Shown here one piece after another: positions 1 through 64,000 of a stretch of DNA of 64,000 nt. The stretch lies in contig JAJRWB010000047.1 in assembly GCA_024276995.1 (NCBI GenBank), positions 1 to 64,000 on the forward strand, given 5' to 3'. How positions within the stretch are numbered: the stretch's first letter is position 1; each line of letters starts with the position of its first letter. Origin of the DNA: Candidatus Eiseniibacteriota bacterium (lineage in GTDB: Bacteria; Orphanbacterota; Orphanbacteria; Orphanbacterales; Orphanbacteraceae). The translations under genes and the position numbers were made by a program. The notes under the pieces were generated by a model. The model made no database searches. It saw only the letters and a list, made by a program, of their open reading frames with translations, and was not told the origin of the DNA.

Positions 1-1969
1 CGGCGGCCGCCCCTTCGGCCATGGCGACGCGCTCCGCCTTCGCTCCATTCGCCTCCGCCACCACGGCCGCCGCCTTTCCACTCGCCCCCTTGACGACTCC
101 TTCCGCATAGACATTCGCCTCATGAATCATCCTCGCCCGATCCTCCTGGGACGAGGCGACGTCCCTGAAGTCGAAGTGCACCTCCGACGGGCTGTGAACA
201 TTGTGAAGCTGGACTCCCTTCACCTCCAGACCGGTGCGATGGGAAAGGAGGAGGCGATTCACCCTTTTCACCACGGCGTTTTCCACCTCCGTCCTATCGT
301 GGGTGAACACATCGTCGAGGCGCCGCCCGGCGAACTCCCTGAGCAGCGCCCATAAAAGGGTGTTACGCACGGTACTCTCCCCTTTTTCCAGGCCGAGGAC
401 GTATCGTCTCGCGTCGGTCACCGTGTAGCTCGCCGTGGCGAGAATGCTCACAAGGTTCTCGTCGCCCGTGAGGTAGAGCGATTCCTCGGGGAGCCTCTCG
501 ATCGTCTCCTCTTCGACGACGCTTTTCTCATCGGCGAAAGCGAGCGGGTCCATCACGGGCACGCCGTCGCGAAAACCGATATCGAGCCGGACGACCCCTT
601 CCACGGAACAGGTGATCGAATGACCGACCGGCTTCGGCCAGTTCCAGTGGAGCCCCGGGGCGCGCCCTGCGGCGGTCACTCTGCCGAATACCCGCTCGAT
701 CCCTTCCTCGCCGGGCCGGACGGTGTAGAAGCCGCTCGCGAAATAGAGCACGAGGAACGCGGCGACGGCGAAGCGGCCGGTGCCGGTGGCGACGAGCATC
801 GACGGGCGAAACGAGCGCAACGGTGCGAACGCGGCCGCCAGGTTTTCGCGCAGCTCCGCGAATCCCCGCTTCAGCCCGGTCCTGCGAAGACTTTTGTACG
901 AAAGGTAAAGGAAAAGGAGAAGCCCGATCCCCTTGATCGTCTCGAAAAGGAACCCGGCCGACCCCTCTCCACCGGCGGTCGCCGCCGTCGCCGTCCAGGA
1001 GTAGAACGTGTTGAGGAGCAGCCCCACCGCCACCGCCACACCGATGATCGAGGCGAGGTAGATCTGTAGAAACCGTTTTCCGAATGTTCTTCCCACCACC
1101 GAGAGGGTGGCCGCGTTCGTCGCCGGACCGGTGAGGAGGAAAACGAGCGCCGCCCCAGGGTTCAACCCCTTGATCAGCAGCGCGAGAGCCACCGGCGTGC
1201 TGCTCGACGCGCACATGTACAGGGGAATGCCGACCAGGATCACGACGACCATCGAAAAGAGCCCCGTGCCGATGGTGTCCGCCAGGAAGCGGTCGGGAAG
1301 AACCGCCGAGAGGAACCCGGTGAGCACGATGCCGAAAAGTAACCAGAACGCGAGTTCGTCGAACAGGCGTACGAAACCGAAGCGGGCCGCATCGGTGATC
1401 CGCTCGACGTGGGACCGTCCTTCGCCGGACGACGCGGAATCGCCGGGAAGATCGGCGGCGCAGCAATCGTCTCCGGCGCATTCCCCCCCCGGCCTATCGT
1501 CTCCTCCCTTCCCCGGCGCGGTCGATTCCGCCCCTTCGCCCTCCGACCCACCGAAGAGGAGATGGGCCGCCCCGGCGACGAGTGCGGTGATCACCGCCGC
1601 GATCGGGCGGACCACCGCGAAGACCGGGCCGAGCAGTCCCCAAGTGATGGCGATCGAGTCGATCCCTGTTTCCGGCGTGGAGATCAGGAACGAAAGAGTC
1701 GCTTCGCGGCTCGCTCCTTTCTTCCGCAGCCCCACGGCCGTCGGCACGACGCCGCACGAGCAGAGCGGAAGAGGGGCTCCGATCAGCGCGGCGTTGATCA
1801 CCGCCTTCAGATCGCGGCCTCCGATGAACCGCACCAACCTGTCCGTGCGGAGGTAGACCTGGAGGATTCCGGCGATGAAGAATCCGAGGAGAACGAAAAT
1901 ACCGCTCTCATAAAGAATGCTCACCGTCTCCCGGAGAAAGCGTCCGAGAAACGTGACGAAAAGACTCAT
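1..1969 (-). CDS. Permease (SO_0444-type Cu/Zn efflux family) fused to HflK-like SPFH protein, 3' end outside window
   Basis: I translated the minus strand from the ATG at 1969 to base 2 and found one open frame of 656 codons that leaves the window. Residues 1-350 are a multi-pass permease of the DUF318/SO_0444 type: APLPLCSCGVVP (Cys70, Cys72), a second PLYMCASSSTPVA motif near residue 253, and between the two membrane halves a cytoplasmic loop with Cys164, Cys169 and Cys170 (ECAGDDCCAAD) that could bind metal. Residues 400-415 form a membrane anchor, followed by RPGEEGIERVFGR at 418 and an SPFH domain of the HflK type, ending in the Ala/Glu-rich helix typical of SPFH proteins. HflK normally pairs with HflC to modulate FtsH, and permease and HflK are normally separate proteins. 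The joint is in frame, with no start or stop between the parts. Function of the whole is inferred: metal export coupled to membrane quality control. Confidence 0.85.
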   Translation of the reverse strand, partial: MSLFVTFLGRFLRETVSILYESGIFVLLGFFIAGILQVYLRTDRLVRFIGGRDLKAVINAALIGAPLPLCSCGVVPTAVGLRKKGASREATLSFLISTPETGIDSIAITWGLLGPVFAVVRPIAAVITALVAGAAHLLFGGSEGEGAESTAPGKGGDDRPGGECAGDDCCAADLPGDSASSGEGRSHVERITDAARFGFVRLFDELAFWLLFGIVLTGFLSAVLPDRFLADTIGTGLFSMVVVILVGIPLYMCASSSTPVALALLIKGLNPGAALVFLLTGPATNAATLSVVGRTFGKRFLQIYLASIIGVAVAVGLLLNTFYSWTATAATAGGEGSAGFLFETIKGIGLLLFLYLSYKSLRRTGLKRGFAELRENLAAAFAPLRSFRPSMLVATGTGRFAVAAFLVLYFASGFYTVRPGEEGIERVFGRVTAAGRAPGLHWNWPKPVGHSITCSVEGVVRLDIGFRDGVPVMDPLAFADEKSVVEEETIERLPEESLYLTGDENLVSILATASYTVTDARRYVLGLEKGESTVRNTLLWALLREFAGRRLDDVFTHDRTEVENAVVKRVNRLLLSHRTGLEVKGVQLHNVHSPSEVHFDFRDVASSQEDRARMIHEANVYAEGVVKGASGKAAAVVAEANGAKAERVAMAEGAAA

Positions 1970-2102
1970 CTTCCACCCTGTTTCCGAAAACGGTTCATCA
2001 TGCTAGCACAATACATTACAAAGGATCGGTCGCTTCTCGAATATCTTTTCCGAATCGGGCCCTAGTCTCTCACCCCCCGGAAGCGGCGATGTTTCCGGCC
2101 GA

Positions 2103-2131
2103 TTGACATCGCACCCTTCAGGTGGTAGCTT
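2103..2131 (+). promoter_or_regulatory. Sigma70-like promoter for the TPR gene
   Basis: TTGACA at 2103-2108 and TAGCTT at 2126-2131 are separated by 17 bp, about 35 bp before the TPR gene. The -35 box is consensus and the -10 box is weak. Confidence 0.45.
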
Positions 2132-2170
2132 CGGGCGAGGTTCGTCCCTGCAATCACATTGAAATTAAAG

Positions 2171-4024
2171 ATGTTACAAAACAAGGCCCTCCCTCTCCTC
2201 CTCCTGGTCGCCCTCATTCGATCGTGCCCCGCGCAGAGCACCGACCGGTGGGAGGATCCTCCGCGCATCGCGATTCTTTTTCTTCCCTACGGGCGATTTC
2301 CCTGGCCGGACGCGGTCCCCCTTCTCGTGGAGAGGGCGCTCGACTGCGGCGGGATCTTCTACGCGCCGGCGCCGGTGCCGGAAAACGCCGCACGGCGCAT
2401 CGCCGGCGCGGCGAACTCCCCGGGAGGCGCCCTCGACGATCGAGCCGCACGTTTCTTGAAGAGCGAAGCGCGCCAAAGCGGGATCGACGCTCTTCTCATC
2501 GTGAGAGAGGAAGACGGGAACAGCACGCTCTCGTTCACCACGATCGGAGCCCCCTTCGATTCGGCGACGGTTTTCCGAGGAGGCGCTTCGGGAGAAGGAG
2601 TGCTCGACGCGATCCCCGCACTCGCCGAGAGCGCCGCCGCCTCGCTCCGCCTTCCGGTGACCGGACCGCCCACGCCGTTCACACGGTGGGACGGAGAATC
2701 GGAAGAGAGCTATGCACTGGCGCTCGCCTCGGGTTCGACGGAGCAGTTCGAGGAACTCGCCCGCCGGGGGGCCGGTCACCCGGCGGCGCTCCTCCACTTC
2801 GCCGCCCGCCTCGTGGAGGGAACGAAACACCGCCGGGGAGAGGCCCTCCTCGATTCGATCCGCCCCGAAGCACTTCCCCCCATCGAAAGGGCGATTCTCC
2901 CCGCCTGGCGGGCGGTGGCTCGCGGCGAGCCGGCCCGTCTCGACAGCGCGCTGTACCTGTTGTCGCGGCGCTTTCCGGGACGGTTCGAGACGCTTCTCCT
3001 CGCCGGGATCGCCGCACGAGACGATCGGCGCCCCGACGACGCGGCGGATGGGTTTCGCGCCGCCGCCACCGTCCGCCCGTTCGACCCTCTCCCCCACCGT
3101 CTCATGGGCGACATCGCGCTGAAACGCGGGTTTCTCGACCTCGCCACCGCCCGCTACCGCACGGCAGACGACGTGGGGAAGGGCGACGTACTCGCGCGGA
3201 TCGGCCTCGCTTCGGTGGCATATTCGGAGGGACGCATCGACGACGCCGCGGCGCTCCTCGCCTCCTCGGCGACGGATGAAACGGCCCGCGGGACGATGCC
3301 CCTTCCGATCACCGCCGCCCGGGCGAATCTCGCGCTCGCCGGCGGGCGGTTCGCCGATGCGGAGGCGATCCTCCTCGACAGCCGCCGCTTTGCGTATGAT
3401 TCCGGCGATGACGAAGCGGCGGACGATCTCACCGCCCGCCTCTGCCGCACCTATATCGAGGGGGATGCCGTCGAGGCGGCGGCGTACGAGCTGGGGGAAC
3501 TCCGCTTCCGCCGCCTCTCACCGTCGTTTTCACTTCCACCCGGCCTCTTCCCCTACCTCGAGGGACTGATCGGCATCGCCAGGCTCGATCTGGGAACCGT
3601 GTCGGCGAAAAAGCTCGAAATCGGGGTCGAACCGGGAGCGGAGCCGCTCCTCGCCGATCTCCTCGACGGGGAGTATCTCCTGGAAAAGGGCGCCCCATGG
3701 GAGGCCGCCCCCTACTTTCGCCGCGTGGTCGCCGACGACGACACGCCGCGGAGCAGGTATCTCCTCGGCAGGGCGTATCTCGAAGAGGGTCGCCCGGCCA
3801 AGGCGCGGGACGAATTCGAACAGCTCGTCGAAAGAGGCGAATCGCTCCTCGACACCCCCCCGGTGATTCCTCTCGCTTTCTACGGGTTGGGCCGCTCGCT
3901 CGAAGCGATCGGCGACGTCGATCTCGCCCGCGCCGCGTACGGAGAATTTCTTCATTATCAAGAGAACACCGATCGGGTGACTCCCGAATGGAGACACGCC
4001 GCGAAGATGGTGAGAAGATGGTGA
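2171..4024 (+). CDS. Exported TPR-repeat protein
   Basis: A 617-residue protein with a hydrophobic N-terminus (ALPLLLLVAL) that looks like a signal peptide, with cleavage near Ala-Gln at about residue 21. From about residue 190 onward it is made of helical TPR-like repeats; phrases such as RYLLGRAYLEEGRPAKARDEFEQLVERGE and FYGLGRSLEAIGDVDLARAAYGEFL fit the TPR consensus. The N-terminal 150 residues resemble the nucleotide-free alpha/beta domain often placed before TPRs in secreted proteins, but I do not recognise a family. I chose the ATG at 2171; an in-frame TTG lies at 2159 and neither has a clear ribosome binding site. It stands alone, with its own promoter. Likely a periplasmic scaffold; no enzymatic motif is visible. 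Confidence 0.75.
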   Translation: MLQNKALPLLLLVALIRSCPAQSTDRWEDPPRIAILFLPYGRFPWPDAVPLLVERALDCGGIFYAPAPVPENAARRIAGAANSPGGALDDRAARFLKSEARQSGIDALLIVREEDGNSTLSFTTIGAPFDSATVFRGGASGEGVLDAIPALAESAAASLRLPVTGPPTPFTRWDGESEESYALALASGSTEQFEELARRGAGHPAALLHFAARLVEGTKHRRGEALLDSIRPEALPPIERAILPAWRAVARGEPARLDSALYLLSRRFPGRFETLLLAGIAARDDRRPDDAADGFRAAATVRPFDPLPHRLMGDIALKRGFLDLATARYRTADDVGKGDVLARIGLASVAYSEGRIDDAAALLASSATDETARGTMPLPITAARANLALAGGRFADAEAILLDSRRFAYDSGDDEAADDLTARLCRTYIEGDAVEAAAYELGELRFRRLSPSFSLPPGLFPYLEGLIGIARLDLGTVSAKKLEIGVEPGAEPLLADLLDGEYLLEKGAPWEAAPYFRRVVADDDTPRSRYLLGRAYLEEGRPAKARDEFEQLVERGESLLDTPPVIPLAFYGLGRSLEAIGDVDLARAAYGEFLHYQENTDRVTPEWRHAAKMVRRW

Positions 4025-4078
4025 AATGATCGCCACACGATTTCTCGTCGGGGAATCTGTTTTTTCCACGAATCCCCC

Positions 4079-4107
4079 TTGCCATTTTGATTTAGTTATG
4101 TTATACT
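4079..4107 (+). promoter_or_regulatory. Strong sigma70-like promoter with no gene after it
   Basis: TTGCCA (4079-4084), a 17-bp AT-rich spacer and TATACT (4102-4107). This is one of the best promoter matches in the window and it sits in an AT-rich island. No open reading frame follows; a hairpin with a T-run begins about 70 bp downstream. Confidence 0.6.
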
Positions 4108-4113
4108 TCTGCC

Positions 4114-4211
4114 GTTGACTGTGTGAGCAAAGAAATGGCCGCAGGTCATCCAGGGTAGTACGAGCGGAGCGATGAAACCTTCCGGGCCATAGCGGAGCCC
4201 CGGAAGGTTTT
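4114..4211 (+). ncRNA. Candidate small RNA, about 98 nt
   Basis: The stretch between the promoter at 4079-4107 and the terminator at 4175-4211 contains no plausible reading frame. It lies between two convergent genes (the TPR gene ends at 4024; the SDR gene ends at 4225 on the other strand). Its start is placed 7 nt after the -10 box and its end at the T-run. The octamer AGCGGAGC occurs twice, once before the terminator stem and once in its loop. ATGGCC near 4136 can pair with GGCCAT near 4185, which would compete with the terminator stem. I do not recognise 6S, 4.5S, tmRNA or RNase P signatures. It may be a trans-acting RNA or a 3' regulatory element. Confidence 0.45.
4175..4211 (+). terminator. 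Rho-independent terminator of the candidate small RNA
   Basis: AACCTTCCGGG pairs perfectly with CCCGGAAGGTT around a loop of about 12 nt and runs into TTTTTCTCTTT on the plus strand. Confidence 0.75.
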
Positions 4212-4224
4212 TCTCTTTCCGACG

Positions 4225-4965
4225 CTACCCGCCGAGAAGCCGCCCGCCGTCCACCGGGAGGAGCGCCCCGGTGATGTAGTCCCCTTCCACGGCCAGATAG
4301 CGAACCGCCCGGGCGACATCCCGGGGCGTTCCGATTCTGCCGAGCACGGTTCTGCGGATCGTCTCCTCCACCGTTTTCCGGTCCTCCTCCCCTTCGGCGA
4401 GGAGGACCGGACCGGGAAGGACGGCGTTCACACGGATCGACGGTGCGAGTACTTTCGCAAGCCCTCGTGTGAGGGCGACGAGCGCCGCCTTCGACGCCGA
4501 ATAGGCGAGGTATCCCGGCAAGATGGTGACGCCGGCGCTGTCGGCGATATTCACAACCAAACCTTCGGTCGCGGTGGCCGCCCAGGCGCGGGTGAGGAAA
4601 AACGGTCCCCTGGCGTTCACTTCCATGAAGCGGTCCCATTCTTCTTCCGTCGTGGTTTCGAAGGGAGTTCTTCCGAAGACGGCGGCGTTGTTCACCAGAA
4701 TGGACGGGGTGCCGAACCGTTCTTTTACGTCCGAAACGAGTGCGTCGATCTCGTCGAGGGAGCGCAGATCGGCGCGGAACGCCTTTGCGCCGCGGCCGCA
4801 TTCGGCGGCGGTCCGCTCCGCGGCGACGGCGGACGAGCGGTAGTGGACCGCCACGCGGGCGCCGGCGCCGGCCAGTTCGAGGGCGATCGCGCGGCCGACA
4901 CGCACCGCCGCGCCGGTGACGAGCGCCGTCCTGCCGTGGAGAGGTTCGTCGCCGTTACAGTTCAT
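4225..4965 (-). CDS. SDR-family oxidoreductase
   Basis: A 246-residue classical short-chain dehydrogenase: TGAAVRVGRAIA dinucleotide-binding glycine motif near residue 17, NNAA at about 92, catalytic Ser in the IADSAG strand, and YSASK with catalytic Tyr and Lys. The C-terminus ends in ITGALLPVDGGRLLGG, as in FabG and pteridine-reductase-like members. The HYRSS stretch after the second strand suggests NADPH preference. Its start overlaps the end of the HAD 5'-nucleotidase gene by 11 bp, so the two are probably co-translated. The substrate cannot be told from sequence; a dihydropteridine or 3-oxoacyl substrate is possible. Confidence 0.85.
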   Translation of the reverse strand: MNCNGDEPLHGRTALVTGAAVRVGRAIALELAGAGARVAVHYRSSAVAAERTAAECGRGAKAFRADLRSLDEIDALVSDVKERFGTPSILVNNAAVFGRTPFETTTEEEWDRFMEVNARGPFFLTRAWAATATEGLVVNIADSAGVTILPGYLAYSASKAALVALTRGLAKVLAPSIRVNAVLPGPVLLAEGEEDRKTVEETIRRTVLGRIGTPRDVARAVRYLAVEGDYITGALLPVDGGRLLGG

Positions 4966-6427
4966 GGGCCATCAGATCGAGGGGGGAACGGAAGTAATGG
5001 TCGCTCGGGTAGTGGAGGAAGTTCGTCACCTTGCTCGTGTAGAGACACGCGAAATCCTTCACCTGGTGTCCGAACCGGCTCGTCTCGTTCCCTTCCCGGA
5101 AGAGCGGACCCCAGATCCTGTTGTGCGTTCTCTGGCACTCCCACCAGAGCTTTCCGATCTTCCGGTCGAGCTCGGCCACCGCGTCGGTCCTCTTCCGCAG
5201 TTCCTTGTCGAGAAAGGCGATCCGGGCGCCGCACAGATTCTTCGTCCTCTTCGTCGTCCCCGCATCCACCTTGCCGGCGAGAGCGGCGCGCTCCCGCTCG
5301 ATGGCGGCCCGCTCGATGTCGAGCCGTTCGCGCTCCTCGGAATAGCCGCCGATGATCCGCACCTTCGGCTCGAGCGTCTGGGTCACCTTCAGCTCGTGGT
5401 TCAACTCCTCCACCACCATGGCGGTACGCCAACCCGAGATCTTCTTCGCCATCAGGATATCGCCGTACGTGTGATCGCCGAAGTAGATGATCTGATCGCC
5501 CGAAAAACCGAGGCGCTCCTCGAGATAGGTGACGTTCCCGCCGCTGAAGGCGCCCGGGTGGCGCGATTCATCGAGTTTCTTCGGAACAATCCTCTCGCCG
5601 TGGGACTCGAAAAACCCGGGCTTGCACGCGTCGCAGACGACGAGGTCGAAGTAGTCGGTCCAGTGACGGCCCCTCGTGGTCCTCTTCCGGCGGAAGAGAT
5701 AACTCAGAAGAACATCGGTGTAGTAGTGCTCCGAGTTGGTGAGCACGAAAAGTTTCTTCCCCCACGCGCGGAACTGGTCGAGCAGCGCGGGAAGGGTCGG
5801 ATCGGTCCGGATATAGCGCGAAGGTTTCTCCCGGATCCGGCTCTTCAGGCTTCCGTCGGCGTGCGCCTGGTCGATCATCTCCCGTACATCTGCGTAGATC
5901 TTTTCGAAATCGGGCGTCTCTCCCCGTTCCTCGAGAAAATCGATGATCGAAAGGTAGAGATACACCTCGGGAAGGTGAAAAAGAGTGTCCACCGAGACGA
6001 AGCGGTCGGACGAAAGCGAGACCTGCTCGGTGCGATAAAGCTTCAGGAGTGAACGTCCAAGCTCCCTTCTGCCGTGGAACGCGCGGGTAACATAGTTATG
6101 GTAATTCATCTTCAAGATGTTCCCGTGCGTCTTGTCGATCACCAGCCCGCGGATGACGAACTCCGGATCGTAGCGGATCGAGGCGATCGCCGCCGGATAC
6201 CCCTTGTGTTCCACGAGCTTCTTCTGGGTGGTCCGGAAGGCGAGTTCCTCCACCTGCATCGGATCGTAGTGCGCCAATGTATGATCGAGGTCGAAACCGA
6301 TGGCACCGATCGACGGCAACCTCAAATTGCGGTTCACGTAAACACGGTCGACCCGCGGAATCCGGCTTTCCGCCGGAAAGAGGGCGGCAAGATCGACCTG
6401 GTCGACAGGCTGCTTCTTTCTTCTCAT
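4955..6427 (-). CDS. HAD-superfamily 5'-nucleotidase (cytosolic purine 5'-nucleotidase family)
   Basis: 490 residues. GFDLDHTLAHYD near residue 35 gives the two catalytic Asp of the HAD fold, LFVLTNSEHYYTD is motif II, and IIYFGDHTYGDILMAKK is motif IV. Length and the long helical insertions match the HAD-IG cytosolic purine 5'-nucleotidase family (dephosphorylation of IMP or GMP). The start at 6427 is chosen because GGGAGGTGGG lies immediately before ATG; longer in-frame extensions upstream are rich in Arg and look non-coding. It is the first gene of a two-gene unit with the SDR. The C-terminal third has a charged, probably coiled region around residue 380. Confidence 0.85.
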   Translation of the reverse strand: MRRKKQPVDQVDLAALFPAESRIPRVDRVYVNRNLRLPSIGAIGFDLDHTLAHYDPMQVEELAFRTTQKKLVEHKGYPAAIASIRYDPEFVIRGLVIDKTHGNILKMNYHNYVTRAFHGRRELGRSLLKLYRTEQVSLSSDRFVSVDTLFHLPEVYLYLSIIDFLEERGETPDFEKIYADVREMIDQAHADGSLKSRIREKPSRYIRTDPTLPALLDQFRAWGKKLFVLTNSEHYYTDVLLSYLFRRKRTTRGRHWTDYFDLVVCDACKPGFFESHGERIVPKKLDESRHPGAFSGGNVTYLEERLGFSGDQIIYFGDHTYGDILMAKKISGWRTAMVVEELNHELKVTQTLEPKVRIIGGYSEERERLDIERAAIERERAALAGKVDAGTTKRTKNLCGARIAFLDKELRKRTDAVAELDRKIGKLWWECQRTHNRIWGPLFREGNETSRFGHQVKDFACLYTSKVTNFLHYPSDHYFRSPLDLMAHEL

Positions 6428-6836
6428 TCCCACCTCCCTCGCCCGTTGCCGTTCTTCCCGGCGCCGGCCGCTCCCCGGGATTATGCGCGAATCGCGCCGA
6501 TTTGTGCAGACCGTTTTCCGAAACCGGTGCCGAACATCTTCCCGCCGTGCATCGAACCGGGAGCGACCCACCCCTTTTCGCTCGATCGAGGGGAGGGCGA
6601 TCGGGAGGGAAAGAAGAAAATCCCCTCCGACCGAGAGCGTAATTCATTGGTTTCGCATGTGTTACGATTTTCCTGAGTAGTTGACTCGCAGATCTGCTTG
6701 CTTTCCCCCGACGCTCTCCGTACTGTATGGGATACGGGAACCGGGGGAGGAACCTTCCGTTCCTTTCCTGGGTGTTGTAATTAGAAGAAAGACTACGAGA
6801 ACGCGATAGTATCGCACTTCCTCAAGGAGGATATTC
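6428..6836. other. Divergent intergenic region upstream of the respiratory operon
   Basis: A 409-bp gap between the nucleotidase gene (minus) and the tetraheme cytochrome gene (plus). No convincing gene. A plus-strand promoter can be read at 6698-6726. I could not fix the minus-strand promoter. Confidence 0.6.
6698..6726 (+). promoter_or_regulatory. Candidate promoter of the cytochrome operon
   Basis: TTGCTT (6698-6703), 17-bp spacer, TACTGT (6721-6726). Leaves a 5' leader of about 105 nt before the tetraheme gene. Confidence 0.4.
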
Positions 6837-7427
6837 ATGCGCCGAGGATCTCCCATCATGGCTCTTCTGGTGATGGTCGCTTTCTGGGTTGCCGCCCTCT
6901 ACATCCCGATCGGCACGCTCTACGCGCAGGACGGGGAGAAGGCGCCGGTGTATTCGTACACCGGTGTGAAGAAGTGCAAGACATGCCATAACCTCGCCAA
7001 GTACGGCGCCCAGTACAAAGTGTGGGTCGAGACCGCCCACGCGAAGGCGTATGAAACGCTCAAGGGCGAGGAAGCCGCCGCGATCGCGAAGGAGAAAGGC
7101 CTCGAGAAGCCCGCGTACGAAACAGCCGAATGCCTCGAATGCCACACCACCGGCTACGGCGCTTCCGCCGAGGTTCGTGGGGCGAAACTGACAATCGAGG
7201 AAGGGATCAGCTGCGAGGCGTGTCATGGTCCCGGCAGCGGTTACTACAAGAAGAAAACGATGACCGGTCTTTCCGACGGCTCGATCGAGCCCGCTTCCGT
7301 GGGGCTTACCCTTCCCGACGAGAAGACGTGTGTCGGCTGCCATAACGAGAAATCGCCGTCGTACAAGAAGTTCGATTACAAGACGTTCTGGGAGAAGATC
7401 AAGCACTCGAAACCGGAAGCGAAGTAA
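6837..7427 (+). CDS. Tetraheme c-type cytochrome (cytochrome c554-like)
   Basis: 196 residues with an N-terminal export signal (MALLVMVAFWVAALYIPIG, then TLYAQ) and four heme-attachment motifs: CKTCH, CLECH, CEACH and CVGCH. The spacing and the GVKKCKTCHNL opening resemble cytochrome c554-type proteins. A strong ribosome binding site (AAGGAGG) lies 7-8 nt before the ATG. It is the first gene of an operon with Rieske, cytochrome b and a nonaheme cytochrome, so it is probably the periplasmic electron acceptor or shuttle of that complex. Confidence 0.88.
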   Translation: MRRGSPIMALLVMVAFWVAALYIPIGTLYAQDGEKAPVYSYTGVKKCKTCHNLAKYGAQYKVWVETAHAKAYETLKGEEAAAIAKEKGLEKPAYETAECLECHTTGYGASAEVRGAKLTIEEGISCEACHGPGSGYYKKKTMTGLSDGSIEPASVGLTLPDEKTCVGCHNEKSPSYKKFDYKTFWEKIKHSKPEAK

Positions 7428-7592
7428 TCGGGAGGATGTTTCTTCTGAAATCGGTACCCCGGCCCAATACGGAAAGAGTCGGGGCGTTCCTTGGAGGGGC
7501 GCTCTGACTTTTTTCGTGCCTTGCGGCGTGATCATCCGATTCCGCGGGCGGCCGGGGCGACGATCCGGGTGAAAGAGCAAAGGAGTCCCAGG

Positions 7593-8051
7593 TTGAGCTC
7601 CAGTGAATCCGCTACAGGCAAGCTGAAAGCGAGACGTCGTTTTCTGAATGCGCTGCTTGGCGCAAGTACCGCCGCATGGCTCGTCTCCGTCTTCTATCCG
7701 ATCACAAAATACCTCATCCCGCCGGAATCGGCCGAATCGAACGTCTCTTCCGTCAAGGTGGGAAAGAAATCGGATTTCAAAAGGGACAGCGGGACGATCT
7801 TCAAGTTCGGCAGAAAGCCGGGCATCCTGTTGCACACGAGCGAGGGAGACTTCCGCGCCTTTTATGCCACCTGCACGCACCTACAATGCACGGTGCAGTA
7901 CAGGCAGGATTTCGGCATGATCTGGTGCGCATGCCATAACGGCAAGTACGATCTGAACGGTGTCAATGTATCGGGACCGCCGCCCCGGCCGCTGGAGCCG
8001 CTCCAGGTGACGATCAAGGGCGACGAGATCTTCGTTTCGGTTCAGGCCTGA
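7593..8051 (+). CDS. Rieske [2Fe-2S] iron-sulfur protein
   Basis: 152 residues from a TTG start preceded by AGGAG at 7581-7585; a longer reading from 7491 adds an Arg-rich stretch with no ribosome binding site. A twin-arginine-like RRFLN precedes one membrane segment at residues 18-38, as in Rieske proteins of bc/b6f complexes. Cluster ligands are Cys94 and His96 (CTHLQC) and Cys112 and His115 (CACHNG), with Cys99 and Cys114 placed for the conserved disulfide. It takes electrons from quinol at the outer face of the membrane. Cytochrome b follows 19 bp downstream. Confidence 0.92.
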   Translation: MSSSESATGKLKARRRFLNALLGASTAAWLVSVFYPITKYLIPPESAESNVSSVKVGKKSDFKRDSGTIFKFGRKPGILLHTSEGDFRAFYATCTHLQCTVQYRQDFGMIWCACHNGKYDLNGVNVSGPPPRPLEPLQVTIKGDEIFVSVQA

Positions 8052-8070
8052 CGGGCGATTCACTCACGGG

Positions 8071-9141
8071 ATGGGCATGAAAGAGAAACTGTATCATTGG
8101 ATCGATGAACGATTCCAGATCGGCAACCTGGTCCGGTTCATGCAGCACAAGCGTGTACCGATGCACGGGAAGAGCATCTTCTATTACTTCGGCGGCATCG
8201 CGATGTTCTTCTTCACGATCCAGGTGATCTCGGGAATCCTCCTTCTCCTCTATTACAAGCCGGGCGAGGCGACCGCGTACGAGTCGGTTCAGTTCATCAC
8301 GTCGGAGGTCGAGTTCGGCTGGCTCGTCCGTTCGATTCACGCGTGGTCGGCGAACCTGATGATCCTGGCCGCGTTCATTCATATGTTCACCGTGTTCTTC
8401 GAGCGGGCGTTCCGCATGCCGCGCGAACTGACGTGGATCACCGGCGGGATTCTGCTGATGCTCGGCATGGGGTTCGGGTTCAGCGGTTATCTCCTCCCGT
8501 GGAACGAACTCGCCTATTTCGCCACCAAGGTGGGCACCGACATCATGGGCGCCATCCCGTTGATTGGGCCGTTCGCCCTAAAGCTTCTCCGGGGAGGGGA
8601 AGACGTGACCGGCGCGACGCTCTCGAGATTCTTCGCGGTCCACGTCGCCGTGATGCCCGCTCTCTTCACGCTCATCCTGTCGATCCATCTCCTGTTCGTG
8701 CAACGCCAGGGGATGAGCGAGCCGGACGAATGGAAGGAGATCAAGGAGGGCGACCGGCGATACATGCCGTTCTTCCCCCACTTCATGCTCCGCGACGTGC
8801 TCCTGTGGACCGTCGCGCTGAACGTACTCGCCCTCCTCGCCATCCTCTGGCCGAGCGAGCTGGGGCTCAAGGCCGACCCGTTCGCGTCGGCCCCCGCGGG
8901 CATACGGCCGGAATGGTATTTCCTGTTCATGTTCCAGACGCTGAAGCTGATCCCTCCCCACGTGCTCTTCATGGAAGGGGAGATTCTCGGTATCGTCGGG
9001 TTCGGAGTCGGCGCCGCGGCGTGGGTGCTGCTCCCCCTCTGGATCGGGTCGAAAGTAAAATCCACCACCACCGGCATCATCGGCACGCTGGTTGTTCTGT
9101 ACATCGTGGGCATGACCGTGTGGGGTTACATCGCCTCCTGA
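8071..9141 (+). CDS. Cytochrome b of a b6f/bc-type quinol oxidoreductase
   Basis: 356 residues, membrane-embedded throughout. Heme-b ligands can be read as His90 and His104 in the second helix, and His191 and His206 in the fourth. There are 13 residues between the first pair and 14 between the second, the b6-type spacing. PEWY (280-283), the Qo-site motif, is present. The cyt-b6-like N-terminal half and subunit-IV-like C-terminal half are in one chain, as in bc complexes. ATG at 8071 is used; a second ATG lies two codons later. Operon position after Rieske and before a nonaheme cytochrome indicates a menaquinol-oxidising complex without a classical cytochrome c1. Confidence 0.92.
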   Translation: MGMKEKLYHWIDERFQIGNLVRFMQHKRVPMHGKSIFYYFGGIAMFFFTIQVISGILLLLYYKPGEATAYESVQFITSEVEFGWLVRSIHAWSANLMILAAFIHMFTVFFERAFRMPRELTWITGGILLMLGMGFGFSGYLLPWNELAYFATKVGTDIMGAIPLIGPFALKLLRGGEDVTGATLSRFFAVHVAVMPALFTLILSIHLLFVQRQGMSEPDEWKEIKEGDRRYMPFFPHFMLRDVLLWTVALNVLALLAILWPSELGLKADPFASAPAGIRPEWYFLFMFQTLKLIPPHVLFMEGEILGIVGFGVGAAAWVLLPLWIGSKVKSTTTGIIGTLVVLYIVGMTVWGYIAS

Positions 9142-9169
9142 CGGAGGAGAGTTGGAGAGAATCGGTCTG

Positions 9170-10462
9170 ATGATGAAGAAAACGCTTGGGCCGGGAAACG
9201 TGTCGTGGAAGTGGATCCTCCTCGCCGCGGGCATGCTTTTCGCGGCGTTCCCCGCGCCGGCCGGCGCCGGAGAAGAGGAGGGCGGGGGAGGCACGTGCTA
9301 CGCCTGTCACCTCGAGAACGCGGAGGACGCCGATTCGCCGGCATCGAGCTTCGCCGACGACATCCACTACCGGCGGAGGCTCGGCTGCTCCGGCTGCCAC
9401 GGCGGCGACAGCACGTCCGATGATCCCGACGAAGCGATGAGCGAGGAGGCGGGCTTCATCGGCGCGCCCGACCGGGAGGACATTCCGGCGCTCTGCGGGA
9501 AGTGCCATTCGAACCTCGAATATATGCGCGGTTTCAACCCTTCCGCCCGGACCGACCAGATGGAGGAGTACTTCACCAGCGTGCACGGAAAACGACTCGT
9601 CTCCGGCGACACGAATGTCGCCACGTGCGCCGACTGTCACGATGTTCACAAGATCCGGCCGGTGGACGAGCCGAAGTCATCGGTCTACCCGCTGAATATC
9701 CCTTCCACGTGCGGGAAATGCCACCGGAATGAGACGCTCATGAGCAGCTACGGGATCCCCTCCGACCAGGTGAAACACTACACCCAATCGGTACACGGCA
9801 AGGCGCTTCTCGAAAAACACGACCTGTCCGCGCCGACCTGCAACGACTGCCACGGCAATCACGGCGCCACCCCGCCCGGCGTAGAGTCGGTGGCGTACGT
9901 GTGCGGCATGTGCCACGCCACGGAGAACGAACTCTTCCAGAGCGGACCGAAGGGGAAGATCTTCCGGGACCGGAAAATGCCCGGTTGCGTATCGTGCCAC
10001 ACCCATCATGAAATCAGCCATCCCACGGAAAAGATGATCTCCTTTGACGAGAACGATACGGAAGGCCTCTGCCTGAAGTGTCACAGTCCGAACGACGAGA
10101 AACCGCGGAAAACGGCGATCGCCATGCGGGCGTTGCTCGACACGCTCACTGCAACCTATGCCGCGGCGGAAGCGAAGGTGCTCGACGCGGAGCAGAGGGG
10201 GATGGAGGTATCGGGTGCCCACTACATGCTGAAAGACGCGACACAGAAGATTTTCCAGTCGAGGACCTATCTGCATACGTTCAATGCGGACGAGATGAAG
10301 CCCCATGCGTTGGAGGGAACCGAGATCTCGAAGAAAGTGCTCGCCCTGGGGGAAAAGGCGATCCACGACTACTACTACAGGAGGCGGGGATTCGCCATAT
10401 CGACGCTGATTCTCTCGCTTCTCGCGGTGACTCTCTACTTGAAGATCCGAAGTCTCGACTGA
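9170..10462 (+). CDS. Nonaheme membrane-anchored cytochrome c
   Basis: 430 residues with a signal peptide (WILLAAGMLFAAFPAPAGAG) and nine CXXCH motifs in order: CYACH, CSGCH, CGKCH, CADCH, CGKCH, CNDCH, CGMCH, CVSCH, CLKCH. After the hemes come a helical region and a C-terminal membrane anchor (FAISTLILSLLAVTLYL). Heme-rich N-terminal plus C-terminal anchor fits a periplasmic electron-transfer subunit. It follows cytochrome b by 28 bp and probably takes the place of cytochrome c1. The start is uncertain: GGAGG sits 4 nt before an in-frame TTG at 9152, while GGAGAG sits 10 nt before the ATG at 9170, which I prefer. Confidence 0.9.
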   Translation: MMKKTLGPGNVSWKWILLAAGMLFAAFPAPAGAGEEEGGGGTCYACHLENAEDADSPASSFADDIHYRRRLGCSGCHGGDSTSDDPDEAMSEEAGFIGAPDREDIPALCGKCHSNLEYMRGFNPSARTDQMEEYFTSVHGKRLVSGDTNVATCADCHDVHKIRPVDEPKSSVYPLNIPSTCGKCHRNETLMSSYGIPSDQVKHYTQSVHGKALLEKHDLSAPTCNDCHGNHGATPPGVESVAYVCGMCHATENELFQSGPKGKIFRDRKMPGCVSCHTHHEISHPTEKMISFDENDTEGLCLKCHSPNDEKPRKTAIAMRALLDTLTATYAAAEAKVLDAEQRGMEVSGAHYMLKDATQKIFQSRTYLHTFNADEMKPHALEGTEISKKVLALGEKAIHDYYYRRRGFAISTLILSLLAVTLYLKIRSLD

Positions 10463-10480
10463 TGAAAACGAACGATCACG

Positions 10481-10518
10481 CGGACCGGGATACCCTCGAG
10501 GCCATTACTCCCGGTCCG
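10481..10518. terminator. Hairpin at a convergent gene junction
   Basis: CGGACCGGGA pairs perfectly with TCCCGGTCCG over an 18-nt loop, between the ends of the cytochrome operon and the acyltransferase gene and overlapping the latter's stop codon. No clear T-run on either side. Confidence 0.45.
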
Positions 10519-11074
10519 TGTGTTCCGGCCTGATTTCGCCCGCCTTCTCGGGATACTTCCCCCGCTTTCCCTCGTAGAACGCGCGGATCGTCTCGAAATC
10601 CGCATCGATGTCCCCCGACGGCTCGAAGCACGGACCGAATTCGACCCTCCTGCGGGGATAGTCGACGGACCCGAGAAGGATCGGCACTCCGGCGCGCTGC
10701 GCGATCCGGTAGAACCCGCTTTTCCAGTGGGTCGATTTCCCGCGGGTCGCCTCGGGAGTGATAATGAGCGCCAGGCGGTCGCGCCTGGCGAACTCTTCCG
10801 CCACTTGTTCGACGAGCCCCTGCGAGCGGGTCCTATCGATCGGAATCCCTCCGAGGGACCGGAAAATCGGGCCGAAGACTCCCCGAAAGAGGGTGTGCTT
10901 TCCCACCCACGACGCCTTCATCCCCAGTTTCCCGGTGAAGGCGATCATGACCAGGAAATCCCAATTCGACGTGTGGGGCGCTCCGACGACGACGTACTTC
11001 GGCGCGTCCGGCAGGGCGCCCCGATGATCCCACCGGAAAAGTTTCAGCATGGCGCTCCAGAAGAGGACCCGCAC
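10505..11074 (-). CDS. 1-acyl-glycerol-3-phosphate acyltransferase-like protein (PlsC family)
   Basis: 189 residues, GTG start. HTSNWD is the HX4D acyltransferase motif, followed by GGIPIDR and TPEATR (in place of the usual FPEGTR), the expected blocks of the LPLAT fold. The short length and lack of a membrane segment suggest a small member; acyl-acceptor is unknown. It lies 2 bp after the LemA gene and is the last gene of the TPM-nucleotidyltransferase-LemA unit. Confidence 0.8.
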   Translation of the reverse strand: MRVLFWSAMLKLFRWDHRGALPDAPKYVVVGAPHTSNWDFLVMIAFTGKLGMKASWVGKHTLFRGVFGPIFRSLGGIPIDRTRSQGLVEQVAEEFARRDRLALIITPEATRGKSTHWKSGFYRIAQRAGVPILLGSVDYPRRRVEFGPCFEPSGDIDADFETIRAFYEGKRGKYPEKAGEIRPEHTDRE

Positions 11075-11076
11075 TT

Positions 11077-11658
11077 TCAGAACTTTACCTTCGGTGCCGT
11101 GGATGCCGCTTCGGGCGCCTCGAAGAGCTTACCCTTTTCAAAATCGAAGAATCCGGCGATCACGTTCGTCGGGAACGACCGGAGTTTCGTGTTGTACATC
11201 ACCACCGAGTCGTTGTAGCGCTTCCTCTCGGTGGCGATCCTGTTCTCCGTGCCGGCCAGTTCGTCTTGGAGGCGGATGAAGTTCTGGTTCGCCTTCAAAT
11301 CGGGGTAACGCTCCACCACGAGGAGAAGCCGCGAGAGGGCGCCGGAAAGCTGGTTGTTGGCCGCCATCTTCTCAGGCAGCGTGCCGGCGCCACCCACCCG
11401 GGAACGCGCCTCGGTTACTTCGGTGAGCACTTCCTTCTCGTGGGTCGCGTACCCTTTTACGGTTTCCACGAGATTCGGGATGAGATCGTATCTCCGCTGA
11501 AGCTGGTTCTCCACCTGCGCCCATTTCCCCTTCACATCTTCGTCAAGGGCGACGAGCTGGTTATACGTCCCCTTCACCGTGGAATAGATCCCGATGAGGG
11601 CGACAAGCAGCACGCCGAGGACGACGAGAAGAACGACTTTCGCACTCCCCTTGCTCAT
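11077..11658 (-). CDS. lemA: LemA family protein
   Basis: 193 residues. An N-terminal membrane segment (VVLLVVLGVLLVALIGIY) is followed by the LemA core: YNQLVALDEDVKGKWAQVE, LQRRYDLIPNLVETVKGY, LLVVERYPDLKANQNF and the closing RKRYNDSVVMYNTKLRSFP. Family members are membrane-tethered helical bundles of unknown biochemical role, often next to TPM-domain genes, as here with one gene in between. The start overlaps the nucleotidyltransferase stop as ATGA. Confidence 0.92.
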   Translation of the reverse strand: MSKGSAKVVLLVVLGVLLVALIGIYSTVKGTYNQLVALDEDVKGKWAQVENQLQRRYDLIPNLVETVKGYATHEKEVLTEVTEARSRVGGAGTLPEKMAANNQLSGALSRLLLVVERYPDLKANQNFIRLQDELAGTENRIATERKRYNDSVVMYNTKLRSFPTNVIAGFFDFEKGKLFEAPEAASTAPKVKF

Positions 11659-12404
11659 GTGCGAACCTCCCTGTTCGGTGTATCGAAATCATCGAGAATC
11701 AAAACGAGTTTCCGAACCTCCTCGAGGTACGAATCGAACAACGCGAGCATATCGCCGGCACGGCGTTTTCCGCCGAGTCGAATCTCCTCGAGGTCTTCAA
11801 AGAGTGCATACTTCAGATCAAAACGATCACACACGCGGCGCATCGTCTCCATGGGCGATCCGCCGCTCTCCCCCCGGTCGAGCCAGAGGAGTCCCCGGAA
11901 GAGAGCATGAAAGGCGGGAAGACTCTCCCTCGCAAGGGCGTGGAGCGAGTGCGAATTCCCGCCGCTTTCGAGGTACCCCCGTCTGAGACGGAGAAGCCAG
12001 CCGCGCGCGTTCCGCTCCGCCTGGAGACGGACGGCGTCGCGGTCGATCACCAGGTTCTCGAGGGGGTCGCTTCCATGCACCGTCGAGTGGGCGACTTTCA
12101 TATCGAGAAACTCGATCGGGTAGGCGTCGAGGGCCCCGGCGATGTAGCGCTCCGTCAGGAAGAGGGGGATGTCCACGCCGTCGCGCCTCCATCGGCGGAC
12201 CGCGTCGAAGGCGTCCTCGAGGTCGAGAATCCCCTTCGCATCGAGAACGATCAGGATGTTGATGTCCGATCGGCCCGGACGATACTCCCCCCTCGCGGCG
12301 CTTCCGTAGAGGGTGACCGAAACGAGCCGGTCGCCGTAGATCTTCACGCTGTCGGAAACCACGTCCCCCACGATGTCATCGAGAGAGCGTCCCTTTCGCT
12401 TCAT
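11655..12404 (-). CDS. Nucleotidyltransferase-domain protein
   Basis: 249 residues from the ATG at 12404. An MNT-type nucleotidyltransferase core shows LYGSAARGEYRPGRSDINIL: GSxxRG-like glycine motif, then one Asp, with further acidic residues (DGVDIPLFL) about 55 residues later. The C-terminal half is helical, similar to the substrate-binding helical regions of streptomycin-adenylyltransferase-like enzymes. The usual second Asp in GxSDxD is replaced by Asn (RSDIN), which may affect metal binding. It is sandwiched between the TPM and LemA genes and overlaps lemA, so it belongs to that unit. No partner HEPN toxin gene is visible. Confidence 0.7.
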   Translation of the reverse strand: MKRKGRSLDDIVGDVVSDSVKIYGDRLVSVTLYGSAARGEYRPGRSDINILIVLDAKGILDLEDAFDAVRRWRRDGVDIPLFLTERYIAGALDAYPIEFLDMKVAHSTVHGSDPLENLVIDRDAVRLQAERNARGWLLRLRRGYLESGGNSHSLHALARESLPAFHALFRGLLWLDRGESGGSPMETMRRVCDRFDLKYALFEDLEEIRLGGKRRAGDMLALFDSYLEEVRKLVLILDDFDTPNREVRT

Positions 12405-12441
12405 TCGAGATAGCCCCTTTCCGTCCGACCGGCCGCGCCGC

Positions 12442-13239
12442 TCAGAACCCTCTGCTCGCACCGCCCCCCCCGCTCATGCCCCCCCCGAAACCGGAAAATC
12501 CTCCCCCGCCTCCCCCACCGAACGAGCCGAAACCACCGCCGAACGAGCCGAATCCGCCCCCTCCCATCGACGTGCGCCGGCCCATCATCATGGGAAGGAA
12601 TATCCACGGAAACATGCGGGATCGGCTCATGAGAATCAGGAAGATGATCAGCGGGAGAATCGAACCACGACCACCCCTCGAGCGGCGGGCCGGCCGGGGG
12701 GCGTCGATCCGCCCCTCGAGGGTGACCCCCGCATCGGCGTCGATCACGTCGATGAGCCCCGCCACACCGCCGATCACTCCCGAATCCCAGTCGTCCCGGC
12801 GAAGATGGGGGATGACGTATTCATCGAGAATCGCCCCAACTTTCCCGTCCGGGAGGATTCCCTCGAGACCGTATCCCGTCTCGATCCGGACACGCCTTTC
12901 CTTCACCGCGACGAGAAGGAGCACACCCCGGTCCTCGCCCTTCTTGCCGATTCCCCACCTTTCATAAAGGGTGGTGGCGTACTCCTCCACCGGAACGCCT
13001 TCGAGAGAGGGTACGACAGCCACCGCCACGGTGACGCCGCTCTTATCGAGGAGTTCTTGCGAGAGCGTTTCGAGGCCGCGCATCGTTCGCGCCGAGAGAA
13101 CGCCGGCAAAATCGTTCACCAGGGCGCGCCGGTCGGGATAATTCTGCGCGTGCGCGCCCGGCGGCGCGGCGAGGAGCAGGGCGAGCAAGAGGACCCCGCG
13201 CACCCGCATCGTATTTCGTTTCCCGGTTCTCCGTTCCAT
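12442..13239 (-). CDS. TPM-domain membrane protein (YgcG family)
   Basis: 265 residues. Signal peptide ([18 protein letters not shown]), then a TPM domain starting [16 protein letters not shown], with [33 protein letters not shown] and [17 protein letters not shown], all family blocks. A membrane segment near residue 215 ([11 protein letters not shown]) leads to a very Gly/Ser/Phe-rich tail. TPM proteins are often encoded with LemA. The start at 13239 is preceded by AAGGAAAC; it lies back to back with the acs gene. Confidence 0.9.
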
Positions 13240-13322
13240 GACAGTTTCCTTTTTACCAGAATACCGGCCGGGAACACAGAGCATTCGGACGGGGAGGCCG
13301 AACACCCACCCGGCAGCCTACC

Positions 13323-13351
13323 TTGACCCTCCCGGTCGCCCGTGGCAGAAT
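13323..13351 (+). promoter_or_regulatory. Sigma70-like promoter of acs
   Basis: TTGACC (13323-13328), 17-bp spacer, CAGAAT (13346-13351), 30 bp before the acs start. Confidence 0.5.
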
Positions 13352-13381
13352 CACCCGACACCACCCATCCCGGAGGAAAGG

Positions 13382-15331
13382 ATGCCCCAAAAAGATATCG
13401 ACTCGCTCCTCAGCGAGGACCGCCGATTCCCTCCCCCCGCTTCCTTCCGCTCCGGCGCGAGAATCGGTTCGATGGAAGAGTACGAGAAGATGTACCGCGA
13501 TTCGGTGGAGAATCGCGAAGAATTCTGGGCGGCTGTAGCCGACAAGCTCCACTGGTTCCGCAAATGGGACGAAGTGCTCCGGTGGGAGGCTCCGAAAGCG
13601 GAGTGGTTCGTCGGGGGAAAGACGAACCTTTCGTACAACTGCCTCGACGTCCATTTGAAGACGTGGCGCAGGAACAAGGCGGCGATCATCTGGGAGGGAG
13701 AGCCGGGGGAAACGAGGATCCTCACCTACCAGGCGCTCCACCGCGAGGTGTGCCATTTCGCCAACGTACTGAAACGGCTCGGCGTGAAACAGGGCGAACC
13801 GGTGATCCTCTACATGCCGATGGTGCCCGAACTGGCGATCGCCATGCTCGCCTGCGCCCGGATCGGAGCGCCCCACTCGATCATCTTCGGCGGTTTCAGC
13901 GCCGCGTCGATTCGCGACCGCGTGAACGACGCGAAGGCGCGCGTCGTGATCACCGCCGACGGCGGCTGGAGACGAGGTGAGGTGGTGCCTCTCAAGGAAA
14001 CGGTCGACAAGGCGGTCGATGAGTGCCCTACCATCGAACAGGTGGTGGTGCTTCGACGCACCGGGCGGGAGATCGCCTTCCATCCGGAGCGGGATCACTG
14101 GTGGCACGAGATCATCGAGGCGGTGGACGCCGATTGTCCCGCCGAACCGCTCGACGCGGAACATCCCCTCTACATTCTTTACACGAGCGGTTCCACCGGG
14201 AAACCGAAAGGCGTGCTCCACACCACGGGCGGCTACATGGTCGGCACGTACGCCACCTCACGGTGGGTGTTCGACCTGAAGGAGGAGGACACGTACTGGT
14301 GCACCGCCGACATCGGCTGGGTCACCGGCCACAGCTACGTGGTCTACGGCATCCTCGCGAACGGCGCGACCACGGTGATGTACGAAGGCGCCCCGAATTG
14401 GCCCGAAGCGGACCGTTTCTGGTCGATCGTCGAGAAGCACGGAGTCACGATCTTCTACACCGCCCCCACGGCGATCCGGGCGTTCATCAAGTGGGGCGAA
14501 CAGTGGCCCGACCGGCATGATCTCTCGTCGCTCCGCCTCCTCGGCACAGTGGGCGAGCCGATCAACCCGGAAGCGTGGATCTGGTACCACACGGTGATCG
14601 GGAAGAAGCGCTGCCCCATCGTCGACACCTGGTGGCAGACCGAGACGGGTACGATCATGATCTCACCCCTTCCCGGCGCGACAAGCACACGGCCCGGATC
14701 GGCGACACTTCCCCTTCCCGGTGTGGTGCCCGAAATCGTCGATCATGACGGCAGGCCGGTGGAGAAGGGCAAGGGGGGATTCCTCGTGATCCGCGAACCG
14801 TGGCCCGCCATGCTCCGCACGATCTACGGCGACGACGAGCGCTACAAGACGCAGTACTGGAGCACCGTGAAGGATGCCTACTTCACGGGAGACGGGGCGC
14901 GCCGCGACGATGACGACTTCTACTGGCTCATGGGACGGGTGGACGACGTGATCAACATCGCCGGCCACCGACTCGGCACGATGGAGGTGGAAAGCGCCCT
15001 GGTGAGCCACCCGAAGGTGGCGGAGGCCGCCGTCGTGGGAAAACCGGACGAGATCCGCGGGGAGGTCATCGCCGCCTTCGTCACCGTCGAATCGGGCGTC
15101 GAAACGGGCGCGGACCTCGAGAAAGAGCTGAAAGATCACGTGGTGGAGGAGATCGGCGCCATCGCCCGCCCATCCGACCTCCGCTTCACCGACGCCCTCC
15201 CGAAAACGAGGAGCGGCAAGATCATGCGCCGCCTTCTCCGCGACATCGCCGCCGGAAGGGAGAGTGCCGGCGACACGACAACTCTCGAAGATGAGAGCAT
15301 TCTGAAGCGATTGAGAGAAAAGAAGCCGTAA
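13382..15331 (+). CDS. acs: Acetyl-CoA synthetase (AMP-forming)
   Basis: 649 residues, the usual Acs length. Acetate + ATP + CoA to acetyl-CoA + AMP + PPi. [11 protein letters not shown] is the P-loop-like adenylation motif, DTWWQTETG the substrate pocket motif with the Acs Trp, [23 protein letters not shown] the hinge region, and [13 protein letters not shown] carries the acetylatable catalytic Lys. The start follows GGAGGAAAGG. Transcribed alone from its own promoter. With the nearby acyl-CoA dehydrogenase it suggests acetate and fatty acid use. Confidence 0.95.
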
Positions 15332-15401
15332 AGTCCCATCCATCCGCCGCCGATATCTCTACCAGAACGCGTGCGACATAGTGAAAATTTCGCACTCCCT
15401 G

Positions 15402-15430
15402 TTGAACGGGAAGCGCCGGATTGCTAAGAT
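15402..15430 (+). promoter_or_regulatory. Sigma70-like promoter of the S8 protease gene
   Basis: TTGAAC (15402-15407), 17-bp spacer, TAAGAT (15425-15430), 54 bp before the GTG start. Confidence 0.55.
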
Positions 15431-15484
15431 GGTCCGGCTTCCTGTCCGAATCAGCACCACCGTCCACTCCACCCGGGGGGAGCC

Positions 15485-18400
15485 GTGTTCCCGCGCCGCG
15501 CATTTCTTCGTGCGCTTCCGCTTCTCGGAGGGCTTCTCGCCCTCCCCGCCCCGATGTCCGCCAAGCCGGCGCGGCACGACCCGGCGGAAGCGACACCCCC
15601 GGTCTCCACCGCCGCCGAGCCGTTTCATCGTCCGACCGGAGCAATCCCCGGCGAACCGATCCATCTCGTAGAAAAACGAACCGTGCCGCCGGTCCGAAGA
15701 GAAGGTCCGGTGCGTCTCGCCGGGGGAGCGGTGATCGAACCGACGTCCGCCCCGCGGTGGAACGGCGACGGGGAAAGCACGGGCCGATGGTTCGTCGTGC
15801 GTTTCGAAGGCCCGGTGCGCGACTCGTGGCGCCGCGCCCTGGCGAAGGAGGGCTTCGAGGCGGCGTTCTACCTCCCTCCCGACGCACTCGTGATCCGCGC
15901 GGCGAAGGGCCGGGCGGGCGAACTCGCGACGATGCCGGGTGTTTCATGGATCGTTCCATACGATTCTCGACTGCGCACCGCCCCAAGCTTCGCCGAATCG
16001 CTAAGAACGAAGACCCACCCGGGCGGGGAGCGCGGTCCCCTCGAAGTGGTGGCGCTCCTCTTTCCAGGCGCCGACGCCGCGGAGGCGGCCCGCGAGATCG
16101 AAAAGGCGGGCGGGACGATCGGTCGCCGCGGCGAAAGCCTGTTCGAGGTGTCGATCCCGCCGGGCGCCGCCGCCGATCTCGCCGCCGTCGACGAGATCCG
16201 CTGGATCGAACCGAAGCGCCCGGTGCGGTTCTTCAACCGCGACTGCCAGTGGGTCGTCCAAAGCGACACGAGCAATTCCCGCCCGCTCTGGAACGAGGGA
16301 CTCACCGGTGCGGGCGTCCTCCTATCCCTTTGCGACAGTGGCATACGAACGACGCACGATATGTTCCGCGACGATCTCTACCCGGTGACCGGATACGGGG
16401 ACTTCCCCCTCCACCGAAAACTGATCGCTTACTGGAAGGCCGATTCGACGGCGTCGATCCTCTTCGGAGACGATTCCGGTGCTGCGTGGCACGGGACCCA
16501 CACGTCGTGCACCGCCGCCGGAAATGACGCGCCGGGCGGATCGAGCGCCGACGACGGGATCGCTCCCGACGCGAAGATCCTCTTCGTCGACGCGGGAGGA
16601 AGTACCGACGAAGTCTTCCTCCCCCCCGACCTGGGCGACCTCTTCCGGGCGGTGTACGACGGGAACAGCGCCGGCGCGCCGCGGATCCTATCGAATTCGT
16701 GGGGCGCCCTTCAGGGGGGCGTCTATGACTATCGCTGCGAGCAGGTCGACCGGTTCGTCTGGGAACACGACGACTTCCTCGTGCTCTTTTCGAATGGAAA
16801 CGGCTCGTCGCCGAATACGGTCGGTTCGCCCGCCGTCTCGAAGAACGTGATCAGCGTAGGGGGTACGGAGAACGGTTCATCGGCGGGACAGATCTACGGA
16901 TACACGAGCCGCGGTCCCACCGACGACGGACGTCTCAAGCCGACGCTCTGCGCCCCGGCGAGGCTCGCCTCCGCGTCGGGCGCGGGTGACGGCCTCTACC
17001 AAACCCTTGAGGGAACGAGCATGGCGACCCCCGCCGTCGCGGGGGCCGCCGCGCTTATCCGGCAGTATTTCATCGAAGGGTGGTACCCGACCGGCATCGC
17101 CGGGGCCTCCCCACCACTCACCCCTTCGGCGGCGCTCCTGAAGGCGGTTCTCGTGGCGAGCGGAGAAGACGACGTGAGCGGCTACACGATTCCCTCGAAC
17201 GATATCGGCTGGGGCCGAATCCGCGTCCGCGACGCCCTCTACTTTCCGGGCGACACGCGACGGCTCGCCGTGGTGGATCAATCACCCGGAATCATGACGG
17301 GTGAACAATTTCTATATCAGGTGAACGTGGTCTCCACCGCCGAGCCCCTCGAAATCGCCCTCGTTTGGAACGACTACCCCTCGTCGCCCGCCGCCGCGGT
17401 GAACCTGGTGAACGATCTGAATCTCACGGTGAGCGACGGCGTCACGTCGTATCGGGGCAACGTCTTCTCGGGAGGCGTCTCCATCGCAGGGGGATCGGTC
17501 GATTCGCTGAACGTGGAAGAGGAGGTGCTCGTCCCCTCGCCGGGTGCCGGGACGTGGACGATCACCGTCGAGGGATTCGCCGTACCCTTCGGCCCTCAAC
17601 CTTTCGCCCTCGTGGTGACGGGCGCCCTCGACGGCAGTGCCGGCTCGATCGCCCTCGACAAAGGATCGTACGGCGGCGCGGACACGGTGCGGGTATCGGT
17701 GGAGGACGGGAACGAGACGACACCGCCGTCGGTGACCGTGCGAAGCGACACGGAGCCGGCCGGCGAGACGATCGTTCTCCAGGGGAGCGGCGGCGTCTTT
17801 TCGGGAACGATCGCAACCTCGACGTCGTATCCCATGCCGGGCGACGGCGTGCTTGCCGTCAGCCAGGGCGACTCGATCCGCGTGGCATACAACGACGCGT
17901 CGCCCGCGGCCACGGCGAGTGCATCGGCAACGGTTCGCCTCGACGGGCCGCAGCTCACCTCCCCGTCCGCCATCGACCTGTCCGACATCGAAGCGACGGT
18001 ACGGTGGACCAGCACAGCGGCGGCCGACAGCCGCGTGATCTACGGACTCGATCCGGCGGGCCTTTCCGATACCGCGTGGACGACCGAGCTGGTCACGTCC
18101 CACACCGTCGCTCTTCACGGACTGGTTGCGGACACCACCTATTACTACCGAATCGAGTCGACCGATATCGGCGGCAACCGGACGACCGACGACGGCGGCG
18201 CCTTCCCCTACAGGCTGACCACCACCCCCCGGTCGGATGTGCTCCTTGTCATCGGCGATCCGACGTTCGAGAGAACCGACCATTACGAAAACGCCTTCGC
18301 GAGGAACGGCTGGTCCGCCACGGTCATCACCGGGACCGTGCCGGCCGTGGGGGATCGGAAGAAAGGGCTTCGAAGCTATCCTCTCGTCATCTGGCAGGCG

Positions 18401-19906
18401 GGATGGGAACAGTACCCTCCTTTCTCCCAAGCGGCACGCGACACGGTGACTCGCTATCTCGACGGAGGCGGACGGCTGATGGTCGTCTCCCATGACGCCG
18501 CCTGGGCGCTCGGCGATGCCGCCTCGCCGTACTACACCGCCCAAACCGCCTCGTGGCTCGAGAGCGCCCTCAAAATCGAGTTCGGCGCCGATCCGAGCTA
18601 CTGGAACATCGCTTTCGGCGCGAGCGGCGACCCGATCAGCGGCGCCTACACCTTAGGCGTCTCGTACACCCCCTTCCGATCGGGCGGCGCGGGCGACGAG
18701 GTGACGAGCGCCCCCGCCTTCACCGGCACGGTGAACACGGTCTGGAAAAGCGCCCCGTCCTACGCCACCGTGGGAACGCGCTGGACCGACGCGGGCGCCG
18801 ACGGAAATCCGGACAGCGCCGTCTGGGGTGGAACTCCTTCGAAAGGGGTGACCTGCAACTTCGAGTGGGCGCAGCTCAGCGCGGCGACGAGCGACGATCC
18901 GACCCGCGCGACGATCCTCGATAAAACCCTCATCTGGCTCGCCGGACGGGATCATCCCGGCGTGACACTCCAGACGATGACCGGCGGCGAGACGATCACC
19001 GCCGCACCGGTAAGCATCGACTGGGCCGAAGCTATGCCGGGCGGCGCGGGCGACCGGCGGATCGAGTGGAGCGGTGACGGCGGATCATCGTGGAACGTGA
19101 TCACCACGGCGGCGGGCGCGCCCCCTTACAGCTGGGATCTCGCGGGTGTGTCGAACGGCACGAGGGTGAGAGTGCGTGTCATCGTGGCGGACGGGGGAAA
19201 TCCGCCGCTTCATGGCACCGACGCGTCGACGTCCGACATCACCGTCGCTCTCACGGGAAACGACGCCCGGGGCCCGCGGGTGATCGCGGGGAGTCCGGCG
19301 GTGTCGCCGAACCCGGTGGATGTCCCGGGAAACGTGGTGCTCACCGCCACGGTGACCGATTCGCTCAGGGGGAGCGGCCCGGTGACCGGCGCCGAGTGGT
19401 CCGCCGGCACGGCGGCGGCACCGGCCGGGACGGGAACGCCGCTGCACGGCGCATGGGGAGGCGTCACCGTCACAGTGAGGGACACCCTCGATGCGACGCT
19501 CCTCACGCCTCCGTCGGATACGATCTGGATTCGCGCGGTCGACGGCGACGGCAACTGGGGGGAAGCCTACGCGCTGGCCGTCACGCTTCGTGGAGACTTC
19601 ACCGCCGTTCCCTTCGCGCCGATCCCCATCGCCTTCCGTCTCTACGGAAACTCTCCCAACCCGTTCAACCCGGTGACCACGATCCGCTACGACCTGCCGC
19701 GCGAGGCGAGAATCGACATGCGGATCTACTCCCCCTCCGGCAGGCTCGTGCGACGTCTCGTTTCGACCAACGAACGCCCGGGCACCCATGTCCGCACGTG
19801 GGACGGCAGGAACGACGCCGGTCGCGACGTATCGAGCGGCGTTTACCTTCTCAGGCTCGAGGCGGGAACCGATCGGGCCGTGCAAAAGATGATGCTCATC
19901 AGATAG
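15485..19906 (+). CDS. Large secreted subtilisin-like (S8) protease with FlgD-like C-terminal domain
   Basis: 1473 residues, GTG start after GGGGGGAG. Signal peptide at residues 6-25. An inhibitor-like propeptide precedes the peptidase domain, where the triad is Asp284 (LCDSGIRTTHD), His336 (HGTHT) and Ser512 (GTSMATP); NGNG near 437 supplies the oxyanion Asn. Then come a pre-peptidase C-terminal-like beta domain, Ig-like and fibronectin-III-like modules (VRWTSTAAADSRVIYG), a ThuA/amidotransferase-like alpha/beta segment near residue 920, and from about 1389 the NPFNPVTTIRYDLP...GVYLLRLEA domain. That last domain is the FlgD/T9SS-like C-terminal module of secreted proteins in FCB-related phyla. 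Likely an extracellular or surface protease. The next gene starts 2 bp downstream. Confidence 0.9.
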   Translation: MFPRRAFLRALPLLGGLLALPAPMSAKPARHDPAEATPPVSTAAEPFHRPTGAIPGEPIHLVEKRTVPPVRREGPVRLAGGAVIEPTSAPRWNGDGESTGRWFVVRFEGPVRDSWRRALAKEGFEAAFYLPPDALVIRAAKGRAGELATMPGVSWIVPYDSRLRTAPSFAESLRTKTHPGGERGPLEVVALLFPGADAAEAAREIEKAGGTIGRRGESLFEVSIPPGAAADLAAVDEIRWIEPKRPVRFFNRDCQWVVQSDTSNSRPLWNEGLTGAGVLLSLCDSGIRTTHDMFRDDLYPVTGYGDFPLHRKLIAYWKADSTASILFGDDSGAAWHGTHTSCTAAGNDAPGGSSADDGIAPDAKILFVDAGGSTDEVFLPPDLGDLFRAVYDGNSAGAPRILSNSWGALQGGVYDYRCEQVDRFVWEHDDFLVLFSNGNGSSPNTVGSPAVSKNVISVGGTENGSSAGQIYGYTSRGPTDDGRLKPTLCAPARLASASGAGDGLYQTLEGTSMATPAVAGAAALIRQYFIEGWYPTGIAGASPPLTPSAALLKAVLVASGEDDVSGYTIPSNDIGWGRIRVRDALYFPGDTRRLAVVDQSPGIMTGEQFLYQVNVVSTAEPLEIALVWNDYPSSPAAAVNLVNDLNLTVSDGVTSYRGNVFSGGVSIAGGSVDSLNVEEEVLVPSPGAGTWTITVEGFAVPFGPQPFALVVTGALDGSAGSIALDKGSYGGADTVRVSVEDGNETTPPSVTVRSDTEPAGETIVLQGSGGVFSGTIATSTSYPMPGDGVLAVSQGDSIRVAYNDASPAATASASATVRLDGPQLTSPSAIDLSDIEATVRWTSTAAADSRVIYGLDPAGLSDTAWTTELVTSHTVALHGLVADTTYYYRIESTDIGGNRTTDDGGAFPYRLTTTPRSDVLLVIGDPTFERTDHYENAFARNGWSATVITGTVPAVGDRKKGLRSYPLVIWQAGWEQYPPFSQAARDTVTRYLDGGGRLMVVSHDAAWALGDAASPYYTAQTASWLESALKIEFGADPSYWNIAFGASGDPISGAYTLGVSYTPFRSGGAGDEVTSAPAFTGTVNTVWKSAPSYATVGTRWTDAGADGNPDSAVWGGTPSKGVTCNFEWAQLSAATSDDPTRATILDKTLIWLAGRDHPGVTLQTMTGGETITAAPVSIDWAEAMPGGAGDRRIEWSGDGGSSWNVITTAAGAPPYSWDLAGVSNGTRVRVRVIVADGGNPPLHGTDASTSDITVALTGNDARGPRVIAGSPAVSPNPVDVPGNVVLTATVTDSLRGSGPVTGAEWSAGTAAAPAGTGTPLHGAWGGVTVTVRDTLDATLLTPPSDTIWIRAVDGDGNWGEAYALAVTLRGDFTAVPFAPIPIAFRLYGNSPNPFNPVTTIRYDLPREARIDMRIYSPSGRLVRRLVSTNERPGTHVRTWDGRNDAGRDVSSGVYLLRLEAGTDRAVQKMMLIR

Positions 19907-19907
19907 G

Positions 19908-21395
19908 ATGAAGTATAAAATGAAACAGCGAACGCCGTTTGGATCGTTTCCGGTCGCCGCCTCGGTCGCGACATTCCTCCTCGCCGCCTGCGTCCTTCCC
20001 GCCTCGGCCGAGATGGGTGCGGCGGAAATAACCATCGACATCGCCCTGCCGTCGGCGAGCACGCACACTTCGCCCGACGGCGTGCTCGCCGTTCGCATCT
20101 TCACGCCGGCCGCGCCCGCCCAGGCACGCTACGCCGCCGGCGCCCCGGTGGTGATCCGCGTGCCCGGGGGCACCACTTCCGGCTCTCTCGATCCTCAACT
20201 CATCGGCGCGGCCGACATGATCCGCATCGTCTTCCTCTTCCCCGGAGGAATCGATCTCTCGGAAGGCCGGAGCAGCGACGGAACGTACGATTACAGGGGA
20301 ATCGACTGCATCACCGCCCTTCGGGATGTCGCGCTCTACGCCGCGGGGACGCTCACCGACAGCTCCGGCTCGACCATCGACGATGTCGTTCCGGTCACCG
20401 TGCTGCACGACAATATCGGCTTTTTCGGCAGCTCGAATGGAGGCAATATCTGCGTGGTCGCCGCCGACCTGCACGGAACCGATCTCGACGGTTATCTCCG
20501 CTACATCGTGCAGTGGGAGTCGCCGGTGAGCAGCCAGATGGCGGTGGTCGACCTCGGTCCCTTTCCCACACTCTGCCCGTCGGCCGAGCATCTCAACGTG
20601 GCAAGCGAGAATCCGTGGTACGATCCGGCCGGCTACACGCCGCTCAACGTCTCCGTCGACTACGGTGCCGTCGCCGGGGACACGACGGTTTTCGCACCCC
20701 AAGTCTTTCTCGACGGCAACGGCGATGGAATCTACACCACGGCGCCCGTCGATTCCTATCCGGGATGCCGCACGCCCGACCTGGACGGCGACGGCGCCCT
20801 CGGCCCGGCCGAGGACATCCCCCTCTCCGCCTTCGACGACGGCGTTCTCTCGTACTACTCCCGGGACGCGACGAGGGCGATGCCCGACAGCGCGATCTTC
20901 GCTTCTTGGCCGTCGACGATCGCAGACGTCCCTGCGACCGACAGCTGGTGGAACCTGCGAGAAGCGGTGCGCCATTACGCAGGCGCCGTATCCTCCATCC
21001 CGGGCATCAAGGGGATGGTTCTCGCGAGCGTGGAAGATCACGTCCAGATCGCGTCGGACAAGCCGCACATCCGCCAGGCGTTCGATGGGTGGTTCGATGC
21101 GGCCGGGTGGGTGAAGATCAATCCGGGCCGGAGCTACGTCGTGGCGGAGAACCCCGCCCTCGCCTCGCGCACCGACCTGCCGGACAACACGGAGAACACG
21201 CCGCCCGCCGACTGGGGCGACGCCACGAGCTACGCCTATCCCGACAGCTTCGACGCCCCCGAAAACGCCGGCGCCCACACCCACCTGTGGGACGGAACCG
21301 ACGACGACGGACGGGCGGCGGCGGCTGGCGTCTACCTCCTCCAGGTGAGTGCGGATGGCCGCCGAGCGACGCGCAAGATGATGCTGGTAAGATAG
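19908..21395 (+). CDS. Secreted alpha/beta-hydrolase-like protein with truncated FlgD-like tail
   Basis: 495 residues with a signal peptide (FLLAACVLPASAE). GFFGSSNGGNICVVAADLHG looks like the nucleophile elbow of an alpha/beta hydrolase (Ser in SSNGG), preceded by a strand DVVPVTVLH. An EF-hand-like calcium loop DLDGDGALGPAED follows around residue 290. The C-terminus (TDDDGRAAAAGVYLLQV...KMMLVR) matches the second half of the FlgD-like sorting module of its neighbour. Translation is probably coupled to the protease gene, 2 bp upstream. An alternative ATG lies at 19920. Esterase or peptidase activity is only inferred. Confidence 0.75.
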   Translation: MKYKMKQRTPFGSFPVAASVATFLLAACVLPASAEMGAAEITIDIALPSASTHTSPDGVLAVRIFTPAAPAQARYAAGAPVVIRVPGGTTSGSLDPQLIGAADMIRIVFLFPGGIDLSEGRSSDGTYDYRGIDCITALRDVALYAAGTLTDSSGSTIDDVVPVTVLHDNIGFFGSSNGGNICVVAADLHGTDLDGYLRYIVQWESPVSSQMAVVDLGPFPTLCPSAEHLNVASENPWYDPAGYTPLNVSVDYGAVAGDTTVFAPQVFLDGNGDGIYTTAPVDSYPGCRTPDLDGDGALGPAEDIPLSAFDDGVLSYYSRDATRAMPDSAIFASWPSTIADVPATDSWWNLREAVRHYAGAVSSIPGIKGMVLASVEDHVQIASDKPHIRQAFDGWFDAAGWVKINPGRSYVVAENPALASRTDLPDNTENTPPADWGDATSYAYPDSFDAPENAGAHTHLWDGTDDDGRAAAAGVYLLQVSADGRRATRKMMLVR

Positions 21396-21414
21396 GAACG
21401 GCCTGTTCTTCTCC

Positions 21415-23049
21415 CTACTCCTCTTCCAGGAACGGGTAGCGATAATCGGTTGGCGGGCAGAACGTCTCCTTGATCGTCCGCGGGCTCGTCCAGCGGATCA
21501 TGTTGAGCATGCTCCCCGCCTTGTCGTTGGTGCCCGAGGCGCGGCTGCCGCCGAAAGGCTGCTGGTTCACCACCGCGCCGGTCGGCTTATCATTGATGTA
21601 GAAGTTTCCCGCCGCGTCGCGCAGGGCGCGCGTCATATCGACGATCGCCCGGCGGTCCTGCGCGAAGATCGCGCCCGTAAGGGCGTAAGGGGATCCTGTG
21701 TTGCACAGCTCGAGCGCCTTGTCGAGGCTCGAATCGTTATATACATACACCGTTAGAACCGGGCCGAAGATCTCCTCGCGCATGGTGCGGAAGCCGGGTC
21801 TCCTCGCACGGATCACCGTCGGCTCGATGAAGTATCCCTTTTTCCCGTGACATCCCCCCCCGGCGAGAATCGTCGCGTCGCCGCTCCGCTTCGCGTGGGA
21901 GATGTATTTCCGGATGCTGTCGAAAGCGCCCCTGTCGATCACGGCGTTCATGAAATTGGAGAAGTCGGTCACATCGCCCATGCGAATTGTCTCGATCTCT
22001 CCGAGGAGCTTTTTCTTGAACCTCGGCCAGAGGCTTTTCGGGATGAACGCACGGGAAGCGGCCGAGCATTTCTGTCCCTGATACTCGAACGCCCCGCGCA
22101 CGGCGGCGGTGACGAGAGCGTCGAGGTCGGCCGAGGGGTGGGCGAAGATGAAATCCTTCCCCCCCGTTTCGCCGACGATCCGGGGGTAACATCCGTAGCT
22201 GCCGATGTTCGACCCCACGTCGCGCCACATTCCCTGGAAGACGGCGGTGCTCCCGGTGAAGTGGATTCCCGCCAGGTCGCGGTGGTGGATCACCGGGTCG
22301 CCCACCTGCCCGCCCGGACCGGGAACCATGTTGATCACGCCCGGCGGAAGACCGGCGCGCTTGAAAAGCTGCATGAGGTAGTACGCCGAGTAGACGGCGC
22401 TGCTCGCCGGCTTCCAGATCACCGTGTTCCCCATCATCGCCGGGGCGGTCGGGAGGTTTCCGGCGATCGACGTGAAGTTGAACGGCGTCACGGCGAAAAC
22501 GAAACCGTCGAGGGGCCGTGCTTCGATCATGTTCCACATGCCGTTCGCCGACCGGGGCTGAGCCTCGAGAATCTGCTTCATAAAGTAAACATTGTAACGG
22601 AAAAAATCGATCAGCTCGCACGCCGCGTCGATCTCCGCCTGGAACGCATTTTTGCTCTGTCCGAGCATGGTCGCCGCGTTGATCGTCCGGCGATACTCGC
22701 CTGCCAGAAGGTCCGCCGCCTTGAGGAAGACCGCCGCCCTCGCCTCCCACGGCATGCAAGACCATTCGGCCTTCGCCTTCCCGGCGGCTGCGACGGCGAG
22801 TTCCACTTCCTTCTTCCCCGCCTTGTGGTACGTGCCGAGCACGTGGTCGTGATCGTGGGGCATCACGCACTTCGCCAGCTTACCGGTGCGAACCGATCGC
22901 CCGCCGATGATGCACGGAATGTCGATCTTCTTCTTCGACAGGCGCGCCAGTTCGACCTTGAGAGCCGCTTTCTCCGCCGATCCGGGAGCGTAGCTGAGAA
23001 CCGGTTCGTTTTTCGGCATTTCGATTTTCGGTATTCCCTGAATCATCAA
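21415..23049 (-). CDS. pruA: L-glutamate gamma-semialdehyde (1-pyrroline-5-carboxylate) dehydrogenase
   Basis: 544 residues, as in the stand-alone 'group 1' P5C dehydrogenases. Oxidises glutamate semialdehyde to glutamate with NAD+ in proline breakdown. TPFNFTSIAGNLPTAPA and GNTVIWKPA bind NAD; Glu294 (GETGGKDF) and Cys328 (GQKCSAASR) are the catalytic pair; EEIFGPVLTVYVY and the C-terminal PFGGSRASGTNDKAG complete the family blocks. GGAGGCGATTG precedes the ATG. No proline dehydrogenase gene lies in this window. Confidence 0.95.
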   Translation of the reverse strand: MMIQGIPKIEMPKNEPVLSYAPGSAEKAALKVELARLSKKKIDIPCIIGGRSVRTGKLAKCVMPHDHDHVLGTYHKAGKKEVELAVAAAGKAKAEWSCMPWEARAAVFLKAADLLAGEYRRTINAATMLGQSKNAFQAEIDAACELIDFFRYNVYFMKQILEAQPRSANGMWNMIEARPLDGFVFAVTPFNFTSIAGNLPTAPAMMGNTVIWKPASSAVYSAYYLMQLFKRAGLPPGVINMVPGPGGQVGDPVIHHRDLAGIHFTGSTAVFQGMWRDVGSNIGSYGCYPRIVGETGGKDFIFAHPSADLDALVTAAVRGAFEYQGQKCSAASRAFIPKSLWPRFKKKLLGEIETIRMGDVTDFSNFMNAVIDRGAFDSIRKYISHAKRSGDATILAGGGCHGKKGYFIEPTVIRARRPGFRTMREEIFGPVLTVYVYNDSSLDKALELCNTGSPYALTGAIFAQDRRAIVDMTRALRDAAGNFYINDKPTGAVVNQQPFGGSRASGTNDKAGSMLNMIRWTSPRTIKETFCPPTDYRYPFLEEE

Positions 23050-23129
23050 TCGCCTCCGACTGGATGGGATCGTCTGAAAGCCGCGGACTGCGTCGACGCG
23101 GACGGAACGAATCGATATCCGGGAAGTGG

Positions 23130-23159
23130 ACGCTAGCAGAAGATCGACGGTTCCGTCAA
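23130..23159 (-). promoter_or_regulatory. Candidate promoter of pruA
   Basis: Minus strand TTGACG, 18-bp spacer, TAGCGT, about 80 bp before the pruA start. Confidence 0.45.
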
Positions 23160-23271
23160 CCGGACGGCGGCACGGGAAGGGAACGGCCGCTCTTCTCCAC
23201 TCGACGAAGACAGGCGCGGATCGGATCCGCCGGCGAATGGAGGATCGGAAAGAACGGCGGGCCGCGGGGGT

Positions 23272-24402
23272 CTATTCCATCGAGCCGCAACCGCTCGGAT
23301 ACAGCCCTCCGTTCTCATCGGCCGCCGGATCCTGGGGGCCGAGTTCGAGGACCTGAAGTCCCTCGAGCGGAATGTGGCTCAACGACGGATAGTCTTCGTC
23401 GGGAAGGAGTCCTTCGAACGGGTTCCCCCGGACACTCGCCGGGTTGACCGCCTCGATGGAGACGCCGAATGAGCCATCATCCACGAGAAACATGCCGTAC
23501 AGCTGGAGAGCCGTTGCGATCGTCCGCTCCGCGCCGGAAAGATCGAGAGAATCGAGATCGATCGCCGGGTCGAGGCGGAGTCGCGCCCCCTCGGGCAGGG
23601 CGTGCGGATTCGTCGAAACGCCGTCGCTCTCCGTCGCGGGGGCGACCGGTCCCCCCGCCTTCGCGTGGGGGTAGCTGAAGATGAGCGCGTGGGTGATGAC
23701 CCCCTTCTCCAGCTCATCCGGCCAGATCAGCCCCGCGAGCGTCGTGAAGCCCGAGCCTCGGGCGGAAAGTCCCCCCTCGTATATCCCATCGCCGTCCATG
23801 GAGATCGAGTTGGCGAAGCTCGCGACCCACCGCCCGTTTTCCTTTCGTGCTTGAAAGAAATCGAACTCGCAACGGGATGCCGGGTCGAGGATGACCATCT
23901 GGTTGTCCTGGTCCGCATCCGAACCGCACCCGCCGAAGGGGATCGGGTTGTCCGCGCCGTCAGAGTCGATCGTCGGTTCGGCGAACGGGGGAATCGGAAC
24001 GTCTTTCAGCATTTCCACGCCGGCCCACTCCGGCCCGCAGGTCAGGTAGACGTCGGTCGTCGGGGTCGTGGAGTCCGCGAAGAAGACGGTCGTCGTGTAC
24101 TGCTTCAGCTCGATGACGAACCCACCCTCCTCGGCGGAGCGGACGACCAAATCGACATAGCCGGCCGAACCGCTGTCGATCTTCGCGTCCCGGGCGATCT
24201 TGTGATTGAGAGGGCTGTCGGGCGAATAGAGCCTCAGGCTCTCGAATGCAGGGAGCGCGGAGGGTTTCTCCGCGATGCCCTCGTCCTCGCCCCCCCCTCT
24301 TCCCACGTCTCCCCCGCCGGAAAGACATCCCGCGAGACCGGCGCAGAAGAGAAGGGCGACGGTCGCTCGGCCGGTGGAACTCGCCCGGCACAGTCGCATC
24401 AT
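23272..24402 (-). CDS. Secreted lipoprotein of unknown function
   Basis: 376 residues with a clear lipobox, LAGC at Cys26, followed by a Gly/Asp/Glu-rich linker. The rest is a compact beta-rich domain with SPLNHKIARDAKID, DVYLTCGPEW, PIPPFAEPTIDSDGADN, CEFDFFQARKENGRWVASFANSISMDGDGIY, ESDGVSTNPHALPEGARLRLDP and YGMFLVDD. I recall similar uncharacterised secreted proteins in actinobacteria and other phyla with the same DVPIPP and ALPEGARLRLDP blocks, but no assigned activity. Four cysteines could form disulfides. It precedes pruA on the same strand but is separated by 222 bp with a promoter. Confidence 0.7.
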   Translation of the reverse strand: MMRLCRASSTGRATVALLFCAGLAGCLSGGGDVGRGGGEDEGIAEKPSALPAFESLRLYSPDSPLNHKIARDAKIDSGSAGYVDLVVRSAEEGGFVIELKQYTTTVFFADSTTPTTDVYLTCGPEWAGVEMLKDVPIPPFAEPTIDSDGADNPIPFGGCGSDADQDNQMVILDPASRCEFDFFQARKENGRWVASFANSISMDGDGIYEGGLSARGSGFTTLAGLIWPDELEKGVITHALIFSYPHAKAGGPVAPATESDGVSTNPHALPEGARLRLDPAIDLDSLDLSGAERTIATALQLYGMFLVDDGSFGVSIEAVNPASVRGNPFEGLLPDEDYPSLSHIPLEGLQVLELGPQDPAADENGGLYPSGCGSME

Positions 24403-24453
24403 CGGCGCCCCCCCTTACGGAAAAAGGCCGCACTTGACGCCGATCGTGCCATA

Positions 24454-26483
24454 TCAGCGCGCCACGACGATCTTCCGGTTCACCGTCTGTCCCGCCGAGT
24501 GGAGGCGGAGGAAGTAGATCCCCGACGGTGCCGGGCGGCCCGTCGCGTCGAGTCCGTCCCACGTGGCGGTATGAAACCCGCGGGCGAACTCCCCGTTCGC
24601 CAGCGTTCGGACGTGGCGGCCCGCAATGTCGAAGAGGGAGACGTCTGTGACCGCGGGAATGTTTCCGAGGGCGTTCGCCGAGGCGAAACTCACATGGAGT
24701 GTCCCGCCGCGGTAGGGACGGGGCCAGGCCGCAAGCGGCGACGGGGCGGGAAGTTTCACACGTCCCAGCTCCAGTTCTCCGCCGAGACCGTCCACCGCCG
24801 CGAGGCGATACGCGCTTCCCGGAGAACCGGAAGGATCCACGTAACGGTTCGTCCGGATCAACGACGGCCCGATCGGCTCGCCGCGAGTTTCCGCGACCGC
24901 CGTCGGAGAGCTCCGATAGAGCCGGTAACCCGCGATCCCTTCCGGGCCGACCACCGGATCGGTGGACCACTCGAGCCGCGCCCCTCCCCCGGGAAGGGGA
25001 TCGACCTTGAAGGCGAGGAGCGCCACGCTCTACTGGATCGTGAAGAACGAATCGGAGTGCACTTCCCCAGCCAGCGCCGGATCGGAAGGCGTCACCTTTA
25101 TCATGGCGAAGCGCGTCGGGGTGTGGGGAACACGAAGCTCCACGCTGTTCTCATCCTCTCCACCCACACCGGAGCGGACCCGGTCGAACGTCATTCCTCC
25201 ATCGACGGAAAGAGAAAGATCGGCGGGGTCGTCGCCCGCCCATGCGATCGGTTGAAGCGAGCCCACCGGCCACGTCTCTCCGCCCAGGGGGGACGTCAGG
25301 CGATAGCGCGAGAAGGCGAACAGAAACGCCCTTCCGCCGTTGTAGGCGCCCGCATCGTTTCGATCCGCGCCGACGATCAGATCCGCGAAGCGGTCGCCAT
25401 CCACGTTGCCGGCAACCGAGACGGATTTCCCGAAGTTTTCGGATGCCCCCTCGCCCCGCCACATGTAATCGGGAACCGCGTCGGCCGATGGTCCCCCGAA
25501 ATAGAGATACGCCGCACCGGCGCCCGAAGCGCCCACGCTGCTCCTCTGCACGCCGACGATCACGTCATCGTAGCCGTCACCGTTGACATCCCCACCGCCG
25601 GAAACGGCGTTGCCCAGGTTGTCGCCCGTATCCTCGCCCGTGAAAACGAGATCGGCGATCGCGTCGGCCGACGCTCCGCCGTAGAAGACATACGCTCGTC
25701 CCGCGTAGCTCCCGGCGACGCTGTTCTTGTAGGCGCCGATGATGACGTCGGCAAAACCGTCACCGTTCACATCGCCGGCTCCCGAAACCGCGTTTCCGAA
25801 ATAGTTGTTGATCCCCTCCCCGTCGAAGATCAGATCGGCGACGAGATCTTCCGCGGGGCCGCCGTAGAAGACATACGCCCTTCCGGCGAAACTCGCCGCC
25901 GAGGAGTTGTAGGAAGCTCCCACGAGGAGGTCATCGTAGCCGTCGCCGTTCACATCACCCGCGCCCGAGACCGCGCTTCCGAAGTAGTTATACGATCCTT
26001 CCCCGCTGAAAGTGAGATCCTCGACGGCGTCCGCCGGGGACCCGCCGTAATAGACATGGGCGACGCCGGCATTCACGAAGGCTCCCACAGTCGTTTGTGC
26101 ACCGACGATGACGTCGTCGTAGCCGTCGCCGTTCACGTCGCCCGCACCCGAAACCGCCGCGCCGAACCGGTCGCCCGCCGCCTCCCCCACGAGCGTGACG
26201 TCCACCGTCTCGTCGGCGGCCGGCCCACCGAAGTAGATGTACGCCGCGCCCGCGTCGATTCCCCCCAGATCTCTCCGGGGAACGCCGACGATCACGTCAT
26301 CATAGCCGTCGCCGTTCACGTCGCCCGCGCCCACACGGATGATCCGAGGTAATCGGAAGCGTACGAGCCGGTCGGCGCGATCAGCGTGCGATAGGTGACG
26401 GCGTGTGCCGGCGCGGCGAAAAATGCGGCGCATAAGAGTAATTGAGCTGCCGCGGCGACTCGTACCTGTTTCTTGTAGCCCAT
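24454..26483 (-). pseudogene. Broken FG-GAP repeat secreted protein (one frameshift, one in-frame TAG)
   Basis: Three pieces make one expected protein. (1) From ATG 26483, after GGAGG, comes a signal peptide (AAAAQLLLCAAFFAAPAHA) and the first half-repeat SYASDYLGSSV. (2) Near 26332 one base appears to be missing: the repeat unit S-G-A-G-D-V-N-G-D-G-Y-D-D continues in another frame and runs to 25033 with about six FG-GAP units (GAGDVNGDGYDDVIVG) that form a beta-propeller with calcium-binding DVNGDG loops, then an Ig-like domain. (3) TAG at 25030-25032 interrupts the frame after FFTIQ; the same frame then continues as a fibronectin-III and FlgD-like C-terminal domain to 24454 (GIYFLRLHSAGQTVNRKIVVAR). 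Two lesions in one gene favour a pseudogene; assembly error is possible. Confidence 0.75.
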
Positions 26484-26559
26484 GCCAACCTCCGAAGAAG
26501 AGTGGTGTCGAGGGGGGGGAAGGCCTCCTCGTGTTCTGCCGATTCTGAAACCGCCGGGC

Positions 26560-27675
26560 TCATCGCCCGAGCCAAACGATCCGGCGCGCCCCCGTTTTCC
26601 CTCCCGCGCGGGCACGTAGATAGTAGACACCCGGTCCGAACCGCGTTTCCGGTTCCCACACACGCACCGTCCGTCCGGGCGGGAACACCTCTCCCGCCAC
26701 GGGGCGGTCGATCAACCTTCCCGCGATGCTGTAAAGCTCCACATGAACGACGGCGCTCTCCTCCAGGTCGAGGGCGAAGCGGATCTCTCCCGTCGCCGGG
26801 TTCGGCCAGGGGGCGGGGAACAGGCGTAGGAGGGATGTCCCTCCGGCGGCGGCCACACCCGTTCCGACGGGAATGTCGGTGGCCAGCGCCCGCACGGTAA
26901 GTTGATTGATCACTCCCCTCCAGGTCCAGGTCGTCCCATCCGACGTCGCCGCCACTTCACCCCCCGAGCTGCTCGCCAGGAGTTCACCCTCCCCGGCGAT
27001 CAGCGTCGACATTCCCACCTGCGAGAGGGTGCTTACGAACGACCAGGTCGCTCCTCCATCGACGCTCGACGCGAGATCTCCCGACCGCGTGAGCACCCAG
27101 AGACGATTCAGATACGAGACGATCTCGACGGCTTCCGAGGTCGGCAGCGTCCCGACGAGGTTCCACGTGACCCCGTCATCGATCGATCGGTAGATCGAAC
27201 CGGTTGCGGTAAGAGCGGTGCAGGTGTTCCCCTCGATGGCGGCACTGACCAAGTCCGATGCAGCGATCACCCCGACGCCGTTCCAAGTCACGCCGGCGTC
27301 GGTGGAGGCGTAGACGCCGCCGCTCGCCGTGAGAACCAGGAACAGGCCCGGAGAGGGAACGAACGATACGACATCGGAGACAGGGATCGCTGTGACGGCG
27401 CTCCACGTCGCGCCGGCATCGGTCGAGTGGTGGATCGATCCCGATTCGGCAACGAGGATCAGCTCGCTGCTCGTGCCGCCCGCCGCGAGGGCGATCGCGT
27501 CATGTGCCGGGACGAGAGAAAAGGCGCTCCACGTCGTGCCGGCATCGATGCTCGCATACAACTCCCCCGTGTCGACGAGCCCGAAGAGGGTTGCCGAAGC
27601 GGCAGGGACCGCGAGGGAGCAAAAGAGTGCACACAAAACGGCGCATGCCGCCCCCCGCCGGGCGCGAACGATCAC
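26560..27675 (-). CDS. Secreted Asp-box beta-propeller protein with C-terminal sorting-like domain
   Basis: 371 residues, GTG start after GGAGG. Signal peptide (AVLCALFCSLAVPAASA). Six Asp-box (BNR-like) repeats at about 42-residue spacing: SIDAGTTW, STDAGATW, STDAGVTW, SIDDGVTW, SVDGGATW and a shorter SDGTTW, giving a sialidase/YCF48-like propeller. From about residue 285 WPNPATGEIRFALDLEE...GVYYLRARAGG is a FlgD-like C-terminal module. No sialidase catalytic residues (Arg triad) are evident, so a binding rather than enzymatic role is likely. It has its own promoter and lies just upstream of the broken FG-GAP gene. Confidence 0.85.
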   Translation of the reverse strand: MIVRARRGAACAVLCALFCSLAVPAASATLFGLVDTGELYASIDAGTTWSAFSLVPAHDAIALAAGGTSSELILVAESGSIHHSTDAGATWSAVTAIPVSDVVSFVPSPGLFLVLTASGGVYASTDAGVTWNGVGVIAASDLVSAAIEGNTCTALTATGSIYRSIDDGVTWNLVGTLPTSEAVEIVSYLNRLWVLTRSGDLASSVDGGATWSFVSTLSQVGMSTLIAGEGELLASSSGGEVAATSDGTTWTWRGVINQLTVRALATDIPVGTGVAAAGGTSLLRLFPAPWPNPATGEIRFALDLEESAVVHVELYSIAGRLIDRPVAGEVFPPGRTVRVWEPETRFGPGVYYLRARAGGKTGARRIVWLGR

Positions 27676-27715
27676 ACAGGTACCTCCATGGCGTTAATCA
27701 ATTAGGCCGTTGATC

Positions 27716-27744
27716 ATTGTACCAGAACACATTGCCGAAGGCAA
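27716..27744 (-). promoter_or_regulatory. Promoter of the Asp-box protein gene
   Basis: Minus strand TTGCCT, 17-bp spacer, TACAAT; about 40 bp before the GTG start. Confidence 0.6.
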
Positions 27745-27786
27745 GAGCTTCTCCCTTTCGCCGGTTGTGCACCCGTACGCATTCCC

Positions 27787-27815
27787 TTGACCCATTCCCC
27801 CCGGGATCGTATCTA
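27787..27815 (+). promoter_or_regulatory. Promoter of the resB-ccsA operon
   Basis: TTGACC (27787-27792), 17-bp spacer, TATCTA (27810-27815), 68 bp before the resB start. Back to back with the minus-strand promoter at 27716-27744. Confidence 0.6.
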
Positions 27816-27882
27816 CTTAGAAGGCAATCGGATCGTACAGGGACGGCACCCCGACAGTCGACGACGGAAAGTGCAGGTGAAC

Positions 27883-29577
27883 ATGGCTAAGCGCTCTTCT
27901 CCCAACCGGTTCCTGCGGATCTTCGGCTCGATCAAGCTGACGATCGCACTCCTTTTCCTTTTCGCCGTCGCCGCGGGGGGGGCGACCTTCCTGGAAGTCC
28001 GCTTCGGCACGGCGGGCGCCCGGGCGCTCGTCTACAACGCCCGCTGGTTCGAGGCACTTCTCGGCCTGCTCATCGTGAACCTTACGGTCATGTTGATCCG
28101 CGGCTATCCGTGGCCGTGGTCGAAGACGGGCTACGTGATCACCCACATCTCGTTCATCGTTATTCTCCTCAGCGCGGGGATCACCCGGTTCTTCGGTTAC
28201 GAAGGAAGGATGTCGATCCGCGAGGGAGCATCGTCCGATTTCATCTATTCGGACAAGGATTACATCCAGCTTCACGTGGACGGCGACAACGCCGCTTTTC
28301 CCGTGCGTCTTTTCAAGGCGGGCAGGAATTCGATCCATAAAACGTTGCGGGCGGGGGGAGAGAAGTGGCGCGTTTCGGTGAACGAGTATTTCCCGCATTA
28401 CGAAGAGAGGATGCAGGAGGGAGCGGGCGGCGTTCCCACCATGGAGTTCGCCCTCTCCGGCCCGTCGGGCACACACCGGTACACTCTCTCCGAGGGTGAA
28501 TCGATCGAGAGGGAAGATGCTCTTTTCCGTTTCGTCGCGGACGAGCTCGAGACCACGGCGGGCGAAACGAACGGTTCCCCGTACGGCGAGTTGGTGATTT
28601 CAGTCCCAGGTGGGAGCGCGCGAATCGCCGTGCCGGCCGAACCCCCGGCGGAGGCGACCGCATCAGACTACACTTTTCGAATCGTCACGTTCTACCCCGA
28701 CTTCAAGGTGGGCGTCACCCCTTCCACCGACGACCCGATGAACAACCCCGCAGTCCGCGTGGAAGTGACCGCCCCGGACGGCTCGAAGAGCGAGCGCCTC
28801 GTCTTCGCCCTCCATCCCGATTTCGACAAGCTCCACGGGGGCGGCGGATCGAAGGATGTTTCCCTCACGTACGAATGGGGAAAGACGATTCTCCTTTCCA
28901 TGGCGGGCGGCTCCCTCGCCGGTAAGGCCGGATTCCCGGTCGAGATCGGCTCGATGGCCGAAGGGGAAGGGACGATCGTTTCGCCGGGGGAGGTGTTTTC
29001 CCTCGGGAAGGGGACGATGGTGCAGTGGGGCAATGTTTCTTTCGTGCCCTCCGCCGTCTGGAGGTCGGCTGTTCTCAAGGGAGGCGCAAGCGACAACGAG
29101 GACGCGCCTCCGGCGGCACGGATCTCCGTTCGCGGAGGAGGAGGAAGCGCGGAGACGATCGTAGAGAAATGGAGCGGCGGCAAAGAGCTTGCCGTGGGCG
29201 ATCGCACCGTGCGAATCTCCTTCGGACCGGTGATGAAGAAACTCCCTTACAGCCTCTATCTCGACGATTTCCTTCTCGTCTCGTACCCGGGCAGCCAGAA
29301 CCCGGCGAGTTTCGAAAGCCACGTCCGTATCATGGACAAGGAGCACGGCGTCGACGGACGGCCGTACCGGATCTACATGAACCATCCCCTCACCTACAGG
29401 GGTTACAAGCATTTCCAGTCGTCTTACGACTCCGACCGGCGGGGCACGATCCTCTCGGTGAATCATGACCCGGGCAAGTGGCCCACCTATTTCGGCTACG
29501 CGCTGCTCACCGTCGGCTTTCTTCTCACGCTGAGCCGCGGAGTGCTCTGGAACAGGAAAGGAGACGGGAGAAAGTGA
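27883..29577 (+). CDS. resB: ResB-like cytochrome c biogenesis protein
   Basis: 564 residues from ATG 27883 (AGGTGA upstream); the frame extends further 5' but without family features. Three membrane segments lie in the first 100 residues (LTIALLFLFAVAAGGATFLEV, ALLGLLIVNLTVMLI, VITHISFIVILLSAGI), then a large periplasmic beta domain, and a last membrane helix at the C-terminus (YALLTVGFLLTL) after YRIYMNHPLTYRGYKHFQSSYD. This is the ResB/Ccs1 layout. ResB works with CcsA to move heme outward and attach it to apocytochromes (System II). Its TGA overlaps the next ATG (TGATG), so translation with ccsA is coupled. Confidence 0.88.
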   Translation: MAKRSSPNRFLRIFGSIKLTIALLFLFAVAAGGATFLEVRFGTAGARALVYNARWFEALLGLLIVNLTVMLIRGYPWPWSKTGYVITHISFIVILLSAGITRFFGYEGRMSIREGASSDFIYSDKDYIQLHVDGDNAAFPVRLFKAGRNSIHKTLRAGGEKWRVSVNEYFPHYEERMQEGAGGVPTMEFALSGPSGTHRYTLSEGESIEREDALFRFVADELETTAGETNGSPYGELVISVPGGSARIAVPAEPPAEATASDYTFRIVTFYPDFKVGVTPSTDDPMNNPAVRVEVTAPDGSKSERLVFALHPDFDKLHGGGGSKDVSLTYEWGKTILLSMAGGSLAGKAGFPVEIGSMAEGEGTIVSPGEVFSLGKGTMVQWGNVSFVPSAVWRSAVLKGGASDNEDAPPAARISVRGGGGSAETIVEKWSGGKELAVGDRTVRISFGPVMKKLPYSLYLDDFLLVSYPGSQNPASFESHVRIMDKEHGVDGRPYRIYMNHPLTYRGYKHFQSSYDSDRRGTILSVNHDPGKWPTYFGYALLTVGFLLTLSRGVLWNRKGDGRK

Positions 29578-31328
29578 TGCACACGAAACCGGCTTTTCCG
29601 AAAACCATCGTTTCCGGTCTCCTCGTTCTGGCGGCCCTTATTCTCTCGGCGCCGTTCGACCGGCCGGCCGGCCAGGGGGATGAACACAACCACCCGACGC
29701 CGCGGAAGAACTTCCTCTCTCCCGAGGCACGTGCGGCGGTAAGCGCGCTGATGATCCAGGATTTTCAGGGCCGGATGAAGCCGTTCGATACTCTTTCGCG
29801 GGAATCGGTGATGAAGATCACCAAGAGATCCCATTTCGACGGGTGGAAGCCTGTCGATCTTTACCTCAGCTGGATAGCGCAGCCGGACTATTGGTTCTCC
29901 CGGCCGATCATCGCCGTGCGTCATCCGGGCCTGAAGGATCTGCTCGGTGTCGCACCGGAAACGAAGCATATTTCTCCGAATTCTCTTTACGACGGCAGCG
30001 GCCGGTATCGACTCGCCGACTAAGTGGAGAGGGCCCACCGAACTCCGGACAAGGAGAAGACGAAGGTTCAGAAGAAACTGATCTCCCTCGACGAGCGGTT
30101 CAACCTCTTCCACATGGCGGTGCGAGGCCTCACGCTCCGTCTCTTCCCCGTGGTGGGCGACGAGAATCACACGTGGCTTTCCGTGTCCGAGGCGGCGCAG
30201 AAATCGTCCGCCGACGTGACGGACGAATACAACGGCGCGTACGACACATTTCTGCGCGGCTTGAGGGAGCAGGACAGCGGCGCGATCCTCGAGGGCGCGC
30301 GGGCGATCGCGGCAATCCAGCGCGAATATGGCGCCGGAGTTCTTCCTTCGCCGATGGCGCTCCGCGCCGAGATGACGTTGAACGCCCTCCAGCCGTTCAC
30401 CTGGGCGAGCGTTCCCTATCTCCTCGCTTTCCCCCTTCTCCTGGGGGCGTACGGATGGAGCCTCGGTCGCCTCAAGGGAGGGAAACTCTCATTCCGAAAC
30501 GGGCTTTATTCCCTCGGTCTTCTCGTCTTTCTCGGGGCGATCGTCCTCCATCTCTACGGCTATGCACTGCGCTGGATCGCATCGGGGAGGGCGCCGCTGA
30601 GCAACGGCTACGAGTCGCTCGTCTTCATCGCCCTCATGATCGCGATCGCAGGATTCATCTATGAGCTGAAAGGACGGCGCGGTTCGGTGGCGGGCCTCTC
30701 GTCGCTTCTCACGTCGGTGATTCTCGGCGTAGCGATGCTTCCCACCTTCGACCCGGCGATCTCTCCGCTGGTGCCGGTGCTCGCCTCGTACTGGCTCATC
30801 ATCCATGTGACGGTCATCACCGCGAGTTACGGCTTCCTCGGCCTGGCGGCGGTGATGTCGATGGCGATCCTGATTCTTTACCTCTTTAAGAAAAAGGGGA
30901 GACGAACCATCCAGATGGCGATTCTCGACATGAACGCCCTTCATTGGAACGTGCTCGTTCTCGGTCTCGCGTTTCTGAGCATCGGAACGTTCCTCGGAGG
31001 CGTATGGGCGAACGAATCGTGGGGCCGCTACTGGGGGTGGGACCCGAAAGAGACATGGGCTCTCGTGACGATCCTCGTATACGCCGCGGTGGCCCACTTC
31101 CACTTCCAGAAGACGCTGGACAGTCCGGTCTATATCGCCGCCGGCAGTTTCCTCGCGATCACCTCCGTGGGGATGACCTATTTTGGTGTGAACTATTTCC
31201 TCTCGGGACTCCACTCGTACGCGTCTGGAGACGCGCCCGACGTCCCCCGGTGGGTGTTCGGAATGGTGGCCGCCATGCTGATCCTCTCGTGGGCGGCGGT
31301 TCGGTCCGACCACGCGAAGAAGTGGTAG
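29577..31328 (+). pseudogene. ccsA: CcsA-type cytochrome c synthase subunit interrupted by an in-frame TAA
   Basis: The N-terminal part (29577-30023, 148 codons) has a signal-like helix and a periplasmic domain ending GRYRLAD. TAA follows at 30021-30023, and the same frame continues without a gap as VERAHRTPDKEK...SLDERFNLFHM and then eight or so membrane helices to 31328. CcsA proteins of Bacteroidetes-like bacteria carry this whole N-terminal region in one chain, with a VEEAYRK...DERVNI-like segment at this point, so both halves belong together. The C-terminal half has the heme-handling WGRYWGWDPKETWAL motif and conserved histidines. A third-base change in a Tyr codon (TAC to TAA) would explain the stop. 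If not read through, only a GTG restart at 30024 could give the membrane part. Confidence 0.8.
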
Positions 31329-31345
31329 AAGCGGCGATTCCGACG

Positions 31346-32713
31346 ATGAGAAGAGAGCGGCTCTTCGTTCGTGCGCAGCCGTTTCGCCGGACGCTCCTTG
31401 CGGCTTTCCTCTTCGTGTCGCTCTTTCTTGCGCATCCATCCTACGGCGGAGCGAACGCGTCTCCGCCCGCGCCGGCGCACGGAGACGCCGGCGGTCCGGC
31501 GACCGATTCTCCCAGGGGGACGACGAGGCCCCTTCCCCGTAACGCCTCTCCTCTTTCCTACGCCCTTCGCGCCCTCCTCGTTGTGCCGTACGGCGCCACG
31601 CGGGCGATCACCTGGCCGGTGGAAGAGGCGGCGCTCCTCAATGAAAAACATCGGATCTCCGAAAGAATCACCTCTTTGATGTTCGGGAACCTGTCGGGTG
31701 GAAGAACGACGACCGGTATCTTCTTCGGTTACGAGAGCGGCATCGGCGTCTCCGTCGCCGGGGTGACCACCGACACACCCGATTTCCTCTTCGCGGGAGC
31801 GACGCTGAAGATGAAGACGGGATATCTCACATCCCGGGAGAACAGGATTTCCCTCCGTTACCGGACGGCGCCCGGTCGAATCTCATTCGATATGAAAGGT
31901 CGTTTCGATCACAGGAAGAACCGGCCGTTCTACGGCATCGGCCCCGACAGCCGGGACAACGATACGTACGCGGACCTGCGAAGAGCGATTCTCGAAGGCA
32001 CCGTGTCGACTCGACTGTCGAGGTGGTTCCTTGCGGCCGTGACCGGATACGTTCGCGACCTTCGACTCTCCGAGGCCGATGATCGGGACAACGCGGCCGA
32101 CTTCTTCCCGGCGCTATACGCCACGGCCGAAAAGAGCCGCTACGCCGGTGTCGAGATGACCGTCGCCGCCGACAGCCGGAACCGCGGCGGCTATTCCTCC
32201 AGCGGGACACTGGTCCGCCTCACCGGTGGATTCAACAGGGCGACTTCAGGGGGAGACGCCGATTACGGACACTACGCCGCCGAGGCGCAGGTTTTCATCA
32301 ACCTCTACCGCCACACGAGGATCCTCGCGCTGCGCGCCTTCGCGGAAGGCGTCGAACCCAAGGATTCGGCCCCCCTCCCCTACACCGAGCTGGAGCATGT
32401 CGGCGGGAAAAACGGTCTTCGCGGCTTCGGCCGCGACCGGTTCGTCGATCGGAAGATGGCGCTTCTCACCGGAGAGTATCGCTACCGCGCCACGGAGCAC
32501 ATTTTCGGGACTCTCTTCGCCGAGTGGGGGGGCGTCGCCGGGGAATGGGACGAATTCAAGCCGGGCGACCTCTTCCCGTCGTACGGGGCGGGCCTCCTCT
32601 TCGGCTCGAAAGGGGACAGGCTGACGGTCACCGCGGCGATAAGCCGTGAAGAGGCGAATTACTATATCGGTGCCGAGAGGATCTTCTCGGGCCGGTCGAG
32701 GAGATTCCGATGA
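31346..32713 (+). CDS. Outer-membrane beta-barrel protein, Omp85/surface-antigen-like
   Basis: 455 residues with a signal peptide (LLAAFLFVSLFLAHPSYGG). After a short linker come alternating beta strands with GRTTTGIFFGYESGIGVSV, SLRYRTAPGRISFDMKGRF and HVGGKNGLRGFGRDRFVDRKMALLTGEYRYR. The LRGF...RFVD block is the signature of the Omp85/BamA/surface antigen barrel C-terminus. No POTRA domains precede it, so it is a small barrel-only member. Its last codons overlap the next gene as ATGA. It follows ccsA by 17 bp and may share its transcript. Confidence 0.8.
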   Translation: MRRERLFVRAQPFRRTLLAAFLFVSLFLAHPSYGGANASPPAPAHGDAGGPATDSPRGTTRPLPRNASPLSYALRALLVVPYGATRAITWPVEEAALLNEKHRISERITSLMFGNLSGGRTTTGIFFGYESGIGVSVAGVTTDTPDFLFAGATLKMKTGYLTSRENRISLRYRTAPGRISFDMKGRFDHRKNRPFYGIGPDSRDNDTYADLRRAILEGTVSTRLSRWFLAAVTGYVRDLRLSEADDRDNAADFFPALYATAEKSRYAGVEMTVAADSRNRGGYSSSGTLVRLTGGFNRATSGGDADYGHYAAEAQVFINLYRHTRILALRAFAEGVEPKDSAPLPYTELEHVGGKNGLRGFGRDRFVDRKMALLTGEYRYRATEHIFGTLFAEWGGVAGEWDEFKPGDLFPSYGAGLLFGSKGDRLTVTAAISREEANYYIGAERIFSGRSRRFR

Positions 32714-34317
32714 AGCGCCGGCGCGCTCTCTGCCGGACGGCGGCGACCTGGTCGGTTCTCTTACTCCCGGCGGCGGCGTTCCTTTCGTGCGCATCGGCGC
32801 CGGTTCTGTTCGAGCCGGGAGCGGCGGTCACGAACCTCGATGATATGAAGGAAATACCCGAACCGGCGGAAACGGAGTTCTACCGCCTGCGGCACCACAT
32901 CAGCAACTATGTCGACAGGCAGATCCGCCTCCAGCTCGACCCTCTCCCCTCTCGTCCCGCGGCGGATGTCAACCGATTCGGCGAGGTGCCGAACTCGTCG
33001 TGGTACGAGAACCGACCCGATCTGACGCCCGCGCAGGTCGGCCGGGGCGCCGGAGGCGAGGATCCCGGCCCGGAAGCGCACTTCCCCTGGACGATCACCG
33101 GCATGAAGAGCGGCGGGCGCAACCCGGGGTTCCTCTTCCGCGACGCCGGAGGCGCGAGCTACATCTGCAAATTCGACAAGCTCGGCGAGCCGGTCGTCTC
33201 CACCGCCGCTGGGGCGATCGCCGTCCGTCTCTTATGGGCGTGCGGCTACTACACGCCCGACGACAGGGTCGTCTTCTTCCACGGGAAAGATCTCGTTCTC
33301 GGTGAGGGGGCTAAGAAGAAACTCCCCGACGGGAGCAAGGTGGCGATCGAAGCGTCGGACATCGAGAAACTGCTCGAAAAGTTCGTACCGAAACGAAGCG
33401 ACGGCAGGTATCGCGCCCTCGTCAGCCGTTTCCTCCCGGGCCGTCCCGTGGGAGGGTACAGCTATCGGGGAACACGGCCCGACGACCCGAACGACGTGAT
33501 CCCCCACCAGGATCGCCGCTCGCTGCGCGCGCTCCGCGTCTTCGGGGCGTGGCTGAACCACGTCGACCTGAAGATCGACAACACGCTCGACCTCTACACC
33601 GAGGAGGAGGGGCGACATTTCCTCCGACACTACCTCGTCGACTTCGACGGCTGTCTCGGCGGCTACTGGGCGGCGCGGCACGAGGCGCGGATCGGCCATG
33701 CCTACGAGTTCGATGTCGGGGAACTCGCCACCGGCCTCGCCTCGTTGGGGTTTCGTCCCAGGCCGTACGAATCGATGACCGGGGCGGTCCACCCGGAGAT
33801 CGGACTCATCGAGGCCGAGACGTTCGACCCCGCCTCGTGGAAGCCGAACTACCGGAACGACCAGCTCTCGTCGTGCCGGCCGGCCGACACCTTCTGGGCG
33901 GGCACCGTGCTCGGCCGGATCGGCGAGGAAGAGATCGCCGCCGCCGTGAAGGCGGCGCGTTTCCGGGACGCCGCGGCCGATTCGCTCCTGGTGAAGATCC
34001 TCGTCGAGCGCCGGAGGAAGACGCTCGATTGGGCGCTTCGAAGCGTGACGCCGGTGATCCGCTTGGAAGAGGTGACTCCGACGACAGGGGGCGGCTTCCG
34101 CGTGGCCGCCGCCGACGGCCTCGTCGAATACGGCCTCCCCTCCGACCTGACGTACCGTGTGGAATTCGTCGGACCGAAAAGCGGCAGGTCGCACCGTCTC
34201 GCGGCGGACGCCGGTGCGCCGGGAGTCGAAGTGCCGGCGACCGCGGTGCAGGATGGCCGTTACGCACGGATCCGCTGGACGGCGACCGACTCGACAGGCC
34301 GGAAGCTGCCTTCTTAG
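32710..34317 (+). CDS. Lipoprotein with kinase-like motifs, partner of the beta-barrel
   Basis: 535 residues. Signal peptide ends in FLSC with Cys27 as probable lipid site. From about residue 125 a pattern resembling atypical (HipA/PI-kinase-like) kinases can be read: Lys154 in GGASYICKFDK as an ATP lysine, LVSRFLPG as hinge, NHVDLKIDN at 283-291 as catalytic loop (Asp286, Asn291), and VDFDGCLGG at 310-318 as metal-binding DFD/DFG. The C-terminal 80 residues are a separate beta domain. Kinase fold is my inference from motif order and spacing; periplasmic location would make ATP use unusual, so a kinase-derived binding protein is also possible. Start overlaps the barrel gene stop by 4 bp. Confidence 0.6.
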   Translation: MKRRRALCRTAATWSVLLLPAAAFLSCASAPVLFEPGAAVTNLDDMKEIPEPAETEFYRLRHHISNYVDRQIRLQLDPLPSRPAADVNRFGEVPNSSWYENRPDLTPAQVGRGAGGEDPGPEAHFPWTITGMKSGGRNPGFLFRDAGGASYICKFDKLGEPVVSTAAGAIAVRLLWACGYYTPDDRVVFFHGKDLVLGEGAKKKLPDGSKVAIEASDIEKLLEKFVPKRSDGRYRALVSRFLPGRPVGGYSYRGTRPDDPNDVIPHQDRRSLRALRVFGAWLNHVDLKIDNTLDLYTEEEGRHFLRHYLVDFDGCLGGYWAARHEARIGHAYEFDVGELATGLASLGFRPRPYESMTGAVHPEIGLIEAETFDPASWKPNYRNDQLSSCRPADTFWAGTVLGRIGEEEIAAAVKAARFRDAAADSLLVKILVERRRKTLDWALRSVTPVIRLEEVTPTTGGGFRVAAADGLVEYGLPSDLTYRVEFVGPKSGRSHRLAADAGAPGVEVPATAVQDGRYARIRWTATDSTGRKLPS

Positions 34318-34394
34318 GAGGCGCATTACATCCGTGAAAAAGGCGGCGCCTGGAAACTCGCCGGGATTCTTCGCGACGGGGAGTGAGGGGGCGC

Positions 34395-34598
34395 CTATCC
34401 GCCCGCCATCGGCGTCGCGATCTCGAGGCGGTCGCCCGGCACGACGGTGACGGACCCGTAATGCTCTCGGAACACGACCTCGCCGTTCCTTTCGACGAGG
34501 ACCCACTTCGTTCCGACACCGAAATTCTCGAGAAATTCCGACAGAACTACGGGACGGTCGATCCGCCGCACCTCGCCGTTCACGATGATTTCACCCAT
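34395..34598 (-). CDS. thiS: Sulfur carrier protein ThiS
   Basis: 67 residues ending in the obligatory Gly-Gly (ATPMAGG), with IIVNGEVRRI and FGVGTKWVLVERNGEVV of the ubiquitin-like fold. The C-terminal glycine is thiocarboxylated and supplies sulfur for the thiazole ring of thiamin. ATG at 34598 overlaps the thiH stop by 8 bp. The thiG-thiH-thiS order supports the call. Confidence 0.88.
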   Translation of the reverse strand: MGEIIVNGEVRRIDRPVVLSEFLENFGVGTKWVLVERNGEVVFREHYGSVTVVPGDRLEIATPMAGG

Positions 34599-35709
34599 GA
34601 AGCGCCTCCTCCCAATCTTTCCACACCGGCTCGAAGCCGAGCGCCGCCAACCTCTCCGCCACCTCGCCGGGCGAGCGCGAGTCGCTGACGGCGAACTGTC
34701 CTTCCGCTTCCCGCGGCCCGCCGTACCCTCCCGGCTCGGTTTTCGACCCGGCGGAGATCTGCGTGATGCCGAGACGGACGAGGCCGTCGCGTAGCTCCCG
34801 GCTCTCGCGGGTGGAGAGGACGAGACCCGCATCGGGGAAGACGAGGCGAAAGGCGCAGATCATGGCGGCGAGATCGCGGTCGCTTACCGGCGCCGGCGCA
34901 TCGAAATGACTCGCCGCGTCACGGATCCGGGGAAAGCTGACGGCGAGCTGGGTGCGCCAGTACCGGCGGAGGATGGAATCGGCGTGGGCGGCGAGCAAGA
35001 ACGCCTCCCTCCGCCACGGCGCGAGCCCGAGAAGCGCCCCGATGCCGATCCGCCGGATCCCGCTCTCGGCGGCGCGGCAGGGGGCTTCAAGCCGATCGGC
35101 GTAATCCTTCTTCGGACCGTGGGTGTGGTAGGACGCGTACCGCTCCTCGTCGTACACCTCCTGGTAGAGGGTGACGCCGTCCGCCCCCGCCGCCACGAGG
35201 CGACCATACTCCCCGGCGGTGTACGGCTGCACCTCGAGCGTCACCGACGGCGCAAAATGTCTCGTCACCCGCACGGCGCGCTCCACATAATCGAGGGGGA
35301 TCTTCTTCGGGTGCTCCCCCGCCACGAGAAGGATATGCCGGAACCCCTCGCCGGCCAGGTAGCGCGCCTCCCGCTCGATCTCCTCCGGAGCGAGGGTAAG
35401 GCGGGAGACATCGATATCCCGCCGAAAGCCGCAGTACGTACACACATTGACGCATTCATTCGAAATATAAAGTGGTGCGTAGAGGAGAATCGTTCTTCCG
35501 AAACGGCGACCCGTCAGGCGGGACGACGCGAGGGCGACCTCCTCGAGCATCTCCGCCGCCGCCGGCGAGAGGAGCACCGCGAGGTCGCGCAGGTCGCGTC
35601 GTTCTTCCTTGCGGAGTGCGGCGCGAACGTCGGCGGCGGTCGCACCTTCGGCGCGGCGCTCGAGTTCATCCAAGGGAAGAGTCCTCAGCCGATCGACGAG
35701 AACGCTCAC
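34591..35709 (-). CDS. thiH: 2-iminoacetate synthase (ThiH), radical SAM
   Basis: 372 residues from a GTG that overlaps the thiG stop (GTGA). [12 protein letters not shown] is the CX3CX2C cluster motif of radical SAM enzymes, followed by [54 protein letters not shown] and GIGALLGL, all ThiH/HydG-type blocks. Cleaves tyrosine to dehydroglycine for thiazole synthesis. The C-terminal [12 protein letters not shown] matches ThiH. Near the 3' end it overlaps thiS. Confidence 0.93.
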
Positions 35710-36482
35710 GACTCCCCCAGGAACCCCGTAAGAGGGGACGACGCCTCGGCGCGATCCCGCCCCGGAGCGGCACCTGCGAGAAAGGCGCGCCGTCCCGCCT
35801 CGGTGCCGAGGCGGAACGCCTCCGCCATGGCGACGGGGTCCTCGGCCGATGCGATGGCGGTGTTCACGAGTACGGCATCGGCGCCGAGTTCCATCGCCTC
35901 CGCCGCGTGGGACGGCGCGCCGAGGCCGGCGTCCACCACCACGGGCACGGGCGATTCCTCGATGATCATCCGGATCGAATCGATCGTCCTCAAGCCCCGG
36001 TTCGTCCCGATCGGCGACCCGAGGGGCATCACCGTCGCGGCGCCCGCCTCGGCGAGCCGGCGCGCGAGAATCGGATCGGCCTGGATGTACGGCAACACGA
36101 CAAACCCCTCCTTCACCAGGACGCGTGCCGCGGAGAGCGTCTCGGTGGCATCGGGGAGGAGATGATGCGGGTGGGGCGTGACTTCGAGCTTCACCCAACG
36201 GGAGATCCCCCCCGCCCTGCCGAGCCGGGCGAGACGGATCGCCTCCTCGGCATCCCTCGCGCCCGACGTGTTCGGCAAAATGAGATAGCGCTCCGGATCG
36301 ATCGAATCGAGGATGTTTCCCCGCGGTGCGCCGGCATCCACCCGGCGAAGGGAAACGGTGACGATCTCGGCGCCCGAAGCTCCCACCGCAGCAGCCATCA
36401 CTTCGGGAGAAGGGAACTTGCCCGTTCCGATGAGAAGCCGCGAGGCGAACGATTTTCCGGCGATCATGAGGGGGTCCGTCAT
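35706..36482 (-). CDS. thiG: Thiazole synthase
   Basis: 258 residues. [60 protein letters not shown] (Schiff-base Lys), [13 protein letters not shown]-like [16 protein letters not shown], and [30 protein letters not shown] are typical ThiG blocks. Condenses DXP, dehydroglycine and ThiS thiocarboxylate. ATG at 36482 chosen; the frame is open further upstream but without homologous sequence. The GIY-YIG gene ends 28 bp before. Confidence 0.93.
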
Positions 36483-36510
36483 GTCTGACCTGTGTCCGGA
36501 TCGGGACGAT

Positions 36511-36804
36511 TCAGGAAGCTTCCACGCCCGCGACGCCGAGCACACCACAGCGGGGTGCGCCGGCAATGAGCGATTCCTTCTCCCGGCGGGTAAGGCGCTT
36601 GATCGCGATCTCCCTGCGGAGCGCTTCCGATTTCGTCAGCTCGATCTCCTGGTAGAGGAGACGCACCGGAAGGCGTCCCCTCGTGTATCGCGCGCCCCGA
36701 CCCCGGTTGTGGGCGATCACCCGGGCGGCCACCGAGCGGGCGACGCCTGTGTAATAGGTCTCGTCGGCACATGCGACGATGTATACTGACCAGTCGGCGT
36801 CCAT
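36511..36804 (-). CDS. GIY-YIG nuclease-family protein
   Basis: 97 residues matching the small single-domain GIY-YIG family (YhbQ/UPF0213). [16 protein letters not shown] contains the VYI/YTG variant of [25 protein letters not shown] supplies the Arg and the KYT-like loop, and [21 protein letters not shown] the Glu region. Possibly DNA repair; no biochemical role is certain for the family. First gene of the thi unit, and the promoter is placed so close that the mRNA may start at or next to the ATG. Confidence 0.88.
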
Positions 36805-36810
36805 GTCTTC

Positions 36811-36838
36811 AGTATAGTGAGAAGCGCGTTTGAATCAA
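36811..36838 (-). promoter_or_regulatory. Promoter of the GIY-YIG/thi unit, possibly leaderless
   Basis: Minus strand TTGATT, 16-bp spacer, TATACT (36811-36816). The expected start of transcription, 6-7 nt further, falls at 36804-36805, which is the ATG of the GIY-YIG gene. No TPP riboswitch can fit before the start. Confidence 0.45.
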
Positions 36839-37474
36839 TCGGATCTTGCGGCGAAGGGAAGAAGGGCGATCCCGCCCGGCATACTGTTCATCGGAAGCGT
36901 CGCCGCTTGCGGCGAGGGGCGGTATTTCCCCATCCTTCGGGAAGCGCTCGCCGGCGGGGTTCGCGCCTTCCTCCTCAGGGAGAAGGACGCCACCGGCCGA
37001 CACCTCTTCGAGATGGCGCTTCGCGCACGAGCGATCACCGCCGACGCCGGGGCGCTCCTCCTCGTTTCCGAAAGGATCGACATCGCCATCGCCGCGGGCG
37101 CCGACGGCGTTCACCTCCCGGAACGCTCCTTCACCGCCGCCGAAGCGCGGGAGATCACGGGAGGGCGGCTTCTCATCGGCCGCTCGGTGCACTCGGCCGC
37201 CGGCGTGCTCGAAGCGGCGAGAACCGGAGCCGACTACCTCCTCGCGGGTCCCGTCTTCCCGACGCCGGGGAAGGAGGTACTCTTCTCGCTCGACGAGCTG
37301 CAAAGGATCGCCGAAGGCGTCCGCCTTCCGGTCGTCCCGGTGGGCGGGATCGACAGATCGAACATCGGCCGTGTCCAGGCGGCGGGATTCCGGACCACCG
37401 CGGTGATCCGCGCCATCGCCGCTTCTCGCGACCCACGCGGCGCCGCGGCGCACCTTTCGGCGGAGCTCGGCTAG
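36830..37474 (+). CDS. thiE: Thiamine phosphate synthase
   Basis: 214 residues from a TTG start. GVRAFLLREKDATGRHLFEMALRAR, LLVSERIDIAIAAGADGVHLPERS, IGRSVHSAAGVLEAARTGADYLLAGPVFPTPGK and VPVGGIDRSNIGRVQAAGF follow the ThiE/TenI TIM-barrel pattern. ThiE joins thiazole phosphate and HMP-PP. It is divergent from the thiGHS unit. The start codon is not certain: no ATG precedes the first homologous block and the ribosome binding site is weak. Confidence 0.85.
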   Translation: MNQSDLAAKGRRAIPPGILFIGSVAACGEGRYFPILREALAGGVRAFLLREKDATGRHLFEMALRARAITADAGALLLVSERIDIAIAAGADGVHLPERSFTAAEAREITGGRLLIGRSVHSAAGVLEAARTGADYLLAGPVFPTPGKEVLFSLDELQRIAEGVRLPVVPVGGIDRSNIGRVQAAGFRTTAVIRAIAASRDPRGAAAHLSAELG

Positions 37475-37477
37475 GAG

Positions 37478-38269
37478 ATGAGACGGCGAGGCAAGAGACG
37501 GCGCACCTCCTCGTCGATCGACGCGAGGCACGCCGAGCGCCGAACACGTGTGAGGGTTCGCCGTATCGCAGTGGTGCTCACCGCCGGCGCGCTCCTCTTC
37601 TCCCCCGTCGCCATGCTCACGATGCCGATGCCCGACGTTCACCGCCTCGCCCGGGAAAACCCGGCGACCACCGCTGCTATGCGAAGAAACGCCGGAGAGC
37701 GGATCGCCCGCGGAAAGATCGTGAATCGAGAGGTCGTCTGGCTGTCGATCGAGCGGATGAGTCCTCATCTCGAGCGCGCCCTCGTGGCGAAGGAAGACCC
37801 CCGTTTCTTCGACCCGCCGCCGATCCGTTTCGATCCGGGGGATCTTCGCCGCTCGGCGGCGGCGATCGGCGAGCGCCTCGCCCGCGCCTCAGGAAGCGCG
37901 ATCACCCGGCGCCTCGTGCGGACGCTCTACTCCGACACCGCCACTCCTTTCGGTGCGTGGGCGCCGGCGGTGAGGATCACCGCCGTTCGGATGGAAAAGG
38001 TGCTCACGAAGGAGCGGATTCTGGAGCTTCGGCTGAACACCGACGAGTGGGGCGATGGAGTCTACGGCGCCGAGGCAGCGGCGCGCCGTTTCTTCCATAA
38101 GAGCGCCGCCGATCTCACGGCGTACGAGGCGGCGCTTCTCGTCTGTGCCGCCGGGGAGCACCGTTCACCCGATCCGGACCGGCCGGGCGGCGCCCTCACG
38201 GCGGCGGCGAACACGCTCGTGAAGAAAATGAATCGCCGCGGCCCTGCCGAAGCGGCCCGCGGCGATTAG
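37478..38269 (+). CDS. Monofunctional biosynthetic peptidoglycan transglycosylase (GT51), divergent
   Basis: 263 residues. One membrane anchor (IAVVLTAGALLFSPVAML) after a basic cytoplasmic tail, then a GT51 domain: LVAKEDPRFF with the catalytic Glu, SAITRRLVRTLY in place of the usual STITQQL, RMEKVLTKERILELRLNTDEWGDGVYGAEAAARRFF with the second Glu. Polymerises lipid II glycan strands at the outer face of the inner membrane. The residues after EDPRFF (DPPPIRF instead of HxG) and the Arg in ITRRL are unusual, so activity may be altered. Starts 3 bp after thiE; probably the same transcript. Confidence 0.8.
   Translation: MRRRGKRRRTSSSIDARHAERRTRVRVRRIAVVLTAGALLFSPVAMLTMPMPDVHRLARENPATTAAMRRNAGERIARGKIVNREVVWLSIERMSPHLERALVAKEDPRFFDPPPIRFDPGDLRRSAAAIGERLARASGSAITRRLVRTLYSDTATPFGAWAPAVRITAVRMEKVLTKERILELRLNTDEWGDGVYGAEAAARRFFHKSAADLTAYEAALLVCAAGEHRSPDPDRPGGALTAAANTLVKKMNRRGPAEAARGD
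38231..38266 (-). terminator. Terminator-like hairpin for the acyl-CoA dehydrogenase gene
   Basis: AATCGCCGCGGCC pairs with GGCCCGCGGCGATT (one bulged C) and is followed on the minus strand by CATTTTCTTC. It lies in the 3' end of the transglycosylase gene, so both converging transcripts pass it. Confidence 0.5.
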
Positions 38270-38284
38270 CAGAAAGACCCGGTT

Positions 38285-39442
38285 TTACGGAATAATCAGC
38301 TCCGGCGACCTCAGGCCCTGGCGGGCGATGATCAGCCGCTGAATCTCGCTCGTTCCCTCGCCGATGGCGCACACCTTCGCGTCACGCATGTACCGTTCCA
38401 CCGGGTACTCCTTCGTATAACCGTAGCCGCCGTGAATCTGAACGGCGTCGACGGTCGACTTCATCGCCATTTCGCTGCAGTAGAGCTTCGCCATCGACGC
38501 GGCGGCCACCAGGTTCTCTCCACGATCGCGCCGGCGGGCGGCCTCGTAGACGAGATGCTTGCCGCATGAGATTCCGACGGCCATGTCGGCGAGCATGTAC
38601 TGCACCCCCTGGAAACGGGAGATGGCGTGGCCGAACTGCTCGCGCTGCTGCGAGTACTTCAGCGATTCTTCGAACGCTCCTTCGGCGATTCCGAGCGCAA
38701 GGGCGGCGATGCAGATCCGTCCGTTCGCCAGCTGCGCCTTCGCCTGCCGGAATCCCTCGCCCCGCACACCGAGGAGATTCTCCTTCGGTACGCGCACGTC
38801 CTCGAGGATCACTTCGCTCGTGTCGGAGGCGCGCCACCCCATCTTGTCTTCCTTCTTCCCCGGCCGGAGCCCTTCCATCCCCTTTTCGAGGATGAACATC
38901 GAGATCCCCTCCGGACCTTTCGTATCCGGCTCGCTCCGGGCGACGACGACGAAGATATCCGCCACGCTTCCATTGGTGACGAACATCTTGGTGCCGTTGA
39001 GCACGAAGTGATCACCCTCCTCCACCGCCGTAGTCTGGAGCGACGCGGCGTCCGAACCTGCGTTCGGCTCGGTGAGACAGTAGGCGGCGATCTTCTCGCC
39101 GCTCGCCCCCGGCTTGAGGTATTTCTCCTTCTGCTCGTCATTGCCGAAATCGTACACCGGGCCGAGGGCATTCGATGTGTGGGTCACCACCGTCACCGAG
39201 TGGGAGGCGTCCACCCGGGCGAGTTCCTCCACGGCGATCGCATAGCTCAGATAGTCGAACCCGGCACCGCCCCATTTCTCGGGAAATGGAATCCCCATGA
39301 GGCCGAGTTCACCGAGCTTCTTCACCGTTTCGAAGGGGAATTCCCCTTTCAGGTCGAATTCGTGGGCGATGGGGGCGATTTCCTTGCGGGCGAAATCCCG
39401 CACCGCTTTCCTGAGGGCGATCTGATCTTGTGTTAAATCCAT
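38285..39442 (-). CDS. Acyl-CoA dehydrogenase
   Basis: 385 residues, standard for short/medium-chain ACADs. Desaturates acyl-CoA using FAD and passes electrons to [17 protein letters not shown] and [15 protein letters not shown] are flavin and substrate blocks, [12 protein letters not shown] follows, and the C-terminal [16 protein letters not shown] carries the catalytic Glu expected in IxEGTSEIQ. GGAGAA precedes the ATG. It is 17 bp downstream of the phosphoesterase gene and likely co-transcribed. The natural chain length cannot be told; butyryl-CoA-type is plausible. Confidence 0.93.
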
Positions 39443-39459
39443 CGAGAAGTTCTCCAGGC

Positions 39460-40194
39460 TTACATGCCGAAAAAGAGTCGCTTTCCCAGCTCTTCCGGGA
39501 GGCCGGCGTGAATGATTTTTTCCGAAGCGGTCCGGTGGTCGTACTCTTCGCGAAAGAGCCGGACGATCCTCTTCTCGCTGTCATACAGGCCCCATGAGAG
39601 CCGTGCATCTCCGTCCCGGGGTTGGCCGACCGACCCGATGTTGATCAGGTAGCGGTCGGTTTCGTCGAGCAGGATCTCATCGGTGACGGGAGCTCCCGCC
39701 CGCGTGCCCGATTCGCGGAAGATCACCGGCACGTGCGAATGGCCGACGAAACAAACCGGCTCCTCGAAATGGCGAAACGCCTCGCCGGCGTGCTCCCGCC
39801 GGAGCACATAACGCCACTCCATCGGCTCGAGCGGAGAAGCGTGCACCGCGAATATACCGTCGCCCGACCATGTCAGGGGGAGCCCCTCGAGGTACTCCTT
39901 GTTCTTCTCGCTGAGCCGTTCGCGGGTCCACTCGGTCGAGATCCGGGCGCGGCGCGTGAACGACTCGATCGACGTGCTTCCCACGACGGCGGAGTCGTGA
40001 TTCCCGAGGATCACGACGTCGCATTTCGTCCGGACCGCGTCGACGCAGCCGTTCGGATTGGCGCCGTAACCGACCACGTCTCCCAGGCAGATCACGCTCT
40101 CCACGCCGCTACGATCGATCGAGGCGAAAGCCGTTTCGAGGGCTTCGAGGTTGCCGTGAATATCGGAAATCAGCCCGTACCGCATCGCTCCCAT
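39460..40194 (-). CDS. Metallophosphoesterase (YfcE/ApaH-like calcineurin fold)
   Basis: 244 residues. [13 protein letters not shown] (DxH), [13 protein letters not shown] (GDxxGYG), [11 protein letters not shown] (GNHD), [16 protein letters not shown] (GHxH) and [12 protein letters not shown] give the full set of two-metal ligands. Substrate could be a phosphodiester or phosphoprotein. Start may be at 40194 or at the second Met (40185). It has its own promoter and is followed by the acyl-CoA dehydrogenase gene. Confidence 0.9.
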
Positions 40195-40226
40195 CCGCTC
40201 TCGAACCGGGTATTCCTCTGATCCCC

Positions 40227-40255
40227 AGACTAGTACACGCCTCGAAAACGATCAA
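40227..40255 (-). promoter_or_regulatory. Promoter of the phosphoesterase-acyl-CoA dehydrogenase unit
   Basis: Minus strand TTGATC, 17-bp spacer, TAGTCT; the -35 box overlaps the stop codon of the upstream radical SAM gene. Confidence 0.5.
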
Positions 40256-42819
40256 TCGCCAAAAGGCTCCCCGGCGAGGCGGAACGCCGTGCGTCGCACG
40301 GCGAGGTCGTGGACGAGTCGTTCGTCGCCGCCGGCGAGATCGAGCAGAACAAGGCGGAACTTGCAGTCCGCCGACGTGCGGGCGAAGAAACGGTCGCCTT
40401 CCGGCGCCATTTCGAGGCGGCGGACTCCGGGGCGGATATCGAGGATCCTCGTTTTCCCCTTCCGTGCCCGCTCGACGAGAACCTCGTCCTTGGAAAGGAA
40501 GCGGTCGATCGCCGTCGCGATCGGCTCGCCGCGCCTGTGCTCCGGAATCGTCACTTCCCATTCGAGTTCCTCGGCGAGGCTGTCGAGACCGGGACCGTGA
40601 AGAAGCACTTCTTCGCCCCGGAAAACGTCGATCCCCTCGGGAAGCTCCCGGTTGAGCCGCCGCTCGATGTCGCGAGGATCGACGTCGCGGTGAAAGACGA
40701 TCTCCACCGGTTCGTCGCACCCCTCGTGCCCTACGGCGAGGGGCAACCCGAAGCTGATCCTGAGACGCGGGTGGAAGCCTTGGCTGTGTCCGACCGGGAG
40801 CTTCGCCCTCCGGATGGCGAACCGGAAGATGCGGAGCACTTCGAGCTGGGAAAGGAACCGCAACGACCCGCTCTTGTTGAACCGGAACCGGATTCTATGA
40901 ATCCCGTCGGGAAGATTCTCCGTCCGATCGGCCGGCGTACCGTCGGGGGTCGGAAGCAAGGCGGGTCCGCCGGCGGTGCTTCCGCGGACCACGAACGTCT
41001 CGTCGTCGCACGACCGGCAAACACGGCACTCCTTCCTGCAGAACGGCGTCCCCCGCGCGGCGTATCCCCGGTGTCTTTCTCGAAGAAGGAATCTCCGCGT
41101 GATGCCGATGTCGATAGGATCCCATGGGAGCGGTTCGTCCTCGCTCCGCTCGCGGTGACAGTCGTCCGGATCGATGCCCTCTTTCCGGAGTGCGTCGATC
41201 CAGGCGGCGTAGGAGAACTCCTCCTTCCACTCGTCGAACCGCGCGCCGCCCCGATAGACCGCTTCGATCGCACCGGCGATCCGCCTGTCCCCCCGCGCGA
41301 GAATGTCCTCCACCGCCGACTGGCGGGCGCTGTGGCACTGGAGGGAAATGGCGCGGTCGTCAAGGGCGCGGCGGATCCGTCTTTGCTTTTCCAGCACCCT
41401 CTCGACACCCTCCTGGGCCTCCCACTGGAACGGCGTGTGCGGTTTCGGAACGAGATTGGAAACGCTCACGTTGACGCGGAACTTCCGCCCGGCGATCGCC
41501 TTTCCGATGCGACATACCTCGTTCGACAGCGTTGCGATGCCGTCGACGTCCTCGTCCTCTTCCGTGGGAAGTCCGATGAGAAAGTAGAGCTTCAGCAGCG
41601 TCCACCCCCGCCGAACAATCCGCTCCGTCACGTCGAGCACCATGTCGCGGGTGATCCCCTTGTTGATCAAGCGGAGCATCCTCTCCGAACCCGCCTCCGG
41701 GGCAATGGTGAAGCTCGATTTCCGGTTGCCGCTCACCTCGGTGATCACCTCGTCGCTCAGCGTGCATGCCCGCAGCGACGGCAGCGAGAGAGAAACCGCC
41801 TCGTCGCGAAGTTCACGGTTCAACCTCCTCAGGATCGGCACGATTTCGGCGTGATCCCCCGATGAGAGCGAAGCGAGGGTGATCGTCGAGTGTCCCGTCG
41901 CGCGGAGCGCGGTGGCTGCGGATCGGACGACCTCGGCTTCCGGCCTTTCCCGAAGCGGCCTGTAGACGAACCCGGCGTGGCAGAAACGGCAGCCGACGCC
42001 GCACCCCCGGGCGATTTCGGTGTAGACACGGTCGTGGATCGGCTCGACAGCGGAAAGCACGGGACGCTCGGGGGGAGGCGACGCCGAAAGATCGGAGAGA
42101 ATCGCCCGGCGCGTCGCCGGGACGCCCGTTTTCGGGCGAAGTGGCGCCGTGCGATTCGAACCGTCCCCTTCGCCGGGCGCGGCACTCTCGAAGAGGGCGG
42201 GGACGTATACGCCCCGCACCGCGCAAAGCCGTTCGAGCAGCTCCCTCTTCCCGCCCCCGGAGCACTTCCACCGCCGAACGATCTCCGTCACGGCGAGCAC
42301 CCCCTCCTCGCCGTCGCCGATGAGGAAGAAATCGATGAACGGCGCCATCGGTTCGGGGTTCGTGGCGCACGGACCGCCCGCCGCGACGATCGGATGGGAA
42401 TCGTCCCGGTCGGCGGAGCGCAGGGGAAGCCCGGCGAGATCGATCAAGCCGAGCACATTCGTATATGACAATTCGTATTGCAATGTGATTCCGAGAATGT
42501 CGAACCCGGCCACGGGACGGAACGATTCCGCCGAGAGAAGGGGAATCGACCGGCCGCGCATCTCCTTTTCCATGTCGGGCCAAGGGGAGAACGCCCTTTC
42601 CGCCATGCAGCCGGGCGCGTCGTTCAGAATGTGATAGAGGATTTCAAGGCCGTGATGGGAGCAACCCGTCTCGGCCACGTCGGGGAAGGCGAGGATCCAG
42701 CGCACGTCCGCCTCGTCGAACGGTTTCGCCCGGCCGTTGCGGATCGGCGGCAGGTAACGGCTCGGCTTGAGCACGTGGGGAAGGAGGGGCAGGATGTCGT
42801 CGAAGCACGATCGGGTCAT
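40252..42819 (-). CDS. B12-binding radical SAM protein fused to DUF2344 domain (TIGR03960/TIGR03936 type)
   Basis: 855 residues from ATG 42819 (AGGGGCG upstream). The N-terminal ~250 residues are a B12-binding-like domain (DILGITLQYELSYTNVLGLIDLA, GDGEEGVLAVTEIV). The radical SAM cluster motif is GCGVGCRFCHAGF near residue 285, followed by TITLASLSSGDH, RKSSFTIAPEAGSERML and LIGLPTEEDEDV. After a Cys-rich linker (CRKECRVCRSC), residues from about 640 form the DUF2344 domain (IRFRFNKSGSLRFLSQLEVLRIFRFAIRRAKLPVGHSQGFHPR). In many bacteria these two are separate adjacent genes; here they are one chain. The reaction is not established. Start overlaps the preceding gene's original stop as ATGA. 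Confidence 0.9.
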   Translation of the reverse strand: MTRSCFDDILPLLPHVLKPSRYLPPIRNGRAKPFDEADVRWILAFPDVAETGCSHHGLEILYHILNDAPGCMAERAFSPWPDMEKEMRGRSIPLLSAESFRPVAGFDILGITLQYELSYTNVLGLIDLAGLPLRSADRDDSHPIVAAGGPCATNPEPMAPFIDFFLIGDGEEGVLAVTEIVRRWKCSGGGKRELLERLCAVRGVYVPALFESAAPGEGDGSNRTAPLRPKTGVPATRRAILSDLSASPPPERPVLSAVEPIHDRVYTEIARGCGVGCRFCHAGFVYRPLRERPEAEVVRSAATALRATGHSTITLASLSSGDHAEIVPILRRLNRELRDEAVSLSLPSLRACTLSDEVITEVSGNRKSSFTIAPEAGSERMLRLINKGITRDMVLDVTERIVRRGWTLLKLYFLIGLPTEEDEDVDGIATLSNEVCRIGKAIAGRKFRVNVSVSNLVPKPHTPFQWEAQEGVERVLEKQRRIRRALDDRAISLQCHSARQSAVEDILARGDRRIAGAIEAVYRGGARFDEWKEEFSYAAWIDALRKEGIDPDDCHRERSEDEPLPWDPIDIGITRRFLLRERHRGYAARGTPFCRKECRVCRSCDDETFVVRGSTAGGPALLPTPDGTPADRTENLPDGIHRIRFRFNKSGSLRFLSQLEVLRIFRFAIRRAKLPVGHSQGFHPRLRISFGLPLAVGHEGCDEPVEIVFHRDVDPRDIERRLNRELPEGIDVFRGEEVLLHGPGLDSLAEELEWEVTIPEHRRGEPIATAIDRFLSKDEVLVERARKGKTRILDIRPGVRRLEMAPEGDRFFARTSADCKFRLVLLDLAGGDERLVHDLAVRRTAFRLAGEPFGD

Positions 42820-44468
42820 TTTCGCCCCTTCTCCACGCGCGGGATCGTTCCGGCGTCCGTCGCGGCGCGGGCGCATTCTCTCCGGTTCGTTTCGCGAACG
42901 CGGTAATCCCCACACCGCTCCTCCCACGGAAAGAGTGTCTCCTCCCTGCGGGGCGTGTAGAGGATCTGCTTCAGGTCGAGCGAGGCGTTGCGCGCGGCAC
43001 GCGCCCATCCATCGCCGGCGGCAAGGTTCTACAGAAACGGGGCCAGTTCCTCACCACCCCTGGCGAGAACCCCCTCGGTGTAGCACTCCCGGCGCGCCAC
43101 TGTGCGGACGCGCAACCCCGGAAGGCGCCGCCGGATCTTCCACGTCATCCGTTTCAGCTTCGCCGGCTCGATCATGGCGCTCCACTGGAAGGGCGTCCTC
43201 GGTTTCGGAACGAACGGATGGAGCGACACCGAGACGCGGACCGGGCCGGACGCGACGTCGAGGAAACGCGCCCTCATGGCGAGGGCTCCTTCCACGAGAC
43301 CGTCGATGTCGCCCTCCTCCTCGAAAGGGAGTCCGATCATATAGTAGATCCTGAGCGACCGGAAGCCGGCGCGGGCGGCCTTCTCGACGCCGGCGAGGAT
43401 CACCTCGTCGGAAGCCTCCTTGCGGATCAATTTTCTCAGCCGCTCGGTGCCCGCCTCGGGGGCGACGGTGATCGTGCGAAGACCGCTTCGGCGGAGGATC
43501 GCGAGAACTTCGTCGGTGAGCTGATCGACGCGAAGCGACGAAACGCCGATTTCGAAACCCCGGTCGAAGAGCCGGGACGCGATTTCCGCCGATTCTTTAT
43601 GATCGAAGAACGCGGCCGACACGAGTCCCACCTTCCGGAGCGGCTGGCGCCCCGCAGAACGATCCTCGTCGCGAAAACGCTCCGCCGTCTTAAGAGCCGC
43701 CCCGGCACCGAGCATGCGGAACTTCGGCATCGCCGAGCCGACGGTGCAGAAACGGCAACGCCTGGGACAGCCCCTCGAGATCTCCATGAGGAGCGTCTCC
43801 TTGAACTCGGAGTGAGGGGTCACGATCCGGCTCACCGCCGGGTCGGAGCGCACGGCATCGTACGTCCTGGGCGTCACCTCGCCACAGGCGGGGTGAATCG
43901 CCGGGATGTACGCACCGCCCACCGATACCGCCCCCTCGATCCGGCTTCGCCTCTCTCCGTGGCGTGCGCCGGCGAGATAATCGACGAACTCGCCGATCAT
44001 CTCCTCCCCTTCCCCCATGAGAAAAACGTCGGCGAAAGGACGAAGCGGTTCCGGGTTCAGGAACGTGATCGCGCCGCCCACCACGACGAGAGGATGTCGC
44101 TCCGAGCGCTCTTCCCGGCGAAGAGGGAGTCGGGCGCGCCGGAGCATCCGAAGGAGATTCACATAGTCGTTTTCGAAAGATACGGAGAAGGCGAGAACGT
44201 CGAAACCGCCCGCCGGCTTTCCCGACTCGAAGGAAACGAGGGTGCCGGCGCCGTCATCGTGAAACACCCTCTCGACACGGCAGGCGGGGTGAACATCGAG
44301 CCGATCGAGAACGGTCTGGAAGCCGAGGTTCGCCATGCCGATCGAATACCGGTTCGGATAGCAAAGCGCCACCGATAGGGGGCCCTCCGGCCCGCGCCCG
44401 CCGTAGCGCCGCTCGGCGCGAAGCAGCTCGTCTCTTTCCGGCGACACACCTCGGCGGCGTTCAGCCAT
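42816..44468 (-). pseudogene. Second B12-binding radical SAM gene, interrupted by an in-frame TAG near its 3' end
   Basis: From ATG 44468 the frame gives 479 residues to TAG at 43029-43031: a B12-binding-like start (VALCYPNRYSIGMANLGFQTV), GEGEEMIGEFVDYL, a radical SAM cluster GCPRRCRFCTVG, TITVAPEAGTERLRKLI and YYMIGLPFEEEGDID. The same frame continues past the TAG for 71 more codons (NLAAGDGWARAARNASLDL..., TLFPWEERCGDY...) and ends in a TGA that overlaps the ATG of the next radical SAM gene as ATGA, exactly as a normal operon junction would. So the TAG is probably a later nonsense change or a readthrough site. If it terminates, the protein loses a C-terminal segment but keeps the catalytic core, so it may still work. 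Paralogous to the next gene. Confidence 0.75.
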
Positions 44469-44588
44469 CGTTTTCGTCTCGTCCCGGTGATGATGAAACA
44501 GAAATCCCGATTTCGATCGGCGCCGGTGGCGCGCATCGCCTCCCGGAGCGGTACCCGCCGGCTCACGCCGGCGAATACTTGTTTGGGT

Positions 44589-44617
44589 ATAGTAGTGAGC
44601 GGAAGGGGGGAAGTCAA
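44589..44617 (-). promoter_or_regulatory. Promoter of the radical SAM pair
   Basis: Minus strand TTGACT, 17-bp spacer, TACTAT; about 120 bp upstream of ATG 44468 in the 301-bp divergent gap 44469-44769, which otherwise shows no gene. Confidence 0.55.
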
Positions 44618-44769
44618 ACGGCGGACGCGAAGTGCCGAACGGGCGGATCGAGGGAGGAGGAGTCATAGGAAGGCGACGGAGGTTCTCGGCCGACTTCGAT
44701 GCGAGGATTGCCTTGGCGGCCCTGATGGCCGATGCGATGCAGGATCGACAACGACTTCATCGAACGCTT

Positions 44770-45564
44770 ATGGCGATGACTATTTCAGGCCCCCGTTATT
44801 CTTCACCCCTTCGAAATGGCGGCCATGCCCAAGAACGTATCCTTCTCGCTTCCTTCTGGGTGCTTGGTCTTTTTCTCGCCGTCGCATTGATTGTCGGTGA
44901 TCGGTTTGCTCCGGCGGGCCGAACGATCATAAAGATCGAGGGCCTCGATGCGGTTTGCTACTACAACACCGCCCATTCAATTCTGTTCGACAAAGACTTT
45001 GACCTAACGAATCAGAATCTGCGCTTTCCACCCATCCCGTCTAGATTCATATATACACACCCGGAAACAGGGCGCCCCACAAGTCCATTTGCCATCGGGT
45101 ACCCTTTACTTCAAATCCCCTTCCTCTTCGCCGGGCATCTGTTGACGTCTCTAGCCCAGGGCGAATCAGACGGTTACTCATATCTTTGTATGGCGGCTTG
45201 GTTCCTTGAAAATATCTTCTACCTCTCTTTGGGATCGATGTGGTCCCTGGCGTTTGCCGTTCAGTATCGTCTCGACTTAATCCCCAAGAATGATCGATTG
45301 ACGTTTAATGAGCTTACTACGGATAAATTTCACATCACGAGGGCGCTGCATCGAAAACGAATGACTGACAAAGCTCGCATCGATCTGAAAGCGGGAAGAT
45401 CGGCCGCGGCGGTCGAGCGGCTTCTTGATACTTCCGTCTTACTCGGAGAAGACCGGGAATCACTCAAACTGTTGATACTTACATTAAGGGATCTAGGCAA
45501 GGAAGAAGATGCTCTGGCAGCGGAACAGCGCCTGCAGGAGTTGTTGGATTCACGCCTGTATTAG
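44770..45564 (+). pseudogene. Remnant of an integral-membrane glycosyltransferase (GT39/ArnT-like), internally deleted
   Basis: 264 codons from ATG 44770 without a ribosome binding site. After one membrane helix (FWVLGLFLAVALIVG) comes the typical outer loop of dolichyl-phosphate-mannose-type transferases (GLDAVCYYNTAHSILFDKDFDLTNQ, PETGRPTSPFAIGYPLLQIPF), but at about residue 150 it jumps to one more helix (FLENIFYLSLGSMWSLAFAVQ) and a soluble tail with a TPR-like end (AGRSAAAVERLLDTSVLLGEDRESLKLLILTLRDLGKEEDALAAEQRL). Members of this family normally have eight or more helices and 450-700 residues, so the middle is missing. The stretch 44930-45560 is clearly richer in A+T than its surroundings. 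Could be a deletion remnant, a transferred piece, or a misassembly joining two genes. Confidence 0.5.
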
Positions 45565-45633
45565 CCTTGATCTTGCGAATCGTCCCGAGGCGATATCGTC
45601 CGGGAGTGCGTCGGATGGCCCTCTCACGCCGGT

Positions 45634-45662
45634 TTGACACCGTGTCGATAGATGACTAGACT
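45634..45662 (+). promoter_or_regulatory. Promoter of the radical SAM/SPASM-MBL-queF unit
   Basis: TTGACA (45634-45639), 17-bp spacer, TAGACT (45657-45662), 68 bp before the TTG start. The 165-bp gap 45565-45730 shows nothing else. Confidence 0.6.
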
Positions 45663-45730
45663 CCATCCATGATTCTTCATGCGCGCAGGCGGCGCCGAGG
45701 CGGTCTTGGAGCCGTCGGAAAGGACCTGAA

Positions 45731-46750
45731 TTGCCCGTCCAGCCGATCGACGTGGTTCTCGCCACCACCTATCGCTGCAACGCACGGTGTATCATGTGCA
45801 ACATCTGGAAGAATCCGTCCGAGAACGATCTTCTGCCCGACGAATACCGCTTCCTCCCGTCATCGCTCCGTTATGTGAATATCTCCGGCGGTGAGCCCTT
45901 CCTGAGAGACGATCTTCCCGCCATCGTGCGGGTGGTGAAGGAGAGGGCGCCGAGAGCGAAGATCATCATTTCAAGCAACGGCTTCCTTCCCGAGCGGATC
46001 GAGAAGCTAATGAAGGAAAACCTGGAAATCGATCCCGAAATCGGCGTCGGTATTTCGATCGACGGCAGCGGCGAAACCCACAATCATGTTCGGGGAATCC
46101 CGAAGGGTTTCGACAAGTGTCTCGACACGGTCGAACGGCTTAAGCGCCTCGGCATGACGAACCTCCGCCTCGCCTTCACCGTGGTGAACGAGAACGTCGA
46201 CGAGCTGCCGAAGGTTTATGAGCTTACGAAAAAGATGGGCATCCAGTTCAGCCTTGCCGTGGCGCAAAACTCGTCGTTCTACTTCATGACCGACGAGAAC
46301 GCTTTCGACAAGCTCGATCACCTGAAAGCGCGTCTCGGTCCGATCGTGGAGGAGATGCTCCGCTCGTCGAGTCCGAAGAGTTGGCTCCGCGCCTTCTTCG
46401 CCCACGGCATCTTCCGCTATGCCGCCGGTCACGGACGCCCGTTCGTTTGCAACGCGGCGTCCGATTTCTTCTTCGTCGACCCGGCGGGCGACGTGTATCC
46501 TTGCAACGTGCTCGAGGAGGTGATCGGCAATGTGCGTGAAACGCCGTTCCCCGAGATCTGGGAGTCGCACCGCGCCGAGGAGATCCGCAATAAAGTACGT
46601 TCGTGCGAGCTGAAGTGCTGGATGGTGTGCACCGCCCGGGCCGACATGAAGAAGCATTCCGCCCACGTTGCCGGGTGGATCGCGGGAAACAAGATGAGGG
46701 CTCACACGGGCGGGTTCGAACTCGACCTGCCGGAAGAGAAAAAGCGATGA
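45731..46750 (+). CDS. Radical SAM/SPASM-domain protein
   Basis: 339 residues, TTG start after AGGA. ATTYRCNARCIMCNIW holds the CX3CX2C cluster; NISGGEPFLRDDL, IIISSNGFLPERIEKL and GVGISIDGSGETHNHVRG are the standard barrel blocks. The C-terminal CNAASDFFFVDPAGDVYPCNVL...CELKCWMVC gives the SPASM-type auxiliary cluster cysteines. SPASM enzymes usually modify peptides or proteins; no precursor peptide gene is visible beside it. Its stop overlaps the next ATG (ATGA), coupling it to the MBL-fold gene. Confidence 0.88.
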   Translation: MPVQPIDVVLATTYRCNARCIMCNIWKNPSENDLLPDEYRFLPSSLRYVNISGGEPFLRDDLPAIVRVVKERAPRAKIIISSNGFLPERIEKLMKENLEIDPEIGVGISIDGSGETHNHVRGIPKGFDKCLDTVERLKRLGMTNLRLAFTVVNENVDELPKVYELTKKMGIQFSLAVAQNSSFYFMTDENAFDKLDHLKARLGPIVEEMLRSSSPKSWLRAFFAHGIFRYAAGHGRPFVCNAASDFFFVDPAGDVYPCNVLEEVIGNVRETPFPEIWESHRAEEIRNKVRSCELKCWMVCTARADMKKHSAHVAGWIAGNKMRAHTGGFELDLPEEKKR

Positions 46751-47391
46751 TCTACTTTGAACAGATCCGTGTCGGCGGAGACCGTAACTTCGGCTACCTC
46801 GTAGGGGACCGCGAGAAGGGCGTCGCCGTGGCGATCGACCCGTCGTACACACCGGAGCGATTCCATGAAAAGGCGGAAGAACTCGGTATGAAGATCACGG
46901 TCATCGCAACGACCCACGGTCACGACGATCACGTGGACGGCAATACCGCGCTGCGGGAGCGGACCGGTGCGCGCGTGTGGATACACAAGTCGTCCGCGAA
47001 GGGAGACGATCTCGGCGTGGGCGACGGCGACATGCTCACCGTCGGAGGACTCCAGATCCGTGTGATCTATACGCCCGGCCACACCCTCGATTCGGTGTGT
47101 TATCTCGTGAACGGGAAGCGGCTCGTCACGGGCGACACGCTCTTCGTCGGCAAGGTCGGCGGCACGTACACCGACGAGGCGGCGCACGTGGAGTATGACA
47201 GCTTGAAGAAATTGCTCGAGCTGCCCGACGACACGACCGTCTGGCCCGGCCATGATTACGGCGTCCGGCCGTCGTCGACGATCGGTGACGAAAGGCGGGA
47301 AAACCCGTTTCTCCTCCAGGAAGACTTCGAAGCGTTCCTTCACCTGAAAAACACGTGGGCCGAGTACAAGAAGAAGCACGGAATCGCCTGA
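46747..47391 (+). CDS. MBL-fold metallo-hydrolase (glyoxalase II/persulfide dioxygenase-like)
   Basis: 214 residues. [11 protein letters not shown] is the HxHxDH metal motif; the further ligands are in [27 protein letters not shown] and WPGHDYG. These positions fit the glyoxalase II and ETHE1-like branch. Translationally coupled with the SPASM radical SAM gene. The substrate is likely a thioester or glutathione-like persulfide, not provable here. Confidence 0.88.
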
Positions 47392-47425
47392 AGAGCCCGT
47401 TCACGCACGAGGAGGATCCCACTTC

Positions 47426-47785
47426 ATGCCGAGCGAACCGACGAAGGAACTGATCACCTTCGAGAACCCGAATCCGGACAGGGACTACACGATCCGCTTC
47501 GACTGCCCCGAGTTCACCTGCCTTTGCCCGATGACCGGCCAGCCCGACTTCGCGGAGCTTCGCATCGACTACGTGCCCGACGCGCTTTGCGTGGAGCTGA
47601 AATCGCTCAAGCTCTATCTCTGGTCGTACCGGAACGAGGGAGCGTTCCACGAGGCGGTGACGAACCGGATCCTTGACGACCTGGTGGAGGCGGTCTCGCC
47701 CCGGTGGATGCGGGTGAGGGGCGACTTCTTCGTCCGCGGCGGCATCGCAACGACGATCACCGCCGAGCACGGCGAGCGACCGTAG
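47426..47785 (+). CDS. queF: NADPH-dependent 7-cyano-7-deazaguanine reductase
   Basis: 119 residues, the short unimodular QueF type. [14 protein letters not shown] carries the catalytic Cys (CPMTGQPD) and [18 protein letters not shown] the substrate-binding E(S)LK-YRNEG-FHE motif. Reduces preQ0 to preQ1 in queuosine biosynthesis of tRNA. GAGGAGG precedes the ATG. Other que genes are not in this window. Confidence 0.95.
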
Positions 47786-47810
47786 CCTCTCGCACGCTTC
47801 CGCTCCGCTT

Positions 47811-48662
47811 CTACTTCTTTTTCCGGAGCGATCTCAAGACGGCGAGATTCTCCACGTCTTCATGGAGATCTTTCGACTTCTTCGTTTCGAGAATCATCGG
47901 GATCTTCCGGAACCGGAGGTCGTTCACGAGTAGACGGAACGGCTCGAGTCCCATCTCCCCTTTCCCGATATGTTCATGGCGGTCCCGCCTGCTTCCGAAC
48001 GGTTTCATCGAATCATTCACGTGGATGGCGAAGAGTTTCTCCAGCCCGATCACCGCATCGAATTCCCGGAACACCGCGAGGAATCCCTTCCGCTCATGGA
48101 TCGGGTAGCCGGCGGCGAAGACGTGACACGTGTCGAGGCAGACACCGACCCTCTCCGGGTTCTTCACGCCGTCGATGATCGCCGCGAGATGTTCGAAACG
48201 ATAGCCGAGATTCGTGCCCTGGCCCGCCGTCGTCTCGAGAAGGGTGAGCGCGGAGAATCCTTTCGTCGCGCGATGCACCGCGTCGAGGGAGCGGACGATC
48301 CGACCGATCCCTTTCTCCTCCCCTTCACCCATGTGGCTTCCCGGATGGAGAACGGCGCCTTTCAATCCGAGCCGCTCCGCGCGCTCGAGTTCATCGATCA
48401 TGGCGTCGATCGACTTCTTCCTCCCCTCGCTCCCGGGCGAGGCGAGATTGATCAGGTAGCTCGTGTGGGAAATGAGGAATTCGGGACGAAACTCCCGGGC
48501 ACGCCGGCTAAACTCTTCGGCCGAAGGAGCGCTGATCGGTTTTCCCTTCCACCGGTTGCTATTCTTCGTGAAGACCTGCACCGCGCCGCACTTCACCTTC
48601 GCGGCATCCTTCAACGCGTTCTCGACGCCGCCGGCGATCGACATATGGGCGCCGAGATTCAC
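47811..48662 (-). CDS. nfo: Endonuclease IV (AP endonuclease)
   Basis: 283 residues from GTG 48662, preceded by AGGAAAAGG; a longer frame exists but lies over ccmD. LGAHMSIAGG at the N-terminus, LHPGSHMGEG, LLETTAGQGTNLG, GVCLDTCHVFAAGYP and HVNDSMKPFGSRRDRHEHIGKGEMG supply the three-zinc ligands. Cuts 5' of abasic sites in DNA base-excision repair. Its start overlaps the ccmD stop (GTGA), so it is translated as the last gene of the ccm operon. Confidence 0.95.
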   Translation of the reverse strand: MNLGAHMSIAGGVENALKDAAKVKCGAVQVFTKNSNRWKGKPISAPSAEEFSRRAREFRPEFLISHTSYLINLASPGSEGRKKSIDAMIDELERAERLGLKGAVLHPGSHMGEGEEKGIGRIVRSLDAVHRATKGFSALTLLETTAGQGTNLGYRFEHLAAIIDGVKNPERVGVCLDTCHVFAAGYPIHERKGFLAVFREFDAVIGLEKLFAIHVNDSMKPFGSRRDRHEHIGKGEMGLEPFRLLVNDLRFRKIPMILETKKSKDLHEDVENLAVLRSLRKKK

Positions 48663-48928
48663 TTTTCCTTTTCCTCGAGGCGGCCGATCATCCGCTCCAG
48701 GCGGCGCTGTCCCTTGTGGAGCGCCGCGAGATACGCCCAAAGCCCCGCCCAGACGAAGAGGAACGCGCCGAGCAGGTACGATGTGTTCGCCGGGACGGGA
48801 CGGGCGCCCGCATAGCCGGCCGCGGCGGAGCCGGTGTCATGACCTGCAACGGCGGTGACGGCTGTGAGCGCCAGCGCCATCGCCGCGAGCGCGAGCGGCG
48901 CGTAGGCGCGCCTTTTCCAACCGGTCAT
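48659..48928 (-). CDS. ccmD: CcmD-like small membrane protein
   Basis: 89 residues. An N-terminal helix (ALAAMALALTAVTAVAG), then SYLLGAFLFVWAGLWAYLAALHKGQRRLERMIGRLEEKEK: one membrane helix followed by a basic, then charged tail, as in CcmD of cytochrome c maturation System I. CcmD helps release holo-CcmE from CcmABC. Position directly after ccmC with ATGA overlap supports it. The N-terminal signal-like helix makes it longer than usual CcmD (about 60 residues). Confidence 0.75.
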   Translation of the reverse strand: MTGWKRRAYAPLALAAMALALTAVTAVAGHDTGSAAAGYAGARPVPANTSYLLGAFLFVWAGLWAYLAALHKGQRRLERMIGRLEEKEK

Positions 48929-49614
48929 GGGAGCCTCCTTTCTTCGAGAAGCCGGCTCGCGCGCGCCTCGAGCGAGCCGAGGCGGACACGGAGACGGACG
49001 ATGACGTAATAGAGGAGCGTGAAGACGAAAAGAGAGAAGAAGAAAACCAGTTTCATTCGCGGATCGAGTCCCGACCCTTCACCACCGGCGAGCACCGGCT
49101 GGGGATGCTGCGTGCGCCACCACCGGATCGACATGTAGACGAGCGGTACGTTGAGGAAGCCGAAGATCCCCACCACCGCCGACAACGTCGCCCGCCTCGC
49201 CCCCGGAAGATACGAGCGGATCAGCAGGTAGGCGACGTAGATGAACCAGAGCACCAACGTCGACGTGAGCCGCGGATCCCACGTCCACCAGATCCCCCAC
49301 ACCGGCTTTCCCCAGATCGGTCCGGTGACGAGCACGATGGTGCAAAAGAGCATTCCCACCGCCGCCGACGAGGAGGCGACGCAGTCGTGGGATTCCCTTT
49401 TCGTTACCAAGTAGGTCACCGACGCGAGGAAGGTGACGAAAAACGCGAGGAACGCAACCCACGCGGAAGGGACATGGAAATAGAAGATCTTCTGGATCGG
49501 CCCCATCGTTCTTTCCACCGGGGCGAAGCGGAAGATCAAGAAGAGGTCGGCGACCATGAGCGCACCGAGAAGAATCAGCAGAATCGAATCGATGAGAGCG
49601 CGATTTCTGTTCAT
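48925..49614 (-). CDS. ccmC: Heme exporter protein CcmC
   Basis: 229 residues with six membrane helices. KIFYFHVPSAWVAFLAFF and the tryptophan-rich WGIWWTWDPRLTSTLVLWF (WGxxWxWDxRLT) are the heme-handling signature of CcmC. With CcmA, CcmB and CcmD it loads heme onto CcmE. It lies 4 bp after ccmB. Confidence 0.92.
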   Translation of the reverse strand: MNRNRALIDSILLILLGALMVADLFLIFRFAPVERTMGPIQKIFYFHVPSAWVAFLAFFVTFLASVTYLVTKRESHDCVASSSAAVGMLFCTIVLVTGPIWGKPVWGIWWTWDPRLTSTLVLWFIYVAYLLIRSYLPGARRATLSAVVGIFGFLNVPLVYMSIRWWRTQHPQPVLAGGEGSGLDPRMKLVFFFSLFVFTLLYYVIVRLRVRLGSLEARASRLLEERRLP

Positions 49615-49618
49615 CGGC

Positions 49619-50290
49619 TTATTCCTCCACCACGAATCCGAACGTCATGAATCCTACCGCCAGAAACACGATGTCGTACACGGCGAGAAGCCGGATTGCG
49701 CCGGAGGGCGCGTCGCCGCGAAAGAGCGCCGACGTCCCCTCCACGGCGGCGAGAAAAACAGGGACGATCATGGGAAAGAGAATCACCGGTAAGAGAACGC
49801 CCCTCATCTTCGTCTGCGCCGTCACCACCGAAAGGAGCGTCCCGACGGCGCAGAAGCCGATGGTGCCGAGTAGATTGACGAGGAGGAGTTCCGGCAGGAA
49901 CGAGGCGATGTCGGCGTTGTAGAAGACGACGAAAAACGGGAGCGTGACGACCTCGGCGGCGGTCATGAAGACGATGTTCGCCGCCGCCTTCGCGAGATAG
50001 ATCATTCCCCTGTCCACCGGCGCGAGGAGAAGAGCTTCCATCCCCCCTTCTTCCCGCTCGGTGGAGAGAGTGTGCTCCAGCCCGATGGTGCCGGAGAATG
50101 CGAACGCCACCCATAAGAGCCCGGGGCCGATCGCCTTCACCTCCTCCCGTGTCGGTTCGAACGCGAATGCGAGGATGAGCACCGTCAAGAGGGCGAAGAG
50201 CGTCATGGCGAGGAGCGCCTGGCGCGTCCGCAGCTCGATGAGAATATCCTTTCGAAGGATCGAGAGCGCCCCGGCGAAATCACCCGTCAT
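49619..50290 (-). CDS. ccmB: Heme exporter protein CcmB
   Basis: 223 residues from ATG 50290, which overlaps the ccmA stop (ATGA). LSILRKDILIELRTRQAL at the N-terminus and WVAFAFSGTIGLEHTLSTEREEGGMEALLLAP match CcmB; six helices in all. Membrane partner of the ATPase CcmA. Confidence 0.92.
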   Translation of the reverse strand: MTGDFAGALSILRKDILIELRTRQALLAMTLFALLTVLILAFAFEPTREEVKAIGPGLLWVAFAFSGTIGLEHTLSTEREEGGMEALLLAPVDRGMIYLAKAAANIVFMTAAEVVTLPFFVVFYNADIASFLPELLLVNLLGTIGFCAVGTLLSVVTAQTKMRGVLLPVILFPMIVPVFLAAVEGTSALFRGDAPSGAIRLLAVYDIVFLAVGFMTFGFVVEE

Positions 50291-51006
50291 GATCCGCTCT
50301 CCAGGGAGTCGAGTACCGCCGCGGCGCGGGAGTGGGAATCGATGCCGGTCAGATCGATGCCGCGGGCGAGACGTCCCCGATCGAGAAGAAGGGCGCGATC
50401 CGCCACCGGGGCGGCGATATCGATTCTGTGGCTCGCCAGGAGCACCGTGCTTCCGTCGTCCCCTGCCCTCCGGATCCGCGCCGCCAGCGCACCGGCGGAG
50501 TCGTGATCGAGACCGGTGAAAGGCTCGTCGAGAAGGAGAAGCTCCGGCTCGTGCAGGAAAACACGCGCCAGGGCGAGACGCTGCTTCATGCCGCGGGAAA
50601 AGGAGCGCACCGTCTCGTCCGCCCACCTGAGGAGATTCACTTCGCCCAAGAGTTTTTCGATCCTCTTCGCGCGCTCCTTCACGCCGTAGAGCGCGGCGAA
50701 GAAGCGAAGGTTCTCCCGGGCCGTGAGATCGGGATAAAGAGCGAGGGAATGGGAGAGAAACCCGATCCGGCGAAGCGTCGCGCCGGCCCTCTCCTTCACC
50801 GGACGGCCGAAGAGTTAGCATTCGCCGCCGCTCGAGGGGGCGAGGCCCGCGAGAACGCGCAGGAACGTCGTCTTCCCCGCGCCGTTCGCCCCGGCGAGGA
50901 GGACGACGACGCCCGGCTCCACTTCCATGTCGATCCCGTCGAGAGCGCGGAAAGGACCGAACGTACGAACGAGCCCGGCGGTTCGAACCGCCATGGCGGC
51001 GCTCAT
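50287..51006 (-). pseudogene. ccmA: CcmA ABC-transporter ATPase interrupted by an in-frame TAA
   Basis: From ATG 51006 the frame gives 63 residues with the Walker A motif GANGAGKTT, then TAA at 50815-50817 after SSGGEC. The same frame then continues as LFGRPVKERAGATLRRIGFLSHSLALYPDLTARENL, the signature VRSFSRGMKQRLALARVFL, Walker B LLLLDEPFTGLD and the switch His in LLASHRID, to the normal end at 50287 overlapping ccmB. Together they make a CcmA of normal length (239 codons). With termination at the TAA, Walker A and the signature would be on separate chains and no working ATPase would form. A restart GTG exists 24 bp after the stop. Real mutation, readthrough or assembly error are all possible; the rest of the operon looks intact. 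Confidence 0.8.
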
Positions 51007-52043
51007 CGCCGATCGCCCCTTATCTTCGAGGCGGAAAGGGCGAGGGCGCCGAAGAGGACGGCGGCGAGAGCCCCCATGAAGAGCCAGACGCCGCCGCCGA
51101 GATAGGCGTCGCCCACCACGACGCGCCCGGTCGCATTCGATCCGCCCCCCGGCCGGTCCGCCGGCGCGCCCTCGTAGAAACCGGTGATCATCACGGTCAG
51201 TTCCTCCCCCGCCGAAAGGGGGGCGATCGGCCAGGTGGTGTGCTTCGTCCCGGTCCCCGCTTTCACGGGAGCCATCACTTTCTCACCCGACACGTCCAGG
51301 CCGAGCGCGGCGGAGATCCTGAGCGAGGCGAGATCCCACGGGAGAACGGTGTCGTACACGAAACTCCCGGGATAAGCGACGTCGAACGATACGGCCACGG
51401 TGGTGATGCCCGGGCGGATCGGGTAGTCGGCGGCGACGCGCTTCGGCTCTCCGGTGAAGATCGGCTCGCTCCGGAGCGGTACAATGCCGGTAGAGAAGGC
51501 GAGCACCAGGCGATCGGGATCGCTCACGGTGATCGGAAGAGGGATGACCACGTTCCCTTCGGGCGAGCCTCTCACCGTGCGAGGCGGGTTCGAACTGTTG
51601 CGGATGCGAAAGACCTGGTCGATCCGCAGGCCGTCTTCGAGGGGAATCAGGTCGATCTTCCCTTCGTCGATCGTGACGGCTGCGTCGTCATCGGTGAGGT
51701 CGTACACCGTCACCGTCACCGTCGTGTCCGCGTCCTCGGAGAGGTGGAACTGCATGGTGTAGGGAATCTCTTCGTACATCGCCCGCAGGAAGTAGGAGTG
51801 ATCCCTCCCGCCAGGAAGATTCTCGAAGACGAAGCCGCCGCGACCGTCATCGATCCCCTTGTCGATCTTCGTCTCGCAGCCGATGCACGTGACGTTGATC
51901 ATCACAGGCGAGCCGGCGTCCCCCCCCGAACCGTTCACCACGTTCCCGCGAAGGGTGGCGCCCGGCGCGCCCACGGCGGAAACGATCAGCGCGGCGGCGA
52001 CGAGCCGCGAGGGAGCGTGCATCCGGCGGGAGCGGCTACCCAC
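51003..52043 (-). CDS. Membrane-anchored periplasmic protein of the ccm operon, with a CXXC, unknown function
   Basis: 346 residues; GTG 52043 chosen because GGAGG lies 8 nt before it, with an internal ATG at 52022 as alternative. Signal-like N-terminus (LVAAALIVSAVGAPGA), a carboxypeptidase-regulatory-like beta start (LRGNVVNGSGGDAGSPV), CIGC at Cys53 and Cys56, further beta-rich sequence, and a C-terminal membrane helix (WLFMGALAAVLFGALAL). It overlaps the CcmI-like gene and ccmA on both sides, so it is an integral part of the operon. CcmG and CcmH, the usual thiol partners, are not seen; whether CIGC does that job is speculation, and the CXXC may be incidental. Confidence 0.65.
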   Translation of the reverse strand: MGSRSRRMHAPSRLVAAALIVSAVGAPGATLRGNVVNGSGGDAGSPVMINVTCIGCETKIDKGIDDGRGGFVFENLPGGRDHSYFLRAMYEEIPYTMQFHLSEDADTTVTVTVYDLTDDDAAVTIDEGKIDLIPLEDGLRIDQVFRIRNSSNPPRTVRGSPEGNVVIPLPITVSDPDRLVLAFSTGIVPLRSEPIFTGEPKRVAADYPIRPGITTVAVSFDVAYPGSFVYDTVLPWDLASLRISAALGLDVSGEKVMAPVKAGTGTKHTTWPIAPLSAGEELTVMITGFYEGAPADRPGGGSNATGRVVVGDAYLGGGVWLFMGALAAVLFGALALSASKIRGDRR

Positions 52044-52323
52044 CGGCGCCCTCCTCCTTCTTCAGCCTGCCGACCACCTCCGCCAGTTCTTCCTTGAGCG
52101 TCCCTCGCTGCGCGTCGTGATCGCCGACATCGAGCTTTCCGGTGCCGAAATCGAAATCGAGTTCGCGGATCGCGTGAACGAGCATTCTCTTCTTCTCCTC
52201 GAGCGCCTCGATCCTCGCCTCCGGAACATCCCACACGTCGCGCCCTCCCTTGAAGAGAGGAGGGATGAGAAGAATGATCCCGAGAAGGGGAATGATGCTG
52301 AGGAGAATGAGGGTCAACGTCAC
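52036..52323 (-). CDS. Small CcmI/CcmH-like membrane protein
   Basis: About 95 residues from GTG 52323; the start is uncertain, and an ATG at 52419 would lie deep inside ccmF. One membrane helix (LILLSIIPLLGIILLIPPLF) and a charged coiled-coil tail (ARIEALEEKKRMLVHAIRELDFDFGTGKL...LKEELAEVV). KRMLVHAIRELDFDFGTGKLD is the pattern of the zb-like N-terminal part of CcmI proteins, which bind CcmH/CcmF. No LRCxxCQ of CcmH is present. Confidence 0.6.
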   Translation of the reverse strand: MTLTLILLSIIPLLGIILLIPPLFKGGRDVWDVPEARIEALEEKKRMLVHAIRELDFDFGTGKLDVGDHDAQRGTLKEELAEVVGRLKKEEGAGG

Positions 52324-52334
52324 GGCCTCTCGAT

Positions 52335-54308
52335 TCAGGGATGCCTCTTCCGCCCGCCGCCCGGAAGGAAGCTGACGATCGTGCCGAACGTGAGAACTAT
52401 AGCCCCGATCCAGATCCATTTCACCAGCGGATTATGGTAGATCTGGATCACGGCGCCCCCGGCGGGTCCGCGGGATGCGAAGACGACGTAGATGTCCTCC
52501 CGCAGCGTCGAGTAGATCTCCACTTCGCTGCTCGGCTGCTCGCTCGCCAGATAGAACCGCCTTTCCGGGCGGAGGGCGCGGATCACTTCACCGTCGTGGA
52601 GAAGAGAGACATCGGCCCGCTCGAACTCGTAGTTCGGCGTCGCCCCCTCTTCGATCGATTCGACGCGCACGGCGAAATCGCCGATCGAGAGGGTCTCCCC
52701 CTCGCCCACCTCGCCGCGCACGTCCTTGTTGAACGCCGATCCTGCGATGCCCGCGAAAAGAAGGACCACGCCGAGATGCACGACATAGCCGCCGTAGCGC
52801 CTGTTGTTCCGCCACACCAAGCCGCCCAGCGCGCGAAACAGAGTCTCGCCCGTCTGGCGCATTCTCGTCCTCGTGCCCCGCGAAAACTCGATGAGAATGC
52901 CCGCCACCACGAAGACGCCGAGGGCGAAGCAGACGACGGCGTAGCCGTTCCGCACCCCCGATATCAACAGAGCCGCCGTGAGGACCACCGCCGCCGCCAC
53001 GGGAATCGTGAAATTCCTCCGCAACCCGGCGAACGATGTCTTCCTCCAGGCTAGGAGCGGGCCGGCGCCCGTGAGGAAGAGGAGGAAGAGACCGATCGGC
53101 ACGTTCACCTTGTTGAAGAAGGGCGGCCCCACTGAGATCTTCTCCCCCCGCACCGCCTCGGAAATCACCGGGAAGATCGTTCCCCACAAAACGGCGAAGC
53201 ACGCCGCGAGAAGAATCAGGTTGTTGAAAAGGAATGTCGATTCCCTCGAGATCATCGAATCGAAGGTCGCCTCGCTCTTCAGGTACTCCCGGCGCGAGCG
53301 GACGAGAACGACGGTGAGAAAAACGCCGCTCACGATGAAAGCGATGAAGTAGGCGCCGATGGGAGATTGCGCGAAGGCGTGTACCGAGTTCACCACGCCG
53401 CTTCTCGTGAGAAACGTCCCGAAGAGGCACAGAAAGTAAGTGGCCGCCACGAGGGTGATATTCCACACCTTGAGCATCCCCTTCCTCTCCTGGATCATCA
53501 CCGAGTGGAGATAGGCCGTTCCCGTGAGCCACGGCATGAGCGAGGCGTTCTCCACGGGATCCCACGCCCAGTAGCCGCCCCAGCCGAGTTCCACATACGC
53601 CCAGCGGGCGCCGAGAAGAACGCCCGTGGTGAGGAAGAACCAGGCGAGGAGTGTCCATCGCCGTGTGAGGCGGATCCATCTCGCACCGGGGGAGCGTGCG
53701 AGGAGCGCCGCCATGGCGAAGGCGAAGGGGATGGCGAAGCCGACGAAGCCGAGATAGAGCGTCGGCGGGTGGATCGCCATGACCGGGTGCTGGAGCAACG
53801 GGTTCAGCCCGAGGCCGTCGCCGGGCGTGAAGAGAACCTGGTTGGACGCCTGCTCGATCACGAGGGGCCGGAAGGGGTTGGCGATGAAGACATTCAGCAC
53901 CGTGAAGAACGCAACCGACACGAGGAGAATGCCGGTGACGTACGGCATGAGATCCCGGTTTCTGTTCCTGTGGACCAGAAGCACCGCGATGCCGTAGACC
54001 GAAAGAAGCCAGTTCCAGAAGAGGAGCGACCCCTCCTGGCCGGCCCACAAGGCGGTCGCCTTATAGAAAAGGGGCAATGCGGCGTTCGAGTGATTCGCCA
54101 CATAGCTGTTGGTGAAATCGTTCCGAAAGAACTGGATCACCAGCACCGCCACGGCGAGAGTGACCAGGAAGGCGGCGTAGGCGAGGCTCCTTTCGCCCGC
54201 GCGGACCCAACTCATCCGTTTCGTGGCGCCGCCGAGGAACGAAGCGACCACACCGAAAAAGGCGACCGGCAGCAGGGTGATCAGGGAAACGCCACCCAGT
54301 TCCAGCAT
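52335..54308 (-). CDS. ccmF: Cytochrome c heme lyase subunit CcmF
   Basis: 657 residues, standard CcmF length, with about 15 membrane helices. WGGYWAWDPVENASLMPW is the heme-binding WWD motif, and HPPTLYLGFVGFAIPFAFA and HAFAQSPIGAYFIAF hold conserved His. The long C-terminal periplasmic part includes GGYVVHLGVVLLFAGIAGSAF. Transfers heme from CcmE to apocytochromes. It lies 34 bp after ccmE. Confidence 0.95.
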   Translation of the reverse strand: MLELGGVSLITLLPVAFFGVVASFLGGATKRMSWVRAGERSLAYAAFLVTLAVAVLVIQFFRNDFTNSYVANHSNAALPLFYKATALWAGQEGSLLFWNWLLSVYGIAVLLVHRNRNRDLMPYVTGILLVSVAFFTVLNVFIANPFRPLVIEQASNQVLFTPGDGLGLNPLLQHPVMAIHPPTLYLGFVGFAIPFAFAMAALLARSPGARWIRLTRRWTLLAWFFLTTGVLLGARWAYVELGWGGYWAWDPVENASLMPWLTGTAYLHSVMIQERKGMLKVWNITLVAATYFLCLFGTFLTRSGVVNSVHAFAQSPIGAYFIAFIVSGVFLTVVLVRSRREYLKSEATFDSMISRESTFLFNNLILLAACFAVLWGTIFPVISEAVRGEKISVGPPFFNKVNVPIGLFLLFLTGAGPLLAWRKTSFAGLRRNFTIPVAAAVVLTAALLISGVRNGYAVVCFALGVFVVAGILIEFSRGTRTRMRQTGETLFRALGGLVWRNNRRYGGYVVHLGVVLLFAGIAGSAFNKDVRGEVGEGETLSIGDFAVRVESIEEGATPNYEFERADVSLLHDGEVIRALRPERRFYLASEQPSSEVEIYSTLREDIYVVFASRGPAGGAVIQIYHNPLVKWIWIGAIVLTFGTIVSFLPGGGRKRHP

Positions 54309-54342
54309 CGGATTCCTCCCCGTTCGTCCGCGCCCGGCGGCT

Positions 54343-54786
54343 TCAGTACGTGTCGGCTTCTTCCACCGTGGTGATCGTATGGGCCTCGGAATCGTAGGTC
54401 GCCTCGTACTTGGAGGCGCACTTCGCCTGGATCTTCTTCGCCTCGAACACTCCGTCGTCGCGGATGTTGCCCGTGACGATCGCCTCCGATCCGTCGCGGA
54501 ACGTATCGGGAACAGGATCGCTTCCGCGGTACTCCACCGGGAGCGACTGATCGTCGCCGATGAGAAGGAAGTCGACGCCGTCGCCGACGAAACGGATACT
54601 CCCCTCCTCCACGTTTCCGTTCACCTTGAGCCGGAGATGCCGCTCGTCGTCGGGGAGAACCTTCACTTCGGCGACGGTCCTGTAGTACGCCTTGCTCTCC
54701 TCATAGCCTGAAAAGGCAAGATAGCCGAGAGCGAGGACGATCACCGTGAAGCCGGCGACGAACTTTCCGTTTCCCTTGAAAGACAT
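54343..54786 (-). CDS. ccmE: Heme chaperone CcmE, CXXXY type
   Basis: 147 residues. One N-terminal membrane anchor (FVAGFTVIVLALGYLAFSG), then an OB-fold domain ending VFEAKKIQAKCASKYEA. The usual heme-binding His of HxxxY is replaced by Cys123, with Tyr127 kept: the CXXXY variant known from some sulfate reducers and archaea. Carries heme to CcmF. GGGAGGCGGAGG precedes the ATG, and a promoter lies just upstream, so it is the first gene of the ccm operon. Confidence 0.92.
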   Translation of the reverse strand: MSFKGNGKFVAGFTVIVLALGYLAFSGYEESKAYYRTVAEVKVLPDDERHLRLKVNGNVEEGSIRFVGDGVDFLLIGDDQSLPVEYRGSDPVPDTFRDGSEAIVTGNIRDDGVFEAKKIQAKCASKYEATYDSEAHTITTVEEADTY

Positions 54787-54809
54787 TCGGCCTCCGCCTC
54801 CCGCGGCTT

Positions 54810-54837
54810 TCTATATCCAATCCAGAATCCGCGCCAA
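54810..54837 (-). promoter_or_regulatory. Promoter of the ccm operon
   Basis: Minus strand TTGGCG, 16-bp spacer, TATAGA (54810-54815), ending 24 bp before the ccmE ATG. A second possible pair (TTAGCA, 18 bp, TATATT) lies about 50 bp further upstream. Confidence 0.5.
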
Positions 54838-54913
54838 CGATGTTCCGCATATCGTCCAGAAATATAACGCGCACCGGACGAGAATGCTAACCGAACCGGA
54901 AGCGGCCGCCCCT

Positions 54914-55903
54914 TCACGACCTGGGGCCGATGAGCGCCTCCAGTCCCGGTATGATCGCGCCGATCGCCTCCTCGATAGTGCCCTCGAAAGTGAGGCCCGC
55001 CGCGCGGGTGTGGCCGCCGCCGCCGTGGGAGCGGGCGAAATGCTCCACGTCGACGCTCCCCGTGGAACGCAGCGAGACGCGAACCGTCCCCTCGTCGCCC
55101 TCCTTGAAGATGGCGCACACTTCCACCCCTTTCACCGCCCTGAGGTGATCGATATACCCTTCCGTATCGTCGTAGCGCCCGCCGGCGGCGGCGAGCATGT
55201 CGCCGGTGATCTGCACCCAGGCGATCGCGCCGTTCGAACTCTTCCCGAGGGTGGAAAAGACGTGGGGAAGGAGCTTCACCGAAGGCCAGCGACGGTCCTC
55301 GAACACTTTGCGGAAGATCGCCTCCGGTTTCGCGCCCGCCTCGACGAGGTCGGCCGCCACCCGGAGCGCGCGCGCGTCGGTGTTGGCGAAGCGGAACGAC
55401 CCGGTGTCGGTGACGACCGCGGCGAGGAGCGCTTCGGCGATAGGCGGCGTGATCCTACCGCCCAGGGCGGCGATCATCTCGTAGATGAGCACGCCGGCGG
55501 CTGCGGCGGAAGTGTCGCGTTTCACGATCGTGGCGATATCGTCGTCCGGATTCCTGTGATGATCGATGCAGACACGGGCGAAATCCCCGCCCCGGACCGC
55601 CTCGGCGAAGGCGCCGAGCTGCCCCCAGCTGCTCAGATCGACGATGAAAAGCGCGTCCACGTCGCGGAAAAGGGCCTCCTCCCTCCCCCGGTCGAAAAGG
55701 ACGATCTCGCCGCCGGGATCGAGAAAGCGACAGCTCTCGGGAATCGGGCTCGGACTGACCATGCGCACCGAGCGGGAGAGTTCCCTCAGAAAGAGGGTGA
55801 GCGCCACCATCGAGCCGATGGCGTCCGCCTCGGGGTTCACGTGGGACGTGACGATGAACGTCCGGCCGCCTTCGATCACGCGGCCCACATCTTTCCAGTC
55901 CAT
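54914..55903 (-). CDS. nrnA: DHH-family phosphoesterase (NrnA-type nanoRNase/pAp phosphatase)
   Basis: 329 residues. SHVNPEADAIGSM (HxNP-x-x-DxxGS with Glu in place of the first Asp), LFIVDLSSW, CIDHHRN (DHH) and, in the DHHA1 half, HGGGGHTRAAG. Domain order and length match NrnA, which degrades short RNAs and 3'-phosphoadenosine 5'-phosphate. The HVNPEAD substitution changes one of the expected manganese ligands (usually PDGD), so metal binding may differ. Not linked to the ccm operon except by strand; 127 bp with promoters separate them. Confidence 0.9.
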   Translation of the reverse strand: MDWKDVGRVIEGGRTFIVTSHVNPEADAIGSMVALTLFLRELSRSVRMVSPSPIPESCRFLDPGGEIVLFDRGREEALFRDVDALFIVDLSSWGQLGAFAEAVRGGDFARVCIDHHRNPDDDIATIVKRDTSAAAAGVLIYEMIAALGGRITPPIAEALLAAVVTDTGSFRFANTDARALRVAADLVEAGAKPEAIFRKVFEDRRWPSVKLLPHVFSTLGKSSNGAIAWVQITGDMLAAAGGRYDDTEGYIDHLRAVKGVEVCAIFKEGDEGTVRVSLRSTGSVDVEHFARSHGGGGHTRAAGLTFEGTIEEAIGAIIPGLEALIGPRS

Positions 55904-56028
55904 CGGGGGGCATCCTCCTCGCGGTTCTCGCGACAGAGCGGAAGGATCACGGTATCACCCGCCCCCGGGGGTGTCAATCGGCGGTCCCGTGTCACGCTTC
56001 CGGGCGGCGCCCCACGCGCCGAGGTTCC

Positions 56029-56057
56029 TTCTCGCCGCACGGATTATCTGGTACAAT
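56029..56057 (+). promoter_or_regulatory. Candidate promoter of pepA-trxB
   Basis: TTCTCG (56029-56034), 17-bp spacer, TACAAT (56052-56057). The -10 box is good, the -35 weak. The surrounding gap 55904-56140 has no gene. Confidence 0.4.
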
Positions 56058-56140
56058 TCCCGCAATCTTGTCCGGAATCGCCGCGGAGCCGATCTTTTCC
56101 CTGGGCGGTGATTCCGTACCGCCACACCGGGAGAAAACCG

Positions 56141-57622
56141 ATGACCGAAGGCTTATTTATACCTGAATTGACATACGCTCCCTCCGACCCGCACGCCGAA
56201 GAGAGCCCTCTTCTCGCTTGCCTGCTGAGCACTGCGGACTGCGCGAACGGCGGGGCGCGCCTTCCCGCGTGCGCCGGTTCCGCCCGCCAGGTGCTGGCGA
56301 AGGGCGACTTCACCGGGAAGCGGCGCGATACGCTTCTCCTCTACCCGGACGGAAAGGGACCGGAACGGCTCCTCCTGATCGGTCTCGGAGAGACCACCGA
56401 CCTCGAAGTGGAACATTTTCGCGCTCTCGCCGGTCGCGCGGCGCGAAGAGCGACCGCCCTGGGCATGGAGCGTATGGCGATCCGCCTTCCCGACGAATCG
56501 GGGAACGACGTGGTCGCCGCCGTGACGCAAGGGGCGGTACTCGGCACGGTTCCCGGAGGGTGGGCGAAGGAGAGTACGGTAAAAGCCATCGCCCTTCACG
56601 GCGGGGGGGGCGATTCGGAAGCGGTCCGGACGGGAGTCGCCCTCGCCGAGGCGACGCTCTTCGCAAGAAGTCTCGTCGACGCGCCGCCGAACCGCCTCTA
56701 CCCGGAAACCCTCGCCGAAGAAGCGCGGCGCATCGAGGGAAGTAGTGTATCGGCGCGGATCCTCGAAGGGGACGCTCTCGAGAGAGAAGGGCTTCACGCC
56801 CTCGCCGCGGTGGGACGGGGAAGCGATCACCCTCCCCGTTTCGTCGTGCTCGAATATGACGGCTCGAACGGGGACGGCCCTTCGATCACTCTCATCGGCA
56901 AGGGGATCACCTTCGATTCGGGTGGTCTCTCCCTGAAATCGCCCGACCGGATGATCCACATGAAATACGATATGGCGGGAGCCGCGGCGGTGCTCGGAGC
57001 GTTCCGCTCCGCGGTGCGGCTCGAACTGCCGGTCCACCTATGGGCGGTCGTCCCTTCGGCGGAAAATATGCCCGGCGGCGGCGCGTACCGGCCCGGCGAC
57101 ATCGTGTCATCCTTCAAGGGTCTCACTATCGAGGTGGACAACACCGACGCGGAGGGGAGACTCCTTCTCGCCGACGGTCTCGCCTGGGCGGAAAAGAACC
57201 TCTCCCCAGACGAGATGATCGATATGGCGACGCTCACCGGCGCGTGCCGCATCGCCCTGGGCGCACACGCGGCGGGCCTCTTCTCCAATGACGACGTCTT
57301 TGCGGCCCGTCTCTCCCAGGCGGGACGCTACTCGGGCGAACGCGTGTGGCAGCTCCCCCTGTGGGAAGCGTATCGGAACGAACTGGAAAGCGAGACGGCG
57401 GATATGAAAAACGTCGGCAAGTCGGGGCCGGGAGGAGGCGCTTCCGTGGCGGCGGCGTTCCTCGGACGGTTCGTGGAGTCCACGCCGTGGGCCCATCTCG
57501 ATATCGCCGGCATGGCGTGGACCGCGTCGGGCGACGACCTCCGCAACAAGGGGGCATCCGGCTTCGGCGCGGGACTCCTTCTTACCTATTTAATGGAAAG
57601 GTCAGGTAGAAACCGGTCATGA
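56141..57622 (+). CDS. pepA: Leucyl aminopeptidase (M17)
   Basis: 493 residues from ATG 56141 (GGGAGAAAACCG upstream); a much longer open frame upstream is antisense to nrnA and not coding. The M17 blocks are clear: [32 protein letters not shown] with Lys and Asp, [11 protein letters not shown], and [20 protein letters not shown] with the catalytic Arg and metal Asp/Glu. Two-metal aminopeptidase; N-terminal residues from peptides. The stop overlaps the trxB ATG. Confidence 0.95.
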
Positions 57623-58545
57623 ACGATCATTATCCTGTGGCGATCATCGGCTCCGGCCCGGCGGGGCTGACGGCGGCGATCTACTCCGCCCGTGCGGAAC
57701 TCCCCCCCATCGTCTTCGAGGGAATACAGCCGGGCGGGCAACTCACCATCACCACCGATGTGGAGAACTATCCCGGGTTCGCCGACGGCATCGCCGGCCC
57801 GGAAATGATGGAGATCATCAAGAAGCAGGCGGAGCGCTTCGGAACGGAGTGTGTCACGAAGGAAGTGACCGACGTCGATTTCGAGAACCGTCCGTTCCGT
57901 CTCACCCTCGAAGGGGGAGACACCGTGACGGCGGACGCCGTGATCATCGCGACCGGGGCGAGCGCCCGCTTTCTCGGCCTCGAGTCGGAGAACCGGCTGC
58001 AAGGAAAGGGCGTGTCGGCGTGCGCCGTCTGCGACGGCTTCTTCTTCCGCGGCAAGAGGGTCTGCGTCGTCGGCGGAGGCGACACCGCCGCCGAGGAAGC
58101 GCTCTACCTGAGCAAGTTCGCCTCTTCGGTGAAGATCATCCATAGGCGCGACGAACTGAGGGCGTCGAAGATCATGCAGGAGAGGGTTCTCGCGAACGAA
58201 AAGATCGAGGTGATCTGGGACAGCGTGGTCGAGGAGGTGCTCGGCGACGACGCGGTCACCGGGGCGAGACTGAAGAACGTGAAAACAGGTGAGATATCAG
58301 ATATCGAACTAGAGGGTTTCTTCCTCGGCATCGGTCACTCGCCGAACACCTCGGTGTTCAAGGGTAAGCTGGAGCTGGACGACACCGGCTATATCCTGAT
58401 CTACGACGGCTCCCGCACGAGCGTCCCCGGCGTATTCGCCGCGGGGGACGTGGCGGATCACGTCTACCGCCAGGCGATCACGGCGGCCGGCATGGGGTGC
58501 ATGGCGGCGCTCGACGCTGAACGCTTCCTCGCCGAAAACGGATGA
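57619..58545 (+). CDS. trxB: Thioredoxin reductase
   Basis: 308 residues. [18 protein letters not shown] binds FAD, CAVCDG is the redox-active pair, [20 protein letters not shown] binds NADPH with HRRDELRA following, and [31 protein letters not shown] closes the FAD domain. Reduces thioredoxin. Starts within the pepA stop (ATGA). Confidence 0.95.
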
Positions 58546-58694
58546 GCCGTGCCGGGTTCCATACCGGTTTACGCCTGGTGGGCCACCACCAGGAGGGAGA
58601 GCACGAAGAGGGTGAAAATGAGGCCGATCCACATATTCTTCTGCATCACATCCCGAGGATCGGACCGCCGGGGGAATCTCTTGAGGAAGACACG

Positions 58695-59093
58695 GTGAGG
58701 GTGGTGGCCGCCGTGGCGATCCGGGAAGGAAAGGTGCTCGTCTGCAGGCGGCCCGAAGGCTCCTCTTTCGCCGGTCGGTGGGAGTTTCCCGGCGGAAAGG
58801 TCGAGCCGGGGGAGAGCGACGCCGGGGCGCTGAAAAGGGAGCTGATGGAAGAGCTGGCCGTTCGCGCCGGCGTGGGGCGCGAATTGGCGGTGCACACCCA
58901 CGACTACGACGGGAGGAAGGTGGAGATCCACTTCCTCGCGGTTCGCCTCGAGGAGGAGCCGGCGGCGGTCGAAGCCGCCGAGATCCGCTGGGTCGTGCCC
59001 GGGGAACTTTCTCGTCTTCCCTTCCTCGACGGCGACGCGCTGTTCGTGAAGAAACTCTCCTCCCCGGGCCGCTTCGAGGAGTGGACGTCGTGA
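58695..59093 (+). CDS. NUDIX hydrolase, MutT-like
   Basis: 132 residues from GTG 58695, chosen because GAGGAAG lies 5 nt before it. The Nudix box is GGKVEPGESDAGALKRELMEEL (GX5EX7REUXEEXG type; the final Gly is shifted). VAAVAIREGKVLVCRRP and FAGRWEFPGGK are typical of 8-oxo-dGTP pyrophosphatases. Removes oxidised nucleotides. GTGA overlap with the following phosphatase gene. Confidence 0.88.
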   Translation: MRVVAAVAIREGKVLVCRRPEGSSFAGRWEFPGGKVEPGESDAGALKRELMEELAVRAGVGRELAVHTHDYDGRKVEIHFLAVRLEEEPAAVEAAEIRWVVPGELSRLPFLDGDALFVKKLSSPGRFEEWTS

Positions 59094-59761
59094 GGGGCGC
59101 TCACGCGGTCGTCCCCGCATTCCCTTTACGCTTCGTTCTCTTCGATTTCGACGGCACGCTCGCCGAGACCCTCACCGATCTCTACCACGGAGTGAATCAT
59201 ACCTTGGGCGTTCTCGATCTTCCCGAAAGAAGCCGCGCGGAAGTGCGGCGTTTCGTGGGCAACGGCGTTCGCGTCCTTCTCGAGCGATCCCTCGGCGAAG
59301 AGAACGGCGACCTTCTCGACGAGGCGTTCCCGGTATTCGAGAAATGGTACGCCGAACACCTCCTCGATCACACGACCCTCCTTCCCGGGGTTGTGGAATG
59401 CCTCGATCATTTCAGGGAGGCCGATCTCGCCGTCGTGTCGAACAAGCAGGCCGGATACACGCGGCGGATCGCCGAGGCGCTCGGCATCGCCGATCGCTTC
59501 GGTCTCATCCTCGGGCCGGAATCGCTCGAATCGAGAAAACCGTCACCGCACATGATCCACGCCGCCCTCGAATCGTTCGGCCGCGCACCCGAAGAGGGGA
59601 TCCTCGTGGGCGACACGCCGGTGGACGTGGAGGCGGGGCGCGCTGCGGCGGTCCACACGGTGGCGGTTTCCGGCGGTTTCCGCACGAGGGAGGAACTCGA
59701 GCCGCACTCCCCCGATGTGATCGTCGATTCCCTTCATGAGCTGATCCGTCTTTACCGCTGA
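59090..59761 (+). CDS. gph: HAD-family phosphatase, phosphoglycolate phosphatase-like
   Basis: 223 residues from GTG 59090 (GAGGAG upstream). FVLFDFDGTLAET is motif I, VVSNKQAGYT motif II, SRKPSPHMI motif III with Lys, and GILVGDTPVDVEAGRAA motif IV. The cap sequence (YHGVNHTLGVL) fits Gph. Removes 2-phosphoglycolate, a product of oxidative DNA damage repair, which suits its pairing with MutT. Confidence 0.88.
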   Translation: MRGAHAVVPAFPLRFVLFDFDGTLAETLTDLYHGVNHTLGVLDLPERSRAEVRRFVGNGVRVLLERSLGEENGDLLDEAFPVFEKWYAEHLLDHTTLLPGVVECLDHFREADLAVVSNKQAGYTRRIAEALGIADRFGLILGPESLESRKPSPHMIHAALESFGRAPEEGILVGDTPVDVEAGRAAAVHTVAVSGGFRTREELEPHSPDVIVDSLHELIRLYR

Positions 59762-59806
59762 TGTCGCCGCATGCCGGGCAGGCGGTGCGCGGGGCGTCGA
59801 TGGAGC

Positions 59807-59835
59807 TTGTCCCGCGGGGCGGGCCATGGTAACAT
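59807..59835 (+). promoter_or_regulatory. Promoter of the M24 peptidase gene
   Basis: TTGTCC (59807-59812), 17-bp spacer, TAACAT (59830-59835), 41 bp before the ATG at 59877. Confidence 0.45.
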
Positions 59836-59876
59836 GAATGCTTGTACTCGATCCCCTCCAGCAAGGACAGACGATA

Positions 59877-60989
59877 ATGGCGAAAAAGGTTGGAACCCTT
59901 CTCCTGGCGGACAGCGACTCCTCCGCCGATATGCTTTACGTGTCCGGATTCGAGAGCGGTGACCCATTCATCTACCTGAAGAGCGGACGGAAAAGCACCA
60001 TCGTGGTGACCGATTTCGAAGTCGGGCGCGCTACTGAGAACTCCACCGCCGACGAGGTTCTTCCCCTTTCCGAGTTCGCAAAGAACGGCGCCGCCCTCGA
60101 CAACGTCGCGGCGGCGGGGAACCTCCTCGCCGCGAAGGGAGTCACCCACGTGAAAGTGCCGTTCCAGTTTCCCGTGGGCGCGGCGGAACGACTCCGGAAA
60201 CAAGGATTCGGCGTGGAGATCATCCCCGAGCCGTTCCTTCCCGAAAGGCAGCGGAAGAACAGTTATGAGGTGAAACTGATCAGCGCGTGCCAGCGGAAGG
60301 CGGAGCGCGCCATGGAGACGGCGATCCGCTGGATCCAATCCGCTTCGGTGAGGAGGGGCACGCTCTACTACTCGGGGAAGGCGCTCACGGCGCAGATGGT
60401 GCGCCAGCGGATCCACCTGCAGCTCATGGAAGAAGGGTGCATCGCCTCGTCGACTATCGTCGCGTGCGGCGACCAGGCGATCGACCCCCACAACGTCGGT
60501 TACGGCCCGCTGAAGGCGAATAAGCCGATCATCATCGACATCTTTCCCCGATCGATCGAGAGCCGGTACCACGCGGATATCTCCCGCACCGTGGTAAAGG
60601 GGAAGGCGTCCGATACGGTGAAGAAGATGTTCCGCGCCGTCCGGGAAGGTCAGAGAATCGCCATGACGATGATCCGCCCGGGCGTGAATGCGCGCAAGGT
60701 GCACGACGCGATCTGCGACCACTTCGAGAAGGCGGGATTCCGAACCGGTATGATCAACGGACGCCGCCAGGGATTCATCCACGGCACCGGGCACGGCGTC
60801 GGTCTCGAAATCCATGAGCCGCCGCGGATCTCCAAGGCGGATGTGAAGCTGAAGGCGGGGAACGTGGTCACCGTGGAACCGGGGCTCTACTACAAGGGAC
60901 ACGGCGGGATCCGGCTCGAGGACATGGTGCTCGTCACGACCCAGGGCGCGAAGAACCTGACCCGGTTCGCCAAGGTTTTGGAAGTCTAG
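59877..60989 (+). CDS. M24-family aminopeptidase (Xaa-Pro peptidase-like)
   Basis: 370 residues from ATG 59877 (AAGGAC upstream). An N-terminal creatinase-like domain is followed by the pita-bread catalytic domain. Metal ligands: Asp in IIIDIFPRS, Asp in YHADISRTVV, His in FIHGTGHGVGLEIHEPP, Glu in VTVEPGLYY, Glu in GIRLEDMVLV. Cleaves N-terminal residues before proline. It is a single-gene unit. Confidence 0.92.
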   Translation: MAKKVGTLLLADSDSSADMLYVSGFESGDPFIYLKSGRKSTIVVTDFEVGRATENSTADEVLPLSEFAKNGAALDNVAAAGNLLAAKGVTHVKVPFQFPVGAAERLRKQGFGVEIIPEPFLPERQRKNSYEVKLISACQRKAERAMETAIRWIQSASVRRGTLYYSGKALTAQMVRQRIHLQLMEEGCIASSTIVACGDQAIDPHNVGYGPLKANKPIIIDIFPRSIESRYHADISRTVVKGKASDTVKKMFRAVREGQRIAMTMIRPGVNARKVHDAICDHFEKAGFRTGMINGRRQGFIHGTGHGVGLEIHEPPRISKADVKLKAGNVVTVEPGLYYKGHGGIRLEDMVLVTTQGAKNLTRFAKVLEV

Positions 60990-61018
60990 GCGCCGCGAAG
61001 GCACCGGCCGCACACGGC

Positions 61019-62284
61019 ATGCGCACCGATCTGCACGATCAACCCGCATCCTCCGCACCGGCGGGTCGGGGACATCCCCTCGCCGCGCCGTGCGCGATCC
61101 TCCTTCTCGCCTCGCTCCTCGCGCCGGGTTGCGACATGGGCGTCCGGCCGGATTCCGGTGGAGATAGGATTCCTCCGACCGACGTGGAACCCCCTCTTCC
61201 GGTCATCGCTTCGATCATCCCGGACACCGCCCTTCCGGGCGACACCGTTGCCCTCGGCGGCGAGCATTTCGGCGCGTCCGCCGACACGGGTGCCGTCCTT
61301 TTCGGCGATCTCGATGGGGCGATCCTCTCCTGGACCGATACGTTCGTAACCGCGGTGGTCCCTTCGATCGATCGATCGGTGCCCGTCGCCGTCCGGTCGG
61401 GCGCGCGAACCGGAAAGGCGTCGCCCTTCTCTCTCACGGGCGACCGAACGCCGCTCATCGTGGCCGTCTCCCCCGCCGCGGCGCGCGCGGGAGACACGAT
61501 CACCGTCGCGGGGTTGCGTTTCTCCGACGCGCCGGGTCGGCTCCTCTTCCACGACGGCGTGGAAGAGATGCCGCCGGTCGATCGATGGAGCGACAGCGTC
61601 ATCACCGCCGTGGTACCCGTCGAAGCGCTCACCGGCCCCCTCGTCGTGGCGGCTGGAAGCCTCTCGAGCGAAGGATTCCCCTTCACCGTGAAACCACTCA
61701 TCCCGCTTCCCCGCCTCACCCTTCTCGTTCCCGGCCGGACGATCCCGGGGGATACGCTCACCCTCGAAGGAGACAGCCTCGGCGAAGGGGCGGACGGCCG
61801 GATCGTGAGGTTCACATCGGCGGACCGATCCGCGGCGGCGGGGGCGGTCGTCTCGTGGACGAGGGAAAGTGTGAAGGTGATCGTGCCGGCCGGTGCGGCG
61901 AGTGGACCGGTGGGAATCGTCGACGGCTCGAGAAGGAGCAATACCCTCCTCTTCGAGCGGGCGGCGCGCAAAGTCCGTTGGGCCGACATGGACGCTCTCT
62001 TCTCACGTACATGTCGCTTCTCGGGATGCCACGGACCACCGCCGGCGGCGAACGGTCTCTCCACGCTGACCGCCGCCGACCTCCTCGACGACTCGAGCGT
62101 GAACGGCCCGGTCATCGCGCGCCGCCGGTCGGACGAGAGCTTCCTCCTCGCCGTGCTTCGCGCCTCCCGGTCAGTGCCGGGACCGCTCACCGTGGTCCGT
62201 CCCATGCCGCTCGACGTTCCCCGCCTCACCGCCGGCCAGATCCTCCTCGTCTCCGACTGGATCGACCAGGGAAGCCGCCGGTGA
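61019..62284 (+). CDS. Lipoprotein with three IPT/TIG domains and a heme-like CX4CH C-terminus
   Basis: 421 residues. Lipobox ending APGC at Cys38, Gly/Asp linker, then three IPT/TIG beta domains beginning IASIIPDTALPGDTVALGG, IVAVSPAAARAGDTITVAG and LTLLVPGRTIPGDTLTLEG. The last 100 residues (DMDALFSRTCRFSGCHGPPPAANGLSTL...) carry C332-x4-C337-H338, the CX4CH variant heme motif found in planctomycete-type cytochrome domains, with Met residues near the end (VRPMPLDVPRLT) as possible axial ligand. So it is probably a surface heme protein. Follows the M24 gene by 29 bp. Confidence 0.75.
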   Translation: MRTDLHDQPASSAPAGRGHPLAAPCAILLLASLLAPGCDMGVRPDSGGDRIPPTDVEPPLPVIASIIPDTALPGDTVALGGEHFGASADTGAVLFGDLDGAILSWTDTFVTAVVPSIDRSVPVAVRSGARTGKASPFSLTGDRTPLIVAVSPAAARAGDTITVAGLRFSDAPGRLLFHDGVEEMPPVDRWSDSVITAVVPVEALTGPLVVAAGSLSSEGFPFTVKPLIPLPRLTLLVPGRTIPGDTLTLEGDSLGEGADGRIVRFTSADRSAAAGAVVSWTRESVKVIVPAGAASGPVGIVDGSRRSNTLLFERAARKVRWADMDALFSRTCRFSGCHGPPPAANGLSTLTAADLLDDSSVNGPVIARRRSDESFLLAVLRASRSVPGPLTVVRPMPLDVPRLTAGQILLVSDWIDQGSRR

Positions 62285-62362
62285 CGCGCGCCGCCGGATT
62301 GTTCGCCCAGGGCGGCCTTTCGCCTTGCGCGAAGCCTCTTCTTCCAGCACCTTACAGGTATT

Positions 62363-63016
62363 ATGAAACATACCCTTCCAGGAAGCGAGACCGAGGTCCG
62401 GCGCGTCGCCGTCGGACCGTTTCAGGTGAACACCTTTTTTCTCCACCGCCGCGGGGAGAGCGATACGGTGGTGATCGACCCCGGCGACGAGTCGGAAAGA
62501 CTCTTCGCCATCGTGGAGGAGAACGGATGGCGGCCGGTGGCGATCCTCAACACCCACGCACACCTCGATCACATCGGCGCCGTCCAGGCGTTTCGGACAC
62601 GCTTCGACATCCCCTTCCATCTCGATGAAAAAGACCGTTTCCTCCTCGAGGCCGCGCCCGACCATGCGCGAATGTTCGGCATCACGCCCCCGGAAATCCC
62701 CCCCATCGACCGGCCTCTCGACGGCACCGGGACGATCACCCTCGCGGGGATGCGCATCGAAACGATCCACACGCCGGGTCACTCGCCGGGGAGTGTCTGC
62801 TTCCGTGTGGACGGGCGCCTGTTCGCCGGCGATCTCGTCTTCCAGGGCTCGATCGGGAGGACCGATCTTCCCGGGGGCGATTTCGAAACGATCGCGAAAT
62901 CACTCAGGGAAGAGTTGCTCACGCTGCCGGATGAAACCGTGCTGCACTGCGGCCACGGCCCGGACACGACGGTGGGCGAAGAACGCAAGAACAACCCTTT
63001 TCTGCTTGAACTCTGA
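62363..63016 (+). CDS. MBL-fold metallo-hydrolase (glyoxalase II-like)
   Basis: 217 residues. LNTHAHLDHIG is HxHxDH; HTPGHSPGSVCF, FAGDLVFQGSIGRTDLPGGD and HCGHGPDTTVGEE complete the ligands. Closer to the YcbL-like glyoxalase II branch than the first MBL gene at 46747. Hydrolyses thioesters such as lactoylglutathione in characterised members. The 78-bp gap before it holds no clear signal. Confidence 0.88.
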   Translation: MKHTLPGSETEVRRVAVGPFQVNTFFLHRRGESDTVVIDPGDESERLFAIVEENGWRPVAILNTHAHLDHIGAVQAFRTRFDIPFHLDEKDRFLLEAAPDHARMFGITPPEIPPIDRPLDGTGTITLAGMRIETIHTPGHSPGSVCFRVDGRLFAGDLVFQGSIGRTDLPGGDFETIAKSLREELLTLPDETVLHCGHGPDTTVGEERKNNPFLLEL

Positions 63017-63058
63017 CGCGAACGCCGCGAAGGCGCGGCGGAAAGGAACCGCAGCGAC

Positions 63059-63571
63059 ATGATGAAGAAATCGATCGAGAAGGCACTGTCCGCGCACCTG
63101 AACGAAGAACTCCGTTCGTCGTACATCTATTTCGCCATGACCGCGTTTTTCGAATCGAAGAACCTGAACGGCATGGCGAACTGGATGCGGATCCAGACCG
63201 AGGAAGAGCTGCTGCATATGAAGAAGTTCTATGATCATATCATCAGCCGGGGCGGCGCGGTCCGTTTCGAGACGATCGAGGCCCCGCAGATGACCTGGAA
63301 GTCGCCCCTCGCCGTCTTCGAGGCGGCGCTCAAGCACGAGCAACATATCACGGGCCGGATTCACGCGCTCGTCGACCTCGCCGGGAAGGAGAAGGATCAC
63401 GCCGCAGCGGCTTTCCTGCTGTGGTTCGTGAGCGAGCAGGTGGAAGAGGAGGCGAACGCCGACGACGTGGTGCAGCGCCTCCGCCTCGCCGGCGATTCGC
63501 CGAGCACCATCTTCCTGATCGACAAGGAACTCGCCGCCCGGACGCTTCCCGCGCCGCCCGCCGGCGAATAG
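63059..63571 (+). CDS. ftnA: Bacterial non-heme ferritin
   Basis: 170 residues. LSAHLNEELRSSYIYFAMTAFFE, TEEELLHMKKFYDHI and FVSEQVEEEANADDVV provide the ferroxidase Glu/His ligands of the four-helix fold. Stores iron as Fe(III). AAAGGA precedes ATG. Start at 63059 or one codon later. Confidence 0.95.
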   Translation: MMKKSIEKALSAHLNEELRSSYIYFAMTAFFESKNLNGMANWMRIQTEEELLHMKKFYDHIISRGGAVRFETIEAPQMTWKSPLAVFEAALKHEQHITGRIHALVDLAGKEKDHAAAAFLLWFVSEQVEEEANADDVVQRLRLAGDSPSTIFLIDKELAARTLPAPPAGE

Positions 63572-63598
63572 CGAGTCTCCCCCCGTCCCTCCGTTCCC

Positions 63599-63618
63599 CC
63601 GGCCCCACAAGGGGCCGG
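63599..63618. terminator. GC-rich hairpin after ferritin
   Basis: CCGGCCCC and GGGGCCGG form a perfect 8-bp stem around ACAA. No T-run on the plus strand, so termination is uncertain. The 165-bp gap 63572-63736 otherwise holds only a ribosome binding site. Confidence 0.4.
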
Positions 63619-63736
63619 AATTGCCTACAGCCGGCGGTGAATCTGCCGAAAAGCGGTACGTAACTTCGTGCCCGCCCCGGGATTCCCCCGGACGGCCCGA
63701 CGAACCGTTGACACACAATCTGTCTGGAGGCGAAAG

Positions 63737-64000
63737 ATGACGGATCATTGGGACGGCAACTCGAACACGACCGGGGACAACGCCGGCGGCCCCGCCGTCG
63801 ACATGTCGGTGCTCGAACAGTACCGCGATCTTCAGGACGAAGGAGACCCCGACATCGTGACCGAACTGATCGACACGTTTTTCACCGACGTACCGAACCG
63901 GCTGAACGGCATCCGCGAGGCGGTCAGCAGCAAGAACCCGACGCAGCTCGAGCGCGAGGCGCACAACCTGAAAGGGAGCAGCGCCAATCTCGGCGCCCAC
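63737..64000 (+). CDS. Hpt-domain phosphotransfer protein, 3' end outside window
   Basis: 88 codons to the window edge, ATG after CTGGAGG. YRDLQDEGDPDIVTELIDTFFTDVPNRL and REAHNLKGSSANLGA match the Hpt fold; the phosphorylated His is the one in AHNLKGSS. It would relay phosphate between a hybrid histidine kinase and a response regulator. It may be a stand-alone Hpt protein or the start of a larger one. Confidence 0.85.
   Translation, partial: MTDHWDGNSNTTGDNAGGPAVDMSVLEQYRDLQDEGDPDIVTELIDTFFTDVPNRLNGIREAVSSKNPTQLEREAHNLKGSSANLGAH

What the first reader, a model, noticed from the sequence alone, without database searches (positions are those of the whole stretch)
1..1969. Permease and HflK/SPFH protein joined in one reading frame
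A Cu/Zn-type permease with CSCG motif and a Cys-rich loop runs without interruption into a membrane anchor and an HflK-type SPFH domain. These are usually separate proteins. A single chain would physically link metal export to a membrane-quality-control scaffold (HflK normally regulates FtsH). Each codon from 1969 to 2 was read and no stop or frameshift was found.
Basis: partly seen in the sequence, partly recalled or inferred. Interest (0 to 1): 0.7.

Follow-up and report, generated by a model that had tools for sequence, protein, structure and literature searches.

The report
Metal exporter built into HflK scaffold
A bacterial copper/zinc exporter is made as one chain with an HflK-type membrane-scaffold protein; the joint is real, and the gene heads an operon kind that recurs in many unrelated bacteria with either of two unrelated metal transporters, which suggests that some HflK/HflC-like rings exist to hold metal transporters rather than to control the FtsH protease.

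Summary
The fusion is real. The frame 1969→2 is open, matches the SO_0444 Cu/Zn efflux model (371 bits, cut-off 300) and then a Band_7/HflK domain, and runs off a contig end. A 141-base overlap joins it to contig C46, completing a 726-aa protein followed at once by hflC, a second hflK and a ZIP transporter gene. Five of seven genomes held for the phylum have the same fusion; the joint is under purifying selection (dN/dS about 0.06).
It is one case of a wider cassette. In a broad sample (386 genomes), 15 genomes in 7 families carry permease-HflK fusions; another 14 in 10 families carry an unrelated CDF cation-efflux domain fused to HflK. All loci but one continue with HflC and a second HflK, a lineage separate from housekeeping HflKC, which this genome also keeps. 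One cassette starts with an ArsR-type regulator; proteobacterial plasmid versions end in a metal P-type ATPase, the organisation of the Zur-bound PA2439-PA2435 locus of Pseudomonas aeruginosa.
Best reading: a dedicated SPFH ring that carries metal exporters as covalent parts. Ring assembly and function are inferred; a link to FtsH is not shown. I found no description of such fusions in the papers searched.

The parts
2..1969 (-). Permease-HflK fusion gene, first 656 of 726 codons; the last 70 codons, then hflC, hflK2 and the ZIP gene, lie on contig C46 (141-base overlap)
902..1939 (-). SO_0444-type Cu/Zn efflux permease domain, residues 11-356
   Evidence: ArsP_1 E 1.6e-43; NF033936 371 bits against a cut-off of 300
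1751..1762 (-). CSCG motif, residues 70-73 (CSC invariant in the fusions aligned)
1460..1480 (-). Cys cluster ECAGDDCC (residues 163-170 less the last A) in the acidic loop between permease halves; this loop is Cys- and/or His-rich in many relatives
797..901 (-). Basic linker, residues 357-391 (8 K/R against 2 D/E), predicted cytosolic, conserved between relatives
740..796 (-). HflK-type single transmembrane anchor, residues 392-410
   Evidence: hydropathy
5..730 (-). SPFH/HflK domain, residues 414-655, predicted periplasmic as in HflK

Best explanation
The gene encodes an inner-membrane Cu/Zn-type exporter (SO_0444 family) built covalently into an HflK-like SPFH subunit. With the co-encoded HflC-like and second HflK-like proteins it most likely forms a heteromeric HflK/HflC-type ring. 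The permease sits in the membrane at or inside the ring, a basic cytosolic linker leads to the HflK anchor helix, and the SPFH domains form a periplasmic dome over the exporter's outlet. The ring would concentrate and stabilise several exporters in one membrane patch, beside the ZIP transporter of the same operon, and so couple export and uptake of divalent metal. Shown: the fusion, its conservation, the operon, the separate SPFH lineage, the exchange of transporter type, and the metal-linked neighbours. Inferred: ring assembly, metal specificity, and any handling of exported metal under the dome.
For: Domain models. Conserved four-gene operon. The order [transporter-HflK]-HflC-HflK holds in 16 of the 17 permease-type loci laid out (window's own included) and in every CDF-type locus. 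Two unrelated transporter families occupy the same slot, with permease CSC and CDF HxxxD motifs kept. Cassette HflK and HflC split from canonical ones with UFBoot 100. Junction dN/dS 0.06. Topology fits HflK: basic loop, then anchor, then SPFH. ZIP in f1 and f67, ArsR-ZIP upstream in f118. Metal P-type ATPases downstream in Proteobacteria. SO_0444 is needed under Zn or Cu stress in Shewanella (PMC3219624). P. aeruginosa PA2435-PA2439 rises on Zn depletion and Zur binds its first promoter (PMC4542158, PMC8531726).
Against: No structure, expression or phenotype for any fused protein. The AlphaFold model is too poor to use (pLDDT 43). The HflK half is below the hflK equivalog cut-off. Deleting paFlo5-7 in P. 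aeruginosa PA14 gave only slight phenotypes in the assays reported; I saw no metal test among the passages read (PMC13086221). That P. aeruginosa locus rises when Zn is scarce, which suits uptake rather than export, and its membership of this lineage rests on gene order only.
Confidence: 0.6

Rival explanations
1. Metal-responsive FtsH adaptor: the fused HflK brings FtsH to the exporter (or the ZIP protein) so that transporter turnover follows metal status.
For: Canonical HflK/C associate with FtsH (PMC12048511 abstract); FtsH is itself a zinc protease; the HflK domain is related to E. coli HflK.
Against: No ftsH near the cassette; a separate canonical hflKC pair exists; the cassette SPFH proteins are a separate lineage.
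Confidence: 0.22
2. Co-expression or tethering only: the fusion keeps exporter and scaffold in fixed ratio, and the SPFH part acts as a general raft-type anchor with no cage.
For: SPFH proteins are widely seen as microdomain scaffolds (general knowledge); fusions often mark co-regulated proteins.
Against: The conserved HflK1-HflC-HflK2 trio suggests a defined hetero-oligomer rather than a generic anchor.
Confidence: 0.15
3. Neutral fusion or assembly artefact.
For: The gene runs off a contig end in this assembly.
Against: Same fusion in several genomes and families including single-contig genomes; joint under purifying selection; 141-base overlap to the continuing contig.
Confidence: 0.02

Closest known systems
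SO_0444 family Cu/Zn efflux transporter (NF033936; PF03773)
   Same: Full-length match above cut-off, CSCG motif, Cys/His-rich central loop
   Different: Here it is followed in the same chain by an HflK anchor and SPFH domain
HflK/HflC FtsH-modulating complex (E. coli; PDB 7vhp, 7wi3)
   Same: One anchor helix then a predicted periplasmic SPFH domain and long helix; hflC next to it
   Different: N-terminal half is a multi-spanning exporter; two HflK types to one HflC; separate lineage; no ftsH nearby
PA2439-PA2438-PA2437 (PaFlo5-7) with HmtA, P. aeruginosa
   Same: Three SPFH genes with a metal P-type ATPase, Zur-bound promoter (literature); same order as plasmid cassettes L120 and L121, which fall in the cassette lineage
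   Different: Uses a separate P-type ATPase; its own sequences were not examined here; in L120 and L121 the first HflK carries an N-terminal membrane region with no Pfam match instead of a recognised transporter
CDF (Cation_efflux, PF01545)-HflK fusions, e.g. WP_072608301.1 of Aquibium oceanicum
   Same: Same slot, same operon order
   Different: Unrelated transporter family; annotated simply as hflK

Membership tests
SO_0444 Cu/Zn efflux transporter | NF033936 score above curated cut-off | tested here: met
   371.1 bits against 300; four relatives 325-366
SO_0444 Cu/Zn efflux transporter | Confers Cu/Zn tolerance | not testable with these tools
   Shown for Shewanella SO_0444 only (PMC3219624)
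HflK (FtsH modulator) | TIGR01933 equivalog cut-off | tested here: not met
   116.4 bits against 159.4 (C-terminus missing in the window); of the complete relatives only G001 passes, 165.6
HflK (FtsH modulator) | SPFH/Band_7 domain after an anchor helix, N-terminus cytosolic | tested here: met
   Band_7 over cut-off; hydropathy and charge only for topology
HflK (FtsH modulator) | Falls in the canonical hflK lineage | tested here: not met
   UFBoot 100 split from canonical HflK
HflK (FtsH modulator) | Binds FtsH | not testable with these tools
   no ftsH in the operon
HflK/HflC pair | hflC immediately downstream | tested here: met
   C46:350-1243, TIGR01932 189.5 bits against 134.4

The most novel reading that the evidence does not exclude
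HflK/HflC-type cages evolved into dedicated metal-export vaults: exporters are covalent wall parts of a periplasmic dome that confines exported metal or hands it on, and the dome is a general chassis on which lineages swap transporters (CDF, SO_0444 permease, separate P-type ATPase).
Probability: 0.2. Interest if true: 0.85.

Novelty: new variant of a known kind. Interest (0 to 1): 0.68.

Why it matters
What HflK/C-type rings and other bacterial SPFH scaffolds hold is an open question. Here the cargo is written into the gene. Two unrelated metal transporters in the same slot of the same three-SPFH operon point to a metal-transport ring, and make a direct test possible. These proteins hide under the label hflK in public annotation, so the class is easy to miss.

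Tried and rejected
A first scan of genome contigs with the single protein found nothing; an alignment of the HflK part found four named loci. AlphaFold with five sequences gave pLDDT 43 and was not used. TGA codons reported beside some matches were not pursued as selenocysteine: in G001 and G005 those matches run past the end of the ORF. L038 (G031) and L097 (G220) looked like possible fusions from open-frame length but showed no transporter domain. Literature searches for permease or cation-efflux fusions to HflK returned no description; most subscription papers and preprints are not in that library.

Full report
OBSERVATION. The minus-strand frame from 1969 to 2 is open over 656 codons. It matches ArsP_1 (residues 11-320, E 1.6e-43) and Band_7 (416-615, E 1.9e-07) in Pfam, and SO_0444 Cu/Zn efflux (371 bits, cut-off 300) and hflK (116 bits, below its cut-off 159.4) in NCBIfam. 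Base 1 is the end of contig C28 (one search gives the place). Contig C46 begins with the same 141 bases; the joined frame is 726 aa. On C46 follow HflC (350-1243), a second HflK (1240-2160) and a ZIP transporter (2174-2905).

NOT AN ARTEFACT. In the window's phylum 5 of 7 held genomes have the fusion without a stop at the joint, at 52-62% identity to the window protein; the two genomes of one other genus lack it. For G005 against G001 dN/dS is 0.087 in the permease, 0.059 across the joint and 0.098 in the SPFH half. For the window gene against G004 synonymous change is near saturation, so those ratios (0.14-0.22) are only rough.

WIDER SURVEY. A sample of 386 genomes was searched with a distant fusion (L055) and with a CDF fusion (L039). 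After reading the ORFs, permease-HflK is in G000, G001, G002, G004, G005, G072, G213, G091, G104, G370 (two copies), G101, G239, G123, G260 and G320 (families f1, f67, f86, f99, f96, f118, f232), with G343 partial. CDF-HflK is in G030, G177, G081, G223, G352, G225, G251, G270, G292, G216, G345, G277, G140 and G041 (families f25, f76, f189, f202, f210, f149, f70, f215, f135, f36). All but one are followed by HflC and then HflK2; at one of the two G370 copies (L082) the two genes were not found in the stretch read. CDF domains were confirmed with Pfam for three fusions and by a home-made profile for the rest. Named records: JALGYY010000009.1, JABDJQ010000354.1 (titled Gemmatimonadetes), JAJCZU010000003.1 (titled Candidatus Eisenbacteria), JALGZO010000435.1, and an Aquibium oceanicum plasmid.

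LINEAGE. In trees of the SPFH parts, canonical HflK and canonical HflC each split from the cassette proteins with UFBoot 100. The permease-fused HflK domains except f232 form one clade (100, 94) near CDF-fused ones; the f232 copy groups with the Aquibium CDF copy (84 and 92). This fits exchange of the transporter on a shared scaffold; deeper nodes are weak (17-61), so the direction and number of exchanges are open. HflK1 and HflK2 trees agree within the permease group, which suggests the cassette is inherited as a unit.

TOPOLOGY AND MOTIFS. Hydropathy places a basic loop (8-11 K/R against 2-7 D/E) before the last helix in both fusion types, so the SPFH part should face the periplasm as in HflK. 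CSC is kept in all permease fusions; at least one CDF HxxxD motif was found in every CDF fusion and both in most. In the CDF fusions scanned with Pfam only the membrane domain matched, so the usual cytosolic C-terminal domain appears to be replaced by linker and HflK.

METAL LINK. ZIP genes follow the cassette in most f1 copies and in f67; in f118 an ArsR-type regulator and a ZIP gene precede it. In Aquibium the cassette is near a heavy-metal P-type ATPase and PCu(A)C copper chaperones. In Klebsiella aerogenes and Paraburkholderia sprentiae plasmids a long HflK (568 and 606 aa, extra N-terminal membrane region without Pfam match), HflC and HflK2 are followed by a P-type ATPase; the second is beside a metal ABC transporter, and both group with the cassette lineage. 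P. aeruginosa PA2439-PA2435 has the same order; it rises on zinc depletion (PMC4542158; PMC11761036) and Zur binds the PA2439 promoter (PMC8531726). I did not examine its sequences.

READING. The fused gene and the cassette are shown. That it forms a ring holding exporters is inferred from HflK/C biology and from the constant trio. A role with FtsH is possible but nothing here points to it: the genome's ftsH and its canonical hflKC pair lie on other contigs.

Noticed in passing
L081:6636-7766, L083:8582-9613, L084:3961-4992: In f86 and f99 an extra HflC-like gene and an acetamidase/formamidase-like gene (PF03069, called in L081 and L084) lie just upstream of the fusion.
   Followed up: partly
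L120:6109-7815, L121:5975-7795: Proteobacterial plasmid HflK proteins of 568 and 606 aa carry an N-terminal region with about five predicted helices and no Pfam match ahead of the HflK anchor; it may be a diverged transporter.
   Followed up: partly
L056:9001-10548: A CDF-HflK fusion on a conjugative plasmid is annotated only as FtsH protease activity modulator HflK (WP_072608301.1); the transporter half is hidden by the name.
   Followed up: yes
G000:C22:133295-133834, C24:74901-75419, C53:21136-21705: Three further Band_7 proteins in the window's genome besides the cassette and the canonical hflKC pair.
   Followed up: no
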